Both the position numbers and the translations under genes were made by a program. DNA of 64,000 bases from Glutamicibacter arilaitensis Re117 (GTDB lineage: Bacteria; Actinomycetota; Actinomycetes; Actinomycetales; Micrococcaceae), in NCBI RefSeq assembly GCF_000197735.1, contig NC_014550.1, positions 1,302,001 to 1,366,000 of the forward strand. The letters run 5' to 3'. Below the pieces are notes generated by a model, which was not told where the DNA came from, did not search any database, and saw nothing but the letters and a program-made list of their open reading frames with translations. Shown here piece after piece: positions 1-64,000 of this stretch (position 1 is its first letter; each line of letters begins with the position of its first letter).

Positions 1-441
1 GAAGGAGATGTGCAGATCCTGCTGGGACGCAAGCGTCGCGGGTTCGGCCAAGGCAATATCGTGCTGCCCGGAGGCAAGATAGAGCCAGGAGAAACCGCCA
101 AGCAGGCAGCAATTCGGGAGTTCGCCGAAGAAACGGGTTTGCGGGTTGCCGCCGAGGATTTGGAACTAGCCGCGCAGATTAACTTCCGCTTTCCTGCCCA
201 GCCAGCAGCTGATATGCAATGCACTGCCTTTATCGCGCGGAAGGCGACCGGCCAGCTGGAACTTACCGAGGAACTCGAACCGCTATGGGCCGACCCCGCA
301 GCGCTGCCAGTCACGCAAATGTGGCAAGATTCCCCGTTGTGGTTGCCTCAGCTGGCGGCCGGAGAGAATTTCACGGTGGAAATTGTGCTGGCCGATGACA
401 ACCAGTCCGTGCAACAGATCAGCTTCGAGTATTGGCAGTAG
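1..441 (+). CDS. NUDIX hydrolase, 5' end outside the window
   Basis: NUDIX hydrolase that probably cleaves a nucleoside diphosphate derivative; MutT/MTH1-like members remove oxidised dNTPs. The full Nudix signature is visible: GGKIEPGE, then seven residues, then REFAEETGL. The reading frame is open to base 1 (E-G-D-V before QILLGRK), and the usual N-terminal strand is missing. The GTG at 10 is therefore unlikely to be the true start, and the gene probably begins before the window. It converges on the minus-strand XRE gene at 456. The family is clear, the substrate is not. Confidence 0.85.
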
Positions 442-455
442 CCAACGCGGCGAGA

Positions 456-668
456 TCAGTCTTGATCTGGCTCGAAAATCAACAGGTCGCCGGGCTGGCA
501 ATCCAGTTCCCGGCACAGCGCTTCAAGGGTGCTGAAGCGTACGGCCTTGGCTCGTCCGTTCTTGAGCACAGCCAGGTTGGCTGGGGTGATGCCGATGCGT
601 TCGGCCAATTCGCCGACGGCCATTTTGCGGCGTGCCAGCATGACATCAATATCCACGCGGATTCCCAC
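456..668 (-). CDS. Small XRE/Cro-type transcriptional regulator
   Basis: A 70-residue DNA-binding protein that is almost entirely one helix-turn-helix domain of the Cro/C1 type (YozG-like). Helix 2-turn-helix 3 reads roughly VGELAERIGITPANLAVLKN, followed by FSTLEALCRELDCQPGDLL, which is typical of this small family. The GTG start overlaps the TAG stop of the upstream DUF2975 gene by one base (TAGTG), so the pair should be translationally coupled. XRE genes beside DUF2975 membrane proteins are common and are presumed to form a regulator plus membrane partner. The likely target is its own promoter (see the inverted repeats near 1189-1228). Confidence 0.85.
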   Translation of the reverse strand: MGIRVDIDVMLARRKMAVGELAERIGITPANLAVLKNGRAKAVRFSTLEALCRELDCQPGDLLIFEPDQD

Positions 669-1171
669 TAGATGACCCCGTTGAGCTCGGTGCGCAGGTC
701 AGCTGCTTGAGCTTCGGTATGCGATGCCTGGGCCAACAGCTGGCGAAGCACCCATACGATCAGTGAGATGCCTGCCAGCACGACGCCAAGTCCGCCCGCC
801 AAGAGGACCACGCCGGGGGCTACCTCCGGGCCTGGAGCCATGATGGCGCCGAGGGCGAAAGTCATGATGCTGCCGAAACTGATGGCCGCGATGATGATGT
901 TGACGAATTTATAAGACGCGGGGGAGAAAACTGTTCCGTGCTGGACACGGGCGGCCAATTTCCATACGCAGATACAGCAAACTTGAATGACCAGCAGGGC
1001 AAGTACTACGTACAGGACGGTACTGCGGTGCACATAGCTGACATCTGCTGTGTCAGCCGAAGAGGCCAAGTAGAGCCACCAAGCGGCTTGGCCCTGAATA
1101 GCAAGGGCGCCGATGAAGACCAGAGCGAGAACAACGCGTAGCAGGATCGTGCTGGATTTTCCCATGACCAT
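668..1171 (-). CDS. DUF2975 family membrane protein
   Basis: Integral membrane protein of about 167 residues with four hydrophobic segments: ILLRVVLALVFIGALAI, TVLYVVLALLVIQVCC, an IIIAAISFGSIMTFALGAI stretch and VVLLAGGLGVVLAGISLIVW. The pattern and the VFSPASYKFVN loop fit DUF2975, whose biochemical role is unknown. The start at 1171 is chosen because GAGAAAGAA lies just upstream; an in-frame start at 1216 would add a polar, unlikely N-terminus. It is the first gene of a two-gene operon with the overlapping XRE regulator. Confidence 0.75.
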   Translation of the reverse strand: MVMGKSSTILLRVVLALVFIGALAIQGQAAWWLYLASSADTADVSYVHRSTVLYVVLALLVIQVCCICVWKLAARVQHGTVFSPASYKFVNIIIAAISFGSIMTFALGAIMAPGPEVAPGVVLLAGGLGVVLAGISLIVWVLRQLLAQASHTEAQAADLRTELNGVI

Positions 1172-1188
1172 GCTTCTTTCTCTCACGA

Positions 1189-1228
1189 TTTTCGATTTGC
1201 ATCTATCGAAAAACAATAGGTCCTATTG
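1189..1228. promoter_or_regulatory. Two inverted repeats upstream of the DUF2975-XRE operon
   Basis: TTTTCGAT (1189-1196) pairs with ATCGAAAA (1205-1212) across 8 bases. Immediately beyond, CAATAGG (1214-1220) pairs with CCTATTG (1222-1228) across one base. Both dyads lie directly upstream of the DUF2975 start, which makes them candidate operators, for example for the operon's own XRE protein. This is inferred from symmetry and position only. Confidence 0.5.
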
Positions 1229-1250
1229 ATGCCAAAAGCAAGGCTGGGAA

Positions 1251-1292
1251 ACAACAACGGGGCCAGGCCTGAAGGCCTGGCCCCGTTGTTGT
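1251..1292 (-). terminator. Perfect 20-bp hairpin terminator after prpC
   Basis: Bases 1251-1270 pair perfectly with 1273-1292 around a GA loop; the core is GGGGCCAGGCCT with A/T-rich outer arms. It lies 8 bases beyond the prpC stop, so it most likely ends the gntR-prpD-prpB-prpC transcript. Confidence 0.8.
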
Positions 1293-1299
1293 GGCGCGC

Positions 1300-2439
1300 T
1301 TAGAGCGAGCGTTGCTCGACCCCGTTGTATGCCGAGAGCGGGCGGATCAGTGCATTTGCCGCGCGCTGCTCGAAGATGTGGCTGGTCCAACCAGTGATGC
1401 GTGCCGCGATGAAGATCGGGGTGAACATCTCGGTGTCGAAGCCCATCAGGTGATAGGTCGGGCCAGCTGGGTAGTCGAGGTTCGGCTTGATGGCCTTGGC
1501 CTCGTCCATGGCTGCTTCCAGGCCATCGTAGAGGCCCAGCATTTCATGGCGGCCGTAGTGCTCGATCATGCGGTCTAATGCGGCCTTCATGGTCGGCACG
1601 CGGGAATCGCCGTGCTTGTAGACGCGGTGGCCGAAGCCCATGACCTTCTTCTTGGCAGCCAGTGCGTCTTCCATCCACGACTTGGCACGCTTGGCAGCAT
1701 CCTCGCGGGATTCTTCCTTATCGATGCCGATCTCGTTGAAGGTGTGCATGACCGCTTCGTTGGCGCCGCCGTGCAGTGGGCCCTTCAATGCGCCGATGGC
1801 ACCGGTGACCGCCGAATGCAGATCCGAGAGGGTCGAGGTGATCACGCGTGCGGTGAAGGTCGAGGCGTTGAAGGAGTGCTCTGCGTACAGGACCATCGAG
1901 ACGCGGAAGGCATCGACTACTTCTGGGGCTGCTTCTTCGCCAAAGGTCATCCACAGGAAGTTGGCCGAGTAATCCAAGTCCTCGCGCGGGGCAACTGGCT
2001 CCTGGCCGCGGCGGCGGCGCTGGTCGTAGGCGACGACGGCTGGGAAGGCTGCGAACAGTTCCTTGGCCTTGAGCAGTTCTGCCTCGGGGGAGGAGTTCTC
2101 CGCCTGCGGGTGGTTTGCGCCGATGACCGAGACCGCGGTGCGGCCCACGTCCATTGGGTGGCAATCGGTAGGGAGCAGGTCGATCGCTGCCTTCACGCGT
2201 GGATCCAGCGCACGGTTGGCGCGCTCAAACGCGCTGAATTCGGTCAGTTCGCTTGGCGTCGGCAGCTCACCGTTCCAGAGCAGCAGGGCGACCTCTTCGA
2301 AAGACTTGTTTGCGGCCAGGTCCTGGACCGGGTAGCCGCGGTAGAGCAGCGAGTTGGTCTCTGGATTGACCTTGGAGACGGCGGTGTAGTCAACGACGAC
2401 GCCTGCCAGGCCCTTCTTGATTTCCTCGGTGGCAGTCAT
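1300..2439 (-). CDS. prpC: 2-methylcitrate synthase
   Basis: Condenses propionyl-CoA with oxaloacetate to 2-methylcitrate, the entry step of the methylcitrate cycle, in the cytosol. The 379-residue length fits type I PrpC/citrate synthases. The citrate synthase catalytic residues are visible: H223 in PLHGG, H271 in GFGHRVYKHGD and D322 in LDYPAG. The start is supported by AGAGGAGCAAG just upstream. It is the last gene of a minus-strand operon after gntR, prpD and prpB, which argues for methylcitrate rather than housekeeping citrate synthase, although the fold allows both activities. A 20-bp hairpin follows the stop. Confidence 0.93.
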   Translation of the reverse strand: MTATEEIKKGLAGVVVDYTAVSKVNPETNSLLYRGYPVQDLAANKSFEEVALLLWNGELPTPSELTEFSAFERANRALDPRVKAAIDLLPTDCHPMDVGRTAVSVIGANHPQAENSSPEAELLKAKELFAAFPAVVAYDQRRRRGQEPVAPREDLDYSANFLWMTFGEEAAPEVVDAFRVSMVLYAEHSFNASTFTARVITSTLSDLHSAVTGAIGALKGPLHGGANEAVMHTFNEIGIDKEESREDAAKRAKSWMEDALAAKKKVMGFGHRVYKHGDSRVPTMKAALDRMIEHYGRHEMLGLYDGLEAAMDEAKAIKPNLDYPAGPTYHLMGFDTEMFTPIFIAARITGWTSHIFEQRAANALIRPLSAYNGVEQRSL

Positions 2440-2480
2440 TCTTGCTCCTCTTCATTGCCGGAGAATAATAATGCTTTGGG

Positions 2481-2510
2481 TGCGCCGGCCGACGGGTACC
2501 GGCCGGCGCA
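2481..2510 (-). terminator. GC hairpin in the prpB-prpC gap
   Basis: TGCGCCGGCC pairs perfectly with GGCCGGCGCA across a 10-base loop. No U-run follows on the minus strand, so it is more likely an mRNA processing or stabilising hairpin, or a partial terminator within the operon, than a full stop. Confidence 0.45.
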
Positions 2511-2533
2511 AAGGGTACTAATTGGTTGCGAGC

Positions 2534-3463
2534 CTAGAGGTTCGCACTGTTGGAATCAATGTCCAGGGTCGGGACCTGGAAGTTGAAGATTCCGGTGTCG
2601 AAGCGGTTGTAGGCCTCGTAGTCTACGAGCTCATACAAACGTGACCTAGTCAACATGTTATCCACCTCGCGGGCCTGAGTGCCATCTTCGCTGATGGCAT
2701 CCAGTACTCGTTCAGCCGCGCCCATGGCGCTGCGCAACAGGGTGACTGGGTAGATGATCAGCGCGACGCCGGCATCAGCCAGTTCCTGGCGGTTGAACAG
2801 CTCGGACTTGCCGAACTCGGTCATATTCGCCAGTACCGGCACGTCCACCGCGTTGCATACGGCTTCGAATTCGGCGACGTTCTTCATCGCTTCGGGGAAG
2901 ATCGCGTCCGCGCCGGCATCGACCATGGCCTTGGCGCGATCGATTGCCGCGTCCAGTCCTTCGACTGCACGGATATCGGTGCGGGCCATGATCAGGAAGT
3001 TCTCATCGATGCGGGCATCTGCTGCCGCGGCGATGCGCTTGAGCATGGTCTCGGTATCCACCACGTTCTTGCCGTCCAGGTGGCCGCAGCGCTTCGGGTT
3101 GAACTGGTCCTCGATGTGGCAGCCGGCCAAGCCAGCGTATTCCAGTTCCTGGATGGTGCGGGCCACGTTCATTGGCTCGCCGAAACCGGTGTCGGCATCC
3201 ACGATCGCTGGCAGGTCCGACATGCGGGCGATCTGCCCGGCACGGGTGGCGACCTCGGTCAGCGAGGTCAGGCCGATATCGGGCAGGCCCAGATCGTTGG
3301 CCAGCACGGCGCCGGAAATGTAGATGCCGTCGAATTCCTTCTCACCGATCAGCTTCGCCGAGAGCGGGTTGAATGCTCCGGGGAACTGGCGGGCAGCTCC
3401 CGGGGTGAGCATTTTGCGCAGCGCCAGGCGCTTGGCGGCGGGGGTTTTGGTTGAGTACAACAT
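2534..3463 (-). CDS. prpB: 2-methylisocitrate lyase
   Basis: Cleaves 2-methylisocitrate to pyruvate and succinate, the last step of the methylcitrate cycle. The 309-residue length matches PrpB rather than the longer isocitrate lyases. The family signature PKRCGH is present with catalytic Cys126, as are the metal-site motif DADTGFG near residue 90 and HIEDQ near 116. The ATG sits one base from the prpD stop, so the two genes are tightly coupled in the order gntR-prpD-prpB-prpC. Confidence 0.95.
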   Translation of the reverse strand: MLYSTKTPAAKRLALRKMLTPGAARQFPGAFNPLSAKLIGEKEFDGIYISGAVLANDLGLPDIGLTSLTEVATRAGQIARMSDLPAIVDADTGFGEPMNVARTIQELEYAGLAGCHIEDQFNPKRCGHLDGKNVVDTETMLKRIAAAADARIDENFLIMARTDIRAVEGLDAAIDRAKAMVDAGADAIFPEAMKNVAEFEAVCNAVDVPVLANMTEFGKSELFNRQELADAGVALIIYPVTLLRSAMGAAERVLDAISEDGTQAREVDNMLTRSRLYELVDYEAYNRFDTGIFNFQVPTLDIDSNSANL

Positions 3464-3464
3464 G

Positions 3465-4982
3465 TTAGAACAGGCCCTTCGGTGCGGCCGCTGCGTCGAT
3501 GACGCCCGCTGCGGCCTGGATGTTCAGCTGATCCAGTTCGCCTGCAGCCAGGTTTTCAAGGTTTTCTGCGGCCGCGATGAAGCGGTCGATTTCCGCGTCG
3601 TCCACCAGGCCGGTAGCCAGGGTGCGGAACTTGTTGATGTACTGCTCGCGGGCGAACGGACGGGCACCCAGTGGGTGCGCGTCGGCTACGGCGATCTCAT
3701 CGGTGATCACGGTGCCGTCGTTCAAGGTGATCTGAACCGAGCCGCCGAAGGCCTTCTCCGCGATATCCAGCGAGTGGTAGCGGCGGGTCCATTGCGCATC
3801 TTCTTCGGTGGTGACCTTGTTCCACAGCTCAACGGTGTCGGCACGGCCGGCACGTTCTGGAGCGTAGGAATCCACGTGGTGCCATGCGCCATCCTGCAGG
3901 GCCACGGTGAAGATGTACGGGATCGAGTGGTCCAGGGTTTCGCGCGATGCGGTCGGATCGTACTTCTGCGGGTCGTTCGCACCGGAGCCGATGACGTAGT
4001 GGGTGTGGTGCGAAGTCTTGATCAGCACCGACTTCACGTTCTTCGGGTCGGCGGCTTCTGGGTGCTCGCCGTGCAGCTTGCGGGCCAGGTCGATCCAGGC
4101 CTGTGCCTGGTACTCGGCCGAATGCTCCTTGGTGTAGGTGTCCAAGATGGCGCGCTTGGCTTCGCCGGCCTCTGGCAGCGGCACCTCGTAGGCGGCATCT
4201 TTGCCATCGAGCATCCAGGCGATGACACCGTCTTCGCCTTCGTAGATTGGCACTGGGGAAGTCTGGCCTCGCATTGCACGGTCGGCTGCTTCAACGGCCA
4301 TCTTGCCGGCGAAGGCCGGGGCGTGGGCCTTCCAAGTGGAGATCTCGCCCTTGCGCGACTGGCGGGTAGCGGTGGTGGTGTGCAGGCCCTGGCCAACGGC
4401 CTGGAAAATGGTTTCGACATCCAGGCCCAGCAGGGTGCCGATGCCGGCGGCGGCCGAGGGGCCCAGATGCGCTACGTGGTCGATCTTGTGCTTGTGCAGG
4501 CAGATGGCCTTGACCAGGTCCACCTGGATTTCGTAGCCGGTGGCGATGCCGCGGATCAGATCCTTGCCCGAAGCACCGGTGTGCTGGGCAACAGCCAGGA
4601 TGGGTGGGATGTTATCGCCTGGGTGGGAATACTCGGCTGCCAGGAAGGTGTCGTGGTAGTCCAGCTCGCGCACGGCTACGCCGTTGGCCCATGCAGCCCA
4701 TTCAGGGGAGACCTTCTCGGAGATGCCGAAGACGCTGGCACCCTTGCCGCCGGTGGATGGGGCGTGGGTCAGGGCCTGGGCGCGGGCGGCAACGATCGGG
4801 CCGCGGTTCAGCGACGCGATGGCCACCGATGCGTTGTCGATGATGCGGTTGATGATCATGTCGGTCACTTCTGCGGTGATCTCTACCGGATCGGCTGCAA
4901 CCGTGGCGATCTTGTGCGCCAGCTGGTCTTCGCGAGCCAGGTTTTCCTCGGAGCGGTATACGCGTACTGGGTGGTTGATCAT
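3465..4982 (-). CDS. prpD: 2-methylcitrate dehydratase
   Basis: MmgE/PrpD family enzyme that dehydrates 2-methylcitrate towards 2-methyl-cis-aconitate. It is 505 residues, the usual length. Family blocks include the N-terminal [17 protein letters not shown] helix, [19 protein letters not shown] near residue 108-126, and the [16 protein letters not shown] segment. Its ATG overlaps the stop of the upstream gntR gene (ATGA), and prpB follows after one base, so regulator and enzymes share one transcript. Confidence 0.95.
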
Positions 4983-5632
4983 GGTGACTGCCTTTCTGAT
5001 CCGGCCGCGTGGGCCATGATGTGTGTGAAGGATTGGTGCAGGTGGACTGTGGTGGCCGCGGCTGCGACCTCTGGGTTTCCGCTGGCGATCGCCCGGGCGA
5101 TCGCCGCGTGCTCGGAAGCCGATGCTTTGAGCCGTTCGGGGTTGTCTTTGGCCATGCGCCGCACTCTTTGCAGGTTGACCCGCAAGGTGCGCAGTGCGTT
5201 GGACAGGTACTTGTTGTCAGCTGCCTTGTCGATCGACTCGTCCAGCAGCTGCACCAGCTGGTAGTAGGACTCCTGGGAGCCGGGAATTTCTACCTCCGCG
5301 ACGGCGGCTTCAAATCGGCTAGCTAGCTGGTTGAAGGCCGATCGCTGTGCGGACTTGGCCGCTTCGCGTGCACTGGCGCATTCCAAAGCACGGCGAAGCA
5401 CGAACAGGTCCTCCACGTGGTCTTCGCTGACCTCGGAGACGATGGCACCGCGTCCGCGTTGCTGTACCGCCAAGCCGTCGGCGACCAATCTGCCCAAGGC
5501 TTCACGCACCGGTGTGCGGGAAACTCCAAGGCGTTCTGACTGTTCCACTTCGGCAAGGACGGTACCCGGAGCCAGGCGCCATTCGACGATGTCGGCGCGG
5601 AGGCTCTCATAAACCTTGTCGCTTGCTTTCAT
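4979..5632 (-). CDS. GntR-family regulator (FadR/FCD subfamily) of the prp locus
   Basis: Transcriptional regulator of about 217 residues. The N-terminal winged helix-turn-helix contains [30 protein letters not shown] and the wing [16 protein letters not shown]. The C-terminal half is all-helical and fits the FCD effector domain ([10 protein letters not shown], and the HAAIARAI and HQSFTHIM helices with metal or acid-binding type histidines). Start 5632 is preferred over an in-frame start at 5671 because CTGGAG precedes it and the family usually begins at this point. It is the first gene of the prp operon and lies between its own promoter and prpE, so a propionate-pathway metabolite is the likely effector (inference). 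Confidence 0.88.
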
Positions 5633-5640
5633 GGCTCCAG

Positions 5641-5648
5641 TGTATACA
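5641..5648. promoter_or_regulatory. TGTATACA palindrome, candidate GntR operator 1
   Basis: Perfect 8-bp palindrome 9 bases upstream of the regulator's start codon, in context GTGTATACAT. FadR-subfamily GntR proteins commonly bind near-palindromes such as TTGTATACAA. Its position would let the regulator repress its own operon. Confidence 0.65.
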
Positions 5649-5703
5649 TAAATCGCCAAAAAGTGTGACACAGGCCAATTTTTTCTGGAATTTTTGCGAA
5701 ATC

Positions 5704-5711
5704 TGTATACA
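5704..5711. promoter_or_regulatory. TGTATACA palindrome, candidate GntR operator 2
   Basis: Second identical palindrome, 63 bp from the first, in context CTGTATACAA and 109 bases upstream of the prpE start. TATACA within it could also serve as a -10 element for prpE, so binding would occlude polymerase. No other TGTATACA was noticed in the locus. Confidence 0.65.
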
Positions 5712-5819
5712 AATTAGTTGCAGTGTTGTGATCATGCTCATAGAGTTAAGCCCAAGAGGACGACCTCAACCACCACGCAGGTGCCGGGTAATGAAGCTCG
5801 GTACCAGGAGGAGAACACC

Positions 5820-7736
5820 ATGGTGCAGGAATACCGTCAGGCTTTTGACCAAGCCACCAATGACCCAGCCGCGTTCTGGCTGCAAGCTGCCCGCGGCATC
5901 AGCTGGGATACCGAACCGCAGATTGCGCTCGATGACCAGCGCAAGCCGCTGTATGACTGGTTCCCGGATGGAAAACTAAATCTTTCGGTCAACGCGCTGG
6001 ACCGGCATGTGGATGCTGGCCGCGGAGGCAACACTGCCCTCATCTACGATTCGGCGATGCTGGGCACCGTCACGAAATACACCTACTCCGAACTGCTGCG
6101 TGAAGTAGAAATCTTCGCCGGAGTGCTGGCCGGCCGAGGCGTGAAGACTGGCGACCGCGTTCTGATCTACCTGCCGATGATCCCACAAGCTGCCATCGCG
6201 ATGCTCGCCTGCGCCCGTCTTGGTGCCATCCACTCGGTGGTCTTCGGCGGTTTTGCCCCTAAGGAACTGGCTGCGCGCATCACCGACTGCGCCCCGGTGG
6301 CGATCGTAACTGCCTCTGGCGGCATCGAACCAAGCCGCCACATCGAATACTTGCCGGCTGTAGCCGAAGCGCTGAGTCTGGCCGAACCTGCGGTGAAGGA
6401 CGTCATCGTGGCCCACCGCGATGGATTCGCCCATTCCCTCCAGGAGTACCAGGACAAGGAAATCAACGGCCAGCAGATTAACTGGCTGGACTGGGAAGAG
6501 CAGACCAAGACAGCTACGCCAACCGGACCGGTGCCGGTGGACTCCACCCATCCGCTCTACGTGCTCTACACCTCGGGTACCACTGGTTCGCCTAAGGGCG
6601 TAGTGCGCGATACCGGCGGCTATGCCACCGCACTGCAGTACTCGATGAATGCCGTCTACGACGTGCATCCGGGGGACACCATGTTCACCGCATCCGACGT
6701 GGGCTGGGTAGTGGGCCACTCCTACATTGTCTACGCGCCGCTGATCGCCGGAGCCACCACGGTGCTCTACGAGGGCAAGCCCATCGGTACCCCGGACGCC
6801 GGAGTCTTCGGCCGGATCATCGCGGACCACAAGGTCACCACGATGTTCACCGCGCCAACCGCTCTGCGTGCAGTGCGCAAGGCTGATCCCGAAGGCGCAC
6901 TGATCGCCAGCCATGACCTGTCTTCGCTGCGCGCGCTGTTCGTCGCCGGCGAGCGCCTGGATCCGGATACCTACCACTTCGCCTCGAAGCTGCTGGGCAT
7001 CCCGGTAGTTGATAACTGGTGGCAGACCGAGACCGGCTGGCCGATCGCTTCGAACCCGCTGGGACTGGAAGAGCTTCCTGCCAAGGCCGGATCGCCGACC
7101 ACCCCGGTACCGGGCTTCGATGTGCAGATCCGCGATGCACTGGGCGAGCAGCTGGAGGCGAACCAAGAAGGCAATATCGTGGTGAAGCTGCCGCTGCCGC
7201 CGGGAGCACTGACCACCCTGTGGGGCAACGACCAGCGCTTCATCGACACCTACCTGAGCCAGATCGAAGGCTGCTATCTGACGGGGGACTCCGGCTTCCT
7301 GGACGATGACGGCTACCTCTTTGTCATGGGACGCACCGATGACGTGATCAACGTGTCCGGACACCGCCTGTCCACCGGCGCGATGGAACAGGTGCTGGCC
7401 AGCCACCCGGCTGTGGCCGAATGCGCGGTGATCGGCTTGGCTGATGCGCTCAAGGGACAGCGGGCCAGCGGCTATGTAGTGCTCAAATCCGGAGTCGAAA
7501 CCGACGAGGCAGAGCTGAAGAAGGAAATCGTTGCCCTGGTACGCCAGCACATCGGTGCGGTGGCCGACTTCCGCGAAGTCACTGTCGTGGCCGCGCTGCC
7601 CAAGACCCGCTCGGGCAAGATCCTGCGCAAGACCATGCGGCAGATCGCCGACGGCAAGGACTACACGGTTCCATCGACGATCGAGGACACCGCAGTGCTC
7701 GATGAGTTGCTGCCGCTGCTGCGTCCGCAGGCATAG
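5820..7736 (+). CDS. prpE: Propionyl-CoA synthetase (acyl-CoA synthetase family)
   Basis: ATP-dependent AMP-forming ligase of 638 residues that activates propionate to propionyl-CoA. The ACS core motifs are present: P-loop-like YTSGTTGSPKGVVRDTGG, the substrate motif WWQTETGWP, the TGDSGFLDDDGY/GRTDDVINVSGHR hinge region, and the C-terminal KTRSGKILRK with the catalytic and acetylation-target lysine. Start 5820 is set by CCAGGAGGAGAACACC directly upstream; the frame stays open to 5718 but that part lacks homology. It diverges from gntR-prpDBC across two shared operator-like palindromes, so it should be co-regulated. Acetyl-CoA synthetase is the alternative reading. Confidence 0.9.
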   Translation: MVQEYRQAFDQATNDPAAFWLQAARGISWDTEPQIALDDQRKPLYDWFPDGKLNLSVNALDRHVDAGRGGNTALIYDSAMLGTVTKYTYSELLREVEIFAGVLAGRGVKTGDRVLIYLPMIPQAAIAMLACARLGAIHSVVFGGFAPKELAARITDCAPVAIVTASGGIEPSRHIEYLPAVAEALSLAEPAVKDVIVAHRDGFAHSLQEYQDKEINGQQINWLDWEEQTKTATPTGPVPVDSTHPLYVLYTSGTTGSPKGVVRDTGGYATALQYSMNAVYDVHPGDTMFTASDVGWVVGHSYIVYAPLIAGATTVLYEGKPIGTPDAGVFGRIIADHKVTTMFTAPTALRAVRKADPEGALIASHDLSSLRALFVAGERLDPDTYHFASKLLGIPVVDNWWQTETGWPIASNPLGLEELPAKAGSPTTPVPGFDVQIRDALGEQLEANQEGNIVVKLPLPPGALTTLWGNDQRFIDTYLSQIEGCYLTGDSGFLDDDGYLFVMGRTDDVINVSGHRLSTGAMEQVLASHPAVAECAVIGLADALKGQRASGYVVLKSGVETDEAELKKEIVALVRQHIGAVADFREVTVVAALPKTRSGKILRKTMRQIADGKDYTVPSTIEDTAVLDELLPLLRPQA

Positions 7737-7761
7737 GCTGCGTACGAGCTAGAGCAAGACC

Positions 7762-8511
7762 CTAGCGGTAAGAGGCTGCCCGGTATTCATATTCCGGGCG
7801 GCCTCTTGTGCCGTGGCGGGGCTGCTTGAGCACTGACTTCACATCGGCCAGATGCTCCAGATAGCGCCGGGCGGTGACCCGCGAAATGCCAAGGTCCTCG
7901 CCCAGCTCGGTTGCCGACAGGCATAGATCGGGCTTGCTGCGCAGATGAGCAGTGATTTGCGCTAGCGTTTCGGGGATCAGGCCCTTGGGAAGGGGTGCTG
8001 AAGCGCTGGTGGTGCGCAAGGCCGAAAACGCATTATCCAAGGCGCGCTGGCTGGTATCCGGACCGGTGGAGCTGATCTCTGAAATGAACCGGCGGTGGTT
8101 TTCCAGCTTCTCGGTGAACGCCGCGAAGGCGAAGGGCTTGATCAGGTACTGGGTGATGCCGGTGGCCACGGCTGATCGCACCACAGCCAGATCGCGCACC
8201 GCGGTGATGGCGATGATATCGGTGGTCAGTCCGCGCCCGCGCATGCGCTTGGCGACGTCGATCCCGTGCAGGTCGGGCAGGGTCATATCCAGCAGGACAA
8301 GATCGAAGGGCTGCTTGGCTTCTCGGGCCGAGGCCAAGAGACCCAGCGCCTGTTGTCCATTGGCGGCAATGGCCCCGGTGGAGAAGCCGGGCACGCGGTT
8401 CACGTACTTGGCGTGGGCGGCGGCAGTTTCCGGCTCGTCGTCCACTACCAGGACCTTGAAGACGGGCGAGCCGCTGCCCGGCTGGGGGATGGAAACATGT
8501 GATTCGCGCAT
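7762..8511 (-). CDS. CitB/DcuR-type response regulator
   Basis: Response regulator of 249 residues. The receiver domain (about residues 18-135) has acidic pocket DD near 24-25, phospho-acceptor D75 in LVLLDMTLPD, the conserved T in AITAV and K in LIKPFAF. A linker leads to a C-terminal HTH (LSATELGEDLGISRVTARRYLEHL), the arrangement of CitB/DcuR regulators. It lies 15 bases downstream of its kinase. By family precedent the pair senses citrate or C4-dicarboxylates, and the adjacent dctA is the obvious target. It converges on prpE with a 25-base gap. Confidence 0.92.
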   Translation of the reverse strand: MRESHVSIPQPGSGSPVFKVLVVDDEPETAAAHAKYVNRVPGFSTGAIAANGQQALGLLASAREAKQPFDLVLLDMTLPDLHGIDVAKRMRGRGLTTDIIAITAVRDLAVVRSAVATGITQYLIKPFAFAAFTEKLENHRRFISEISSTGPDTSQRALDNAFSALRTTSASAPLPKGLIPETLAQITAHLRSKPDLCLSATELGEDLGISRVTARRYLEHLADVKSVLKQPRHGTRGRPEYEYRAASYR

Positions 8512-8526
8512 GGAACCTTCCGGAGG

Positions 8527-10164
8527 TCAGTTGTTGTTTTTCAAGGGCAGGGTGACGGTGAAGATTGCGCCGGCGTCGTTGTCAACATTCATTGTGCCAC
8601 CAAGCCGAAGCACCGCTTGCTGCACCAGCGCCAAGCCCAGGCCGCGGTGTCCGCTGCCGTCCTTGGTGCTCACCCCGAAGCGCATCAGCTGGTCGAAGAA
8701 CTCCGGTTCAATGCCGGGCCCGGAATCGGCGACCGCAATGATCAGCTCGTCATCGGCCGCGGTAACCTCCACCCAGACCGTCGCCTCTTGTGTTCCCACC
8801 GAGGCATCCAGTGCGTTATCCAGCAGGTTGCCCACGACCGTGACGATGTCGGTGGCGGCGTAGGCGTTGTTCGGGATGATTCCCTGTGCGTTGATGTCCA
8901 GCTTGATGCCGCGTTCGTGGGCCTGGGCTGCCTTGGCCACCAGCAGGCTGGAAAGGTATACGTCATCGATGCTGTGCACGATCGCATCGGTCAGCTTCTG
9001 CGAATGCTGGCGGTCATCTACTGCAAAGGCCAGGGCCTTCTCGCTTTGGCCGTTTTCAATCAGGGTGGCGATGGTATGCAGGCGGTTGGCATGCTCGTGG
9101 GTTTGCGCTCGCAGGGCGGTGGAGAAGGTCTTCAGCGACTGCACTTCACCGGTAAGTTCCTGCACCTCGGTCAGGTCGCGCAGGGTCATGACCTGGCCGG
9201 AGAGCGGTTGGGCGCGGAACCAGCGAATCGGCAGGGAGCCACGGCGGGGCAGCCGCGCATTGGTCAGCCGCGCTGGTCCCTGGGAAATGGACAGCACGGT
9301 GTGGGTGCCCAAATGGATTTCGTCCTTGCAGCTGCGGCCGGTAGCCATCAGGGTGCGCAGGGTCTCGGGGATCTGCACCTGATCAAGATCCAGCCCATTG
9401 GGCGGCACCTGTTCCGGGAACCCCAGCAATCTGGCGGCTTCCTGGTTATAGAGCACAATGTGGTGCTGCCGGTCCAGAAGCACCAGTCCTTCGCGGACCG
9501 AGTGCAGGGCGGAAAAGTAGAAGGCATAGAGCCGGCGCAGCCCGTGCGGGCCGAAGCCCAGGGTCGCTTGGTTGACGTAGCGGGAGAAGGACCAGGAGCT
9601 GAAGCCGGCCAGCAGCAAGGCAAGTGCCGAGACGGTCAAGATCTGCGGCAGTTCGCTGCGGTAGATCGATTCCAGGCTCTCCAGGGTAATGCCGGTAGCG
9701 ACCATGCCCACCAGCGTGCCTTCATGGAAGACCGGGGCAATGGTCCGCACCGAAAGCCCAAGGGTGCCCAGGGCGACTTCGTTGTAGGTTTGGCCGGCCA
9801 AGGCCTGCTTGGTGGATCCGGAGTATTTCTTGCCCAGCTGCTGCGGGTTCGGGTGCGTTACGCGCCGCTCATCGGGAGTCATGATGGTGATGAAGTCGAT
9901 GCCCTGCCCGCGGTCCAAGATCTTGTCCGTGTAGGGCTGCAATTCTTCGGTGGGCTGCGTTCCGGCCAGGGCCTCGGAGACGAAAGGACCATTGGCCAAG
10001 GTGATCGAAATTGTCGCCACCGTCGCCTGCTTGTCATCGAGGATGACCTGGGCTTGGTGCTTGTAGGTGGCCACTGCCAGCGACCAGCCGTCGCTATTGA
10101 GCGGTGCAAGGGCGGCAGCGCGCGCTGAAGGCGGCCGGGTCTGGTCCGTGAAGTGATCGGTCAA
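8527..10164 (-). CDS. CitA/DcuS-type sensor histidine kinase lacking the first membrane segment
   Basis: Kinase of 545 residues: a CitA/DcuS-like ligand-binding domain (about 35-170, with HPNPQQLGKKY), one membrane helix (about 173-193), a PAS domain (about 220-330), the H-box LRAQTHEHANRLH with likely phospho-His356, N-box VVGNLLDNALDAS, and G-boxes DSGPGIEPEFFDQLM and GHRGLGLALV. The start is a TTG after a strong AAGGAGG; an in-frame stop lies shortly upstream, so no longer start exists. Family members normally begin with a transmembrane helix that exports the sensor domain, but the first 34 residues here are not hydrophobic. It either senses cytoplasmic ligand or is impaired. It is paired with the downstream response regulator and is divergent from dctA. 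Confidence 0.9.
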   Translation of the reverse strand: MTDHFTDQTRPPSARAAALAPLNSDGWSLAVATYKHQAQVILDDKQATVATISITLANGPFVSEALAGTQPTEELQPYTDKILDRGQGIDFITIMTPDERRVTHPNPQQLGKKYSGSTKQALAGQTYNEVALGTLGLSVRTIAPVFHEGTLVGMVATGITLESLESIYRSELPQILTVSALALLLAGFSSWSFSRYVNQATLGFGPHGLRRLYAFYFSALHSVREGLVLLDRQHHIVLYNQEAARLLGFPEQVPPNGLDLDQVQIPETLRTLMATGRSCKDEIHLGTHTVLSISQGPARLTNARLPRRGSLPIRWFRAQPLSGQVMTLRDLTEVQELTGEVQSLKTFSTALRAQTHEHANRLHTIATLIENGQSEKALAFAVDDRQHSQKLTDAIVHSIDDVYLSSLLVAKAAQAHERGIKLDINAQGIIPNNAYAATDIVTVVGNLLDNALDASVGTQEATVWVEVTAADDELIIAVADSGPGIEPEFFDQLMRFGVSTKDGSGHRGLGLALVQQAVLRLGGTMNVDNDAGAIFTVTLPLKNNN

Positions 10165-10339
10165 CTTGCGGTCCTCCTTGGACAGATTGGTCTTTGAAGT
10201 TCAACAGGTGTGACCAATATGAACGCAATAGAGATGCGGATCACTTCGAACCGCACCATGGATACAGAACGATTCTACGTAAGTCCGGATTGGCAAGGAT
10301 GCCTGCCCGGAAAATACGCTAACAAGGGTAGGACTCTCC

Positions 10340-11638
10340 ATGGCTGTCACCGAAGAACTAACTCCCAGCGGCAATGCGCCGCAGGGTGCATCGAAGAAAA
10401 AAGACAAGACCCACTGGCTATACATCATGGTCATCGTCGCCGTCGTGCTGGGCGCAGGCATCGGCCTGGTAGCTCCGGAAGTCGGCAAGTCGCTCAAGCC
10501 GCTGGGCGCCGCCTTCGTCGCGTTGATCAAGATGATCATCGCGCCGGTCATCTTCTGCACCATTGTGCTGGGTATCGGCTCGATCGCCAAGGCAGCGACT
10601 GTCGGCAAGGTCGGCGGCCTGGCCATGCTGTACTTCCTGGTCATGTCCACCTTGGCCCTGGGCATCGGGCTGCTGGTCGGCAATATCATCCATCCGGGCG
10701 AAGGTCTGGAGCTCAAGCCCTACGAAGCAGGCGGCTCGGGCGACTCGAACGCGACCGTCGACTTCCTGATGTCCCTGATCCCGGGCGACATCCCTGTGCT
10801 GCCAACCCTGGTGCTGGCGATGTTTGTCGGCTTCGCGCTGCAGGGAATGGGCAAGGCCGGTGAGCCGGTACTGATCGGCATCCAGAACATCCAGAAGGTC
10901 GTCTTCCGCATCATGATGATGATCATGTGGGCTGCTCCGATCGGCGCTTTCGGTGCGATCGCCGCGGTGGTCGGTGCAACCGGTTGGGCCGCGATCGGCT
11001 CGATGGCTGTGCTGATGGGCGCGTTCTACCTGACCTGCATCCTGTTCATCGTCATCATCCTGGGCAGCATGCTGCGCGTGGTGACCGGGCTGAACATCTT
11101 CGCCCTGATGAAGTACTTGGCTCGCGAATACCTGCTGATCTTCTCGACGTCGTCCTCCGAGTCCGCACTGCCACGCCTGATCGCCAAGATGGAACACGCT
11201 GGCGTGTCCAAGCCTGTTGTGGGCATCACCGTTCCGACCGGCTACTCCTTCAACCTCGATGGCACCGCGATCTACCTGACCATGTCCGCGCTGTTCGTTT
11301 CCACCGCCATGGGCATGCCGATGAACCTGGGCCAGCAGATCGGCCTGCTGGTCTTCATGATCATCGCATCCAAGGGCGCCGCCGGCGTGACTGGTGCCGG
11401 CCTTGCAACACTGGCAGCCGGCCTGCAGGCGCACCGTCCGGAGCTGCTGGGCGGCATGGGCGTGATCGTGGGCATCGACAAGTTCATGTCCGAAGCCCGT
11501 GCACTGACCAACTTCACCGGCAACGCCGTAGCCACCTTGCTGATCGGCAAATGGACCAAGGAAATCGACATGGACCAGGCCAAGGCCGTGCTGGCCGGCC
11601 AGATTCCTTTCGACGAAAACAGCGTCGAAGGCCACTAG
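10340..11638 (+). CDS. dctA: C4-dicarboxylate:cation symporter
   Basis: Membrane carrier of the DAACS family (432 residues) importing succinate, fumarate or malate. Eight or so hydrophobic segments are visible. The re-entrant loop serine cluster STSSSESALPRL and the substrate-site stretch VPTGYSFNLDGTAIYLTMS are both intact, as is the KGAAGVTGAGLATLAAGL segment. An upstream region of 175 bases separates it from the divergent two-component system, so it is the likely regulated target. A rho-independent terminator follows. Confidence 0.94.
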   Translation: MAVTEELTPSGNAPQGASKKKDKTHWLYIMVIVAVVLGAGIGLVAPEVGKSLKPLGAAFVALIKMIIAPVIFCTIVLGIGSIAKAATVGKVGGLAMLYFLVMSTLALGIGLLVGNIIHPGEGLELKPYEAGGSGDSNATVDFLMSLIPGDIPVLPTLVLAMFVGFALQGMGKAGEPVLIGIQNIQKVVFRIMMMIMWAAPIGAFGAIAAVVGATGWAAIGSMAVLMGAFYLTCILFIVIILGSMLRVVTGLNIFALMKYLAREYLLIFSTSSSESALPRLIAKMEHAGVSKPVVGITVPTGYSFNLDGTAIYLTMSALFVSTAMGMPMNLGQQIGLLVFMIIASKGAAGVTGAGLATLAAGLQAHRPELLGGMGVIVGIDKFMSEARALTNFTGNAVATLLIGKWTKEIDMDQAKAVLAGQIPFDENSVEGH

Positions 11639-11661
11639 CCACTAGCGACTACGGTCTTGCG

Positions 11662-11700
11662 AAAATCCGTTATCCGAAGCATTCGGGTAACGGATTTTTT
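11662..11700 (+). terminator. Terminator after dctA
   Basis: AAAATCCGTTATCCGAA pairs with TTCGGGTAACGGATTTTTT (a few G-U pairs) around a short loop and ends in a run of six T, 24 bases after the stop. Confidence 0.85.
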
Positions 11701-11766
11701 GCGTCTTGGCTCCTTTGGGAAGATAGTCCCAGCCGGGAAAAACTGCTGGCAGGTCGAAAGGGCATC

Positions 11767-12390
11767 ATGGGCGTTGCGGTACGAGTATGTTTTGTCGGGG
11801 ATTCCTTTGTTGCCGGAGTTGGCGATGGCAGCCACCGTGGATGGGCAGGGCGGCTAATCGCCCGGGGAATCGAACGCGGCTATGAGCTCACCGGCTACAA
11901 CCTCGGGGTCCGCGGCGATACCAGCACCATGATTCGCCAGCGGTTCGAAGCTGAATGCGCCGCACGTTTTCCACCAGGAGAGCATGCGGTGGGGATCGTG
12001 TTCTCCTTTGGAGTCAACGACGTGATCCGCTGGTCATCGAAGCCCCGGGTGGCAGTCGGAGAACGGATTGCGAACCTCTCGGCCATCCTGGACCAAGCCA
12101 GGGTGCGCCGGTGGCCGGTGCTGATGATCGGTCCGCCACCGATCGCCGATGATGCCCTGAATGAGCAACTGCGCGAGCTGGATGCGCAAATGCAGGATCG
12201 ATGCGAGTTGGCCGATGTGCCCTATTTGAGCGTCCATGAGCAATTAGCCGGCAACGAGGTGTGGCGCAGCGAGGTGGCCGCAGATGATGGAGCGCATCCG
12301 CGCGCGGCCGGATATGACGTGCTGGCCGGACTGGCCGAAGGAGCATGGGATAACTGGTTGCGGGAATTGGCCGCTAGGCTGGAGCGATGA
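11767..12390 (+). CDS. SGNH/GDSL-family hydrolase
   Basis: Predicted esterase or lipase of 207 residues. It shows block I GDSFVAG (nucleophile S13), the block II glycine in NLGVRGDTS, block III GVND, and block V DGAHP with D174 and H177, so the triad and oxyanion residues are complete. There is no signal peptide, so it should be cytosolic. The start follows GAAAGG. The stop overlaps the ATG of the cytidine deaminase gene (ATGA), so the two are translationally coupled. The substrate is unknown. Confidence 0.85.
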   Translation: MGVAVRVCFVGDSFVAGVGDGSHRGWAGRLIARGIERGYELTGYNLGVRGDTSTMIRQRFEAECAARFPPGEHAVGIVFSFGVNDVIRWSSKPRVAVGERIANLSAILDQARVRRWPVLMIGPPPIADDALNEQLRELDAQMQDRCELADVPYLSVHEQLAGNEVWRSEVAADDGAHPRAAGYDVLAGLAEGAWDNWLRELAARLER

Positions 12391-12764
12391 ACTCCGCACC
12401 GAACCAGCTGCACTATCGCGAACTTGCCGATGCTGAAAAAGAACTCATTGAGCGGGCCCGGCAGACTATCGACGCGTCCACCGATGCGCCCGAAGGCGGC
12501 GACGGGATGCACACCACGGGAGCTGCAGTCCTGGATGCCAACGGCACCATGCACGCGGGCGTGAACTTCTACCATTTCACCGGCGGGCCTTGCGCCGAGC
12601 TGGTGGCCCTAGGAGCGGCTCGTGCCGACGGGGCTCTGGAACCGCAGGCGGTTGTTGCGGTGGGAAACCAAGGTCGCGGTATCAAAAGCCCGTGCGGGCG
12701 CTGCCGGCAAATCATGGCCGATAGCTATCCGCAGCTGAGAGTCATCGTTCAAACCCAGGCCTGA
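12387..12764 (+). CDS. Cytidine deaminase-like zinc hydrolase
   Basis: 125-residue zinc-dependent deaminase. The zinc and proton-shuttle motifs are C69-A-E71 in GPCAELVALG and C103-G-R-C106 in SPCGRCRQ. The Cys (rather than His) first ligand is typical of small tetrameric cytidine deaminases and blasticidin-S deaminases. Cytidine or deoxycytidine salvage is the default guess. Coupled by a four-base overlap to the upstream SGNH hydrolase. Confidence 0.82.
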   Translation: MNSAPNQLHYRELADAEKELIERARQTIDASTDAPEGGDGMHTTGAAVLDANGTMHAGVNFYHFTGGPCAELVALGAARADGALEPQAVVAVGNQGRGIKSPCGRCRQIMADSYPQLRVIVQTQA

Positions 12765-12846
12765 CCGCGCAGCGTTGGCGTCCGCCAGTTGTTGCCGTTT
12801 TCTTTCGACTGGGCGGCCGAGCAAGCCTGATTTCCCGATGGCAGGC

Positions 12847-13197
12847 TCAGCTCTCCGGCCCTGCTTTCGCAGAGGCGAGCACGATCCAGTTGCCGTCAGG
12901 ATCCTGAAGCTGCAGGATATCTCCGTCCCCGCCGGGCTGGATGCCTGGATGCTCGATGCCTGCTTCAGCCAGCCGCGCCGCGTGGGCGTCGAGGTCGGCA
13001 ACTTCCAAGACCACGGTGCTGTGCCCGGCTCGTTCAGGTTCGCAGTACACCTGCAGGCCAAAGCCCGGGCCCAGCTGCCACTCGAGCAAACCGGGCATGG
13101 GCCGACGATCCGGACCCCTGCCAATCAGCTGCGCATACCAGTGCTCGGCGCGGGCCAAATCCGATACCGTGGCATTTCCGAGCATTCCCGTGAACAT
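12847..13197 (-). CDS. VOC/glyoxalase-fold protein
   Basis: 116-residue protein with the paired beta-alpha-beta-beta-beta pattern of the VOC superfamily: VSDLARAEHWYAQLIGR, EWQLGPGFGLQVYC, then STVVLEVADLDAHAARLAEAG and LQLQDPDGNWIVLAS. The C-terminal DPDGN motif is characteristic. Metal ligands are not all evident, so a resistance or binding role (bleomycin-resistance-like) is as possible as catalysis. It lies on the same strand as the following two genes but 98 bases away. Confidence 0.72.
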   Translation of the reverse strand: MFTGMLGNATVSDLARAEHWYAQLIGRGPDRRPMPGLLEWQLGPGFGLQVYCEPERAGHSTVVLEVADLDAHAARLAEAGIEHPGIQPGGDGDILQLQDPDGNWIVLASAKAGPES

Positions 13198-13295
13198 CTG
13201 CCTCGCCTCTCACGCCGCCTGGAATCGGCGTTCATGATCACATTCGACTACCACGGCGCGCGCGAGTCAAGAGCAAATCCGGTGAAGCCGGCGAA

Positions 13296-13888
13296 TTAGC
13301 AGTTTGGGGACCAGGGCACTGGCCGGCCTAGGAATGCCGCCAGCTGATCCAGCGCAGCGGCAGTGCCGCTAATTGGCTGCGGGGGAGCGAAGCGTCCTGC
13401 TCGATCCACGCCTGCAAGCTGCCCGCCGGCGAATTCCAGAGCCTGCTGCGCCGAAGCTTGAAGCACAGGATCATTCTCCAACTGCTGGCCGGTGGCTTGG
13501 GCCAGATCCCACAGGTGGGCGAGCAGGTCATAGTTGCGGATCTGCAACCGCTCCAAGCCGGTGGCTGTGCCTATCGGGCTCTGGAAGCTTTGTTCAAGCA
13601 CGCCCGGCACGCCAAAGGCCTCGAGCAGCAATTGCGCGGATCGGGCATAGGCGCCGGCAGGGTCCCCGCCCAGTACGTCGGCCGCGCTAGGTGGCGGGTG
13701 CTTCCCGGCCAGCATGGCCGCGAACACCAGGTTCATCCCACCACATGTGCGAGCAGGTCGCGCACGGTCCACTCGGAGCAGGGCGTGGGCGCATCCCACT
13801 GCCGGCTTGCAATGTTCTCGACGAGCCGGCCGCCGAGCCGCAATGCATGCTCCAGGGAATCAACTGAGCTCTGTGAATCCTTGTTCAT
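13296..13888 (-). pseudogene. TIGR03086/mycothiol-maleylpyruvate isomerase-like protein, frameshifted
   Basis: Two pieces in different frames make one TIGR03086-type protein. The first begins at the ATG at 13888 and runs 51 codons with the family signature TPCSEWTVRDLLAHVVG, then hits TGA at 13735-13733. The second continues without a gap in another frame with MNLVFAAMLAGKHPP and ends at 13296. Loss of a single G from the GGTGGG run (about 13737-13743) explains it. The family has a DinB-like four-helix bundle and probably uses a thiol cofactor. It may be a real inactivation or a homopolymer sequencing error. Confidence 0.75.
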
Positions 13889-13922
13889 GATGGTTCCAGT
13901 CTTCAGTCCTGATGCCGGCCGG

Positions 13923-14303
13923 TCAATGGCCGGGCCCGGTGAGCAGCCTTTGCAGGCGCGGACCGAAACGGACCTCGTGTTCCAGCGCCATCAGTTTTTC
14001 GATCGACAGGTGGATTCCTTGGGCAGCGAGGAGCGAGCGGATGCACTTCCAGTAATCGCGAAATGCCTGGGCCCGGCTCGCCCCGGGTGCCGGTTCACCC
14101 GGGCCGACCACGGTCAGCGTGGTTTCGCGGATGGCAGCCGGCTCGGCCCGGGACCAGTTTTCGCTGGTGGACCAGCCCCGGTCATCGAGCACGAGGATGC
14201 ATTGCCCGTTCTCCAGTTGGGCTTTCAGCAGCACGTACACGCTGACCTGCTCGCTGTTCGGCTCGGCCTCGGCCAGGCTGAGGAACTTTTCCAAGGTCCT
14301 CAT
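13923..14303 (-). CDS. Hypothetical protein
   Basis: I do not recognise this 126-residue protein. It is acidic and soluble, with an alternating strand stretch (QVSVYVLLKAQLENGQCILVLDDRGW) and helical ends. GGGAGGA precedes the ATG at 14303, which is preferred over an in-frame start at 14321. It lies 34 bases upstream of the frameshifted TIGR03086 gene on the same strand and probably shares its transcript. Confidence 0.6.
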   Translation of the reverse strand: MRTLEKFLSLAEAEPNSEQVSVYVLLKAQLENGQCILVLDDRGWSTSENWSRAEPAAIRETTLTVVGPGEPAPGASRAQAFRDYWKCIRSLLAAQGIHLSIEKLMALEHEVRFGPRLQRLLTGPGH

Positions 14304-14381
14304 CGGATCCTCCCGGATCATGCCAGTGCGCTTTCAGCTCACATACAACATTAGAGCTAAGGTTCAAGGTAAAGGCTCGCC

Positions 14382-15386
14382 GTGAAAGTACCCAAAAAAC
14401 CGGGATCGTTTGCTTCGGCCGATAACCTTGAAAAGAGCTTACAGCTCAAAGAATTAGGTTTATCGAACGGGAAGTGTGGTTTACCCATCGTGAGCGAGGA
14501 ACAGGGAAATAAGCACCGCGGGGCGGGAATGCTCAAGGAGCCTCGTCCGGTGGGTCCAACTGGCAAGCCATTGACCGATTTCCCCGTGCCAGCACCGTTG
14601 CCTTCGCACGGTCCGGCACGTGTGATTGCCATGGTGAACCAGAAAGGTGGCGTCGGCAAGACGACCTCCACCATCAACTTGGCCGCTGCGCTCGCCGAAT
14701 ACGGGCGCAAGGTGCTGCTGGTCGACTTTGACCCGCAGGGTGCGCTGTCTGCCGGTTTCGGCACCAACCCGCATGAAATGGACATCACCGTCTACAACGT
14801 GCTGATGGACCGCAAGGTGAAGATCACCGACGCCATCGTGAAAACCGATGTCGAGAACATCGATCTGCTGCCGGCCAACATCGATTTGTCCGCCGCCGAG
14901 GTGCAGCTGGTCAACGAGGTCGCCCGCGAGCAGGTGCTTGAACGCGCGCTGCGCAATGTCATCGACGACTACGACGTGGTGCTCATCGACTGCCAGCCAT
15001 CGCTGGGTTTGCTGACCATCAACGCGCTGACCGCTGCGCACGGCGTGATCATCCCGCTGACCGCAGAGTTCTTCGCCCTGCGTGCGGTGGCCCTGCTGAT
15101 GGAAACGATCGACAAGGTCAAGGACCGCCTGAACCAGGTCCTGGAGCTGGACGGCGTAGTAGCCACCATGTACGACGCCCGCACTCTGCACAGCCGCGAG
15201 GTCATCACCCGACTGGATGAGGCCTTCGGCGACAAGCTTTTCGAGACGGTCATCAAGCGCACCATCAAATTCGCTGATGCGAATGTGGCTGCCGAGCCGA
15301 TTACTTCCTATGCAGCAAACCATCCAGGCGCCGAGGCTTACCGCAACCTGGCCCGCGAACTGATTTGGCGCGGTGGTGCCCCGTAA
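14382..15386 (+). CDS. ParA-family ATPase at the head of the scpAB cluster
   Basis: Deviant Walker-A ATPase of the ParA/Soj/MinD group. The core begins with RVIAMVNQKGGVGKTTS, with VLLVDFDPQG (Walker A') and DVVLIDCQPS (Walker B) following. Likely role: chromosome segregation or positioning with the downstream ScpA/ScpB. The start is uncertain: GTG at 14382 gives 334 residues, but the first 36 look non-coding, and GTG at 14490 (VSEEQG, 298 residues) is a credible alternative. The stop TAA shares a base with the scpA ATG. Confidence 0.88.
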   Translation: MKVPKKPGSFASADNLEKSLQLKELGLSNGKCGLPIVSEEQGNKHRGAGMLKEPRPVGPTGKPLTDFPVPAPLPSHGPARVIAMVNQKGGVGKTTSTINLAAALAEYGRKVLLVDFDPQGALSAGFGTNPHEMDITVYNVLMDRKVKITDAIVKTDVENIDLLPANIDLSAAEVQLVNEVAREQVLERALRNVIDDYDVVLIDCQPSLGLLTINALTAAHGVIIPLTAEFFALRAVALLMETIDKVKDRLNQVLELDGVVATMYDARTLHSREVITRLDEAFGDKLFETVIKRTIKFADANVAAEPITSYAANHPGAEAYRNLARELIWRGGAP

Positions 15387-16288
15387 TGAGCACCACGCTC
15401 AGCGAAGAAACCGCCACCGATTCCACCACGCCAGCAGAAGCTGAGCAGGAATCGGCTGGCGGTTTTCGCCTTGCCCTGCAGAATTTCAACGGGCCCTTCG
15501 ATGTGCTGCTGCACCTGATTACCAAGCGCGAGCTGGATATCACCGACGTAGCCCTGGCCGAGGTCACCGATGAATTCATCGCCTATCTGCGCGAACTGCA
15601 GGCTTCCAGCGCCGCCGATGGCAGCGACGGAATGAAAGTGCTCGATGAAACCACCGAATTCCTGGTCGTCGCCTCCACGCTGCTGGATTTGAAGGCCGCC
15701 CGTTTGCTGCCGCGCGGCGAGATGGCCGATGAAGAGGACTTCGAGCTGCTTGAGGCCCGCGACCTGCTCTTCGCCCGGCTGCTGCAGTACAAGGCCTTCA
15801 AGCAGGCCGCCGAATTCTTGGGCGAACGCTATATGAGCGAAGGGGCGCGCCACCCGCGCGAAGTCTCGCTGGAACCGCAGTTCGCCGCCTTGCTGCCCGA
15901 GCTGGTATTCAATATCGGACCCGATGCGCTGGCGGCAATGGCGGCCAAGGCCTTGGCGCCGAAGCCTGAACCCGCCACCGAGGTGGGCATCGGGCATCTG
16001 CACGGAGCGAATGTCACCATCGCCGAAGAGGCCGAGACGATCACCGCCATGCTTGAGTCCCGCGGCACCCTGGCTTTCACCCAGCTGGTGGCCGATGCCG
16101 ATGGGCAGCTGGTGGTGGTCGTGCGTTTTCTGGCATTGTTGGAGATGTTCAGGCAAAAGGCGATCAGCTTTGCGCAGGAAGATCCGCTGGGGCCATTGCT
16201 GATTTCGTTGATTCAGGAGTCGAGTTTCGATGCGCAGGCGGTGCAAGATGACTATGAGGGCAGTAGTGGTGAGGTGAATCATGAGTGA
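15386..16288 (+). CDS. scpA: Segregation and condensation protein A
   Basis: Kleisin subunit of the bacterial SMC complex, 300 residues. The N-terminal SMC-head-binding region (FRLALQNFNGPFDVLLHLI, ELDITDVALAEVTDEFIAYL) and the C-terminal winged helix (EEAETITAMLESRGTLAFTQL...RFLALLEMFRQKAISFAQ) are both clear. The ATG overlaps the parA stop by one base, and the gene runs eight bases into scpB. The set works on chromosome compaction. Confidence 0.94.
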   Translation: MSTTLSEETATDSTTPAEAEQESAGGFRLALQNFNGPFDVLLHLITKRELDITDVALAEVTDEFIAYLRELQASSAADGSDGMKVLDETTEFLVVASTLLDLKAARLLPRGEMADEEDFELLEARDLLFARLLQYKAFKQAAEFLGERYMSEGARHPREVSLEPQFAALLPELVFNIGPDALAAMAAKALAPKPEPATEVGIGHLHGANVTIAEEAETITAMLESRGTLAFTQLVADADGQLVVVVRFLALLEMFRQKAISFAQEDPLGPLLISLIQESSFDAQAVQDDYEGSSGEVNHE

Positions 16289-16871
16289 GTTTGCACCCAT
16301 TGACCAGTTGCCAGGAGGCCTGGAATCGGGTCTTGAAGCGGTGCTGATGGTCGCTGATATCCCCGTATCTTCGGCACGTTTAGCCGAAATCTTCGAGGTC
16401 CCCACGGCTAGGATTGCCACCGCTTTGGAGAACCTCGCTACCGAGTATGATGGTAAGGATCGCCCGCGCGGATTTGAACTGCGTCGCGTCGCCTCCGGGT
16501 GGCGCTTCTATTCGCGGGCCGATTACGCCGATTTCGTCTCCAGTTATGTGCTCGACGGGCAGACAGCACGCCTGTCACAGGCCGCCCTAGAAACCCTGGC
16601 TGTCATCGCTTACCGACAGCCGGTCTCGCGTGGACGTATTTCGGCGATTCGAGGTGTCAACGTCGATTCAGTGGTGCGCACGCTGCTCACCCGCGGATTG
16701 ATCACGGAGTATCCGGAAGTTGGAGATGGCGGAGCGACGCTGTACCAAACCACCGAATACTTCCTGGAACGACTGGGGCTGGGCTCGCTTGATGAGTTGC
16801 CTGCGCTGTCCCCGTATCTTCCCGGGGTGGCCGATCTCGAGTCGCTCGATTCGGCAACCTACGACGACTAG
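16281..16871 (+). CDS. scpB: Segregation and condensation protein B
   Basis: Partner of ScpA in the SMC complex, 196 residues. Two tandem winged-helix domains: SGLEAVLMVADIPVSSARLAEIF first, then QAALETLAVIAYRQPVSRGRISAIRGVNVDSVVRTLLTRGLI, the latter diagnostic of ScpB. Start 16281 overlaps the scpA 3' end. Confidence 0.94.
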   Translation: MSEFAPIDQLPGGLESGLEAVLMVADIPVSSARLAEIFEVPTARIATALENLATEYDGKDRPRGFELRRVASGWRFYSRADYADFVSSYVLDGQTARLSQAALETLAVIAYRQPVSRGRISAIRGVNVDSVVRTLLTRGLITEYPEVGDGGATLYQTTEYFLERLGLGSLDELPALSPYLPGVADLESLDSATYDD

Positions 16872-16972
16872 GTAGCTGCCAGCCGGCAGCTACACCGGAT
16901 AAACTACGCGTGAAGCCCCAGAACTGGCGGGCTCGCGCAGCGAACACGTAACAGCAAGGGACACAGGCAAGC

Positions 16973-18094
16973 ATGAGCAGGGGATCATCCTCCGGCCGCA
17001 ACGATCGCGGCAACAATTCAAACTTCGGCGGCAAGCCAGCAGGCGGCCGCAACAACACCGGCGGCAAGTCAGGTGGCAAGAGCTACGGCAAGCCCGGCGG
17101 CGCAGGCCGCCCAGGTGGCAAGTCCTACGGCGAAAAGTCCTATGGCGAGAAGCCTTACGGCAAGTCCGCTTCGGGCAAGCCAGGGGAGAAGTCGAACTCC
17201 GCCAAGCGCAACACCTCGGCACCACGGAAGAACTCCGAGCGTGCCTTCGGCAAGGAACGCTTCGGCAACTCCGTGCCAACCAACTACGCACGCCCGACCC
17301 AGCGCGCTCGCGCCCAGGCCCGTGCCGAAAACCAGGCGCACCGCGAGCAGCATGGTGAGCAGCAGGACGGCATCCGCTTGCAGAAGGCCATGGCCAACGC
17401 CGGCGTAGCATCGCGCCGCGTCTGCGAGGAAATGATCCTCGAAGGCCGCGTCGAGGTCAACGGCAACCTGGTTGTCGAGCTCGGCTCCCGCGTGGATCCT
17501 GCCAAGGACCGCATCCACGTTGATGGCATGCGCATCCAGATGAACCAGGCCAACCGCTACTTCGTCTTCAACAAGCCGAAGCACGTGATGTGCACGATGG
17601 ATGACCCTGAGGGTCGTCGCACCATCGCCGACTACTTCAAGAACGAGCACCACTCGCTGCGCTTGTTCCACGTCGGACGCCTGGACTACAAGACCGAAGG
17701 CGTCTTGATCCTGACCAACGACGGTGAGCTGGCCAACCGCCTGCAGCACCCGAAGTACGAGGTTCCCAAGACCTACCTGGTGCAGATCCCCGGCCCGCTG
17801 CCACGCGCAGTAAGCAACCAGCTGCGCGAAGGCGTCAAGCTGGAAGATGGCTGGATCAAGGTCGATGACCTGAAGATCATCGCGACCACCCCGAAGCACG
17901 TGATGGTCGAAGTGACCTTGCACTCGGGCCGCAACCGCATTGTGCGCCGCATGTTCGACGAAGTGGGCCACCCGGTCCAGCGCCTGGTGCGCGTGGCTGT
18001 GGGTCCGGTGCAGCTGGGCGACCAGAAGCAGGGCACCATCCGTTCCCTGGGCAACCAGGAAGTCGGACATCTCATGGCCATGGTGGGGATGTAA
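16973..18094 (+). CDS. rluB: 23S rRNA pseudouridine synthase, RluB type
   Basis: RsuA/RluB-family pseudouridine synthase (373 residues). Residues 1-120 form a low-complexity Gly/Lys/Ser tail with repeats such as GGKSYGEKSYGEKPYGK, typical of actinobacterial RluB and probably disordered RNA-binding sequence. An S4 domain follows (IRLQKAMANAGVASRRVCEEMI), then the catalytic domain with GRLDYKTEGVLILTNDG, where D is the catalytic aspartate. It lies in the parA-scpAB-rluB-tyrA-cmk-der cluster; tyrA begins three bases after the stop. Confidence 0.93.
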   Translation: MSRGSSSGRNDRGNNSNFGGKPAGGRNNTGGKSGGKSYGKPGGAGRPGGKSYGEKSYGEKPYGKSASGKPGEKSNSAKRNTSAPRKNSERAFGKERFGNSVPTNYARPTQRARAQARAENQAHREQHGEQQDGIRLQKAMANAGVASRRVCEEMILEGRVEVNGNLVVELGSRVDPAKDRIHVDGMRIQMNQANRYFVFNKPKHVMCTMDDPEGRRTIADYFKNEHHSLRLFHVGRLDYKTEGVLILTNDGELANRLQHPKYEVPKTYLVQIPGPLPRAVSNQLREGVKLEDGWIKVDDLKIIATTPKHVMVEVTLHSGRNRIVRRMFDEVGHPVQRLVRVAVGPVQLGDQKQGTIRSLGNQEVGHLMAMVGM

Positions 18095-18097
18095 CCC

Positions 18098-19198
18098 ATG
18101 CTTTCCTCTCACCTTGCAGGCCCGGTGCTGGTCATCGGCACCGGCTTGCTGGGCACCTCGGTGGGATTGGGCTTGCGCGCCAAGGGCGTGCACGTCTACC
18201 TGTCGGATATTTCGCCGACCGCTGCCGGGGTAGCCCAGGACATTGGTGCCGGGACGCTGCTGGAGCACCAGCAGATCGCCCCGGAACTGGTCGTCATCGG
18301 CGCCCCGCCGGATGTCACCGCCGCCTTGGTGGGCGACGCGCTGCTGGCCTACCCGAATGCAACCGTGGTGGATATCGCCAGCGTCAAGGGCTCCATCCTG
18401 GCCGGCGTGCTGGCCGATGAGCGCCTGGGCCAGAGTGACACCTCCCGCTATGTGGGAACGCACCCGATGGCAGGGCGAGAGAAATCCGGTCCGGCTGCGG
18501 CCCGTGGCGAGCTGTTCACCTCCATGCCGTGGGTCATCTGCGCCCATGAGGGTGCCGAAGCTTCGCGGGTGAAGGCTGCTGAATCGCTGGCCATCGACTT
18601 GGGCGCGACCATGCACCGCATGTCCGTGACCGAGCATGATGAGTCCGTCGCGCTGATCAGCCACTTCCCGCAGGCGGCCAGCTCGATGATCGCCTCGCGG
18701 CTGCTGAATGCCGAAGGCCACCAGCTGGCCTTGGCCGGCAACGGGCTGCGCGACACCACGCGCATCGCGGCCAGCGACGAGAAGCTGTGGATCCAGATCT
18801 TCTCGCACAATGCCGCCGCGCTGGTGCCGATCCTGACCGGGATGAAGGATGATCTGGACCGGCTGATCAACACGCTGCAGAACCCGCAGGGCCCAGGCGC
18901 CCTGCTGGATCTTTCGCAGCTGATGACCGAAGGCAACGCCGGCAAGGCCAGGATTCCTGGCAAGCACGGCGCCCCGCCGCAGGCTTTTGCCCTGGTCACC
19001 GTGCTGATCGATGACCGTCCCGGGCAGATCGCGCAGCTGCTGACCGAAATCGGCGACGCGCAGATCAACATCGAAGACTTGCGCATGGAGCACTCCGCCG
19101 GCCACCAGGTCGGCATGGTGGATGTTTCGGTCGTGCCCGGCCGGCGCGATGAACTAATTGACGTATTGACCAAGAACGGATGGAAAGTAGCCCAGTGA
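18098..19198 (+). CDS. tyrA: Prephenate dehydrogenase
   Basis: NAD-dependent oxidative decarboxylation of prephenate to 4-hydroxyphenylpyruvate in tyrosine synthesis. It has 366 residues: the Rossmann motif GTGLLGTSVGLGLRAKG near the N-terminus, VGTHPMAGREKSGP with the active-site histidine, and a C-terminal ACT domain (FALVTVLIDDRPGQIAQLLTEIG) that suggests feedback control by tyrosine. The gene ends overlapping the cmk start. Confidence 0.92.
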   Translation: MLSSHLAGPVLVIGTGLLGTSVGLGLRAKGVHVYLSDISPTAAGVAQDIGAGTLLEHQQIAPELVVIGAPPDVTAALVGDALLAYPNATVVDIASVKGSILAGVLADERLGQSDTSRYVGTHPMAGREKSGPAAARGELFTSMPWVICAHEGAEASRVKAAESLAIDLGATMHRMSVTEHDESVALISHFPQAASSMIASRLLNAEGHQLALAGNGLRDTTRIAASDEKLWIQIFSHNAAALVPILTGMKDDLDRLINTLQNPQGPGALLDLSQLMTEGNAGKARIPGKHGAPPQAFALVTVLIDDRPGQIAQLLTEIGDAQINIEDLRMEHSAGHQVGMVDVSVVPGRRDELIDVLTKNGWKVAQ

Positions 19199-19875
19199 GC
19201 ACCTTGAACAACGACAAGCTCGTTATCGCCATCGACGGACCTAGCGGTTCGGGCAAGTCCTCGGTCTCCAAGGCCGTGGCCCGCAAGCTGGGCGCAGCCT
19301 ACCTGGACACCGGCGCGATGTACCGTGCGATCACCTACTCGGTGCTCGCCGACGGCACCGATCTGTCCGACGCCAACGCCATTGCCCAGGCAGTGCGCGA
19401 TGCCAAGCTGTCCATCTCGCTTGATCCGGATGCTGAACTGGTGCAGATCGGCGGCGAGGATGTTACCGCTGCGATCCGCGAGCCGCGCATCTCCGAGCAG
19501 GTCTCCACCGTGGCCACCAACCTGGACGCGCGTGCCGAACTGGTCCGCCGCCAGCAGCAGATCATTGCCGAGAACACCCGGATCGTGGCCGAAGGCCGCG
19601 ACATCACCACTGTGGTGGCACCGGATGCCGATGCGCGCATCTTGCTGACCGCTTCGGAAGAGGCCCGGCTTCGCCGCCGCGGCCTGCAGCTCGGTGGAAC
19701 CCAGAACGAGTCGCAGCTGGCCACCCAGGTGCTGGCGCGCGACGCCAAGGACTCCACCGTAGTGAACTTCACCCAGGCAGCCGATGGGGTCATGACCGTT
19801 GACTCCTCGGACCTGGATTTTGAACAGACCATCGACGCGGTGCTTGACGCAATCAGCACCGCAACGAAAAACTAG
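19195..19875 (+). CDS. cmk: Cytidylate kinase
   Basis: Phosphorylates CMP and dCMP, about 226 residues. The P-loop is DGPSGSGKSSVSK, followed by AYLDTGAMYRAITY and EGRDITTVVAPDADARILLTAS, all standard for bacterial Cmk. GTG at 19195 is favoured because GGAAAG precedes it and it overlaps the tyrA TGA by four bases; an in-frame ATG at 19180 is possible. Confidence 0.94.
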   Translation: MSTLNNDKLVIAIDGPSGSGKSSVSKAVARKLGAAYLDTGAMYRAITYSVLADGTDLSDANAIAQAVRDAKLSISLDPDAELVQIGGEDVTAAIREPRISEQVSTVATNLDARAELVRRQQQIIAENTRIVAEGRDITTVVAPDADARILLTASEEARLRRRGLQLGGTQNESQLATQVLARDAKDSTVVNFTQAADGVMTVDSSDLDFEQTIDAVLDAISTATKN

Positions 19876-19940
19876 CCTAAAGCTGGTGCCCATCCTCGGC
19901 GAGAGCCGATGAAGATTACGATCGCTGTGAAGGGAATATC

Positions 19941-21473
19941 ATGAGCGAGAACAACTCCACCCACGACGAGGAATACATCCCCGTTGGAGACGACGATATC
20001 GCCGAGCGCCTGGCCGAACTGAGTGAGGAAGAGGCTGCGGTTCGCGCCCAGGCTCTGCTCAGCGGACTGGAAGACTACGAACTGGACGAAGAGGACTCCG
20101 CCCTGCTTGCAGGACTGGACTCCTTCGATGACGATGATGAAGACGTTGTCATCCCGCCGGTCCTGGCTGTTATCGGACGCCCCAACGTGGGCAAGTCCAC
20201 CCTGGTCAACCGCATCCTGGGCCGCCGCGAAGCGGTAGTCGAAGACACCCCGGGCGTGACCCGCGACCGCGTGTCCTACTCCGCCGAGTGGATGGGCCGC
20301 CCATTCACCATCGTTGATACCGGTGGCTGGGAGCATGATGCCAAGGGCATCCACGCTTCGGTGGCCGACCAGGCAGAAATCGCCGCCGACGTGGCCGACG
20401 CCATCCTCTTCGTGGTCGACTCCCATGTGGGAGCAACCGCAACCGATGAGGCTGTGGTGAAGATGCTGCGCAAGAAGGGCAAGCCGGTCTTCCTGGTAGC
20501 CAACAAGGTCGATGACTTCAACCAGGAAGCCGAAGCCGCCGTGCTTTGGGGCCTGGGCTTCGGCCAGCCATGGCCAGTCTCGGCCCTGCACGGCCGCGGC
20601 ACCGCCGACCTGCTGGACGCTGTCATGGAGAAGCTGCCGGCCCACTCGGCCTTCGGCGGCATGATCCCATCGGGCGGTCCGCGCCGCGTCGCGCTGATCG
20701 GCCGTCCGAACGTGGGCAAGTCCTCGCTGCTGAACAAGGTCGCAGGCTCCGAGCGCGTGGTCGTCGATGAGTATGCCGGCACCACCCGCGACCCGGTCGA
20801 CGAGCTCGTCGAGCTGGGCGGAGAAATCTGGCGCTTCGTGGATACCGCAGGCATCCGCCGCCGCCAGCACATGGCAGTCGGTTCGGACTACTACGCTTCA
20901 TTGCGTACCCAGACCGCCTTGGAAAAGGCTGAAGTCGCCGTGATCCTGCTGGCTGCGAACGAGATCATCTCCGAGCAGGACGTGCGCATCATCCAGCTGG
21001 CTATCGAGGCCGGACGCGCGATGGTCATCGTCTACAACAAGTGGGACGAGGTGGACGAGGACCGCCGCTACTACCTGGACCAGGAGATCGAGCGCGACCT
21101 CGCGCACATCGAATGGGCCCCGCGAGTGAACATCTCGGCGAAGACCGGCTGGCACAAGGACAAGCTCGTTCCTGCGCTGAACACTGCGCTGGATTCTTGG
21201 GACAAGCGCATTCCGACCGGCAAGCTCAACGCCTTCCTGGGCGAGCTCGTTGCAGCCCACCCGCACCCGGTGCGCGGCGGCAAGCAGCCTCGCATCCTGT
21301 TCGGCACCCAGGCTTCGGCCCGTCCGCCGCGCTTCGTGCTGTTCACCACCGGCTTCCTGGATCCGGGTTACCGCCGCTTCATCACCCGCCGCTTGCGCGA
21401 GACTTTCGGTTTCGACGGCAGCCCAATCGAAGTTTCGATGCGAATCCGCGAGCGCCGCGGACGCAACCGCTAA
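19941..21473 (+). CDS. der: Ribosome-assembly GTPase Der (EngA)
   Basis: Tandem GTPase needed for 50S subunit maturation, 510 residues. There are two complete G domains: GRPNVGKST...DTPGVTRD...NKVD and GRPNVGKSS...DTAGIRRR...NKWD, then the C-terminal KH-like domain ([18 protein letters not shown]). About 70 acidic N-terminal residues ([20 protein letters not shown]) precede domain 1, an extension usual in actinobacteria. It ends the scp cluster. Confidence 0.96.
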
Positions 21474-21574
21474 ATTTCGAATCTGCCCCTTCACTTGGTG
21501 TAGGGTAAGAATGGAGCTTTTCGCAGACGGCACCCTTGGTTCTCACGACTTGGGGATAACGGCTGCGAGGGCAT

Positions 21575-21651
21575 CGGGCTATGGCGCAGCTTGGTAGCGC
21601 GCCTCACTGGGGGTGAGGAGGCCGTGGGTTCAAATCCCGCTAGCCCGACCA
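21575..21651 (+). tRNA. tRNA-Pro (anticodon GGG)
   Basis: Full cloverleaf: acceptor CGGGCTA pairs with TAGCCCG, D arm with GGTAG, anticodon stem CCTCA/TGAGG enclosing loop CTGGGGG with anticodon GGG, and T arm containing GGTTCAAATCC. The CCA end is encoded (21649-21651). A strong terminator follows 9 bases later. Confidence 0.96.
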
Positions 21652-21659
21652 GCTCAAGG

Positions 21660-21694
21660 AAAACCCCGTCGAGATTCTCTCTCGGCGGGGTTTT
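21660..21694 (+). terminator. Terminator after tRNA-Pro
   Basis: AAAACCCCGTCGAG pairs with CTCGGCGGGGTTTT around a 7-base loop, giving a T-rich tail. Confidence 0.88.
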
Positions 21695-21748
21695 GCCGTG
21701 CCCGCCCGAACACTTCATTCCCGATGGCTATTTTCCAGAAACGGTCCA

Positions 21749-22591
21749 ATGCAACGCAGATTCCAGCAGGTCGATGTCTTCAGCACCACCGCGTACAAGG
21801 GCAACCCGCTAGGCGTCGTGCTCGACGGGCAAGGCCTGGATACCGCCTTGATGCAGGACTATTCGCTCTGGTCCAACCTCTCTGAGGTCACATACGTGCT
21901 GCCAGCCAACGACGCGCGGGCCGATTACCGTTTCCGCATCTTTGCACGCGAGCGCGAATTCCCCTTTGCCGGGCACCCGGCCTTGGGCACGGCGCGTGCC
22001 TGGCTTCATGCCGGAGGAGTGCCGCGCGATCCGAAGCAGCTGCTCGCAGAATGCGAAGCAGGTTTGGTGCCGATCAGAATCGAGGGTGAAACACTTTCCT
22101 TTGCCTCGCCACCGGCTGTTCGAACCGGAGCAATCGCCCCGCACGAGCTGGAGGAAATGATCCAGATCCTGGGCATTGACCCGCAGCAGATTGTGGATTC
22201 GCAGTGGACGGATAACGGGCCGGGGTGGGCTGCGGTGCTGCTGGAAAACTCGCAGCAGGTTTTGGGCATCGAACCACAGATCCCCAATAAGCCCGGCCGC
22301 TGGAAAATCGGGGTCTTCGGCGCCCTGCCGCAGTCGTCGGCACCGGAAAAATTCGAAGTCCGAGCCCTGGCCGTTGAAAACGGCGCGTTGCGTGAAGATC
22401 CCGTCACCGGAAGCCTGAATGGTGCCGCAGCCCAATGGCTGATCGACGCTGGGCACGCTACCGCGCCATTTGCCAACCGGCAGGGTGTGAAAGTGGGACG
22501 TGATGGACAGGTGAAGCTCAGTGTTGCCGATGGCCAGCTTTGGGTTGGCGGGACGGCGAGCGTCCTGATTGAGGGCAGCATCGAGCTGTAG
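21749..22591 (+). CDS. PhzF-family isomerase/epimerase-like protein
   Basis: 280-residue PhzF/diaminopimelate-epimerase-fold protein. Conserved features: N-terminal QQVDVFSTTAYKGNPLGVV, AREREFPFAGHPALGTARAW, and DPVTGSLNGAAAQWL near the C-terminus. The reaction is not predictable from sequence; characterised PhzF isomerises a phenazine precursor, and no phenazine genes are nearby. Start 21749 matches the family N-terminus; the frame stays open to 21698. Confidence 0.85.
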   Translation: MQRRFQQVDVFSTTAYKGNPLGVVLDGQGLDTALMQDYSLWSNLSEVTYVLPANDARADYRFRIFAREREFPFAGHPALGTARAWLHAGGVPRDPKQLLAECEAGLVPIRIEGETLSFASPPAVRTGAIAPHELEEMIQILGIDPQQIVDSQWTDNGPGWAAVLLENSQQVLGIEPQIPNKPGRWKIGVFGALPQSSAPEKFEVRALAVENGALREDPVTGSLNGAAAQWLIDAGHATAPFANRQGVKVGRDGQVKLSVADGQLWVGGTASVLIEGSIEL

Positions 22592-22800
22592 TGCACGACA
22601 CCTTGCCTGTTGTGATGCCCCGGCCTTAGCCTTGAATAGTGGGCACGTTAATTCTTGGATTCCATTTCCTCTAGGTAATAGCCAGCGTTGAGCTTCGCTC
22701 CGCTGACGCCATCTTCATTGCACCTTTGTGGTGCCCGCAAACCACCAGCACCGCGCCGGCCCGGATTACTCGGCGAACCGGTGCTAGGCAGGAAATTCCC
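22592..22800 (+). promoter_or_regulatory. Structured leader of the ABC-F gene
   Basis: 209 bases without a convincing gene. Three hairpins can be drawn: GCGTTGAGC/GCTCCGCTGACGC near 22686, GCACC/GGTGC near 22714-22728, and AGCACCG/CGGTGCT shortly before the ribosome site. An 11-codon GTG-started ORF (22639-22674, MGTLILGFHFL) sits at the front but lacks a good ribosome site. ABC-F resistance genes are often controlled by such leaders; here this is inference. Confidence 0.35.
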
Positions 22801-24507
22801 ATGACCCAGTCCCAAAATATCCACCAGGCTGCACAGCACGAGAGCGAAATCGAACCTGACTACGTCTGCTCACTGCAAAATATCGCGGTCAGTTTCGGTG
22901 AACGAGACGTATTGGCCGGAATCGACCTGTCAATTTCCGGTACCGACAGCATTGCCGTACTCGGCGATAACGGCTCGGGCAAGTCCACGCTGATGCGCGT
23001 GATCGCAGGTAACCTCGTGCCTGATCGCGGGCAACGGAAGATGAACGCACCCGGTGCCGTCGCCTATGCTGCGCAGAACCCGAGCTTCGCTGCGGACATG
23101 AGCGTGCAGCAGGTGATCGATTCCTATCATCGGCGCTTCCGCGAACTCGAAGGGCTGATACGCGTCATTTCGGCCAAGCTCAAAGACGCGCCAGAGCCTG
23201 TCGCCGAACGCTTGATGAAGCAACTGCAGCAGGTTACCGACCTGTATGAGGCGGCCGACGGATATTCGCTGGCCCCGCGCCTGGATAGCGCCTTGGAGCA
23301 GCTGGGCCTAGGCGATCTGGACCGCCAGCGCCTGGTGTCCCAGCTTTCGGGCGGACAGAGATCACGGCTGTCGCTGGCCTGTGTCCTGTGCTCAGGCGCG
23401 CAGCTGATCTTGCTGGATGAACCAACCAATGACCTGGACCAGAGCGCGATGAACTGGCTGGAACGCACAGTGCACAAGCATCGCGGTGCGCTGGTGCTGA
23501 TCAGCCATGACCGAATGTTCCTCAAGCGTTTTGCCCGCACCATCGTGGAGGTCGCCGACGGGGCAATCACGCACTACGGCAATGGCTATGACGGATATCT
23601 GCATGCCAAAGAGCAAGAACGCACAGCGATCCGCATCGCGTACGAAAATTGGGTGCAGGAGCTCGAGCGTTCGCAGAACTTGGTTGATAAGTATGCTTCA
23701 CGCGTCAGTGCCATTCCACGCAAGCAGGAGAAACCTGGATTCGGGCATGGAAATTTCCGGGCCCGCGATTCCAGCCACGGTTCCACGTCCAAGATCCGCC
23801 AAGCAAAATCCCGGATCGAAGACCTCGAAACCCACCGAGCACCCGAACCAGCTGCCCAGCTGTCCTTCCGCCTGCCCAGCAGCGACGAAAACCAAAGGAG
23901 AGGTGAAACCCTGCTGCGGGTGCGCAAAGCCCAGCGCGGTGCCGAGCCCAAGCTGTCCACCGCAAGCTTCGAGATCAAGCTCGGTGAACGCTGGCTGGTG
24001 ACCGGCCCGAATGGGGCAGGGAAGACTTCGCTGCTCAAAATTCTTGCCGGAGAACTAGAAATCACTGACGGCGGCATTGAACGCACCGCTAACCTGCGCC
24101 ACGGTTGGCTGCGCCAAGAAGTCAGCGCCCTTCCCGGCCAGAGCCTGATTGAGGCTTTCGCCTTGGCCACCGACCAATACGTTCAGGACGCGGCAGCTTC
24201 GCTGGCGCCTCTGGGATTGTTCGCGCCTGAAGATTTCCGGCGCCACCCGATGGCGCTCTCGGTGGGCCAGCGCCGCCGCTTGGAGCTGGCTATTGCAGTG
24301 AGCACCAAGGCCCAGCTGCTGTTCCTGGATGAGCCGACGAACCATCTGTCCCCGGCCTTGGTCGAGCAGCTGGAAGATGCGCTTTTGAATTATGCCGGCA
24401 CGGTGGTGGTCGTCAGCCATGATCGCCGGTGGCAGCAGAAAATGCGCGAACACGGGCAGGTGCACCGCTTGGGCGTCAAGCATGGCGTGGTGGAAGTGAT
24501 CAAGTAG
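22801..24507 (+). CDS. ABC-F family ribosome-associated ATPase
   Basis: Soluble protein of 568 residues with two ABC domains and no membrane part, the hallmark of ABC-F factors that act on the ribosomal E site. Domain 1 has GDNGSGKST, LSGGQRSRLSLA and LILLDEPTNDLD; domain 2 has GPNGAGKTS, LSVGQRRRLELA and LLFLDEPTNHLS. A charged linker (about residues 265-350) includes SRVSAIPRKQEKPGFGHGNFRARDSS. It may give resistance to macrolides, lincosamides or similar drugs, or act as a housekeeping translation factor. Start 22801 follows AGGCAGGAA. Confidence 0.88.
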   Translation: MTQSQNIHQAAQHESEIEPDYVCSLQNIAVSFGERDVLAGIDLSISGTDSIAVLGDNGSGKSTLMRVIAGNLVPDRGQRKMNAPGAVAYAAQNPSFAADMSVQQVIDSYHRRFRELEGLIRVISAKLKDAPEPVAERLMKQLQQVTDLYEAADGYSLAPRLDSALEQLGLGDLDRQRLVSQLSGGQRSRLSLACVLCSGAQLILLDEPTNDLDQSAMNWLERTVHKHRGALVLISHDRMFLKRFARTIVEVADGAITHYGNGYDGYLHAKEQERTAIRIAYENWVQELERSQNLVDKYASRVSAIPRKQEKPGFGHGNFRARDSSHGSTSKIRQAKSRIEDLETHRAPEPAAQLSFRLPSSDENQRRGETLLRVRKAQRGAEPKLSTASFEIKLGERWLVTGPNGAGKTSLLKILAGELEITDGGIERTANLRHGWLRQEVSALPGQSLIEAFALATDQYVQDAAASLAPLGLFAPEDFRRHPMALSVGQRRRLELAIAVSTKAQLLFLDEPTNHLSPALVEQLEDALLNYAGTVVVVSHDRRWQQKMREHGQVHRLGVKHGVVEVIK

Positions 24508-24549
24508 GAGCAAGCAGCTTGCACGATTGAACTGACCAGTACGGTGGGT

Positions 24550-24588
24550 GGCCCCGGCAGAACCAGCATGGTTTTGCCGGGGCCTTTC
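24550..24588 (+). terminator. Terminator after the ABC-F gene
   Basis: GGCCCCGGCA-GAACC pairs with GGTTT-TGCCGGGGCC around AGCAT, followed by TTTC. Confidence 0.85.
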
Positions 24589-24749
24589 GTGTCTTCCAAG
24601 ACGCAGCGTTGCGCCTGCTGGATCACTGCTGCTTGTGCCCGAGTTCACAAATTCTATATGATGAGTGTGCGATAAAAGATCATTGCGTTCTAATATCGAA
24701 CAATGCCGTTATTGACTGAGGTCACGATAGGGAATCGGGAGATGGAACT

Positions 24750-26639
24750 GTGCAGTTTCACCACAATGGATACGTTTCAGCAGATCCGCGAGTAGAACCA
24801 GCAGCCGGAGCGGGCATCGACCGTCCCTCCCAGATGCCGGATGTCATGGACGTGCTGATCGTCGGCGCAGGTCCAGCGGGCATCATCACCGCCGCCCAGC
24901 TCTCGCAATTCCCTGATGTGCACACCCGCATCATCGACCGCCGCCCGGGCCGCCTTGAAATCGGCCAAGCCGATGGCATCCAGTCACGCACCGTAGAAAC
25001 TTTCCAAGCGTTCGGGTTCGCAGAGCAGATAACTGCCGAGGCGTACATCATCAAGGAAACGACCTTCTGGAATCCCGATCCACAGAACCCGGAACGCATC
25101 ATCCGCACCGATCGCACCCCAGATGATCCCACCGGTGTCAGCGAATTCCCGCACCTGGTGGTCAACCAGGCGCGCGTCATCGACTACTTTGCCCAGTTCG
25201 CGGCGAACTCGCCTGCCCGCACGGTGCCCGACTACGGCTGGGACTTCAAGGAACTTTCCGTAGAAGAAGGACAAGAGTACCCGGTTAAGGTCACCCTGGT
25301 CGGCTGCGGCGAGGACAACGAAGGCCTCGAACGGGTCGTGCGTGCCAAGTACGTGGTCGGTGCCGATGGAGCGCGAAGCAATGTCCGACGCTCGATCGGC
25401 GCGAAGCTCTCGGGAGACAAGGCCAACCACGCCTGGGGCGTCATGGACACCCTGGGGCTGACCAACTTCCCAGATGTGCGCACCAAGTGCGCCATCCACT
25501 CCAAGGCCGGCTCAATCCTGCTGATCCCACGCGAAGGCGGGCAGCTCTTCCGCCTCTACGTCGACTTGGGCGAAGTGCCAGAAGGGGACAATGGCAAGGT
25601 CCGCGAAACTCCGCTGGAAGAAATCATCGAGCGCGCCAAGGCGATCCTGAACCCCTACTCCCTGGAGGTCAAGGACGTTGCCTGGCATAGCGTCTACGAA
25701 GTAGGCCACCGCCTGGCCGACCGCTTCGACGATGTGCCGGTTGAAGAAATCGGCACCCGCGAACCACGTGTCTTCATCACCGGCGATGCCTGCCACACGC
25801 ACTCGGCCAAGGCTGGCCAGGGCATGAACGTGTCCATGCAAGACGGCTTCAACCTGGCCTGGAAGCTGGGCTACGTGCTTTCGGGGCAGGCCCCGGACAG
25901 CCTGCTGCGCACCTACTCGGATGAGCGCAAGGTGATCGCCAAGGACCTGATCGATTTCGACAAGAAGTGGTCCTCCATCATGGCTGCCACTCCTGAGGAA
26001 CTGGTAGGCCAGGAAGGTGTTGCCGAGTTCTACGTGCGCACCGCCGAATTCCCTGCCGGCTTCATGACCGAGTATGCAGCTTCGGAGCTGACCGCTGGCA
26101 AGGACCACCAGGAACTGGCCGCAGGGTTCCCTATGGGCAAGCGTTTCCGTTCCTCGCAGGTCATGCGCGTCGCTGACGTCAACCCGAAGCACCTGGGGCA
26201 CCACCACCGTGCCGATGGGCGCTACCGTATCTACGTCTTCGCCGACCAGCAGCCGGTGGGGCAATTCGAACAGTTGGCAGAGCTCTCGCGCTGGCTGCTG
26301 GAAGACGAGCAGTCGCCAGTAGTCCGCTTCACCCCGAAGGGTGCCGACGCTGACGCGCTGTTCGACATCAAGGTGATCTACCAGCAGGATTACACCACGA
26401 TGAACGTCAACGACGCACCGAAGGTGTTCCGTCCGAACGTCGGCCAATTCGGTCTCATGGACTACGAAAAGGTCTACACCGCATTGGAAGATTCCGACAT
26501 CTTCGACGAACGCCAGGTCTCGCGCGAAGGCGCGATCGTGATTGTTCGTCCGGACATGTATGTTGCGAACATCCTGCCATTGAGCGCGAGGGATGAACTG
26601 GCTAGCTTCTTCGCACCAATCATGCGCGAGCAGGCCTAG
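24750..26639 (+). CDS. FAD-dependent aromatic monooxygenase (phenol 2-monooxygenase/MobA type)
   Basis: Flavoprotein hydroxylase of 629 residues. The FAD-binding motif VLIVGAGPAGIITAAQL is near residue 30, GADGARSNVRRSIG near 210, and VFITGDACHTHSAKAGQGMNVSMQDGFNLAWKLGYVL near 340-375. The C-terminal part (from about 430) matches the thioredoxin-like dimerisation domain of phenol hydroxylase and 3-hydroxybenzoate 4-hydroxylase. Substrate is probably a phenol or hydroxybenzoate. It stands alone: no ring-cleavage or regulator gene is adjacent. GTG start after GGGAGATGG. Confidence 0.88.
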   Translation: MQFHHNGYVSADPRVEPAAGAGIDRPSQMPDVMDVLIVGAGPAGIITAAQLSQFPDVHTRIIDRRPGRLEIGQADGIQSRTVETFQAFGFAEQITAEAYIIKETTFWNPDPQNPERIIRTDRTPDDPTGVSEFPHLVVNQARVIDYFAQFAANSPARTVPDYGWDFKELSVEEGQEYPVKVTLVGCGEDNEGLERVVRAKYVVGADGARSNVRRSIGAKLSGDKANHAWGVMDTLGLTNFPDVRTKCAIHSKAGSILLIPREGGQLFRLYVDLGEVPEGDNGKVRETPLEEIIERAKAILNPYSLEVKDVAWHSVYEVGHRLADRFDDVPVEEIGTREPRVFITGDACHTHSAKAGQGMNVSMQDGFNLAWKLGYVLSGQAPDSLLRTYSDERKVIAKDLIDFDKKWSSIMAATPEELVGQEGVAEFYVRTAEFPAGFMTEYAASELTAGKDHQELAAGFPMGKRFRSSQVMRVADVNPKHLGHHHRADGRYRIYVFADQQPVGQFEQLAELSRWLLEDEQSPVVRFTPKGADADALFDIKVIYQQDYTTMNVNDAPKVFRPNVGQFGLMDYEKVYTALEDSDIFDERQVSREGAIVIVRPDMYVANILPLSARDELASFFAPIMREQA

Positions 26640-26667
26640 GCCTATTCCCGGGCTAAGCCCGGATACG

Positions 26668-26702
26668 CGACAGGCGCCACGACTAGCTCGTGGCGCCTGT
26701 CG
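26668..26702 (+). terminator. Hairpin after the monooxygenase
   Basis: CGACAGGCGCCACGA pairs perfectly with TCGTGGCGCCTGTCG around CTAGC, 28 bases after the stop. A T-run is weak. Confidence 0.75.
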
Positions 26703-26796
26703 GCGGTTTACGCAACGCCGCAGGCCGGGAATATCTTTTCGGCACATCAGGTTGGACCATGTAGGAGCAAGCAACGCAACGCGGGAAGGCCGGTGC

Positions 26797-26934
26797 ATGG
26801 ACCAGGAATTCAGCTTCGATCTGCAGCAGATCGTCGAATCAGACATGATCTGCGCTGATGGAGTGTGCTTTGTGCCGCCTACGAGCCAGTCAGCTGCTCA
26901 AGAAGATAGTCACGAAGCACCACAGCGTGATTGA
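26797..26934 (+). CDS. Candidate 45-residue small protein
   Basis: Short ORF with a good ribosome site (GGGAAGG, 8 bases before ATG) and codon use like neighbouring genes for its first 30 codons. It carries a C-x4-C pair in the stretch DMICADGVCFVPP, which could bind a metal or form a disulfide. The last 19 codons overlap the 3' end of the DUF488 gene on the opposite strand. No family is recognised. Confidence 0.45.
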   Translation: MDQEFSFDLQQIVESDMICADGVCFVPPTSQSAAQEDSHEAPQRD

Positions 26935-27241
26935 TCTGTTCATTCTTTGCGCCGAAAACCAAAGTGACCACTGGATGCTGGTCGAGGACTTCTAGGAACT
27001 CATCGACGCCAGGGTTCTGGTTCAGTTCCTTGCGGTAATAGGTAGCGAATTCCTCGAAGCGGTCTTCATCGTGGTCCCAGCCCTTGCGCAAATCAGTGCT
27101 CGGCGCGATGGACTTGGCCCACTGGTCCAGCTGCAATTTGATCTTGCTCTGCCCGCGCGGCCAGAGCCGATCCACCAGCACCCGGTAGCCATCAGCGGCG
27201 CTGGGCTCCGCATAGGCCCGTTTCAGAAGTATCTTCGTCAT
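26879..27241 (-). CDS. DUF488 (YeaO-like) protein
   Basis: 120-residue protein of the DUF488 family. The signature VLVDRLWPRGQSK, then DQWAKSIAPSTDLRKGWDHD and the VVTLVFGAKNEQINHAVVLRDYL block, fit YeaO-like proteins of unknown function. No cysteine or other obvious catalytic residue stands out beyond the conserved Arg/Trp motif. It is monocistronic and divergent from garA. Confidence 0.85.
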   Translation of the reverse strand: MTKILLKRAYAEPSAADGYRVLVDRLWPRGQSKIKLQLDQWAKSIAPSTDLRKGWDHDEDRFEEFATYYRKELNQNPGVDEFLEVLDQHPVVTLVFGAKNEQINHAVVLRDYLLEQLTGS

Positions 27242-27508
27242 GAGTCACCTGCAAGTATCTGATTCTGCCTTGCATCGAATTCCATTGTGCGAAAGGATCG
27301 ATGCGTAGGTGATAGGTCTGCTTATTCGTCTCTAATGTCATCTTTGCACACCGCCATTGCCTTGCATCGGAAAATAAGTGCTTTTCTGTTATCAGTTGGG
27401 CAGTGAGTAGGCTAATCTGTAAATAGTTTGGTATTACTGACGGTGCCAACGTAGAACACAAGGTCGTTACGCACGAACTGTTAACAGAATTTTCTGGAGG
27501 ACCCCACA

Positions 27509-27961
27509 ATGTCGGAACATCGGCCGGTTGACCCGAACAACGAGTCTGCCTCTGAGACGACCAATATCGCTCTTCCTGCGGTGCACAAGGGTTCTGAACC
27601 TTCGGTCATCTACACGCTGAGTGAAGATGAGAAAAACGCAGTCCAGGCGCTTCCAGCAGGTTCTGCGTTGCTGATTGCTCATTCCGGTCCCAACAAGGGC
27701 GCGCGTTTCTTGCTGGATACCGACCAGAGCATCGCAGGCCGCCACCCGAACGCAGATATCTTCCTGGACGACGTCACCGTATCCCGTCGTCATGCAAAGT
27801 TCTCCCGCGAAGGGGAGCGTTTCACCCTCAGCGACATCGGCTCGCTTAACGGTACCTACATCAATGGCGACCGTATCGACGAAATTCCACTGAGCACTGG
27901 TGTACAGGTTCAGATTGGCAAGTTCCGCCTGAATTTCTACCAAAGCGTTCCGAACCTTTAA
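27509..27961 (+). CDS. garA: FHA-domain phospho-switch protein GarA/OdhI
   Basis: 150-residue regulator. In mycobacteria and corynebacteria the unphosphorylated form inhibits 2-oxoglutarate dehydrogenase and tunes glutamate enzymes; phosphorylation of an N-terminal ETT motif makes the FHA domain bind its own tail and shuts this off. Here the motif is E16-T17-T18. The FHA domain (about residues 60-145) shows SIAGRHPNADIFLDDVTVSRRHAKF and SLNGTYINGDRI with the phosphothreonine-binding R, S, R and N. GGAGG precedes the ATG. It starts the conserved garA-MerR-DUF151-MerR block. Confidence 0.92.
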   Translation: MSEHRPVDPNNESASETTNIALPAVHKGSEPSVIYTLSEDEKNAVQALPAGSALLIAHSGPNKGARFLLDTDQSIAGRHPNADIFLDDVTVSRRHAKFSREGERFTLSDIGSLNGTYINGDRIDEIPLSTGVQVQIGKFRLNFYQSVPNL

Positions 27962-28035
27962 GCTAGTAGAGTTCAAGGTTTTGTCCGCCGGCGTCGAGCA
28001 CGCCGACATATCCATACATCCGAGGTGTAGACCCT

Positions 28036-28791
28036 TTGCCGATCTTCGACGCAGCCCGCAGCCCACGACTCGAGGCTTCACGCCACGAGACCGTCCGGCA
28101 GGCCGCTCTGAATATCGGCGAAGTGCTCGCGGAACTCAAGAATGAATTCCCGCGCGTCACCGCCTCCAAGATTCGCTTCTTGGAAGACAAGGGCCTGATT
28201 ATCCCGCAGCGTACCTCTGCGGGGTATCGCAAGTATTCCGCCTCGGACGTCAGCCGCTTGCGGTTCATTTTGTCGGTCCAACGCGACCAGTACCTGCCGC
28301 TGAAGGTCATCAAGGACCATCTTGATGCGGTAGACCGTGGCGAAGCACCCGCAGCATTGCCTGGGGGAGCGCCCGTCGCGCCGCAGGCGGTCGATAACGA
28401 CATGGCTGAGGCAGTGGAGCGTAAAGCCCGTTCGGTGTCGCTGGCTGAGCTGCAAGGCCTAACAGGCTGCAGCGAAGAGCTTGCCAGCGAACTGGTCAAG
28501 TTCGGCCTGATTGAACCGGTTGCAGGCTTGTTCGATGCCAACAGCATCGAAGTCACCAAGTCCGCAGTTGAATTGGCCAGCCACGGCGTTGAACCACGCC
28601 ACCTGCGCCAGTTCCGAACCGCAGCAGATCGCGAATTCTCGCTGATTGAATCAATTGTCGGCAATGAACTTAAAAAGCCAGAGGTTTCGGCTCGCGCCCG
28701 TGCGGCAGAAGAAGCCCAAGAGATCTCGCGCCAGTGCTTGAAAATCCACGAAGCCCTAGTGCAACGTGCTATTTCGCAACTAGATCGCTAG
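28036..28791 (+). CDS. ftsR: MerR-family regulator, FtsR type
   Basis: MerR-type DNA-binding protein of up to 251 residues. The winged helix is NIGEVLAELKNEFPRVTASKIRFLEDKGLIIPQRTSAGYRKYSASDVSRLRFIL. The position directly after garA matches mycobacterial Rv1828 and corynebacterial FtsR, which activates ftsZ in Corynebacterium. The start is a TTG with GAGGTG upstream, and the precise start is uncertain. Confidence 0.85.
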   Translation: MPIFDAARSPRLEASRHETVRQAALNIGEVLAELKNEFPRVTASKIRFLEDKGLIIPQRTSAGYRKYSASDVSRLRFILSVQRDQYLPLKVIKDHLDAVDRGEAPAALPGGAPVAPQAVDNDMAEAVERKARSVSLAELQGLTGCSEELASELVKFGLIEPVAGLFDANSIEVTKSAVELASHGVEPRHLRQFRTAADREFSLIESIVGNELKKPEVSARARAAEEAQEISRQCLKIHEALVQRAISQLDR

Positions 28792-28831
28792 GCTGAAATC
28801 CAACAGGCAACCACAACTCTAAGGGGCTAGC

Positions 28832-29314
28832 ATGCTGGAACTGGAGTTTGCCGGAATCCGTATTCAACTGCCGGCGAATCAGCCGCTGTTGCTGCTCAGG
28901 TACCCAGAGCAAAATCTCTACCTTCCGCTGTGGATCGGTGCACCTGAAGCTTCCGCCATCGCGATGTCCGAGCAAGGGCTGACTCCGCCCCGGCCGATGA
29001 CCCATGATCTGTTGATCAGCGTCTTGGAAACCTTGGGCGTGGAACTTGAACGGATTGAAATCGTCTCGGTGCATAACGCCGTATTCGTCGCAGAGCTCGT
29101 GCTGTCCAATGGCAAGCGCGTAGATTCTCGTTCCTCGGACGCAGTGGCACTGGCCGTGCGCGCCCAATGCCCCATCATGTGCGCAGAGGATGTTCTGCAA
29201 GAAGCTGGGGTCAGCATAGAAACTGAAACGGAGGGCGAAGAAGCGCCCGAAGAGCAGTTGCGCGAATTCCGAGAATTTCTGGACAATATCGATCCCGAAG
29301 ATTTCTCTTCTTAA
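28832..29314 (+). CDS. DUF151 bifunctional nuclease-like protein
   Basis: 160-residue DUF151 protein. Conserved stretches: PLLLLRYPEQNLYLPLWIGAPEASAIA, RPMTHDLLISVLETLG, and DSRSSDAVALAVRAQCPI. Homologues in plants were reported with nuclease activity; in actinobacteria the role is unknown. It follows ftsR by 40 bases in the same conserved block (Rv1829 position). Confidence 0.88.
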   Translation: MLELEFAGIRIQLPANQPLLLLRYPEQNLYLPLWIGAPEASAIAMSEQGLTPPRPMTHDLLISVLETLGVELERIEIVSVHNAVFVAELVLSNGKRVDSRSSDAVALAVRAQCPIMCAEDVLQEAGVSIETETEGEEAPEEQLREFREFLDNIDPEDFSS

Positions 29315-29406
29315 ACTTCAAGCTATTAATTCCTGGAAAATATCGCCTTGAATTGGGCAATTCCAGCAGCGCCCGCGACACGCCTTAAAGTTAAGCTTGA
29401 AGGTCT

Positions 29407-29435
29407 TTGACCATTAGCGGTTATCGCCGTACCGT
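29407..29435 (+). promoter_or_regulatory. Candidate sigma-70-type promoter for the second MerR gene
   Basis: TTGACC (29407-29412) and TACCGT (29430-29435) with 17-base spacing, the TAnnnT -10 form usual in actinobacteria. It lies in the 241-base gap before the gene at 29556, in which nothing else is evident apart from a CTTAAAGTTAAG dyad-like repeat. Confidence 0.5.
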
Positions 29436-29555
29436 CTTTGCATAGGGACATTTACCAAGAGCTGTTTTCTGATCGTCATCACTCGCATCCGCACGGTTCT
29501 AAATCAGTCCCTGAATACTCGTTTAGAAACGTGCTGACACGCAAGGAGCAATTGG

Positions 29556-30149
29556 ATGGAGTCACGCCAGACGGGACCTCACTATGGGGTCGATGGTGGC
29601 AATAAGCAATCCAGCACGCAAGGATTGCTCTTCACCGATGACCTGCCTGAGCTCGATGAGCATGCCGGGTACCGTGGTCCAATTGTGTGCAAGGCTGCAG
29701 GGATTACCTACCGCCAGCTCGACTACTGGGCACGTACCGGCCTGGTAGAGCCTGCCGTGCGTGGAGCCAAGGGCTCTGGCAGCCACCGCCTGTATTCATT
29801 CCGCGACATCCTCGTGCTCAAGGTAGTCAAACGACTGCTGGACACCGGCGTCTCGTTGCAGCAGATCCGTTCGGCCGTTCTGCACCTGCGTGAACGCGGC
29901 GTAGAAGACCTAGCCCAGATCACCCTGATGAGCGACGGCGCCTCGGTGTATGAATGCACCAGCGCCGATGAAGTCATCGACCTGGTCCAGAAGGGCCAGG
30001 GAGTCTTCGGCATTGCCGTAGGCCGTGTCTGGCGCGAGGTTGAAGGATCGCTGGCTCAGCTGCCTTCGGAGAGCTCAGTGCAGCAAACGCTGCCAGAAGA
30101 TGAGCTTGCCGCCCGCCGGGCTGCCAAGGCCTCCCGCAACGTCGGCTAG
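29556..30149 (+). CDS. MerR-family regulator (Rv1830-like)
   Basis: 197-residue MerR-type protein. The HTH/wing is VCKAAGITYRQLDYWARTGLVEPAVRGAKGSGSHRLYSFRDILVLKVVKRLLDTGVSLQQIRSAV, with a C-terminal helical effector-like region. It closes the garA block as in mycobacteria. ATG follows AAGGAGC. A terminator lies downstream. Confidence 0.87.
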   Translation: MESRQTGPHYGVDGGNKQSSTQGLLFTDDLPELDEHAGYRGPIVCKAAGITYRQLDYWARTGLVEPAVRGAKGSGSHRLYSFRDILVLKVVKRLLDTGVSLQQIRSAVLHLRERGVEDLAQITLMSDGASVYECTSADEVIDLVQKGQGVFGIAVGRVWREVEGSLAQLPSESSVQQTLPEDELAARRAAKASRNVG

Positions 30150-30183
30150 GACCTGAAGCAGGAAACAAGATAAGAACTTAAAC

Positions 30184-30225
30184 AATTGACCGGATCTTCC
30201 ATAAATGGAGGATCCGGTCAATTTT
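30184..30225. terminator. Bidirectional terminator between MerR and ParA genes
   Basis: AATTGACCGGATC-TTCC pairs with GGAG-GATCCGGTCAATTTTT around ATAAAT. Flanking A and T runs let it serve both the plus-strand MerR gene and the minus-strand ParA gene. Confidence 0.85.
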
Positions 30226-30248
30226 TACGTACTGATGAATTCTGCGGC

Positions 30249-31085
30249 TTAGGTGTTGTTCGGACCAGCGGCCGACAAGACTTCCTTGAGCAGCGCATCG
30301 AACTGGGCCAGCATTGGTGCGGTGGCCTTGGAAGGCCACTGGTGTACCGAGTAGGCAGCACCTTGGATCTGCTGCCATTCCGGGTGCTCAGGGATCTCGG
30401 GCTTGACCATGGAGTCGCCGAACATCTGGCGCATCTCACCGAGGCGGAAGGTATGTTCTGCCGAATCCTTGCGAACACGGTTGGCGACCACACGTACTGG
30501 GCCCAGGGAAGGAGCGAACTCGCGGCGGAACAGTTCCAAGGCACGCTGGGTGCGCTCGGTACCGGCTACGGAGAACAAGCTTGGCTCTGCGACCAATACA
30601 AGCTGATCCGATGCGCTCCAAGCCATGCGGGTCAGGCCATTCAGCGATGGAGGGCAGTCAATGAGTACCAACTGGTATCCACTGGTGCGGCTCAGGAGCT
30701 GGGAAAGGCGGCGCAAATCGCGGGTGCGCAGGTCCGGCCGGTCGTAGATGCCGGTGTAGGCGTCGCCAACGGCAACGTCAAGTACTGGAATGCGGGTGCG
30801 GGATTTCTTCTCTGCTGCCTTGGACTGCCAAGCGCTGGCGACAACCTGATCCTGCAGGCGTGCGCGACGAGCGTTCTTGAGCATCTGCCCAATAGGCTGC
30901 TTGCCATTAGCTCGGACTCCAAGGCCAGTGCTGGCATCCGCATGGGGATCCAGATCAATGACGAGAGTTGGAATGCCGGCGGCAAGTGCTGCTGAAGCCA
31001 ATCCGAGTGTTACGGAGGTTTTTCCTACGCCACCCTTGAGGCTGCTGATGCTCACTACGTGCACGGACCAGACCACGCCTTTCAC
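30249..31085 (-). CDS. ParA/Soj-like ATPase, orphan
   Basis: ParA-family ATPase of up to 278 residues: VVSISSLKGGVGKTSVTLGLAS (deviant Walker A), TLVIDLDPHADAS and YQLVLIDCPPSLNGL. No parB gene or parS-like array is adjacent, so it may position another cargo such as cell-pole or division factors. GTG at 31085 or GTG at 31064 (VHVVSIS) could be the start. It is distinct from the ParA near scpA. Confidence 0.85.
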   Translation of the reverse strand: MKGVVWSVHVVSISSLKGGVGKTSVTLGLASAALAAGIPTLVIDLDPHADASTGLGVRANGKQPIGQMLKNARRARLQDQVVASAWQSKAAEKKSRTRIPVLDVAVGDAYTGIYDRPDLRTRDLRRLSQLLSRTSGYQLVLIDCPPSLNGLTRMAWSASDQLVLVAEPSLFSVAGTERTQRALELFRREFAPSLGPVRVVANRVRKDSAEHTFRLGEMRQMFGDSMVKPEIPEHPEWQQIQGAAYSVHQWPSKATAPMLAQFDALLKEVLSAAGPNNT

Positions 31086-31415
31086 TGTTCGTTAGTTTAA
31101 ACGTCCCACCGAATTTTTAGTCTCTCATCATCATAGTGTGCCGACCGGTATTTCACCGACTTTGCAACGTCTGTTTTTGCCATTAGAACCAAGTTAGTGA
31201 TTAAAACTTCAAGAGGCACTTATATTTCTTGTGGTCTGACCACATGGCGAAATGTTTGGACGTTCTGCCGAATGGACGTGTACTGTAATTTGCAGAAGCA
31301 GCAAAGCTTGCTGTTTTTCGAGACCCGGCACGCTGTAGCGACGGGCATGCACTTGATGGAAACAGTCTTGAAAGTGCCGTTGAGCCAGCGTGTAATGATT
31401 CGATGTAGGGACACT
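31086..31415 (+). promoter_or_regulatory. Long leader of pyruvate carboxylase
   Basis: 330 bases without a gene. It holds a dyad GTGGTC-T-GACCAC (31231-31243), a possible promoter (TTGGAC at 31256 and TACTGT at 31281, 19-base spacing) and a small hairpin CAGCAA/TTGCTG followed by five T (31299-31318), which could be an attenuator. Function is inferred from position. Confidence 0.4.
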
Positions 31416-34400
31416 ATGTTTGAAAAGATCTTGGTCGCCAACCGCGGTGAGATTGCAATTCGCGCTTTCCGTGCCGGCTACGAGCTTGGTGCAAAGACTG
31501 TTGCTGTCTACCCGCATGAAGATCGCAATTCCATTCACCGCCAGAAGGCCGCAGAGGCCTACCAGATTGGCGAAGAGGGCCACCCGGTCCGCGCCTACCT
31601 GGATATCGACGAGATCGTCCGCGTTGCCAAAGAAGCCGGCGCAGACGCAATTTACCCAGGCTACGGTTTCCTCTCGGAAAACCCTGACCTAGCACGAGCA
31701 GCCGCGGCAGAAGGCATCAAGTTCATCGGTCCAAAGGCGGACGTGCTTGAACTGGCCGGCAACAAGGTAGCTGCACTGAAGGCCGCTCGCGAAGCAGGGA
31801 TTCCAGTTCTGGAATCCTCCGAGCCAAGCGATGACGTTGACTTCTTGATCGCAGAAGCTGACCGCATCGGCTTCCCGATCTTCGTCAAGGCAGTTGCCGG
31901 CGGCGGTGGCCGCGGCATGCGCCGTGTCGACAAGCGCGAAGACCTGCCAGAGCTGATGGGCGCAGCAATGCGCGAAGCCGGCACCGCGTTCGGCGACCCA
32001 ACCGTCTTCCTGGAGCAGGCAGTACTGCGCCCGCGTCACATCGAGGTGCAGATCCTCGCCGACGAGCAGGGCAACATCGTTCACCTGCACGAGCGCGACT
32101 GCTCGCTGCAGCGTCGCCACCAGAAGGTCGTGGAAATCGCTCCGGCGCCGAACCTCGATGAGTCGATCCGCCAGGCGCTGTTCCGCGACGCCGTGAAGTT
32201 CGCACAGACCCTGGGCTACCAGAACGCCGGCACCGTGGAGTTCCTCGTGGACACCGTGGGCGAGCGCGCCGGCCAGCACGTGTTCATCGAAATGAACCCG
32301 CGCATCCAGGTTGAGCACACCGTAACCGAGGAAGTCACCGACATCGATCTGGTGCAGGCGCAGATGCGCATTGCCTCCGGCGAGTCGCTGAAGGACCTGG
32401 GCATCAGCCAGGACACCATCCAGGTACGAGGCTGGGCCTTGCAGTCCCGCATCACCACCGAGGATCCAGCCAACGGCTTCCGCCCGGATGTTGGAACCAT
32501 TACCGTATACCGTTCGGCTGGCGGCTCGGGCGTACGCCTGGATGGCGGCACAATCTACACCGGCGCCGAGGTTTCCCCGCACTTCGACTCGATGCTGGTC
32601 AAGCTCACCTGCCGCGGCCGCGACTACGCAACCGCTGTAGCCCGTGCTCGCCGTGCGCTGGCCGAGTTCCGCGTGCGTGGCGTAGCTACCAACATCCCAT
32701 TCATCCAGAACGTACTGGGCGACCCGCAGTTCCTGGCCGGTGACGTCGCTACCGACTTCATCGATTCCCGCCCGGATCTGCTCACCGGCAACGAGTCCCA
32801 GGACCGCGGCACCAAGGCGCTGAACTTCCTGGCCCACGTGACCGTGAACCAGCCAAATGGCGAGCGTATCGAGGGCATCGACCCGCGCAAGAAGCTTCCT
32901 ACCTTCCCGGGCGACAAGTCCGACGAGCCAGAGCGCTCGCCATTCGATGGCCCATCCAAGGCCGCAGTCCCAGCCGATGGCTGGCGCCAGAAGCTTCTGG
33001 ACCTAGGTCCAGAAGGTTTCGCCAAGGCCCTGCGCGAGTCGAAAGCTGTGGGCATCACCGACACCACCTTCCGCGATGCGCACCAGTCGCTGCTGGCAAC
33101 CCGTGTGCGTACCCGCGACCTGCTCGCGGCCGCACCAGCCTACGCGCACAACGTGCCGCAGCTGTTCTCCATGGAAGTCTGGGGCGGAGCAACCTACGAC
33201 GTATCCCTGCGATTCCTGGGCGAAGATCCATGGAAGCGCCTGGAACTGCTGCGCGCCGAACTGCCTAATATCCCGCTGCAGATGCTGCTGCGCGGACGCA
33301 ACACCGTGGGCTACACCCCGTACCCAACCGAGGTTACCGACGCTTTCGTGAAGGAAGCAGCGGCAGCGGGCATCGACATCTTCCGCATCTTCGACGCGCT
33401 CAACGATGTCTCGCAGATGGCTCCGGCCATCAAGGCCGTACGCGAAACCGGCACCGCGGTAGCTGAAGTGGCCCTGTGCTACACCGGCAACCTGCTGGAT
33501 GCCAACGAGAAGCTGTACACGCTGGACTACTACCTGAACCTGGCCCAGCAGATCGTCGACGCCGGCGCCCACATCATCGCGATCAAGGACATGGCAGGCC
33601 TGCTGCGTCCGGCCGCCGCGAAGAAGCTGGTCACCGCGCTGCGCGAGCGCTTCGACCTGCCGGTCCACCTGCACACCCACGACACCTCCGGCGGACAGCT
33701 GGCTACCTTGATGGCAGCCATCGAAGCCGGTGTGGACGCGGTAGACGTGGCCAGCGCGGCCATGGCAGGCACCACCTCGCAGCCTTCGGCTTCCGCTCTG
33801 GTTGCGGCGCTGGAGTTCACCGAACGCGATCCAGACCTGTCGCTGGATGCAGTGGCTGCGCTGGAACCGTACTGGGAAGCAGTACGCGCCATGTACAAGC
33901 CATTCGAATCCGGACTGCCAGCCCCAACCGGTCGCGTCTACCAGCACGAAATTCCAGGCGGCCAGCTCTCGAACCTGCGCCAGCAGGCCATTGCGCTGGG
34001 TCTGGGCGAGCGTTTCGAAGCCATCGAGTCGATGTACGCTTCGGTCAACGACATGCTCGGCAACGTGGTGAAGGTGACCCCATCTTCCAAGGTGGTCGGC
34101 GATCTGGCCCTGCAGCTGGTCGGCTCCGGAGTTCCGGCAGCTGACTTCGAAACGAACCCGCAGAACTACGACATCCCGGACTCGGTCATCCAGTTCCTCT
34201 CCGGAGAACTGGGCAACCCTCCAGGCGGATGGCCAGAACCGTTCCGCACCAAGGCACTGCAGGGACGCAACGTCAAGAACCACATCGAGGACCTCTCGGC
34301 AGAGGACCTGGCGGCATTGCAGGCTGACTCGGATACCATCCGCGGCACCCTGAACCGCCTGCTCTTCGCCGGTCCAACCCGTGACTTCGAGAAGTCGGTG

Positions 34401-34868
34401 GAGAACTACGGCGACCTGTCGGTACTCCACACCCGCGACTACCTCTACGGTTTGGTTCCAGGCTTCGAGCACGTCATCTCGCTGGGCACCGGTGTCCGCT
34501 TGCTGGTCAAGCTGGTCTCGGTTTCGGAAGCTGACGAAAAGGGCCTGCGCACCGTCGTGGTCAACCTCAATGGCCAGTCCCGTCAGGTCAAGGTCCGCGA
34601 CGAATCGGTGGAATCCACCGTGAAGTCCGCACCTAAGGCTGATCCGAAGAACACCGGCCACGTGGCTGCGCCATTCGCTGGTGCGGTGACCGTGAACGTA
34701 CAGGTCGGCGATTTGGTGGAGGCAGGACAGTCGGTTGCCACCATCGAAGCGATGAAGATGGAAGCTGGAATTACCGCTAACGCCGGCGGCGTAGTCAGCC
34801 AGGTAACCCTGGATGGCACCAGCCAGGTACAGGGCGGCGATCTGCTTCTGGTTATTGACCCGAAGTAG
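31416..34868 (+). CDS. pyc: Pyruvate carboxylase
   Basis: Biotin enzyme carboxylating pyruvate to oxaloacetate (anaplerosis), 1150 residues. Order: biotin carboxylase with ATP-grasp (KILVANRGEIAIRAFRA, KAVAGGGGRGMRR, EMNPRIQVEHTVTEEVTDIDLV), carboxyltransferase barrel (TDTTFRDAHQSLLATRVRTRDLL, HTHDTSGGQLATL), and a C-terminal biotinyl domain with EAMKMEA. Start 31416 (MFEKILVANRG, preceded by AGGGA) matches family length; the open frame upstream to 31197 is leader. A hairpin follows. Confidence 0.97.
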   Translation: MFEKILVANRGEIAIRAFRAGYELGAKTVAVYPHEDRNSIHRQKAAEAYQIGEEGHPVRAYLDIDEIVRVAKEAGADAIYPGYGFLSENPDLARAAAAEGIKFIGPKADVLELAGNKVAALKAAREAGIPVLESSEPSDDVDFLIAEADRIGFPIFVKAVAGGGGRGMRRVDKREDLPELMGAAMREAGTAFGDPTVFLEQAVLRPRHIEVQILADEQGNIVHLHERDCSLQRRHQKVVEIAPAPNLDESIRQALFRDAVKFAQTLGYQNAGTVEFLVDTVGERAGQHVFIEMNPRIQVEHTVTEEVTDIDLVQAQMRIASGESLKDLGISQDTIQVRGWALQSRITTEDPANGFRPDVGTITVYRSAGGSGVRLDGGTIYTGAEVSPHFDSMLVKLTCRGRDYATAVARARRALAEFRVRGVATNIPFIQNVLGDPQFLAGDVATDFIDSRPDLLTGNESQDRGTKALNFLAHVTVNQPNGERIEGIDPRKKLPTFPGDKSDEPERSPFDGPSKAAVPADGWRQKLLDLGPEGFAKALRESKAVGITDTTFRDAHQSLLATRVRTRDLLAAAPAYAHNVPQLFSMEVWGGATYDVSLRFLGEDPWKRLELLRAELPNIPLQMLLRGRNTVGYTPYPTEVTDAFVKEAAAAGIDIFRIFDALNDVSQMAPAIKAVRETGTAVAEVALCYTGNLLDANEKLYTLDYYLNLAQQIVDAGAHIIAIKDMAGLLRPAAAKKLVTALRERFDLPVHLHTHDTSGGQLATLMAAIEAGVDAVDVASAAMAGTTSQPSASALVAALEFTERDPDLSLDAVAALEPYWEAVRAMYKPFESGLPAPTGRVYQHEIPGGQLSNLRQQAIALGLGERFEAIESMYASVNDMLGNVVKVTPSSKVVGDLALQLVGSGVPAADFETNPQNYDIPDSVIQFLSGELGNPPGGWPEPFRTKALQGRNVKNHIEDLSAEDLAALQADSDTIRGTLNRLLFAGPTRDFEKSVENYGDLSVLHTRDYLYGLVPGFEHVISLGTGVRLLVKLVSVSEADEKGLRTVVVNLNGQSRQVKVRDESVESTVKSAPKADPKNTGHVAAPFAGAVTVNVQVGDLVEAGQSVATIEAMKMEAGITANAGGVVSQVTLDGTSQVQGGDLLLVIDPK

Positions 34869-34884
34869 TTAGCAGCTGCACCGA

Positions 34885-34928
34885 AGAGCACAGGGGCTCG
34901 TGACTGCGGTTGCGGGCCCCTGCGCTCT
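34885..34928 (+). terminator. Hairpin after pyc
   Basis: AGAGC-A-CAGGGGC pairs with GCCCCTG-C-GCTCT around an 18-base loop. It has no T-run, so termination is uncertain. Confidence 0.5.
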
Positions 34929-34971
34929 GCCATATTGGATTTCTGCGAACCACAAAGACCAAGGAGCTGTG

Positions 34972-35514
34972 ATGCGCGCAAGCAAAACGAACCCCGCTGC
35001 TGTGCCAGCGGCGCTGAAGGAACAAGCTGCCCAGCTGCCTTCCAAAGCCCAATCGATCTCGGTACTGGTCTTCACCCTCGACACACATCTGCCGTTCTGC
35101 GAAATTGCAGAGCACCTGGCTGAGCAGTTCACCGAACTGGAGCTCACCGCCCAGGTAGGTATGGCCGGACCGCAGCGAGTGAAGTCGGTACTGGAAGGCA
35201 AGTTCACCGGGGTCGACGTACTGGTCGTGGTGGGGGATACCAGCAGCGAGTCCGAGGACCGGCTCATGGAGCTGGTTGAATGGCTGCTGGCAAATGGACG
35301 CAGAGACCTGGCGGAGAACCTGATCTACGCGGTGCTCGGCCACGAGTACCAGAACCACGCCACCTCGGCCTTCAGCCGTGTGGTGCTGCCGCGCAGCTAC
35401 TATGCCCGGACGCAGCAAAGCGGCCTCAAGTTGCCTTGGGCCGCTTCAGCTCGCGAATCTTGGGAGCTGGCTAATGCTGTCGTGGACTATGCCTTCGGCT
35501 TGGGCGCCGAGTAG
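34972..35514 (+). CDS. Hypothetical cytosolic protein
   Basis: 180-residue protein that I do not recognise. It has a Rossmann-like alternation (SISVLVFTLDTHLPFCEIAEHL, VDVLVVVGDTSSESEDRLMELVEWLL), which is compatible with a flavodoxin or reductase fold, but no clear cofactor motif. AAGGAGC precedes the ATG at 34972. The 3' end overlaps the convergent acyl-CoA ligase gene by 28 bases. Confidence 0.65.
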   Translation: MRASKTNPAAVPAALKEQAAQLPSKAQSISVLVFTLDTHLPFCEIAEHLAEQFTELELTAQVGMAGPQRVKSVLEGKFTGVDVLVVVGDTSSESEDRLMELVEWLLANGRRDLAENLIYAVLGHEYQNHATSAFSRVVLPRSYYARTQQSGLKLPWAASARESWELANAVVDYAFGLGAE

Positions 35515-37298
35515 ATCTCTTCGATTACTGCTTCAAAGTCCTTGAGCACTACTGCACGCTTGATCTTCATCGAGGGAGTCAGATGACCGGTTTCCTCGGT
35601 GAAGTCAGCAGGCACAATCCGGAAGGACTTGATGGCTTCGGCCTTGGACACCGAGGTGTTGGCCTTGTCGATCACTGCCTGTACGGTTTCGAGCACCTTT
35701 GGATGAGTTGACAGTTCCTCCAGCGAGAGCTTGGCATCGAGCTGGTGGCGTGAGAGCCAACCTGTCAAGGCTTCTGGATCCAAGGTCACCAGTGCAGAAA
35801 TGAACGGACGGCCTTCACCGACCACCACGCACTGGGAGACCAACGCGTCGGCACGGATCTGGTCTTCAAGCAGCGCAGGAACGACGTTCTTGCCGCTTGC
35901 AGTGACGATGATTTCCTTCTTGCGTCCGGTGATCTTCAAGAAGCCATCGGAATCCAGCTCGCCGATGTCTCCGGTGTGGAACCAGCCATCGGTAAAGGTT
36001 TCCTCCTGCAGCTCCGGGCGGTTGCGGTAACCGCGCATCACGCACACGCCCTTGGCCAGGATTTCGCCGTCTTCGGCTATGCGCACGGCGTTGCCAGGCA
36101 ATGGCTTGCCCACGGTGCCGATCTTGATGCGGTCCAAGGCGTTTACCGAAATCGGTGCGGTCGTTTCGGTCAGGCCGTAGCCTTCCAAAATGGTCACGCC
36201 AATGCCGTTGAAGAAGTGGCCCAGGCGTTCGCCCAGCGGGCCGCCGCCGGACACTGCATGGCGGATGTTGCCACCCATCGCGGTACGCAGCTTCTTGTAG
36301 AGCAGGGCATCGAACAGCATGTGCTTCAGGCTCAGTACCAGCGGCACCTTGCCCTCCTGCTGGGCGCGGGAGTAGGCTACGGCGACGTCAACGCCGGCAT
36401 GGAAGATCTTGCCCTTGCCGCCGTCTTCGGCTTTGAGCATGGCCGAGTTGTAGACCTTTTCGAAAACGCGTGGCACCGCGAGGATGAAGTTCGGCTTGAA
36501 CGACTGCAGGTCATCGAGCAGGTGCTTTACATCCGGGGTGTGTCCGGTGCGGCAACCGGCGGCAACGTTGAGAACCGAGATGAAGCGGGCGAAAACGTGG
36601 GCCAGCGGCAAGAACATGATGGTCGAGGCGCCAGGGTAGACCGCTTCGGGCAGGGTAGCGACAGCATTTTCTGCCAGCTCCACGAAGTTGCCGTGGGTCA
36701 GCTCGCAGCCCTTAGGCCGTCCGGTAGTTCCAGAGGTGTAGATGATCGTGGCTACGTCATCAAGGGAATTGCTCGTACGGTGGGTTTCCAGCTCTTGGTC
36801 TTCAATGTTGCGTCCGTCTTCGGAAAGCTGTTCCAAGCCGCCCTCGAACTGCCAGACATGATCTAGTCCATCCAGCTGTTCCTGGTGCGCGGCGCGACGC
36901 ACTACTGCTTCGTGTGCGGCGGCTTCAACGACAACTGCCTTGGCCCCGGAATCGGAAACGATCCAGGCTACTTGGCTAGGGGAGGAAGTTTCATAGATGG
37001 GGACGGTCACGCAGCCGGCGAACCAGATAGCGAAGTCAACGAGGCTCCACTCGTAACGGGTTTTGGCCATCAGCGCGATGCGGTCACCGGGTTCAATGCC
37101 GTTGGCGATGAAACCCTTGGCGATTGCTCGGGCATCGGCAGCGAACTGCGATGCGGTGACATCATTCCACGTTCCATCGGACCCTGGCTTAGAGAACAAA
37201 GCCGGGTTGGCGGCTGAATTCGCGTGGCGTAGTAGCAGATCGGTAATATTCGACTGCTGAGGCGAATGAATGCGAATTGGCGAGCTGTATTCGCGCAT
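35487..37298 (-). CDS. Long-chain fatty-acid-CoA ligase (FadD15 type)
   Basis: AMP-forming acyl-CoA ligase of 603 residues. Motifs: YTSGTTGRPKGCELTHGN (P-loop-like), GYGLTETTAP, TGDIGELDSDGFLKITGRKKEIIVTASGKNV and the C-terminal MKIKRAVV. Size and segments fit mycobacterial FadD15, and the nearby acyltransferase, aroG and PASTA kinase genes match that region's order. Start 37298 (MREYSSP) is preferred, with CAGGAG upstream; an in-frame start at 37340 lacks a ribosome site. Confidence 0.92.
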   Translation of the reverse strand: MREYSSPIRIHSPQQSNITDLLLRHANSAANPALFSKPGSDGTWNDVTASQFAADARAIAKGFIANGIEPGDRIALMAKTRYEWSLVDFAIWFAGCVTVPIYETSSPSQVAWIVSDSGAKAVVVEAAAHEAVVRRAAHQEQLDGLDHVWQFEGGLEQLSEDGRNIEDQELETHRTSNSLDDVATIIYTSGTTGRPKGCELTHGNFVELAENAVATLPEAVYPGASTIMFLPLAHVFARFISVLNVAAGCRTGHTPDVKHLLDDLQSFKPNFILAVPRVFEKVYNSAMLKAEDGGKGKIFHAGVDVAVAYSRAQQEGKVPLVLSLKHMLFDALLYKKLRTAMGGNIRHAVSGGGPLGERLGHFFNGIGVTILEGYGLTETTAPISVNALDRIKIGTVGKPLPGNAVRIAEDGEILAKGVCVMRGYRNRPELQEETFTDGWFHTGDIGELDSDGFLKITGRKKEIIVTASGKNVVPALLEDQIRADALVSQCVVVGEGRPFISALVTLDPEALTGWLSRHQLDAKLSLEELSTHPKVLETVQAVIDKANTSVSKAEAIKSFRIVPADFTEETGHLTPSMKIKRAVVLKDFEAVIEEIYSAPKPKA

Positions 37299-37411
37299 CT
37301 GGTCTTCAACTCCTGAAACTTCGTGTGACCCCATTGGCAATGACGGGTAATCCGCATCACATATTTATTACTACAGAGTAACCTACAGTATTTTCAATTC
37401 AAAGTCGTTTT

Positions 37412-37846
37412 CTAGACTTGAGCTCCATCATCTCCCGGATCTCGCTCGGTGGGAAGACGTTTGAGCAAGTACGCGATGCCAAGCAACGCGACGATGGCTA
37501 GGCCAAAGTAAATGAATCCGGGAGCTGAGCGGAAGAACAGCACACACAGGAGCAACCCGAGCGGGCCTCCGGCGGCGACGACCCAAGCAAGATTGAGCAT
37601 CGGGTCACCTGAACCCAGCGCTGCCGGCTCCTGTGGAACGAATTCTTCCGGGGTATCCTCGGCCACGTAATCGCGCGGTCCGCGCATTGCACCGGGCCCG
37701 GTGTTGAACAACTTCTCCAGCTGAGCCGCACGCTCGGCGGCACTGGGTTCGCGCGGTGTATTGGAATCGAGCTGCCGGAAATTTTCGACCAGCTCATCCC
37801 ACTGCGGATCTTTCCGGCCTGAAGGCTGCGCATCTTCGGGATTCAT
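37412..37846 (-). CDS. Hypothetical two-helix membrane protein
   Basis: 144-residue protein: an acidic cytosolic N-terminal half (WDELVENFRQLD, AAQLEKLFNTGPGAMRGPRDY) then two hydrophobic helices (MLNLAWVVAAGGPLGLLLCVLFF and GFIYFGLAIVALLGIAYLL). Its ATG overlaps the esterase stop (ATGA) and fadD follows after 113 bases, so esterase, this protein and the ligase are likely one transcript. Function unknown. Confidence 0.75.
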   Translation of the reverse strand: MNPEDAQPSGRKDPQWDELVENFRQLDSNTPREPSAAERAAQLEKLFNTGPGAMRGPRDYVAEDTPEEFVPQEPAALGSGDPMLNLAWVVAAGGPLGLLLCVLFFRSAPGFIYFGLAIVALLGIAYLLKRLPTERDPGDDGAQV

Positions 37847-38616
37847 GGGCGCTCCTGCTTAGGCTTATGTTCCGCTGCGGCCAGTTGTGCGAAGAATCGA
37901 GCCGATTCGTGGAAAATCTGTTCGGCGTCGTAGTCCAAGGTGGCTACGTGCTTGGAATGCAGCAGCATATGGTGCTCGGCCAGGGTGCCTGAGTTCAACC
38001 CTTCGACCAGTTCGTGCACCGAACGCTCGGAAACCACGTTGTCAACGGTCGATCGGAAGAGCTGCACCGGAGCGTCCACCAATGCCAAGCGGCGCCGGGT
38101 CTGTGCAAAGAGCGAGTGCAATTGGGCCACTGCCGCAACCGGCGTGCGTGGGTAGGCACCCTCGGTGACACCGCGCTTGGCAATGTCATCGCTGATCGGG
38201 GCAACACTGCGCACCACATGCTTGAGCCACGGTGTGTAGGGGGCGACGGGGGAGTCCACGACCAGGCCCGGGTTGACCAGCGACACCCCGGCCACATTGC
38301 GGCGAGTTGCCAAATGCAAGGCCAAGGCCCCGCCCATGGACAAGCCAGCGGCAAACACCCGTTCATGGGTCTGGGCCAGCAGATCATAGGCCTGTTCGGT
38401 GGCATGGATCCATTGGCCATAATCGCAACCGATCATGTCCTTCCACTGCGTTCCATGACCGGGCAGCAATGGGATAGCCGTATCGAACCCGGCCTGCTCC
38501 AAAGAGCTGGCCCAGGGCTGCATAGAAATAGGAGAACCGGTGAAACCATGGATCAGTAGCACCGCATCGGAGCGTTTTCGCCCCTCCGGTGCAATATCTT
38601 GTGTATCAAGTTTCAT
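37843..38616 (-). CDS. Alpha/beta hydrolase, Est30-like carboxylesterase
   Basis: 257-residue carboxylesterase of the Est30 type. LLIHGFTGSP provides the oxyanion hole, the nucleophile S93 is in AGLSMGG, an Asp lies in FRSTVDNVVS, and the His lies in SKHVATLD. Start 38616 (MKLDTQD) has TTGGAGGGG upstream; the longer frame to 38727 is not needed. It leads an apparent operon with a small membrane protein and an acyl-CoA ligase, suggesting lipid or ester turnover, and is divergent from the acyltransferase gene. Confidence 0.88.
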   Translation of the reverse strand: MKLDTQDIAPEGRKRSDAVLLIHGFTGSPISMQPWASSLEQAGFDTAIPLLPGHGTQWKDMIGCDYGQWIHATEQAYDLLAQTHERVFAAGLSMGGALALHLATRRNVAGVSLVNPGLVVDSPVAPYTPWLKHVVRSVAPISDDIAKRGVTEGAYPRTPVAAVAQLHSLFAQTRRRLALVDAPVQLFRSTVDNVVSERSVHELVEGLNSGTLAEHHMLLHSKHVATLDYDAEQIFHESARFFAQLAAAEHKPKQERP

Positions 38617-38749
38617 CGTGCCCCTCCAAAAATCTGCATTCACCTTCGAGCGTAGTGCACAATTGGATGGTGCGGAGTGTACTTCGACCACTAGGGTTGC
38701 GGTTTCTCTCCCCGCGTAGCTGGTCAACTAGAAGAAGGAATTTTCCACC

Positions 38750-39421
38750 GTGCTGTACGACTTCCTCAAGCGTTTCGCTGTCCGGCCGTTGATACGAATC
38801 TTCTTCAGGGTCAAGATCCAAGGCATCGACAACGTACCTGAATCGGGAGCCGCAATTCTGGCATCCAACCACCTATCAGTCAGCGACTCGGTCTTCCTTC
38901 CTGCTGCTTTGGATCGTCCGGTGATCTTCCTGGCCAAGGATGAATACTTCAACGGCACAGGACTCAAAGGCCGGATCACCGCATGGTTCTTCCGCAACAT
39001 CAACCAGCTGCCCATGGACCGCTCGGGCGGCAAGAAATCCGCCGCGTCGCTGGCCAGTGCCAAGCTCGCATTAGATGAGGGCAAGCTGCTGGGCATCTAC
39101 CCGGAAGGCACCCGCTCACCTGATGGCCGTTTGTACCGTGCCAAGCTGGGCGTCGCCAAACTTGCGCTGGAATCCGGAGCACCGGTCATCCCGATTGCGA
39201 TGATCAATACCGATAAAGTCCAGCCAATCAACCAGAGCATTCCGCGCCCGGGGAAAATCGGCATCAAGATCGGCAAGCCGCTGGCCTTCGAGCATCTTGC
39301 AGGCAAGCATGATGATCCGGCAGCTATGCGTGCTTGCGCCGATGAAATCCGCAAGGCCATCAATGTGCTCTCGGGCCAGAGCTACGTGGACATCTACGCC
39401 CCGCGCAAGCCGAAGAAGTAG
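38750..39421 (+). CDS. 1-acyl-sn-glycerol-3-phosphate acyltransferase (PlsC family)
   Basis: 223-residue membrane-associated acyltransferase for phospholipid synthesis. It shows the HX4D motif NHLSVSD (H41, D46), the substrate motif YPEGTRSPDGRLYRAKLGVAKLALESGAPVIPI, and a basic amphipathic N-terminus. GTG start. It matches the Rv2182c position next to aroG and FadD15. Confidence 0.9.
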   Translation: MLYDFLKRFAVRPLIRIFFRVKIQGIDNVPESGAAILASNHLSVSDSVFLPAALDRPVIFLAKDEYFNGTGLKGRITAWFFRNINQLPMDRSGGKKSAASLASAKLALDEGKLLGIYPEGTRSPDGRLYRAKLGVAKLALESGAPVIPIAMINTDKVQPINQSIPRPGKIGIKIGKPLAFEHLAGKHDDPAAMRACADEIRKAINVLSGQSYVDIYAPRKPKK

Positions 39422-39493
39422 AACCGGGCTAAAAGCCAGTGTTACGTCGGCTTGTTACATTCGCCGCGGTACTTTGCTTGCTCCCCACGTAGA

Positions 39494-40897
39494 ATGAACA
39501 AGGTGAGCGAAGAAAACCGAACCCCATTGCCAGGCTCCTCTGTAGCCGGCCCCGCCACCGATCCGCAACTAGATTTGTGGCGTGAACTTCCAATTGCCCA
39601 GCAGCCAACTTGGCGCGAGCACAAGGATTATCAGTCCTCCATCAACGAATTGGGTTCGCGTCCGCCACTGGTATTTGCCGGCGAAGTCGACGTACTGCGT
39701 GAACGCCTCGCCGCAGCCGCACAGGGCAAGGCCTTTTTGCTCCAGGGCGGCGACTGCGCCGAAACCTTTGCCGACGCAACCGCAGATAAGATCTCCTCGC
39801 GTGTTCGTACCATCTTGCAGATGGCCGTGGTGCTGACCTATGGCGCGTCCATGCCCGTGATCAAGATGGGTCGTATGGCTGGCCAGTTCGCCAAGCCACG
39901 CTCCTCGAATGATGAAACTCGAGATGGTGTAACTTTGCCGGCATTCCGCGGCGACATCGTCAACGGCTTCGACTTCACTCCGGAGTCCCGTGCCCACGAT
40001 CCAAAGCGCATGGTCCAGGCCTACAACACCTCCTCGGCCACGCTGAACCTGATCCGCGCCTTCACCCAGGGTGGCTTCGCTGACCTGCGTAGCGTGCACT
40101 CCTGGAACAGTGGCTTCATGGCCAATCCGGCGCACTCGGCCTACGAGCAGCTGGCTGGCGAAATCGATTCGGCCATCCGCTTCATGGATGCCTGCGGCGC
40201 AGACTTCGAGGCGCTCAAGCGCACCGAATTCTTCGCCTCCCACGAGGCGTTGCTGCTGGACTACGAACGTGCGCTGACCCGCACCGACTCGCGGACCGGC
40301 TTGCCATACGACACCTCCGGCCACTTCCTGTGGATCGGCGAACGCACCCGCCAGCTGGACCACGCACACGTGGACTTCCTCTCGCGCGTACGCAATCCAA
40401 TTGGCGTGAAGCTGGGCCCAACCTCGGATCCGGAAGACGTCCTGGCGCTGATCGACAAGCTCGATCCAAACCGCGAACCAGGCCGCCTGACCTTCATCAC
40501 CCGCATGGGCGCGAAGAACATCCGCGAAAAGCTGCCGAACCTGGTCGAGAAGGTAACTGCCTCCGGCGCCCAGGTTCTGTGGGTTACCGACCCGATGCAC
40601 GGCAACACCGTCACCAGCCAGAACGGCTACAAGACCCGCAACTTCGAAGATGTCATGGACGAAGTCCGCGGCTTCTTCGAGGTGCACGACGCGCTGGGCA
40701 CCTTCCCAGGCGGTCTGCACGTGGAGATGACCGGCGACGATGTGGCTGAGTGCCTCGGTGGCGCGGATCCAATCCGCGAGGAAGACTTCGACTCGCTGTA
40801 CGAGTCGCTGTGCGACCCTCGTCTGAACCACCGCCAGTCCTTGGAAATGGCCTTCCTGGTCTCCTCGGCATTGCAAAGCCGTAGCCGCAAGCGCTAA
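39494..40897 (+). CDS. aroG: Class II DAHP synthase
   Basis: Makes 3-deoxy-D-arabino-heptulosonate 7-phosphate, the first shikimate-pathway step. About 467 residues, plant/mycobacterial class II. Motifs: LLQGGDCAETFAD (metal-binding Cys), GRMAGQFAKPRSS, AFRGDIVNGF, SGHFLWIGERTRQLDHAHVDF and WVTDPMHGNT. The start is either ATG 39494 or GTG 39503; TAGAAT (39490-39495) resembles a -10 box placed for a leaderless transcript starting at the GTG. A terminator follows. Confidence 0.95.
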   Translation: MNKVSEENRTPLPGSSVAGPATDPQLDLWRELPIAQQPTWREHKDYQSSINELGSRPPLVFAGEVDVLRERLAAAAQGKAFLLQGGDCAETFADATADKISSRVRTILQMAVVLTYGASMPVIKMGRMAGQFAKPRSSNDETRDGVTLPAFRGDIVNGFDFTPESRAHDPKRMVQAYNTSSATLNLIRAFTQGGFADLRSVHSWNSGFMANPAHSAYEQLAGEIDSAIRFMDACGADFEALKRTEFFASHEALLLDYERALTRTDSRTGLPYDTSGHFLWIGERTRQLDHAHVDFLSRVRNPIGVKLGPTSDPEDVLALIDKLDPNREPGRLTFITRMGAKNIREKLPNLVEKVTASGAQVLWVTDPMHGNTVTSQNGYKTRNFEDVMDEVRGFFEVHDALGTFPGGLHVEMTGDDVAECLGGADPIREEDFDSLYESLCDPRLNHRQSLEMAFLVSSALQSRSRKR

Positions 40898-40905
40898 CAG
40901 CTAAG

Positions 40906-40944
40906 AAAAATCCGGTTCCCGAATATACGGGAACCGGATTTTTT
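40906..40944. terminator. Bidirectional terminator between aroG and the PASTA kinase
   Basis: AAAAATCCGGTTCCCG pairs with CGGGAACCGGATTTTTT around AATATA. A and T runs on both sides serve the two convergent genes. Confidence 0.9.
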
Positions 40945-40968
40945 CATGCCTGCACCAAGGTCGAAGCC

Positions 40969-43185
40969 TCAGAAAGCGTAGATGCTGATCTCGCTACCGC
41001 GTACGGCTTGCTGATTCAACGGGGACTGCATGCGGACCGTCTGGCTGAAACCGCCAAAGACATTGTGGTTCTTCACGGTAAATCCTGCAGCTTCCAAAAT
41101 GGCGGTAGCCTCGTCGACGCTTTGCCCGATCACGGATGGAATCTCTACGTACTCCGGCCCCTCAGAGACATTTACGCTCACCGTACTGCCGTACTCGATG
41201 GTCCCAGTGGCCGGATCCTGAGCTGCGATCAGGCCTTTTTCAACCACGGCGGAATGGATGGAATCAGCGGTGTTGAGTTTCAGGCCAAGCGACTCAAGTT
41301 TTTCCTGCGCCGCATCCTTGCTCAGCCCGGTCAGCGAGGGGACTTCCACCGGAGCATGACCTTTGGAGACTGTGAGGGTGATGATGTTCTTGCGGGGCAA
41401 TTCCTTGCCAGCGGCGGGGGAGGAACTGATGACCTCACCCTTGTCCGACGATTCAGAATAGGCCTGATCAGTTTTCAGATCCTGGAAACCGATCTCGTTC
41501 AAGACTGTGGTTGCTTGCTCCAGGCTTTTGCCCGTGAGATCTGGAACCTCAAAAAGCTCAGGCCCTTGGGAGACGATCAGATCAACGCCCTGGAATTTCA
41601 TGATGTTCTCGCCGATTCCAGGCTGCGAATCAACCACCCGGCCTATGGCAATTTCGTCGTCGTATGCCGTGCCTATGCGAACGGGAATACCCTGGTCATC
41701 TAATTGCGCGACCGCTTGGGACTGGAGCATTCCAGACAAGGAAGGGATGCGGATAATGGTTCCTGGCCCGCGGCCGAAGAACCAGCCAGCACCTGTAACC
41801 AGGGCAATGATGATAATCCACATCAGCGTGATGACGAACTTCTGACTACCGGTGCGCGGCTTGCTCAAACGGTGCGTGGGAACCTGCGCCTCTTTCCGCC
41901 ACTTTTTGGCCGCTTGCTTCTGCGCACGCTTTTGACCGCGCACAGACAGCTCGGATGACTGATCTGCTTCGGCCTCTTCGGCCTTTTCCAGTTCGCTGCC
42001 GCGGCTGTACACGGTCGTTGCATTGATCTCTGAATCGGAAACAACATCAGTAGCTCTAGGCTGGGCCAGTGTGGCCTGCGCGTCTCGTAGGTCCAGTACT
42101 TCGGTGGCATCGGCTGCCGCAATGACGGTGGTCTGATCAGGATCAAGTTCGCCGTCTTCAACTTCGTACTCAGTTTCGGCCTGATCAGAGTTCCGCTTGA
42201 GCCAGAGCCGTTCCCGCTCGTCTTCACGCTCGCGCTGCATTGCATCAAGTCGCTGCTGCAAGGTCGTTGGCATATGCGTGGAAGTTTGCGGAGTGAGATC
42301 TTCAATCCCACCTAGCTGTTCTGCTCCCAGATCCAGTTGCCCATCGGTGAGCGTGCTACGGATCTGGATGATCTCCTCCAACAGCAAGGAGGCATCCTGC
42401 GGCCGCTTTTCCGGATCCTTTTCCGTACACCATCGAACGAGCTCATCGAGATCCTGAGCCAGACCCGGAACCAGATCCGAAGGCATGGGCATGGGGGAGT
42501 CCAAATGATGCTTCATCAACGCAGCGGCGTTGGATTCGGTGTACGGAGCCTGGCCGGTCAGCATCTGATAGATCGTGATGCCCAAGGCATAGATGTCGCT
42601 GCGCGAATCGGCGGGAGACCCGGAAACCAGTTCAGGGGAGACGTGGGACAAAGTAGCCACGAGTGTTGCCGACTGGGTATGCGCACTGGCTGCTCTGGCC
42701 AACCCGAAATCGGTAACTTTCACTTCACCAATATCTGAGAGCAAGACATTGGCAGGTTTCATGTCACGGTGGATGATGCCTTCACTGTGTGCTGAACTCA
42801 GTCCATGGCAGATTTGTTCCAGGACGCTCAGTGCCTGGCGCGGGGTGAACCGACCACGCTCTTGGATAACCTGTTCAAGGTTGCGCCCGCGGACGTATTC
42901 CATGACCAGATACACCAGATTGTCGCTCACATTGTGGTCGCGGATGGAAACCACATTTGGATGCGTGATGTTGGCTGCGATGACGGCTTCTGATTCGAAG
43001 CGTTCACGCACTGTATGTTCGCTGGCGTAGTTGTCATTCAAGACTTTCACTACGACGGCGCGATGCAGCCGCTTATCCATGGCGCGGTAGATGCGGGACA
43101 TGCCGCCTAAGGCAAGCAGATGGTCGAGGCGGTACCGGCCATCCAGTGTCTTGCCCAAGGTCGGGTCGGTCAGGGACGTGCTCAT
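40969..43185 (-). CDS. Membrane Ser/Thr kinase with four PASTA repeats (PknL/PknB-like)
   Basis: 738-residue eukaryotic-type kinase. The kinase domain (about 15-275) has glycine loop ALGGMSRIY, ATP-binding Lys47 in VVVKVL, catalytic HRDMKPAN (D141) and DFGLARA. A Glu/Lys/Asp-rich juxtamembrane region (about 280-445) leads to one helix (451-470) and four extracellular PASTA repeats (about 475-738), for example IPSLSGML, VPDLTGKSLEQATTVL, VPSLTGLSKDAAQEKL and IPSVIGQSVDEATAIL. PASTA domains of such kinases bind peptidoglycan. Position next to aroG resembles mycobacterial pknL, although PknL itself has no PASTA repeats, so PknB-like wording is safer. GarA is a plausible substrate (inference). 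Confidence 0.92.
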   Translation of the reverse strand: MSTSLTDPTLGKTLDGRYRLDHLLALGGMSRIYRAMDKRLHRAVVVKVLNDNYASEHTVRERFESEAVIAANITHPNVVSIRDHNVSDNLVYLVMEYVRGRNLEQVIQERGRFTPRQALSVLEQICHGLSSAHSEGIIHRDMKPANVLLSDIGEVKVTDFGLARAASAHTQSATLVATLSHVSPELVSGSPADSRSDIYALGITIYQMLTGQAPYTESNAAALMKHHLDSPMPMPSDLVPGLAQDLDELVRWCTEKDPEKRPQDASLLLEEIIQIRSTLTDGQLDLGAEQLGGIEDLTPQTSTHMPTTLQQRLDAMQREREDERERLWLKRNSDQAETEYEVEDGELDPDQTTVIAAADATEVLDLRDAQATLAQPRATDVVSDSEINATTVYSRGSELEKAEEAEADQSSELSVRGQKRAQKQAAKKWRKEAQVPTHRLSKPRTGSQKFVITLMWIIIIALVTGAGWFFGRGPGTIIRIPSLSGMLQSQAVAQLDDQGIPVRIGTAYDDEIAIGRVVDSQPGIGENIMKFQGVDLIVSQGPELFEVPDLTGKSLEQATTVLNEIGFQDLKTDQAYSESSDKGEVISSSPAAGKELPRKNIITLTVSKGHAPVEVPSLTGLSKDAAQEKLESLGLKLNTADSIHSAVVEKGLIAAQDPATGTIEYGSTVSVNVSEGPEYVEIPSVIGQSVDEATAILEAAGFTVKNHNVFGGFSQTVRMQSPLNQQAVRGSEISIYAF

Positions 43186-43306
43186 TTTGCCGGCGCACCT
43201 TCCTGAGCATTGCGCGCGAAGCGGGGCAGAGTCACTAACGGATCCTTTCGAACATGAAAACTACTTTTAATGTACCCAGCTGAACTGACAATTTGCCGTT
43301 TAAACT

Positions 43307-43347
43307 CGAAATCCGCCATTGGTGTTTACCTCTGGCGGATTTCGTTT
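43307..43347 (-). terminator. Terminator after whiB
   Basis: CGAAATCCGCCA pairs with TGGCGGATTTCG across 14 bases, 41 bases beyond the whiB stop. Confidence 0.7.
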
Positions 43348-43387
43348 AGCGTCTCGGGTTGCGAGATTTACCTCGAGCGCAGCTTAA

Positions 43388-43636
43388 TTAGGAAGCGCGG
43401 CGAGCTCGTGCTGCACGACGCTTCAAGGCACGACGCTCATCTTCGCTCATGCCACCCCATACGCCTGCATCCTGACCGGACTCAATGGCCCACTGGAGGC
43501 AGGTTTCGGTTACTTCACATCGACGGCAGACGCTCTTGGCCTCTTCGATCTGCAACAGGGCCGGACCGGTGTTTCCCACTGGGAAAAACAGTTCCGGGTC
43601 CTTTTCCAGACATGCCGCGCGGCTACGCCAATCCAT
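43388..43636 (-). CDS. whiB1: WhiB-family iron-sulfur regulator (WhiB1-like)
   Basis: 82-residue WhiB protein. The 4Fe-4S ligands are C9, C37, C40 and C46 in MDWRSRAAC...SVCRRCEVTETC. The G[VI]WGG turn (GVWGGMSEDERRALKRR) and basic tail for DNA contact follow. MDWR..., DPELFFPVGN and GPALLQI are close to WhiB1. Start 43636 is used because AAGGAG lies upstream; an in-frame start at 43681 is unlikely. WhiB proteins partner with sigma-70 and respond to redox or NO. Confidence 0.92.
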   Translation of the reverse strand: MDWRSRAACLEKDPELFFPVGNTGPALLQIEEAKSVCRRCEVTETCLQWAIESGQDAGVWGGMSEDERRALKRRAARARRAS

Positions 43637-43993
43637 GCTAATTGATGCTCCTTGAAATCTGAGAGGTGTCTGAAGTGCCAAGGGAAATCAACACGCAGGC
43701 AAAAAAGACCAAGGAGTGAAATGAAATCCTGGTTGCCTAGCAGTTAACATCTGGCACTTCGAAAGTTCGGAGAAGTCCATTCGGGCACTTCGTTTAACCG
43801 ACCACATAAGGTTTTCACGTAACGCGGAAGTAAACAAGAGTCACGGTAGCGAAATGTTGCTGAATGCCTGAGTGCTTTCTCACATGGCATTTGACGCTAG
43901 TATCCGCTAGTTATTGGAGCTGTGGCGCGTGCAACAGCAAAAGTCAATTGTTGCGGTTTGAGTTCCTGAAGGAGGTCAACGAAAATTAATCAT
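43637..43993. other. Intergenic region, 357 bases
   Basis: Divergent region between whiB and a membrane-protein gene. It should hold both promoters. Apart from TTGACG at 43885-43891 region (possible -35) and GGAGG at about 43970, I see nothing convincing. An 8-codon ORF behind AAGGAG (43721-43747) is noted but not believed. Confidence 0.35.
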
Positions 43994-44407
43994 GTGAGCA
44001 ACGAAAATACAACCTCGTCCCGCCCAACCAGTGTTTTCGTGGTTGCTGCGCTTGTCCTGATTGAGGCACTAGCTACCTTGGCATACGCCATCAGCTACAT
44101 GCCGAATCTTGATACCAACGGAACTGTGAACTTGGGCGGCCAGCTATTCATGTTAGCTCTTTGCCTGCTGCTCGCAGTTTGGCAAGGCAGCGTTGCGATC
44201 AACTTCTTCAAGGGCAAAGCATTCACCCGCGCGCCAATTATTGTTTGGCAGCTATTTCAGCTCATCCTCTCAGTCTCGTTCCTCAGCTCGAATATCCCGA
44301 TGGTGACGGCCGTGGCGGTACTGGCCATCGTGATTGCCGGAACCACCGTAGTGATGCTCTTCGCGCCAAAGACCACAGCTTTCCTCGGGGACCGGCCGAA
44401 CCGCTAG
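43994..44407 (+). CDS. Hypothetical four-helix membrane protein
   Basis: 137-residue integral membrane protein with four hydrophobic segments (VFVVAALVLIEALATLAYAI, LFMLALCLLLAVWQGSVAI, IVWQLFQLILSVSFL, MVTAVAVLAIVIAGTTVVMLF). No family recognised. GTG start with GGAGG about 20 bases upstream, a long spacing. The last 138 bases overlap the C-terminal coding end of the convergent FtsK-like gene, which is unusual and suggests the latter's stop was displaced. Confidence 0.65.
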   Translation: MSNENTTSSRPTSVFVVAALVLIEALATLAYAISYMPNLDTNGTVNLGGQLFMLALCLLLAVWQGSVAINFFKGKAFTRAPIIVWQLFQLILSVSFLSSNIPMVTAVAVLAIVIAGTTVVMLFAPKTTAFLGDRPNR

Positions 44408-47400
44408 AGGACTCTGGGCCAGATTATGCGGGATGTGGATCATTCGCGGCTTACCGTGTTTTGAGATAATTGCACGCCAATAGTCTCCTGAGTGAGCACT
44501 GGACCCTTGGGGAATCGCAGGCCAATTCATCGGCTGCAGATCTTGTGGATGCGTAGCTTCGACAACGACCACCTGCCGATCATCGAGCCCCACGGAGCTC
44601 ATGCCCAAGTCGAATGCCAGACGGCTCGAAGGCGGCACGCACAAAACCACATTGAGTCCTGCTGATCTCAGCACTTCCAACAGCGAGGGCAACCGGGAAT
44701 CGTTGGTGGCTTCAAGGAATAGACACAGCAACTTTTCGCGAGCAGAGTTTGGTCCTTCGCGCAGAGTCCGGACAAAATTCTCCAAGTCAGTTAGCCCGCT
44801 TAGCTGCAAGCCATTCCAACGCTGGGCCAGAGCGACAGAAATCCGTAGGCGCTGTTGCACGTCAGGACAGAGCAAAATAACGCATTGGCTCATTGGCCGC
44901 GAAACCACTGCGCCATCGAACGGCGCATACCCCAGAAGATTTTGCGGCTCTGTTCCTGCACCCAGGGTGGCATCATCAGATGGTGTAAGTTGCAGCCAAG
45001 TACTACTGGCGGCTTCAGCCGCTTGAACCCGAGTGAGCTGAAAGACTTGGGGTGGATGTCCAGAACTTATCCTGACCCCTCGGCCCGGTAAAGGTGAACA
45101 AGTTGGGATTTTGGGCCAGATCATCCTTAACGACTCGGTGGCATTGAATGGGAAGAACCACTGCTCAGTGCATAGCCCGGTGGATTTCAACGTGTTTTGG
45201 TCGCGGTCTACAGCACATAGCACCAGGGGAGAACCGGCGCCTCCGAAGCGCAGCAACGAGCCGAGGGCCTCGTCCAATCGCTGAAAATGTTGTGGATGAA
45301 TATTGGACTGCAACTGTGCCAGTGAATGAACAATAATGATCAGCGACGGGTCTTGCGGCATGGATTCCAAGAAGTCGACAGCGTCGAGAAAGCTATAAAG
45401 ATCTTCGCCTGTAACGACCCTGAGATTTCCAGTGGTGCCCTGAATCGGCGCTGGCCCGAAACAAAGTATTTTCCTTGGGGAATTGGCCAACGAGGCAAAT
45501 AATTCGCTGGCGCCTGCTTCGGGCAGGCCGCAGATTAGTATCGAACGTGAACGAGCCCGGTCAATGACTAATGGTTCGAGCCGTGCCCTGTGCAGATTAT
45601 CAACGACACCGCAGTACAGTGCTCCGCGCTCGATTCCTTCCCAAGTTTCAGGGGGCTGGGCCGATTCTCCAGGCAACGGTAGCGGCTGTGCAAAACCAGA
45701 TACCGGCCGTACTGTCGATTCCCACTTCGAGGCAAGTTCCGCCGCATGCGCTCGCAACGGATCGCTCGCCATGGGGACGAAGGCTTTTTCGAATCTGCAC
45801 AAGGACATCAAACTAAGATCATGGCGGTTGCGCTCGAAGAGTTCGCCGTGCAAGGGCGGTTCAATGGCCAGACTGCACTGCATATTTCGAGTGGGCTTAG
45901 TTGCGCTCTTGACGATGGCCTGTCCAGGTTCGATGAGCTTGGACGCTGCGGTGGAGCCGACCAGCTCTACAGACTCACTTTGATCGTTGACCCTCAAAGC
46001 GATAGTCGTGTTCAAGTTTGCCCGCGTCTGGCCGGTTAAAGCGCCGGCTGGACGTTGAGTGCTGAGGATCAGATGGATTCCCAACGCTCGTCCAACGGCA
46101 GCCAATCGATCAATTCTGAGGTTTGCTTGCGGAAGAGTTTCAATGAACACACGAAATTCGTCTACGACTACCAGTAAACGCGGTAGGACATATTCGGATT
46201 CATCGAGGGCTTGGTACTCGGCAATATCGCTACAGCCATGGGATGCCAGCAGTTCTTCACGTCGACGCACCTCATGCTCGAGCTGTTCCAGCGTGCGCTC
46301 AGCCGCTGCTCCGTCCAGGTCGCTTGCGAAAAGCTGGACATGGGGCAGTGATTCATAGACGCTGAGCCCAGCGCCACCCTTGAAATCGATGAGTGCGAAG
46401 GCCAATTGGGCCGGTGAGTAGTTACGAGCGAAATCCGAAATGATGCGTCTGAGCGCTTCCGATTTGCCTGAGCCGGTAGTGCCGCATATCAAGACGTGCG
46501 GCCCATCTTCATGAAGGTCGAGAAACACCTCTTCGCCTTGATCACTCATTCCAAGATGGGCACGTACGGCTAGCGTCGGCGCTTGTGTGGAGTCCAAGTG
46601 CGAAGTAATTGAGCGTTTTTGCAGCGCTACGAGCTGGTGCACCATTTTGTCGAAGCGGGCGAGGCTCAACGGGCTCAAATTTTGCAATGCCAAACGTTCA
46701 TCAGGCAGGTGTGCCGAGACTGGGTGCGGAGCAATCCAGTTTTCCGCGCATTCGGCCGTGGCCGGCCAGATCCCCAAAACCAGGGCACCCGGGACGGGCT
46801 GGGGTGCCTGGGCAGTGACGTAGATAGTAGACAATGCGTTGTCTTCGTTCCCAAAATGCCGCGATTCTTCTGGGGCTACCAGTTGGGCTGAGGAAACATG
46901 GCGCATCAGCAACAACGAGGAGGGAAGACACCTGATACTTGGATCGATTACAAGTCGAATCCGTCCTGCATGTATTGCGGGAAGGTACCGTGCGAGTACC
47001 GAGGCGAGGATGGACCCCGCATATTGTCCCTGCGTCGTCTTCAATTGCCAGATGCCAGTGGTGCTGGGGAAAAAGACTGGTCCGTACCAAGGCGCATCCG
47101 ACTTCGGCTTTTTGAGGCTGCGGAATACTTTGCGGATTCCTTTCGGCGCTGAAGGAGCGATGTCTTGCGGAGACCATAGCCCTTTGCCCCATACCAGCGG
47201 CGGCACCTGGGCACAGGGGCGACCCAATGATGCCGAGTCCAGCTCGGAAACAAAGTACTCTCCAAGTTCGGGAGCGTAGTTCTTCCTGGCAGCAATTGCA
47301 GCAGCGCGCTGCGCTTTCGCTTCTCTTTTCCACTGGCGCCGTTCGATCAGCAACTGACCGGCAGGGACCACGCCCATCAGTGCCGAAACGCCGCTCAATA

Positions 47401-48085
47401 TGAGGAAGAGCATCGACCCGGTAACCAATGCCAGCAAGATGCCGGAGAGGATCGGTACGAAAGCAGCTAGGACCAAGGCAATCAGCCTTGCCATCTCTGG
47501 TTTGGGCGGAGCTTGGATCTCTAGTTGGTCAGGCGAGACCGAAATAGAAGATCCCTCCACCAGCGGATCGCCGATGGCAAATTCGGTGTGCCCGAGGATG
47601 AATCGCGAGCCTTGTTCTAAATCGACTGATTCGTATCGACTGCCATCGGGCATAGCGATTTGTTGATTAGCGCAGGCAGACAAATGTAGGCCCCGTGTTG
47701 TCACTGATAATTTCGCATGGACCCTGGAGACCAATGGGTCTTCCAACCACAGTGGAGCAGTTCTGCCAATAAGATGCTCGCCCTTGGACAGCGCAATCCA
47801 TGCCCCGGCATCGGGGCCGCGCCGGATATAGAGCTTGAGGCACGACGTTGCTGTCGGTGCCGAGCGCACTGGCTGCGGTAACTCGCTGAGCAACAGCCTT
47901 TCGGAGGCAGGCAGAAGCTCCAGCTCTTCTAGCCGGCACGTGCCCGAATACCACTGTTGCCCCGGGAACTGCTGTTCTAGCAATCCAGCGAGCTGCTCGC
48001 CCGAGACTCGTCCGGACATCACAAGTTCGAATTGCCGCGGATGCTGAAATTTTCGGGAAATCAGAAGTAATTCATAGCGGACCAT
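44270..48085 (-). CDS. FHA-domain FtsK/SpoIIIE-type ATPase (EssC/EccC-like)
   Basis: 1271-residue protein. Order: N-terminal ubiquitin-like-length region (1-90), FHA domain (about 95-175, with LIGRTAPLWLEDPLVSRVHAKL), two membrane helices (about 201-245), a linker, then an FtsK/SpoIIIE ATPase with Walker A GTTGSGKS at 535-542 and Walker B LLVVVDEF at 637-644 (FKGGAGL and STQRPAGAL also conserved). A further C-terminal ATPase-like module has lost its Walker lysine (GLPEAGAS), as in EccC/EssC modules 2-3. Type VII secretion would be the precedent, but no WXG100, EccB, EccD or mycosin gene is nearby. It is divergent from the Tad operon. The last 46 residues are antisense to the neighbour and look non-native. 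ATG follows CAGGAGACC. Confidence 0.85.
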   Translation of the reverse strand: MVRYELLLISRKFQHPRQFELVMSGRVSGEQLAGLLEQQFPGQQWYSGTCRLEELELLPASERLLLSELPQPVRSAPTATSCLKLYIRRGPDAGAWIALSKGEHLIGRTAPLWLEDPLVSRVHAKLSVTTRGLHLSACANQQIAMPDGSRYESVDLEQGSRFILGHTEFAIGDPLVEGSSISVSPDQLEIQAPPKPEMARLIALVLAAFVPILSGILLALVTGSMLFLILSGVSALMGVVPAGQLLIERRQWKREAKAQRAAAIAARKNYAPELGEYFVSELDSASLGRPCAQVPPLVWGKGLWSPQDIAPSAPKGIRKVFRSLKKPKSDAPWYGPVFFPSTTGIWQLKTTQGQYAGSILASVLARYLPAIHAGRIRLVIDPSIRCLPSSLLLMRHVSSAQLVAPEESRHFGNEDNALSTIYVTAQAPQPVPGALVLGIWPATAECAENWIAPHPVSAHLPDERLALQNLSPLSLARFDKMVHQLVALQKRSITSHLDSTQAPTLAVRAHLGMSDQGEEVFLDLHEDGPHVLICGTTGSGKSEALRRIISDFARNYSPAQLAFALIDFKGGAGLSVYESLPHVQLFASDLDGAAAERTLEQLEHEVRRREELLASHGCSDIAEYQALDESEYVLPRLLVVVDEFRVFIETLPQANLRIDRLAAVGRALGIHLILSTQRPAGALTGQTRANLNTTIALRVNDQSESVELVGSTAASKLIEPGQAIVKSATKPTRNMQCSLAIEPPLHGELFERNRHDLSLMSLCRFEKAFVPMASDPLRAHAAELASKWESTVRPVSGFAQPLPLPGESAQPPETWEGIERGALYCGVVDNLHRARLEPLVIDRARSRSILICGLPEAGASELFASLANSPRKILCFGPAPIQGTTGNLRVVTGEDLYSFLDAVDFLESMPQDPSLIIIVHSLAQLQSNIHPQHFQRLDEALGSLLRFGGAGSPLVLCAVDRDQNTLKSTGLCTEQWFFPFNATESLRMIWPKIPTCSPLPGRGVRISSGHPPQVFQLTRVQAAEAASSTWLQLTPSDDATLGAGTEPQNLLGYAPFDGAVVSRPMSQCVILLCPDVQQRLRISVALAQRWNGLQLSGLTDLENFVRTLREGPNSAREKLLCLFLEATNDSRLPSLLEVLRSAGLNVVLCVPPSSRLAFDLGMSSVGLDDRQVVVVEATHPQDLQPMNWPAIPQGSSAHSGDYWRAIISKHGKPRMIHIPHNLAQSPLAVRPVPEESCGLWREEHHYGGSGNHDGQYRHGRHHRDIRAEERD

Positions 48086-48333
48086 GAGGTCTCCTGAAAG
48101 TCATGGGAAAGTGTCATTTCCTATCTAAACCAGCAACTAGGCCGCAGAGGGTGCAAGAAAAACCGGTTGTGGAGAAACGAAAATTAACTATCCACAACTT
48201 CGAAAACCTCTTGAAAGCAATCTCCGAGGCAGATAGCATCCCTTGTCATACGAGTTGGCATGCTGTACCGACGACGCGCTCGCCGATAGTCCCCGGAAAC
48301 GGGATCCTCCTGTAGGAAAGCTAAAAGGAGCCA
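48086..48333. promoter_or_regulatory. Divergent promoter region of the FtsK-like and Tad genes
   Basis: 248 bases. GTTGTGGA (48166-48173) and TCCACAAC (48191-48198) form an 8-bp inverted repeat with a 17-base AT-rich spacer, a candidate operator. CTATCCACA inside resembles a DnaA box at 8 of 9 positions. AAAAGGAG supplies the ribosome site for tadA. Confidence 0.4.
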
Positions 48334-49557
48334 GTGGTGGATGCGCTGTCTATTGTCGAAGATGAAGTGCGTGAGCTCGTTAGACGCCGAGGATTGGACC
48401 CAGCCAAGCAACCCGAGAAGATCCGGTCCCTGATTGGCGACGTAGTTCGTGATTACGACGAACGCGCTTTGCTCGGGGCTGTTCCTTCACTGGGATCGTT
48501 GGAAGCCGCCCAACGGTCGGTATTCGACAATGTGGCGGGGTTTGGTGCGCTGCAACCCCTATTGGATGATCCGTCAGTTGAAGAGATCTGGATCAATTCG
48601 CCTCATCAAGTGTTTTGCGCCCGAGGCGGGCAAAGCGAACTGACACATATTCGCATGGAAACTGCCGAAATCGCAGCACTGGTAGAACGCATGCTCAAGT
48701 CTTCTGGACGGCGTTTGGACCTGTCCCAACCCTTCGTGGACTGCCAATTACCCGATGGCTCGCGTCTGCATGTCGTGATTCCAGATATCACCCACGAACA
48801 TTGGGCAATCAACATTCGCAAATTCATTGCTCGCGCAGGAAAACTGGACGATTTAGTTGACCTGGGGTCATTGAGCGAACAAGCCGCTTTGTTCCTTTCC
48901 ACCGCAATCAGCGCCGGACTGAACGTCATCGTGACCGGTCCAACCCAAGCTGGCAAAACCACCATGCTCAACTGCTTGGCTTCGGCAATCGGCCCCAGAG
49001 AACGCATCATCACCATTGAAGAAATCTTCGAGTTGAATCTTTCACTACGAGATGTCGTTGCCATGCAAACACGTCTGGCCAATCTCGAAGGCACCGGCGA
49101 AATTACCATGCGACGGCTGGTCAAAGAAGCGTTGCGGATGCGTCCAGAACGAATCATCGTTGGTGAGGTCCGAGAAGCAGAATCCTTGGATATGCTGATT
49201 GCGCTGAATTCTGGAATCGCGGGGCTTTGCACCTTGCACGCAAATTCTGCCCGAGACGCAATTACGAAAATTTGCACTTTGCCACTGCTTGCCGGGCCGA
49301 ATATCACCAGCGACTTCACCGTCAAGACGGTAGCCGCATGCATAGACCTGGTAGTTCATTGTGTTCGCGGGCCAGAGGGGCACCGCTATGTCAATGAAAT
49401 CCTCAGCGTGCGCAACCGCGTCGAGGAAGGGCAAATTGAGTCCTCGACTTTATTCGAACGGCAAACTGAACGGCTGCTTCCGGCGCGGGGAGCAGATTGG
49501 TCCCATGAGAAGTTCGATGTTGCCGGAATCAACATTGCCGAATTGATGGCGGTTTAG
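48334..49557 (+). CDS. tadA: Tad/Flp pilus assembly ATPase TadA (CpaF)
   Basis: Secretion ATPase of the type II/IV family that drives pilus extrusion, 407 residues. N-terminal three-helix region, then PLLDDPSVEEIWINSP, Walker A GPTQAGKTT, Asp box IITIEEIFEL, Walker B RMRPERIIVGEVRE and His box GLCTLHANSARDAI. GTG start with AAAAGGAG upstream. It leads tadB, tadC, a pilin and TadE/G-like genes, all closely spaced. Confidence 0.93.
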   Translation: MVDALSIVEDEVRELVRRRGLDPAKQPEKIRSLIGDVVRDYDERALLGAVPSLGSLEAAQRSVFDNVAGFGALQPLLDDPSVEEIWINSPHQVFCARGGQSELTHIRMETAEIAALVERMLKSSGRRLDLSQPFVDCQLPDGSRLHVVIPDITHEHWAINIRKFIARAGKLDDLVDLGSLSEQAALFLSTAISAGLNVIVTGPTQAGKTTMLNCLASAIGPRERIITIEEIFELNLSLRDVVAMQTRLANLEGTGEITMRRLVKEALRMRPERIIVGEVREAESLDMLIALNSGIAGLCTLHANSARDAITKICTLPLLAGPNITSDFTVKTVAACIDLVVHCVRGPEGHRYVNEILSVRNRVEEGQIESSTLFERQTERLLPARGADWSHEKFDVAGINIAELMAV

Positions 49558-49559
49558 CT

Positions 49560-50411
49560 GTGGTTGTGTTCTTTGCGCTTATGGGCGGATTAGGCATCGC
49601 GTTGATGGTTGACTGGTTGCTCTTTGCACCATGGGCAAAATCTCGAAATCGCAGTTCTGCCATCAAGAATGCTCTGCTCCATGCTGGCATGGGCAATTTG
49701 GCTCCCTCGAAGTTCATCGTGATCTGTGTCGTATGCGGAATAACGTTTACGTTGATTACCTTGGCACTGACCGCATCATGGCTCTTTGCTTTGGTCTTTT
49801 GCATTTTCGGTTCGTTTGCACCGTGGGTCTATTTAAGACACCAAGCCGCTAAGCGACAAGCCGCATTGCAAGAACAATGGCCAGAAGTGGTTGATCATTT
49901 GCGTAGCGCCATCCGGGCCGGTCTCTCACTTCCCGAAGCATTGAGTCAACTGGCAATGGTGGGTCCACAGATACTGCGCCCCTTATTCCGAGATTTCGCC
50001 TTGGACTATCGGGCAACCGCGAACTTTGCTGTCGCTCTGGACCAATTGGGCGAGCGCTTGGCAGACCCGGTGGCCGACAAGATTCTCACGACCCTGCGTA
50101 TCACGCGTGAAGTTGGTGGCACTGACCTAGGACATACGCTCACGACGCTGTCGGCATTCTTGCGCGATGACGTCAGGACACGCGGGGAACTTGCAGCCCG
50201 CCAGTCCTGGATCGTGTCGGCGGCTCGTTTGGCCGTTGCCGCGCCATGGATCCTGCTCTTGGTCCTAGGCACACAGGAAGCAGCCAAGGATGCGTATATG
50301 ACAGTTGGCGGTGTGATTGTGCTTTCGCTTGGCATGCTGGTTTCCTTCATTTGCTACCGAATCATGCTCCGCCTGGGTACCTTGCCGGTCGAAGAACGAG
50401 TGCTGGCATGA
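49560..50411 (+). CDS. tadB: Tad pilus inner-membrane platform protein TadB
   Basis: 283-residue GspF-domain protein. An N-terminal helix pair (FFALMGGLGIALMVDWLLF; FIVICVVCGITFTLITLALTASWLFALVFCIFGSFAPWVYL) is followed by the GspF region (LQEQWPEVVDHLRSAIRAGLSLPEAL...LGERLADPVADKILTTLRITREVGGTDLGHTLTTLSAFLRDD) and two C-terminal helices. GTG start two bases after the tadA stop, and the stop overlaps tadC. Confidence 0.9.
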   Translation: MVVFFALMGGLGIALMVDWLLFAPWAKSRNRSSAIKNALLHAGMGNLAPSKFIVICVVCGITFTLITLALTASWLFALVFCIFGSFAPWVYLRHQAAKRQAALQEQWPEVVDHLRSAIRAGLSLPEALSQLAMVGPQILRPLFRDFALDYRATANFAVALDQLGERLADPVADKILTTLRITREVGGTDLGHTLTTLSAFLRDDVRTRGELAARQSWIVSAARLAVAAPWILLLVLGTQEAAKDAYMTVGGVIVLSLGMLVSFICYRIMLRLGTLPVEERVLA

Positions 50412-51349
50412 GCAGCTATGCGTCGTGGGCAGCGCTTTGCGGACTAGGGCTTGGCCTGGGTCTGTGGCTGATCGTTGTCAACCTGCCGGGATGGCGCAAG
50501 ATGGCCTTCGCTGATCGGATTGCACCCCACGTTCGTGTTGGGGTGCGAAGCTCGCGCATGCTTGAAGACTCCTGGCATTCGGAATCCGGATACTCGGCAT
50601 TAGGACAGTTAGCAGCGCCGATGTTGCTACAGATCAAAAGGCTGGCAAGCCTGCATAGTCCTTCGGCGGATACACTACGCAAGCGTTTGGACGCGGCCGG
50701 ACTGGACATGAGCGTTATTGATTATCGGTCCCAAGAAATTGTCTATGCCTTGACGGGCTTGGTGGCCGGCTCTGCATTCATGGCCTTCGCCGCCATCCAA
50801 TATCGGGTGTCGTTAGTCCTATCGGTGCTGGTCGTCGTCGGTTTCGGAATTATTGGCTACGCCATGCGCGGTTGGTGGCTCGGCGAACAAATCAACCGTA
50901 GAGCTAGAAAAATACTGACTCAGTTCCCGACAGTGGCTGAAGTTCTGGCCCTGACCGTCGGTGCGGGCGAATCAACCACTGGGGCCATCGAAAGAATTTC
51001 ACGAATCTGTCATGGCGTGATCGGTGATGAATTCACGAAAACCTTGAACGATATTCACGCAGGTACACCGATGGTCCAGGCGATGCAGCACATGTCTGAC
51101 CGGATGCAGGTCGGAGCCATGACGCGATTTGTCGATGCCATTGTGGTGGCAACGGAGCGTGGCACGCCCTTGGCCCAAGTCCTCAGGGATCAAGCCCAAG
51201 ATGTTCGGGATGCTTCCAAAAGAGAGCTCATGGAAGTCGCCGGAAAACGAGAGATTTCCATGCTTGTCCCAGTCGTATTCGGGATCCTTCCACTCACCAT
51301 TGTTTTCGCGGTCTTCCCAGGCCTGGCGTTATTGGAGATGAGCTATTGA
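50408..51349 (+). CDS. tadC: Tad pilus inner-membrane platform protein TadC
   Basis: 313-residue second GspF-domain protein. N-terminal membrane helix LCGLGLGLGLWLIVVNL, a central helix pair, then QFPTVAEVLALTVGAGESTTGAIERIS and DAIVVATERGTPLAQVLRDQAQD, ending in a hydrophobic segment. ATG overlaps the tadB stop (ATGA). Confidence 0.9.
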   Translation: MSSYASWAALCGLGLGLGLWLIVVNLPGWRKMAFADRIAPHVRVGVRSSRMLEDSWHSESGYSALGQLAAPMLLQIKRLASLHSPSADTLRKRLDAAGLDMSVIDYRSQEIVYALTGLVAGSAFMAFAAIQYRVSLVLSVLVVVGFGIIGYAMRGWWLGEQINRRARKILTQFPTVAEVLALTVGAGESTTGAIERISRICHGVIGDEFTKTLNDIHAGTPMVQAMQHMSDRMQVGAMTRFVDAIVVATERGTPLAQVLRDQAQDVRDASKRELMEVAGKREISMLVPVVFGILPLTIVFAVFPGLALLEMSY

Positions 51350-51411
51350 AAGATGCCTAGAAAGCTCGAATTATTCACGGTGAAAACCATTAATTAGTTG
51401 GAAGGATCCTC

Positions 51412-51645
51412 ATGTACCGCCTACAAGAAGTGATGCTCAATCTCGTGTTGCAGATCGTTGCAACCAGTGAACAAGTCTGGGGAAGATTTGCTCCGAAATT
51501 AAAGGACAGTCGAGGAGACGTACCAGGATGGGTCATGATCACGCTCATGTCTGCACTTCTGGTTGCCGCTTTGCTCGCCATCGCAGGACCACGTTTGCAG
51601 GACCTGTTCAACCAAGCCATTGATCGAGTTTCAGGGCTGGGATAG
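51412..51645 (+). CDS. Small Flp-like pilin candidate
   Basis: 77-residue protein with an N-terminal segment, then SRGDVPGWVMITLMSALLVAALLAIAGPRLQDLFNQ, a single hydrophobic helix of the type seen in actinobacterial Flp-like pilins that follow tadC. GGAAGGA precedes the ATG. The glycine-valine processing motif is not certain and no prepilin peptidase is in the window. It is probably the major subunit. Confidence 0.7.
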   Translation: MYRLQEVMLNLVLQIVATSEQVWGRFAPKLKDSRGDVPGWVMITLMSALLVAALLAIAGPRLQDLFNQAIDRVSGLG

Positions 51646-51651
51646 GCACAT

Positions 51652-52071
51652 ATGAGAGGTAAGGCGCATTCGCGGGAAGGGCCAGATCCTATGGAACCTT
51701 TGGGTAACGAACGTGGGTCTGCCGTAGCCGAATTTGTCATGATTACAACTTTGCTTGTGCTCATCGCGATGACGCTCGTGCAACTCGCGTTGGTACTGCA
51801 CGTGCGCAACACCCTGATCGATGCGGCGTCGAACGGTGCCCACTATGGCGCCTTGGCCAACCGTTCAGCAGGCGATGCTGAAGGCAGGACTCGGACGTTG
51901 ATTACCGAAAGCCTTCATGGTGGCTTTGCCTCAGGCATCGCAGTGAGTACGACCAACATTGGCGAGAATCAGCTGGTGAACGTATCCGTTAATACGCGAG
52001 TTCCTTTGATTGGACTCCTGCCGAATGGATGGGAGCTGCACGTTGAGGGAGAAGCGGTGCGTTATGACTAG
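51652..52071 (+). CDS. TadE-like minor pilin
   Basis: 139-residue TadE-family protein: NERGSAVAEFVMITTLLVLIAMTLVQLALVLHVRNTLIDAASNGAHYGA, with the conserved RGSA-AEF start of the helix and the downstream R-T-L-DAA segment, then a beta-rich C-terminal region. It is six bases after the pilin gene and overlaps the next gene by eight bases. Confidence 0.85.
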   Translation: MRGKAHSREGPDPMEPLGNERGSAVAEFVMITTLLVLIAMTLVQLALVLHVRNTLIDAASNGAHYGALANRSAGDAEGRTRTLITESLHGGFASGIAVSTTNIGENQLVNVSVNTRVPLIGLLPNGWELHVEGEAVRYD

Positions 52072-52510
52072 CGTCCGGCACCTGGCTTGGAAGATCCGCG
52101 ACAGAGCATGCGCCGATGAACGGGGGAGCGCGATCGTGGAGTTCATCTTTGCTTCCACGGTGCTGCTGATCCCCATGGTGTATTTGATTTTGGCCGCCGG
52201 CCAGCTTCAAGGCGGAAGTTATGCCGTAGTTGGTGCCGCTGACCACGCGGCCAAAGTCTTTGCAGTTGCCCAAACACCCGCCCAAGCCAGATCCGATGCG
52301 CATGCCGTCGTACGAAGGACCATGGCCAGCTTCGGGTATGCCAACGCGAGAACTTCAATAAGTTGTGACAAGGAGTGCCTAAGTCCGGGTAGCGTTGTCA
52401 CGATCAGGGTCGAGCTAGATGTACCCTTGCCCTTTGTATCGGACTGGGTTGAAGCGTCGGCTTTCACCGTGGACTCTTCAGCTTCGCAAAGGACTGATCG
52501 ATTTGGATAG
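52064..52510 (+). CDS. TadE/TadF-like minor pilin
   Basis: 148-residue second TadE-type protein (DERGSAIVEFIFASTVLLIPMVYLILAAGQLQGGSYAVVGAADHAAKVFA) with a C-terminal domain holding two cysteines in ISCDKECLSPG. Its ATG overlaps the preceding stop. Typical actinobacterial Tad loci carry two or three such genes. Confidence 0.82.
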   Translation: MTSVRHLAWKIRDRACADERGSAIVEFIFASTVLLIPMVYLILAAGQLQGGSYAVVGAADHAAKVFAVAQTPAQARSDAHAVVRRTMASFGYANARTSISCDKECLSPGSVVTIRVELDVPLPFVSDWVEASAFTVDSSASQRTDRFG

Positions 52511-52958
52511 GCCCAAACGAACGGTACCTAGACTAGGGGATGAGGACGGACAATCCCTCGTGCTGGCCATAGGCCTGTGCGCTATTACCTTGCTGACGAT
52601 ATCGGTGGTGCTGGCAGCCAGCGCGGTCAACCTCAAGGCCCGGCAGTTGCTGTCGCTGGCCGATGGGGCGGTCGTGGCTGCCGTTGATGAATTCGAATTC
52701 GTCGCCGACGGTGGCAGGCCAAAAATTCAGCTGGAGCAACAACGCGTGCATCGAGCCGTTCAACAGTACCTTTCGGATGTCGGAGCGGCCGGCCGGGTCG
52801 ATAACTTACGTATTGCACGAGTGCAAATCATGTCTGATGGGCAAGGAGCCAGGCTCAAGCTCAGTGGGTCGGTGCAACCTCCAATCGTGGGATGGATTAT
52901 TCCAAGCGGCGTTCCCATAACTGTCGAATCAACGGCCCGAACTGTCCTGAGCAGATAA
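52503..52958 (+). CDS. TadG-like pilus-locus protein
   Basis: 151-residue protein with one N-terminal helix (EDGQSLVLAIGLCAITLLTISVVLAASAV) followed by KARQLLSLADGAVVAAVDEFE, as in TadG/Rv3655-like proteins with a DGQ-type start of the helix. The TTG start at 52503, with AAAGGA upstream, overlaps the previous stop. It ends the locus; the 267-base gap to prfB holds no evident gene. Confidence 0.75.
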   Translation: MDRPKRTVPRLGDEDGQSLVLAIGLCAITLLTISVVLAASAVNLKARQLLSLADGAVVAAVDEFEFVADGGRPKIQLEQQRVHRAVQQYLSDVGAAGRVDNLRIARVQIMSDGQGARLKLSGSVQPPIVGWIIPSGVPITVESTARTVLSR

Positions 52959-53225
52959 ATCCGTGAGGCAAACCGGTCGACGGTGACAGCGCATTCGGAT
53001 TTTCCTGTTTTCGGTAGCCAAGGCCGCGGTCGCGGTATGTACCTCATCAAAATTCCCGCTAGGTAAAGCACACAGCGGTCGGTGCCGGAATTTGAGCACT
53101 CTGCTCTTGCGCGGGCCACAAGGTTCATTGCTGCGATTTCCGGTCGCAACTGTGCGTGGAGTGTACCTGCCGCGCTACGGCTGGACTCAAGGATCAACGG
53201 GTAAATGACGTAGTCTTAGAAGACC

Positions 53226-54341
53226 ATGGCTAAAACTGACTTCTCCGCTGAAATCCGCTCACTGCGTTCGACATTCTCCGCAATTGAAGACGTGAGCGAT
53301 GTCGATCAGATCAAGGCTGACATTGCAGTCCTCTCGGAGGAAGCCGGCGTTCCCAACCTCTGGGATGACCCGGCTGCTGCACAAATCGTCACCAGTAAGC
53401 TATCCCATCGCCAGTCGGAGCTGGAGCGGCTAACTCGTTTGCGTACCCGGATCGATGATCTGGAAGTTCTCGTTGAGCTAGCCGAGCTTGAAGACGATGC
53501 CGATACGTTGGATGAGGCAGAAAAAGAGCTAGTCAGCATCCAGAAATCACTTGCTGATCTGGAAATCGTGACGTTGCTGAGTGGTGAATTCGATTCTCGT
53601 GGTGCAGTCGTGACCATTCGCTCCGGCGCAGGCGGCGTTGATGCCGCAGACTTCGCAGAGATGCTGTTGCGCATGTACCTGCGTTGGGCCGAGCGCCGTG
53701 GATACAAGGCTACTGTCATGGATACTTCCTATGCCGAAGAGGCCGGGCTTAAGTCGGCAACCTTTGAAATCGACGCGCCGTATGCCTTCGGTACGCTATC
53801 GGTAGAAGCCGGCACGCACCGTCTGGTTCGTATTTCGCCTTTCGATAACCAGGGTCGTCGCCAGACGTCGTTTGCTGCGGTGGAAGTTGTTCCGCTGATC
53901 GAGCAGACTGACACGATCGAAATTCCTGAATCGGAAATTCGCGTGGATGTCTTCCGTTCTTCGGGTCCTGGCGGCCAGAGCGTGAACACCACGGACTCTG
54001 CAGTACGCATGACGCACATTCCTACTGGTGTTGTGGTCTCGATGCAGAACGAAAAGTCGCAGATCCAGAACCGTGCCGCCGCCCTTAGAGTCCTTCAGTC
54101 TCGACTGCTGTTGCTGAAGAAGGAACAGGAAGATGCGCAGAAGAAGGAATTTGCCGGAGACGTGAAGGCAACGTGGGGCGACCAGATGCGCTCCTACGTG
54201 CTCAACCCGTACCAAATGGTCAAGGACCTGCGCACTGAACATGAAGTGGGCAACACCCAGGCAGTGCTTGACGGCGAAATTGACGACTTCATTGATGCCG
54301 GTATCCGCTGGCGTGCAGGGGAGCGTCGCCCAAGTAAGTAA
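53226..54341 (+). CDS. prfB: Peptide chain release factor 2
   Basis: Recognises UGA and UAA stop codons and triggers peptide release, 371 residues. The stop-recognition tripeptide SPF is in [10 protein letters not shown] and the catalytic GGQ is in [17 protein letters not shown]. The frame is continuous from ATG to stop with no in-frame UGA near codon 25, so the +1 programmed frameshift that controls many prfB genes is absent here. Synteny prfB-ftsE-ftsX-smpB is conserved in actinobacteria. Confidence 0.96.
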
Positions 54342-54621
54342 GCGCTATCGCGAATCCCCTCTGGGGTAAACGTTTTTGTCATAAAGGGTGTAAGTATCGT
54401 CACCGGCACGAAGTTCGCATCGCTGAATATGGCTAGTCATGCCCAAGCTGAGCACTTTGGGTTAGCTGTACGTAGGGCATGAATCTGGCAACACACCTTT
54501 TATTTAGGCGAGTTCGTTACCTTGCACAGATAGTGTTTGGAAGACTGGCGCATCCAAAAACGTTTGATCTCGAGATTGGTATTCGTGGGTCGCGCCCCGA
54601 CGAAGACTAGCGATTGAAGAC
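54342..54621. other. Intergenic region prfB-ftsE, 280 bases
   Basis: A small CCCC-TCT-GGGG hairpin followed shortly by TTTTT (54356-54376) is a weak terminator candidate for prfB. Two AAACGTTT-like stretches occur (about 54368 and 54558). I see no gene or clear promoter; the ftsE promoter should lie here. Confidence 0.35.
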
Positions 54622-55419
54622 ATGATTAAATTCGAAAACGTCTCGATGGTTTACGAGCCGAAGCAGCAGAATGCGGCTTTGGAAGATGTAAGCATCGAGA
54701 TAGACCGTGGCGAATTCGCCTTCTTGGTTGGTGAATCCGGTTCGGGTAAGTCGACCTTCCTTAGTTTGGTATTGCGCGAAAAGCGCTCCACTGGCGGTTC
54801 CGTCTATGTGGCAGGTCAGAACCTGAACCGCATCCCGAGCCGCCGTGTGCCTAAACTGCGCCGTGACATCGGGTTCGTTTTCCAGGACTTCCGCCTGTTG
54901 CGCGAACGTACGGTTTTCGACAATGTGGCTTTCGCCATGGAAGTTATTGGTGCCTCCCGGGCTCAGATTCGCGAGCGGGTGCCGGACGCACTGAAAATGG
55001 TAGGTCTTGAAGATAAGGCTCGACGCAAGCCAACTGAACTTTCCGGTGGTGAGCAGCAGCGCGTCGGCATTGCCCGCGCTATTGTCAACAGGCCATCGAT
55101 CTTGCTTGCCGATGAGCCCACGGGCAACTTGGACCGCAAGAACAGCATTGAAGTCATGAACGTGCTCAACCGCATTAATCAGAACGGCACTACCGTCCTG
55201 ATGGCAACGCACGCACACGAACTGGTCAGCGAGTACCGCCACCGCGTGATCGAGCTGAGCCGCGGACAAGTTATCCGCGACGAAATTGATGGCCAGTACG
55301 CACCGATGACCACCGTGGTCAACCAGGACGGTTCGCGTGAATTGCTTGTTGGCGATTCCGCGGTGGAATACGACGAAGAGTCACAGGTGGCTGAGGAAAA
55401 GAAAGACGAGGACCAGTGA
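54622..55419 (+). CDS. ftsE: Cell-division ABC ATPase FtsE
   Basis: ATPase of the FtsEX complex that activates septal cell-wall hydrolases, 265 residues. Walker [10 protein letters not shown], signature [15 protein letters not shown] and Walker [14 protein letters not shown] are complete. The C-terminal tail of about 40 residues is acidic ([17 protein letters not shown]) and longer than the E. coli form. Its 3' end overlaps ftsX by four bases. Confidence 0.96.
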
Positions 55420-56330
55420 GACTAGGATTTATTCTCCGCGAAGCGGCGAAGGGCCTGCGGCAGAACGTCGTCATGGTCGTCTCCGTGGTACTGGTGACCT
55501 TCGTATCGTTGACCTTCGTTGGTGCCTCGGTATTGTTGCAGCTCCAGATCAACCAGATGAAGGGCTACTGGTATGACCGCATGGAAGTTGCGGTTTACCT
55601 CTGCGATGACACCAGCACTTCGCCAAACTGCGCTGGCAGCGCTGTTTCCGAAGAGCAGCGCCAGAACATCGAAGAGATGCTCAAATCCGAGCAGCTCGCC
55701 CCGTACATCAAGGAATTTGCCTACGAGTCCAAGGACCAGGCGTACAAGAACTTCTTGGACCAGTACGAGAACTCGGCTTTGGTTGACCAGGTCACTGCCG
55801 AGCAGCTGCCTGAATCATTCCGCGTAGGACTGGTGGACCCGGAAAAGTATCCGGTGATCAATGAAGCCTTCTCCACCGTTGAAGGTGTTGACTCAGTCAT
55901 TGACCAGAGAGAATTGCTTGAAAAGGTCTTCCAATTAGTGCGTGTGGCTTCCGCTGCGGCAGCTGTCGTGGCAATCGTGATGATCGTTTGTGCGGTCTTG
56001 CTGACGGGTACAACCATTCAGCTTTCGGCCATGCACCGACGGCTTGAGACAACCATCATGCGACTCGTCGGAGCATCAAAAGCAACAATTCAGCTGCCAT
56101 TCATTATCGAAGGTGTGATTGCGTCGCTGATTGGCGGTTTGCTTGCATCGGGGACTCTGTGGTTGCTGTTGCGGTTCCTCGTTGAGGACAAACTGGCCAA
56201 TGAAAACGTGGGTGTAGCTTTCATCTCTACCAACGAAATTTGGCTAGTTGCTCCGATACTCTTGATTATTGGTATCGTTTTGGCCACAATTTCATCAGTG
56301 GTAACGTTGAAGCGTTACCTGAAGGTTTAG
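55416..56330 (+). CDS. ftsX: Cell-division membrane protein FtsX
   Basis: 304-residue FtsX. N-terminal helix (VVMVVSVVLVTFVSLTFVGASVLL), extracellular domain (about 45-165), then three helices around VASAAAAVVAIVMIVCAVLL, FIIEGVIASLIGGLLASGTLWLLL and the C-terminal IWLVAPILLIIGIVLATISSVVTLKRYLKV. GTG start overlapping ftsE. It transmits FtsE activity to outer-face hydrolases such as the M23 protein next door. Confidence 0.95.
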   Translation: MRLGFILREAAKGLRQNVVMVVSVVLVTFVSLTFVGASVLLQLQINQMKGYWYDRMEVAVYLCDDTSTSPNCAGSAVSEEQRQNIEEMLKSEQLAPYIKEFAYESKDQAYKNFLDQYENSALVDQVTAEQLPESFRVGLVDPEKYPVINEAFSTVEGVDSVIDQRELLEKVFQLVRVASAAAAVVAIVMIVCAVLLTGTTIQLSAMHRRLETTIMRLVGASKATIQLPFIIEGVIASLIGGLLASGTLWLLLRFLVEDKLANENVGVAFISTNEIWLVAPILLIIGIVLATISSVVTLKRYLKV

Positions 56331-56382
56331 CCGAATCGTTACTTAGGCTGAACCGAAGTACGCAATTTCTTAAAGGAGCTCT

Positions 56383-57846
56383 ATGCTTTCGAACGCAGTG
56401 CGACGTAAATTCCTACGCGCCTCTATCGGTGGAGCCATGGCTCTCGCGCTGACGTTGCCGGCAGGCTTGGTTGTCGCCGATGAACTGGACGACAAGAAAG
56501 CTCAAGTCGAAAAGAATATCGACAACCTCGAGAACGACATGGAGTTCTTGGATGCTGACATCCAAGAAACCGATCAGAAGTTGCGTAACCAGCAGGCCCA
56601 GGTTCCTATTGCACAGCAGGCATTGGCTGACGCGCAAAGCCGCGTAGCCAATGCCCAAGCAACTGTAGCCGACCTCAATAACCGCTTGGTCAGCGCGCAG
56701 GCCACTCGCGATGAAGTCGCCAAGCAGATCGAAGAAAACGCCGCAAAGATTTCAGAAGCCGAAGACGCGATGGCACAAATCGCTTCCGAAGCCTATAAGC
56801 GAGGCGGTGTTTCAGGCGGCCTGGACATGATTCTGAACATGGACTCGGCCACCAAGATGGCTGACGGGCTGGACATGGCCAACCGTGCCATGGAATCCCA
56901 GAACGCCAAGTACAACGATCTGGCGCAGGAGCAGGCAAGCAACGAAAGCAATAAGCTTCGACTAGTTGCTGTCGAGAAGGAAATTTCTTCCCTGAAGGCA
57001 CAGGCCGAGGAGGCCTTGGAGCAGGAGCAGGCCGCTCGCGACGCCGCACAGAGCGCCAAGAATGAGCTGGACGCGCTGGTTGCCAGCACCGAAAAGCTCA
57101 GCGCCGAACTGGAATCTCAGAAGCCACGAATTCAGGCCAAGCTGGATAATCAGCAAAAGGAATACGCGGCGGTCAACCAGCAGATCAAGGAACGCCAGGA
57201 GCGTTTGATCCGCGAAGCCGCCGAGCGTAAGCGCAAGGCTGAAGAAAAAGCGCGTAAGGAAGCCGAAGCAGAGCGGAAGCGCATCGCTGCCGAAAAGGCT
57301 GCGTATGAAGCTGAGCAGGAACGCAAGGCCGCCGAGGCCAAGGCGCAGAAAAAGACTTACAAGAAGAAGACCTATGCGGCTCCGAAGCCTGAGAAGAAGA
57401 CTTCAAACTACTCTGAGCCGAGCAGCTGGGGATTGGTTAAGCCGACCACCAGTAACCGATTGACCTCGACTTTCGGCTGGCGTCCAACTCCTGCCGGAAC
57501 CATTGATTACGGTGGCCGTGGCGGTTACGTCCACGCAGGCATTGACTGGGGCTTTGGCGGCCAATGCGGTTCGCCGATTACAGCTGCAGCTGCCGGTGAG
57601 GTCTGGATGGCCGGCTGGGGTGGCTCCTCGGGCAACAAGGTCACTCTTTCGCACGGCGTCATCAAGGGCAAGGCCTTGGCAACCAATTACCACCACATGT
57701 CACGCATCGCAGTGAGCGTGGGCCAGCATGTGAAACGTGGCCAGGTAATCGGCTATGTCGGTACCACCGGTAACTCGACTGGCTGCCACTTGCACTTCGA
57801 AACGATTATCAACGGTTCCCATGTGAACCCATTGGGACTTCTCTAG
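56383..57846 (+). CDS. Secreted coiled-coil M23 peptidase (EnvC/RipC-like partner of FtsEX)
   Basis: 487 residues. Signal peptide (RRKFLRASIGGAMALALTLPAGLVVADE), long coiled coil (about 35-320), a Lys/Ala-rich linker, then an M23 LytM-type domain (about 360-487). Metal residues are present: H384 and D388 in HAGIDWG, H437/H438 in YHHM, and H471 in HLHFE, so it should be active unlike degenerate EnvC. Coiled coil plus peptidase next to ftsEX suggests it is the hydrolase controlled by FtsX. Start is an ATG after AAAGGAGC. Confidence 0.92.
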   Translation: MLSNAVRRKFLRASIGGAMALALTLPAGLVVADELDDKKAQVEKNIDNLENDMEFLDADIQETDQKLRNQQAQVPIAQQALADAQSRVANAQATVADLNNRLVSAQATRDEVAKQIEENAAKISEAEDAMAQIASEAYKRGGVSGGLDMILNMDSATKMADGLDMANRAMESQNAKYNDLAQEQASNESNKLRLVAVEKEISSLKAQAEEALEQEQAARDAAQSAKNELDALVASTEKLSAELESQKPRIQAKLDNQQKEYAAVNQQIKERQERLIREAAERKRKAEEKARKEAEAERKRIAAEKAAYEAEQERKAAEAKAQKKTYKKKTYAAPKPEKKTSNYSEPSSWGLVKPTTSNRLTSTFGWRPTPAGTIDYGGRGGYVHAGIDWGFGGQCGSPITAAAAGEVWMAGWGGSSGNKVTLSHGVIKGKALATNYHHMSRIAVSVGQHVKRGQVIGYVGTTGNSTGCHLHFETIINGSHVNPLGLL

Positions 57847-57900
57847 CGCTAGACTTGTAGTCTGTGCGCGGGAATCCGCTCGCGACATGCAAGGAGAAAC

Positions 57901-58380
57901 GTGGCTAAGAAGAACCAAGAAGATCGAGTGATCGCGAGCAACCGCAAGGCGCGCCACGATTTTGAAATTCTCGACACCTTCGAAGCAGGCATGGTGCTCA
58001 CGGGTACTGAAGTGAAGTCGCTGCGCGAAGGCAAAGCCTCGCTGGTGGACGGCTTCTGCCAGTTCTACCGCGATGAGCTGTACATCGAGAATGTCTATAT
58101 CCCTGAATACCTCAATGGATCGTGGACCAATCATGCGGCACGTCGTCGCCGCAAGCTTTTGCTGCACCGCCAGGAACTAATCAAAATTGAGCGCAAGATC
58201 AGCGAGGCCGGGCTCACCGTTGTCCCATTGAGCCTGTACTTCAAATCTGGCCGTGCCAAGGTGGAAATCGGCGTAGCCCGCGGTAAGCGGGAATTCGACA
58301 AGCGGCAGACCCTGCGCGAAAAGCAGGACAACCGCGAAGCGTTGCGTGCGATGCGTGAGCGCAACCGCGGCAACGCTTAA
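57901..58380 (+). CDS. smpB: SsrA-binding protein SmpB
   Basis: Ribosome-rescue partner of tmRNA, 159 residues. Hallmarks: NRKARHDFEILDTFEAGMVLTGTEVKSLREGKASLVDGFC and the C-terminal basic helix-forming KREFDKRQTLREKQDNREALRAMRERNRGNA. GTG start with AAGGAG upstream. It lies 113 bases upstream of ssrA, so RNA and partner are side by side. Confidence 0.97.
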   Translation: MAKKNQEDRVIASNRKARHDFEILDTFEAGMVLTGTEVKSLREGKASLVDGFCQFYRDELYIENVYIPEYLNGSWTNHAARRRRKLLLHRQELIKIERKISEAGLTVVPLSLYFKSGRAKVEIGVARGKREFDKRQTLREKQDNREALRAMRERNRGNA

Positions 58381-58404
58381 GACCAGGGTGTGGTGCATTT
58401 CGCG

Positions 58405-58434
58405 TTGGAGCAATCCCATGCGTTGCGCTATGCT
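58405..58434 (+). promoter_or_regulatory. Candidate ssrA promoter
   Basis: TTGGAG (58405-58410) and TATGCT (58429-58434) with 18-base spacing, about 60 bases upstream of the mature tmRNA 5' end. TATGCT fits the TAnnnT -10 form. Confidence 0.45.
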
Positions 58435-58493
58435 TGATAGACACGCCTTAGGGTGTGGTTGTACTCGGGAAACCGGGACTGACAACAAAATAC

Positions 58494-58859
58494 GGGGATG
58501 ATCGGTTTCGACGGTGTGAGTCGCGACAGATGAAGCGGGCCGAGGACGCAAAGTTATCTCGTAAACGCTCTTTGCAAACCAATAAGTGCCGAATCAAAGC
58601 GCACTGACTTCGCTCTCGCTGCCTAAGCAGCCAGACAGTCCGTTAGCCAGGGGATGCTATCGCCCCTGTTCCTAACGTCATTTAGATAGCCACTGTATCC
58701 AGCGGATGTTGCCGCTGCTGGGTACACATTTAGGCAACTGTGCTCGGATCAACCACATGTTTGCGTGATGGTTGGGGCAGAGAAATTCCGTAGCAAACTG
58801 CGCCCGGAGAAGACCTGGCAACACCACATCGGACGGGAGTTCAATTCTCCCCATCTCCA
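58494..58859 (+). ncRNA. ssrA: Transfer-messenger RNA
   Basis: tmRNA: the 5' GGGGATG pairs with CATCTCC at the 3' end, with discriminator A at 58859; CCA is not encoded. The T arm is GGGAG/CTCCC around TTCAATT. The tag ORF (58588-58626) encodes AESKRTDFALAA followed by TAA, ending in the ALAA degron typical of actinobacteria. The last 20 bases (from 58840) belong to an integrase attachment core, so the 3' end is shared with the downstream element. Confidence 0.95.
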
Positions 58860-58860
58860 C
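58840..58860 (+). repeat. attL core in the ssrA 3' end
   Basis: 21-bp direct repeat, beginning TTCAATTCTCC and ending CATCTCCAC, running from the T loop to just past the tmRNA 3' end. An identical copy lies at 62585-62605. Typical of tyrosine-integrase attachment in tRNA/tmRNA genes. Confidence 0.92.
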
Positions 58861-58869
58861 TATAGTTGA

Positions 58870-58906
58870 CCCCGTGATCGGCATGATCACGGGGTTTTCT
58901 TTTTTC
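58870..58906 (+). terminator. Element-borne terminator for ssrA
   Basis: CCCCGTGATC pairs with GATCACGGGG around GGCAT, followed by TTTTCTTTTTT. It sits inside the element next to attL and replaces the native ssrA terminator now at 62613-62654. Confidence 0.85.
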
Positions 58907-58939
58907 ATGATGCTTAAAACGGCTTAAATGATGCTTAAA
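58907..58939 (+). repeat. Two direct copies of ATGATGCTTAAA, candidate integrase arm sites
   Basis: Copies at 58907-58918 and 58928-58939, spaced exactly 21 bp apart, just inside attL and upstream of the integrase. A related copy occurs at the other end of the element (62472-62490). Confidence 0.6.
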
Positions 58940-58986
58940 CGCCACCCCGAGCAATACAGGAACGACATAGAACGGCATAGATCAAA

Positions 58987-60117
58987 GTGGCAGTCATCCA
59001 GACTATCGAGCGCAAGAAGGACACCGGCTACCGGGTGGTGTACCGGAACAAGGACACCGGCAAGATGGCCTCGCGCATCTTCGATGACGAAGTGAAAGCT
59101 CGGACATTCAAAGACTTTCTGGAGGCGAACGGGTCCAGCCTCAAGGCGGCCACAGAGGTGAAGCGCATTCACGATAAGCGGATGCCTCGCGTGCATGAGA
59201 TCGTGACCTCCCACATTGACCAGCTCACCAAGCCGCAAACCGGGACAATCAAGCGATACCGGAATCACAACGCCGGGCACATCATCGGCTCCACCCTCGG
59301 CAACATGGCCATCGACAAAGTCACCAAGCAACACGTGATCGACTGGATGGCCGGACTCCGGGCAGTGAAAGGCTCCAACAAGCCCATAGGCTCCGAGCTA
59401 TCCCAGCGCACCAAGAAAAACATCCACGCTCTGCTCTCCAGCGCCTTCGACACCGCCGTGGAGGAAGGCAAGATGGCGAAGAACGTGGCGAAGGGGATAG
59501 GCGACCCAGATAAGGGCGAGGCCCGCGAAGCGGTCTATCTCTCGCTTGAGGATCTACAGATCATCGAGGACGCCATGCCAGACCAGTACAAGCTATTCAT
59601 TCGGGTGCTGGCCAAGACCGGGCTTCGCTACAACGAAGCGACCGCGCTACGAAAGCGCGATATCCGAGTCGAGGGCAAGCGGTGCATCATCATGATCACT
59701 CGAGCGTGGAAGTCCACCGACGATGGGGAGCAGATCGGCCCACCGAAAACTGAGATGGCGAAGCGCAACGTCACGTGTAGCTTGGAGCTGTCCGCAGATC
59801 TGATCGAGCACATGAAAGACCTTCGCCCCGGAGAGCTGATCTTCACTCGACCCGACGGCGAGTTCTTGCGCAACAGCTACTTTCACAAGTACACATGGCA
59901 GCCGGTCATCAACAAGCTTGTGGAAGATGGAGATCTGGACGAAAAGCCATGGATTCATGAGATCCGCAAAGCGCACACTACGCACTTGTTGCAGGCCGGT
60001 GTGCCCGTGAGCGTTGTACAGGCGCGCCTCGGTCACGAGGATCCGCAAACCACATTGAAGATCTACGCACGGCTGGCGAACGACGATGACCAGAAAGCCG
60101 CAGACGCCCTCGGATAG
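58987..60117 (+). CDS. int: Tyrosine-family site-specific integrase
   Basis: 376-residue integrase. The N-terminal arm-type SAM-like region (about 75-170, TIKRYRNHNAGHIIGSTL...RTKKNIHALLSSAF) is followed by the catalytic domain with R214 (TGLRYNEATAL), K254, H324-x-x-R327 (HEIRKAH), H350 (RLGHEDPQTT) and nucleophile Y360 (LKIYARL), so all catalytic positions are intact. GTG start; no strong ribosome site. It lies next to attL, as usual for elements using ssrA. Confidence 0.93.
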   Translation: MAVIQTIERKKDTGYRVVYRNKDTGKMASRIFDDEVKARTFKDFLEANGSSLKAATEVKRIHDKRMPRVHEIVTSHIDQLTKPQTGTIKRYRNHNAGHIIGSTLGNMAIDKVTKQHVIDWMAGLRAVKGSNKPIGSELSQRTKKNIHALLSSAFDTAVEEGKMAKNVAKGIGDPDKGEAREAVYLSLEDLQIIEDAMPDQYKLFIRVLAKTGLRYNEATALRKRDIRVEGKRCIIMITRAWKSTDDGEQIGPPKTEMAKRNVTCSLELSADLIEHMKDLRPGELIFTRPDGEFLRNSYFHKYTWQPVINKLVEDGDLDEKPWIHEIRKAHTTHLLQAGVPVSVVQARLGHEDPQTTLKIYARLANDDDQKAADALG

Positions 60118-60120
60118 ACA

Positions 60121-60162
60121 AGAACGCCCCCTCGACGCATTGAAGCGTGGAGGGGGCGTTCT
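60121..60162. terminator. Bidirectional hairpin between integrase and lipoprotein
   Basis: AGAACGCCCCCTC-GACGC pairs with GCGTGGAGGGGGCGTTCT around a short loop, between two convergent genes. Confidence 0.85.
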
Positions 60163-60175
60163 CGTGCGTTCTAGG

Positions 60176-60703
60176 CTAGTTCGCGAACGTCTGGGTGGAA
60201 TACTCCATGCCTGCGCTTGCGTCCATGGTGATGTCCTTCGGGTCAGCCACGCCGAAACCGATCTTGAACTTCGCCGATTTGCCCGGCTTGATGGTGGTCT
60301 GCGGCGGGCCGTCAAGCTTGTTGTCGGTGTCGAATACCGCCTCAGCCTCTTCACCATCCGACGATGCGGTGAAGTGAATCATCACCGGGTCGAAATCTTC
60401 TTCGGAACCGTTCTCCACCACCACGTCGAAGCTCACGAAATTAGCATCTTCGTTGGTGACAACCATCTTTCCGACTTCGCTCAACTCAAACTTCTTCGGC
60501 TTGCTAATTGCCATGGATACGCCGTTGGTCCAGGTGTACTTGTCGCCGAACTGTAGAGTCTCTACCTGCTCGGTGGTTGCGCTCTCCTTGGTCGCCTCAG
60601 ACGATGCGGCAGGTTCGGCGCCGCCCTTCTCGATTTCGCCCGAGCACGCAGTCAGGGACAGGGCTAGCGCGGCCGCGGCAGCCAGCGGTGCAAGCTTCTT
60701 CAT
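60176..60703 (-). CDS. DUF4352-type lipoprotein, only intact cargo of the element
   Basis: 175-residue exported lipoprotein. The signal peptide has a lipobox LTAC (C20), then a Ser/Thr/Glu-rich linker and a beta-rich domain (about 50-175, FVSFDVVVENGSEEDFDPVMIHFTASSD...TIKPGKSAKFKIGFGV) resembling DUF4352. AGGAGG precedes the ATG. Its position in a mobile element suggests a surface role, for instance blocking superinfection, but that is inference. Confidence 0.82.
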   Translation of the reverse strand: MKKLAPLAAAAALALSLTACSGEIEKGGAEPAASSEATKESATTEQVETLQFGDKYTWTNGVSMAISKPKKFELSEVGKMVVTNEDANFVSFDVVVENGSEEDFDPVMIHFTASSDGEEAEAVFDTDNKLDGPPQTTIKPGKSAKFKIGFGVADPKDITMDASAGMEYSTQTFAN

Positions 60704-60815
60704 TCGGGGTTCCTCCTATTGATTGATTGAGTGATCAAACTTCACCCTATCCAAGAAATCATTCCCGAAATAAATTCGAAACCGAATCGTTATAGAACCC
60801 TCGTAAACAATGAAA

Positions 60816-60841
60816 CGCCCCCGCCGAAATAGGCGAGGGCG
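60816..60841. terminator. GC hairpin upstream of the lipoprotein gene
   Basis: CGCCC-CCGCC pairs with GGCGA-GGGCG (one mismatch) around GAAATA. It could end transcription coming from the IS side. The rest of 60704-60945 holds no gene that I can see. Confidence 0.5.
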
Positions 60842-60945
60842 AAGCATTAGGCGACATGGCATTCACTCAGTCGCTCGGAAACGACAAGCTTCTGTGAGTC
60901 CGTGAGTGTTTCCTCGAACGCATCAATCACCGGTCAAGTCCCGGG

Positions 60946-60960
60946 GAGTGGTGCAACGCC
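60946..60960 (+). repeat. Left inverted repeat of the IS256-like element
   Basis: GAGTGGTGCAACGCC; matches the reverse complement of 62330-62344 at 14 of 15 positions. Confidence 0.75.
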
Positions 60961-61038
60961 TGATCCTTCGCAACGATCAGGTCAGGCGCTCAGCGCGTGG
61001 AACGAATACGTCACCACCTCCTTCTCCGTGGTGGTGTC

Positions 61039-62246
61039 CTACCCGGGGGCCACGACGCTCATCCGACACCGAGCCAACACGTCCAGCCCGAGATACCGGC
61101 GCCCCTCGGCCCACTCATCGGTCTGCTCGGCCAACACCGCCCCGATCAGGCGGATGATCGCCTCGCGGGTCGGGAAGATCCCCACGCTATCGGTGCGCCG
61201 ACGAATCTCGCGATTCAACCGCTCATTCGGGTTGTTCGACCAGATCTGCTGCCACACATTCTTCGGGAACCCACTAAACGCGAGGATCTCCTCCTTAGCC
61301 GCATCCAGGTGCTCGAACACGGCCGGGAGTTTCTCCTGTACGTAGTCCAGCAACCGGTCGAACTGGGCGTGCACCGCGTCGGCGTCGGGTTGGTCAGAGA
61401 CCGAGTGCAGCATGGCCTTGACCGTCGGCCACATAGTTTTCGGGGTCACCCCCATCAGGTTCGCCGCGTAATGCGTCCTGCACCGCTGCCAGACCGCACC
61501 GGGCAGATTCGCTTACGATCGCGTCCACCAGCCCCGTGTGGGCGTCCGAGGTCACCAACCGGACCCCGGTCAGGCCCCGGGCGATAAGGTCGGCGAAGAA
61601 CGTGTTCCACGCGGACTTTGTTTCGCTGGTCGCGACCTTCACTCCCAGCACTTCACGTCGCCCATCGGCGTTGACCCCGGTCGCGATCAGCACGACCGCG
61701 TTGATCACCCGGCCTCCTTCGCGCACCTTCATCGTCAGCGCATCCGCGGCCACCAACGTGAACGGGCCAGCCTCCGAGAGGGGGCGGTGGCGGAACTGCT
61801 CGACCTGTTCATCCAGGTCGGAGGCCATCCGGGAGACCTGGGACTTGGAGAGCGAGTGGATGCCGAGTTGCTTGACGAGCTTGTCCATGCGGCGGGTCGA
61901 GACCCCGGCGAGGTAGCAGTCGGCCACGACGGTGATCATCGCGGTCTCGGCGCGCTTACGCCGTTCAAGTAGCCAATGAAGGAAAATACGTGCCTTGCCG
62001 GAGCTTGGGGACCGCGACGTCCACGGTCCCGACCCGGGTGTCCAGATCACGGTGACGATGCCCGTTGCGTTACGTGCTCCGAGTATGAGTGCTCTTCCCG
62101 TATTCAGCGCCGACCACGGCGTCCGCGTCGGCGGAAAGCAGCGTATTGATCATGGTTTGCAATAACTGGCGCATTAGGTCCGGGGACGCGTCGGTGAGCG
62201 CTTCGACAAGAAGGGGTTGAGGGTCGATAATATGAGGTGCGGTCAT
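61039..62246 (-). pseudogene. IS256-family transposase, three lesions
   Basis: Full-length frame would start at the ATG at 62246 (MTAPHIIDPQPLLVEAL). Lesion 1 is an in-frame TAA near codon 64, after EYGKSTHTRST. Lesion 2 is a frameshift near 61980 (GTYF then FLHWLLERRKRAET in another frame). Lesion 3 is a one-base insertion near 61512-61520, after TGLVDAI. Later frames keep DDE-region motifs ([35 protein letters not shown]). It cannot make an active enzyme. Confidence 0.88.
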
Positions 62247-62329
62247 CGTGAGATTACCTTTCGAGTGAGAAGTAGTGAGCTTTCTCGAAGGATATATCCG
62301 GTGGCCGCTTTCTTATGGTCTGGTCACCG

Positions 62330-62344
62330 GGCGTTACACCACTC
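62330..62344 (-). repeat. Right inverted repeat of the IS256-like element
   Basis: GGCGTTACACCACTC; the inverse of the left repeat with one mismatch. Confidence 0.75.
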
Positions 62345-62584
62345 TATGGGGCACCACTAAGCCTATTATCCTTACCGCTGAGCTTGCGGATTTCCTTGAA
62401 AGCCTTCCTTCGGAGCGCCGAGCTTAGGAAGTGAGGCTTTCAGTTTTCAAGCCCTAGAATGCTCGAATCGCGTGATGCTTAAAGCATCACAGCCTAGAAC
62501 GATAGTGATCGAGCCTAGATGAGAACCGCATGATTCTGCGGAACTCAGCAACACCGACTAGCCAGAAAATTCGATCTAGGGGTT
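62345..62584. other. Right arm of the ssrA element, 240 bases without genes
   Basis: Holds a near-palindrome GTGATGCTT-A-AAGCATCAC (62472-62490) sharing TGATGCTTAAA with the left-arm repeats, three CCTAGA repeats (about 62454, 62493 and 62513) and a small CCGCA/TGCGG hairpin (about 62527-62541). Together these look like integrase or directionality-factor binding sites rather than coding sequence. Confidence 0.5.
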
Positions 62585-62605
62585 TTCAATTCTCCCCATC
62601 TCCAC
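62585..62605 (+). repeat. attR core
   Basis: Exact 21-bp copy of the ssrA 3' end at 58840-58860. It is followed directly by the displaced native ssrA terminator. Confidence 0.92.
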
Positions 62606-62612
62606 AAAATTC

Positions 62613-62654
62613 AGCTCCGGAATCAGGACCAACGTCTTGATTCCGGAGCTTTTT
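62613..62654 (+). terminator. Displaced native ssrA terminator
   Basis: AGCTCCGGAATCA pairs perfectly over 13 bp with TGATTCCGGAGCT, followed by TTTTTG. It lies 8 bases beyond attR, where the original tmRNA terminator should be. Confidence 0.85.
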
Positions 62655-62783
62655 GTTTGCCTCGAAGTCGGCGTTTGCATCGCGAGCCTGTTCGTAGGAT
62701 GGAGAATTTACACATAGACTTGAAATGAAAGTCCTAGGCTTTGAAACGGCATCGTGTGCAGAATTGGAGTGAGATTGAAGTCG

Positions 62784-63257
62784 ATGGGTAAAAATAGTTC
62801 CCAACGGGTATCGCCTTTCCTTTCAGCAATCTATGCCGTAGTGGCTTTCCTCTTGGAAGTAGGGCTGCTCTTCGCCGCAGCGTTGGCGGCGATCGCCTTC
62901 ATCGACTTGCCGACGATTCCGGCAATTCTCGTAGTAGTTATTCCGCTGTTGGTGGTGTGGGCGATCTTCTTCTCCCCGAAGGCCGTCGTCAAGCTCCGGT
63001 TGCGCACCAGGCTGCTGCTGATACATATCATTTACCTGGTTGGCGCTTACGTCCTCTGGCTGAGCGTGGACCACTCCTTCTATGACCAGTCCCAGATCTG
63101 GGCGATTGCGATGCTCGCGTTGACCGCAATCAGCGCGATATTGGTCATTGCCACCGGTGGTTATGTGGTGCCGCACGACCGGACCAAGAAGCCGCCTAAG
63201 CAGGCTCCAAGCAGAGCAAGCAGCGGTGCTCCCAAGGGACGACGCGCAGCTCGCTAG
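62784..63257 (+). CDS. Small membrane protein, DUF2568-like
   Basis: 157-residue protein with about four hydrophobic helices (AIYAVVAFLLEVGLLFAAALAAIAF, AILVVVIPLLVVWAIFF, LLIHIIYLVGAYVLWL, WAIAMLALTAISAILVIATGGYV) and a basic C-terminal tail (KKPPKQAPSRASSGAPKGRRAAR). The LLEVGLL and FFSPKA blocks resemble DUF2568. Start could be ATG 62784 or TTG 62775, with GGAGTGAG upstream. Function unknown. Confidence 0.7.
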   Translation: MGKNSSQRVSPFLSAIYAVVAFLLEVGLLFAAALAAIAFIDLPTIPAILVVVIPLLVVWAIFFSPKAVVKLRLRTRLLLIHIIYLVGAYVLWLSVDHSFYDQSQIWAIAMLALTAISAILVIATGGYVVPHDRTKKPPKQAPSRASSGAPKGRRAAR

Positions 63258-63265
63258 AATTACAG

Positions 63266-63295
63266 CAAATGCCAAGCCGAAGGGCTTGGTATTTG
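63266..63295. terminator. Terminator between the membrane-protein and crcB genes
   Basis: CAAATGCCAAGCC pairs with GGCTTGGTATTTG around GAAG (one G-T pair), between convergent genes. Confidence 0.75.
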
Positions 63296-63305
63296 TTATT
63301 TCCGG

Positions 63306-63686
63306 CTAGAACAGCAACGCTACTTGGAAGCCGAGCAGGGCCGCTAAGACCGTCGCCAGCAAGGTACCTGCGGCGTTAACCAGGCTGGCTGCAAGCTGGC
63401 CTGCCTGCAGCAGGCGAATGGTTTCGAAACTGGCCGTGGAAAATGTCGTGTAGCCGCCAAGTAGGCCCGTACCGGCTGCCACTAGCCATGGCTCAGGCAA
63501 GAGCCCTCCGGCGAACAGCCCGGTGAGCAGGCCCAAAGCGAAGGACCCTGAGATGTTGATGAGGATCGTTCCCCAGGGCAACGAGCTTGGAAGCCATAAT
63601 TTGATCAGAGCATCAAGCACGAAGCGCAGGCAGGCACCTACGCCGCCACACAGCGAGACGATCAGGAATAAGCCGGGGGAGAGCAC
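63306..63686 (-). CDS. crcB: Fluoride channel subunit CrcB (second of pair)
   Basis: Fluc/CrcB fluoride channel of 126 residues with four helices. Motifs: GGVGACLRF, NISGSFALGLLTGL and GLLGGYTTFSTASFE, the last lining the pore. GTG at 63686 has GGAGG nine bases upstream and overlaps the TAG of the preceding crcB copy by one base (TAGTG). Actinobacterial genomes often encode two dissimilar subunits in tandem that form a heterodimeric channel. Confidence 0.9.
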   Translation of the reverse strand: MLSPGLFLIVSLCGGVGACLRFVLDALIKLWLPSSLPWGTILINISGSFALGLLTGLFAGGLLPEPWLVAAGTGLLGGYTTFSTASFETIRLLQAGQLAASLVNAAGTLLATVLAALLGFQVALLF

Positions 63687-64000
63687 TATCGACGTCCTCC
63701 GGGGGATCGGGCCGCCCATTTGGCACCCACCGCGATACCGCACCAGGTCGCCAGCGCGCCGAGGATCACCGTGCCCAGGGGATAAGCCAGCGCCCAGGGC
63801 ATGGCCCCGGAGCGCAGCAACTGCATGGTTCCTGTAGCCAGGGCGCTGTAGGTGGTGAAGCCACCCATGAAGCCGGTGCCCAGCAACAGGCGAAGCGAGC
63901 GGCGCCGGCCCACATCCCGGCCTCGTCGCGAGAGCGCTTCAAGCAGCATCCCCAGCAGGAAGGCGCCGAGGATATTGGCGATGAAAATTGAGACCGGGAC
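63686..64000 (-). CDS. crcB: Fluoride channel subunit CrcB (first of pair), 5' end outside the window
   Basis: C-terminal 104 residues of a CrcB protein: SIFIANILGAFLLGMLLEAL, then GTGFMGGFTTYSALATGTMQL and two helices. The reading frame is open to the window end, so the start and first helix lie beyond 64000. It is the upstream partner of the overlapping crcB gene. Confidence 0.88.
   Translation of the reverse strand, partial: VPVSIFIANILGAFLLGMLLEALSRRGRDVGRRRSLRLLLGTGFMGGFTTYSALATGTMQLLRSGAMPWALAYPLGTVILGALATWCGIAVGAKWAARSPGGRR

Follow-up and report, generated by a model that had tools for sequence, protein, structure and literature searches.

A probable temperate-phage remnant in the tmRNA gene of Glutamicibacter arilaitensis Re117 and the predicted terminator of its attachment site

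The Cluster K1 mycobacteriophages (CrimD, Adephagia and others) integrate at the tmRNA gene, and an attP layout that includes a terminator was described for them in 2011 (PMC3203893, in the parts accessible to us). In the accessible literature on attP and attL terminators at tmRNA and tRNA genes, a figure legend in that paper is the only place where a terminator is stated to separate a tmRNA core from the arm sites. For tDNA islands of the InTr shape STI, with intS of KplE1 as the paradigm, an int promoter overlapping attL is a published rule (PMC2951348, in excerpt). In the PICI satellites integrated at fis, the host gene ends in the att identity block, which can reach into the rho-independent terminator downstream (PMC10111431, in excerpt). 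Here, we compare these systems with a 3.7-kb insert in ssrA, the tmRNA gene, of G. arilaitensis Re117. All coordinates refer to the window, that is, the 64,000-nt stretch of DNA that was analysed.

The insert in ssrA and its empty sites

The preliminary description of this DNA had read a 21-bp repeat as attL and attR around about 3.75 kb and had proposed that tmRNA stays whole after integration. Both proposals were borne out. The 21-mer TTCAATTCTCCCCATCTCCAC is present in two exact copies spaced 3745 bp apart (Table 1), and a search of the 3.92-Mb genome with a Y at one position of this sequence found just two places, namely the two cores, and none for the reversed control pattern. The tmRNA gene was found intact by ARAGORN, which reads the tag AESKRTDFALAA, as well as by the Rfam model RF00023 (58494-58862, 154 bits). 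As in tmRNA-integrated elements (tDNA islands), a tyrosine integrase gene adjoins the regenerated tmRNA gene, 126 nt downstream and on the same strand, and the far boundary carries a displaced duplicate of the tmRNA 3' end. The 11-bp sequence TGATGCTTAAA occurs at both ends of the element, at 58908, 58929 and 62473, with an inverted copy carrying one mismatch at 62479; all four matches in the window fall at the element ends, and none of 100 shuffles reached four. We regard these repeats as putative arm sites of the integrase.

A further trait of tDNA islands, the empty site in relatives, was found in 16 of the 17 other Glutamicibacter genomes. In one of these (G011), ssrA directly abuts a terminator and a flank homologous to 62585-63999. 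Downstream synteny was detected by blastn in 15 of the 16 empty-site genomes, the exception being L038, while L034 matched in the crcB part only. The 3.75 kb, which according to the preliminary description should be missing from relatives without the integrase, was found at this place in none of the 16 element-free genomes. The sole other copy among the 18 genomes of the genus is that of G. nicotianae NBRC 14234 (G007). The two elements are 97.05% identical, whereas the flanks are only 87.5% and 77.8% identical, which points to separate or recent arrival. A scan of named bacterial genomes, which detects close relatives only, gave no sign of a wide distribution: it returned G. nicotianae and one 22%-identical match. 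Two candidates for smaller ssrA elements were rejected. In G111:C72 (L193), two cores lie 1.3 kb apart, within 5 kb where no tmRNA gene was detected and a crude motif picked up no integrase; in G172, the two core sites share the same surroundings and probably reflect overlapping contig ends in the assembly.

Table 1. Features of the ssrA locus and of the insert
Feature	Position	Strand	Basis
ssrA (tmRNA), intact, 3' end supplied by attL core	58494..58860	+	ARAGORN; Rfam RF00023
attL core, 21 bp, tmRNA T arm and acceptor 3' side	58840..58860	+	exact repeat
Predicted element-borne (attP-derived) intrinsic terminator, directly 3' of ssrA	58868..58905	+	relatives, compensatory change in stem, hairpin scan
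Two arm-like 11-bp repeats, P' side (58908-58918, 58929-58939)	58908..58939	+	repeat search
Tyrosine integrase, 376 aa, open frame	58987..60117	+	PF00589 1.4e-20; phrog_1 3.7e-57; 57% to Arthrobacter phage Shoya integrase
Terminator-like inverted repeat where int and the lipoprotein gene converge	60118..60165	.	21-nt arms, 90% complementary
DUF4352 lipoprotein, 175 aa, cargo/moron	60176..60703	-	PF11611 9.1e-6; phrog_806 6.2e-9
ImmA/IrrE-type protease gene, 3' stump, last ~27 codons	60847..60931	-	aligned to G. nicotianae frame L022:9590-10015 (PF06114)
Degenerate insertion sequence of the IS256 family, transposase split into three frames (62246-62070, 62050-61394, 61455-61039)	60932..62358	-	PF00872, NF033543
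Putative ancestral prophage right end (P arm side), arm-like repeats 62473-62483 (+), 62479-62489 (-)	62359..62584	+	
attR core	62585..62605	+	exact repeat of attL core
Native ssrA terminator, pushed past attR	62613..62654	+	homologous to ssrA terminator of G011 empty site

Terminators at the host gene and in phage attachment sites

The element had been proposed to bring its own terminator directly after attL and to leave the native one past attR. The comparison with relatives supports this assignment: the hairpin past attR is homologous to the ssrA terminator of G011, and all 16 element-free Glutamicibacter genomes have a strong hairpin with a T tract directly 3' of ssrA. In Re117, both terminator-like hairpins (58868-58896 and 62613-62650) are followed by a T tract. 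The hairpin scan of 4.4 kb found 6 such sites versus 4.0 in shuffled sequences and is weak alone; position and comparison carry the weight. Taken together, the features of an intrinsic terminator, namely a G+C-rich hairpin and a following T tract that are kept across relatives, were found.

The attP core of 13 Arthrobacter phages equals the attL core with one mismatch, and in all 13 the tmRNA end is followed at once by a terminator of the phage's own. A terminator at most 15 nt after the core was present in 8/8 unique attP segments (from 10 phage records), in 12/13 unique segments of viral contigs, five of which are the same phages as in the records, and in 7/7 tmRNA-integrase loci, two of which are the Re117 element's own copies. 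At the same test, 16 of 2776 background windows were positive. The single miss, L052, comes from a contig that contains two cores. The swap of terminators is inherent to attP: as attP carries the tmRNA end together with a terminator, attL restores both, and the native terminator ends up past attR. Most likely, the attP-borne terminator, as predicted from these comparisons, ends the tmRNA precursor near the native place and shields int from the ssrA promoter.

Across 12 distinct att segments, all 132 cells of the attP hairpin stem were paired. The covariation score was 0.466, versus 0.166 after shuffling and at most 0.052 when the stem was slid, but the number of pairs altered on both sides (five) was inside the shuffle range (95/500). 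This maintenance of the stem by compensatory changes counts against two other readings of the hairpin. With the core on one side and the arm-like repeats on the other, the hairpin occupies a place bound by recombination proteins and might be a DNA site for the integrase or an accessory protein rather than a terminator. This is highly improbable, however, because the stem sequence varies while its pairing is kept, a T tract follows, and each of the element-free hosts has an equally placed hairpin with a T tract. Alternatively, the terminator could be old host DNA that an ancestor caught together with the ssrA end and that has no function for the phage. The distance from core to hairpin (0-7 nt in attP) would fit, as it matches that of native terminators (2-7 nt), and so would the native stems L032, L037 and L038, whose initial AGCCCCGG also opens several attP stems; the native stems compared are those of Glutamicibacter rather than of the phages' own Arthrobacter hosts. 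Nevertheless, we consider such a capture rather unlikely, given the compensatory changes in the attP hairpins and the terminators that are also found in elements in tRNA-Ser, tRNA-Ala, tRNA-Met and tRNA-Leu(GAG) genes.

Origin of the insert

The nearest relatives of the integrase belong to Arthrobacter phages (50.8-56.8% identity among the matches listed) and to ssrA prophages of 39.6-47.1 kb, and the insert has the integrase and the attP layout of the ssrA-targeting actinophages. Full-size ssrA prophages with two cores each are present in G234 (39.6 kb), G027 (44.8 kb) and G089 (47.1 kb). A 50%-identical lipoprotein adjoins int in G027, and a lipoprotein beside int in G089 has a DUF4352 match just below the cut-off; both have the same orientation as int, opposite to the arrangement in Re117. 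No lipoprotein was seen behind int in G234. Of the other genes of a lysogeny module, the lipoprotein was seen in G027 and G089 and the ImmA frame in G. nicotianae; no intact prophage with the order integrase-lipoprotein-ImmA was found. A plasmid origin was rejected: a tblastn search of plasmids with the integrase gave 142 records, all below 60% identity (22-32% among the 20 matches listed).

The IS256-family insertion sequence at about 60932-62358 had been missed in the preliminary description. Its left end was set by two partial copies in G004, and its right end is placed by analogy with a Kocuria copy. No target duplication flanking the remnant was found. The G. nicotianae copy extends beyond the break into further phage-type sequence with the ImmA/IrrE-type protease gene, and in Re117 this gene is cut exactly at the IS remnant.

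We very much favour the following account as a whole. A temperate phage, kin of the ssrA-targeting Arthrobacter phages, would have used its tyrosine integrase to insert at the ssrA 3' end, as supported by the att copies, the empty sites and the relatives. Its attP would have had the order that can be seen in the sequence, with the last 21 bp of tmRNA, at once an intrinsic terminator of its own, the arm sites and int. Later, the IS256-family element would have deleted the bulk of the prophage, so that what remains is int, the lipoprotein gene, the ImmA-type stump and both ends, including the segment 62359..62584, which is probably of prophage origin. Three observations point to such an IS-mediated deletion: the protease gene is broken, the IS lies at this break, and no target duplication was found.

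The preliminary description took the insert for a very small element with one apparent cargo gene. The comparison does not support this reading, because the relatives are phages and prophages of 40-47 kb, the G. nicotianae copy is longer, and an IS remnant lies at the break. A related possibility is a minimal integrative element or phage satellite, consisting of integrase and lipoprotein, that receives an excisionase from a helper phage and into which IS256 jumped later. The integrase frame, both cores and the arm-like repeats on both sides are indeed intact, and int and the lipoprotein gene are nearly identical in two species. Still, this is quite unlikely, as the ImmA/IrrE-type gene is cut exactly at the IS, the integrase kin sit in 40-47-kb prophages, and the IS lacks a flanking target duplication. 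Most likely, the 3.7-kb insert is a collapsed temperate-phage remnant.

Only int, the lipoprotein gene, the ImmA stump and the IS remnant were recognised between the cores. The structural, packaging, replication and excisionase genes of a functional prophage were not found there, and the element is therefore classed as a remnant. None of the six small frames scanned had a Pfam family, and no gene of the element could be recognised as an excisionase gene, although a short unannotated one could escape; the element is therefore probably fixed unless another phage helps. The lipoprotein is possibly of the superinfection-exclusion type; PADLOC assigned it to none of its families of anti-phage systems, and among phages it matched only four Microbacterium phages. 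In Streptococcus thermophilus phage TP-J34, the gene of the superinfection-exclusion lipoprotein Ltp lies inside the lysogeny module (PMC3952083, in excerpt). The likeness considered here is that of gene location, and the function of the DUF4352 protein is predicted.

Elements in tRNA genes and comparison with described systems

An exploratory contrast emerged with elements in tRNA-Leu(CAA) genes, which have distantly related integrases. None of 12 tRNA-Leu(CAA) elements had a terminator before int by a stricter test; the loose test found weak hairpins at four loci, three Leu(CAA) and one Leu(UAG), all of which failed the stricter one. The set of 30 integrase loci was counted without L082, a locus lacking an RNA gene. 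In Glutamicibacter, a strong terminator lies behind tRNA-Leu(CAA) in 17 of 18 cases. In four other genera, 10 of 19 tRNA-Leu(CAA) loci were positive, with several of the others looking like element sequence and one cut by a contig end; the 20-genome tRNA-Leu set was counted without the best match in G067 (L182) and second tRNA-Leu loci (L183-L192). As a tentative idea, phages at RNA genes might choose the wiring of int: at ssrA and several tRNA genes, the attP terminator would finish the host RNA and keep int off the host promoter, whereas the tRNA-Leu(CAA) elements without a terminator would have int read from the tRNA promoter.

These results provide many examples in which an attachment site supplies not only the end that an RNA gene lacks but also a transcription stop for that gene. 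They are relevant for judging the effect of integration on tmRNA, and integration vectors for ssrA may need the attP hairpin. The locus also illustrates how a full prophage may shrink through an insertion sequence to a seemingly tiny mobile element.

Arthrobacter phages Shoya, Sarge, ArV2, Bridgette, Zucker and their kin share with the Re117 element the integrase (51-57% identity among the matches listed), the core with one mismatch and a terminator of their own that follows the core immediately and precedes int. They differ in that they are complete (36-53 kb) and, in annotated records, have a small gene between attP and int; TGATGCTTAAA is absent from five Arthrobacter phage loci. With the STI tDNA islands the element shares the order RNA gene-attL-int on one strand, and an overlapping int promoter would fit the short gap in Re117, but the KplE1 paper, in the parts accessible to us, concerns int autoregulation rather than an attL-borne terminator (PMC2951348). 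In the fis PICIs, the att identity block likewise sits at a gene end; however, their target is a protein gene and the shared block enters the host terminator, whereas the Re117 core ends short of the host terminator and the element supplies another one (PMC10111431, in excerpt). The Cluster K1 phages resemble the element in the tmRNA 3'-end core 5' of a tyrosine integrase, the putative stem-loop terminator that separates the core from the arm sites, and the paired 11-bp arm repeats; the comparison covers this layout, and, as far as the accessible parts describe them, they are intact phages of another host with a putative excisionase, in contrast to the collapsed prophage of Re117 (PMC3203893). 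The attP terminator layout at tmRNA was thus already known from Cluster K1, and the counts and the exploratory tRNA-Leu(CAA) contrast are new; the Re117 element is ordinary in kind and a clean example of it.

Layout of the element and its empty site

The genome of strain Re117 comprises 3,918,192 bases in 3 contigs, of which the one bearing the window has 3,859,257 bp. The species, originally named Arthrobacter arilaitensis, is now Glutamicibacter arilaitensis. Re117 is described as a cheese bacterium with many insertion sequences, and the main text of its genome paper contains neither "prophage" nor "integrase" (PMC2991359).

The element inserted behind ssrA, the tmRNA gene, is bounded by two exact 21-bp core copies, with no third copy elsewhere in the Re117 genome. 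The preliminary description was right in taking them as attL and attR and in stating that integration leaves tmRNA whole. Both copies are followed by a hairpin with a T tract. The 11-bp repeats TGATGCTTAAA, all 4 window matches of which (at most one mismatch) are located near the two element ends, are putative integrase arm sites. No Pfam family was detected in 6 further small frames of the element.

Features of the ssrA element and its boundaries (window positions)
Feature	Position	Strand	Remark
tmRNA gene (ssrA)	58494-58860		intact
Tyrosine integrase (int)	58987-60117	+	
DUF4352 lipoprotein	60703-60176	-	
IS256-family element	between the two cores		broken
Second 21-bp core (attR)	62585-62605		exact copy of the last 21 bp of tmRNA

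Among the 18 genomes of the genus, Re117 included, all contain ssrA. In 16 of the 17 others, a single core is followed by a hairpin different from that of the element, and in the approximately 12 kb fetched downstream a second core is absent even when 3 mismatches are allowed. Of these 16 element-free genomes, 15 have sequence behind ssrA that aligns to the flank downstream of the Re117 attR, L034 with the crcB part only; the exception is L038. The empty site expected in strains lacking the element is present, and in genome G011 window positions 57502-58864 and 62585-63999 align to the adjoining stretches 602-1964 and 1940-3354. Because the two flanks adjoin there, the terminator now situated past attR is the native one, as had been proposed.

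A second copy and the probable prophage ancestry

G. nicotianae NBRC 14234 carries the same element at ssrA; the two copies match at 2009 of 2070 aligned bases (97.05%), whereas the flanks are only 87.5% (smpB side) and 77.8% (far side) identical. Therefore, the element moved between lineages or arrived recently. The lipoprotein is 99% identical between the two species, and its position next to int would be consistent with a role in superinfection exclusion. Beyond the equivalent of Re117 position 60931, the G. nicotianae sequence runs on into a frame of 141 aa that has a domain of the Peptidase_M78/ImmA type. Relatives of this frame occur in 34 phage records, 27 of Arthrobacter phages, 6 of Corynebacterium phages, and 1 of a Glutamicibacter phage. 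The next feature is an ISL3-type transposase. This copy (L022:5400-9600), which contains the transposase and other pieces, no longer has its attR core and was shortened differently than that of Re117.

Two partial IS copies in genome G004 begin at the base equivalent to window position 60932; thus, the IS in Re117 starts where the G. nicotianae homology ends, inside the ImmA-type frame. Its right end would lie near 62358, judging from a Kocuria copy. The transposase is divided among three frames. No target duplication was found around the IS, since the only word of at least 7 nt common to both sides belongs, on the right, to the IS itself. A deletion mediated by the IS is the simplest explanation.

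The closest integrases among the matches listed (1455 records match at all) are those of the Arthrobacter phages Shoya (57%), Sarge (55%), and ArV2 (54%). A search for the integrase family gave some match in 240 of 295 genomes, and an ssrA element is present in each of the four non-Glutamicibacter genomes whose integrases are nearest. The cores are 39.6, 44.8, and 47.1 kb apart in three of them; the fourth, G197, has one core only and an integrase frame with one stop. Behind int, G027 encodes a lipoprotein 50% identical to that of the Re117 element and G089 another one (DUF4352 25.8 bits, cut-off 25.9), while none was seen there in G234. Given an integrase nearest to those of Arthrobacter phages and full-size ssrA prophages, the element is most likely a prophage remnant, not a very small integrative element as such, as it had been described.

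Two further loci were observed. In G281 (C1:2921714 and 2961629; L194), a distance of 39.9 kb separates two cores; tmRNA is present, and the first core is followed by a hairpin with T tract and by an integrase match. This is likely another ssrA prophage with its own terminator. At locus L193 (G111:C72:1068 and 2396), the spacing of two ssrA cores is only 1.3 kb. No integrase was recognised between these cores, and the 5 kb read there lack a tmRNA gene, the G111 tmRNA gene being on another contig; the cores are possibly stacked attR remnants.

Terminators behind the core

A 30-nt att query matched 44 phage records, 21 convincingly (13 distinct phages) and 23 weakly (E 2-8). Ten of the 13 phage sequences came from phage records; for Peas, Constance, and Eileen, viral contigs of the same length were used. 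A pattern scan of viral contigs found 15 stretches on 14 contigs. In all 13 phages, the core differs from that of Re117 at one position and is followed immediately by a hairpin with T tract, the same arrangement as the element-borne terminator claimed, correctly, to follow attL.

An automatic test called a site positive if the hairpin started no more than 15 nt after the core, had an energy of -12 kcal/mol or lower, and came with 5 T or more. Positive were 8 of 8 unique phage segments (shuffles 0/320) and 12 of 13 unique viral-contig segments (2/520), a set in which five contigs represent the same phages as the phage set and from which L058 was omitted as too short. Also positive were 7 of 7 tmRNA elements among the family-search loci, two being the Re117/G. 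nicotianae element itself (1/280), and 16 of 16 native sites (6/640), against 16 of 2776 background windows. The sole negative, L052, is on the same 52.5-kb viral contig as the positive L055; the two att cores have identical 26 upstream bases, with a phage-type terminator after one only, and may mark the junction of a prophage or be arranged in tandem.

Across 15 segments (12 distinct) selected for gapless alignment, 132 of 132 pair cells were paired, and changes affected both sides in 5 of the 11 pairs. The latter number alone was matched by shuffles in 95 of 500 cases; the changed-cell number and the covariation score were reached in 0 of 500. For the 50 nt after the core, the predicted energy is -22.8 kcal/mol for the element vs -30.8 kcal/mol for the native site; the T tract of the element is longer.

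The comparison with other RNA genes comprised 29 of 30 family-search loci with an RNA gene at most 160 nt upstream of int. A terminator lies between the two at tmRNA (7/7), tRNA-Leu(GAG) (4/4), Ser (3/3), Ala (1/1), and Met (1/1), but not at tRNA-Leu(UAG) (0/1). The elements behind tRNA-Leu(CAA) (L084-L086, L089, L090, L092-L098), which have a distantly related integrase, lack it in all cases (0/12) and so differ from those at ssrA and at the majority of the tRNA genes compared. This 0/12 could reflect few independent events because the integrases, only about 32-35% identical to Re117 int, may be mutually close.

Proposed role and known systems

The attP brings the tmRNA end and a terminator, and therefore attL keeps both. 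This terminator would end tmRNA transcription and shield int. As part of a phage that is not integrated, it would in addition block read-through into int from upstream genes; one such gene, on the same strand, is gp37 of Shoya. Cluster K1 mycobacteriophages are described as integrating at tmRNA, with a putative stem-loop terminator between the core and arm site P3 and with paired 11-bp arm repeats (PMC3203893), and for the fis PICI, att identity is described as extending into the host terminator (PMC10111431). New here are the terminator counts, the covariation test, and the tRNA-Leu(CAA) contrast, which is exploratory. The attP-terminator layout at tmRNA is already known; the Re117 element shares the combination of tmRNA core, putative terminator, and arm-like repeats with Cluster K1, but is a further, degraded example, in Micrococcaceae.
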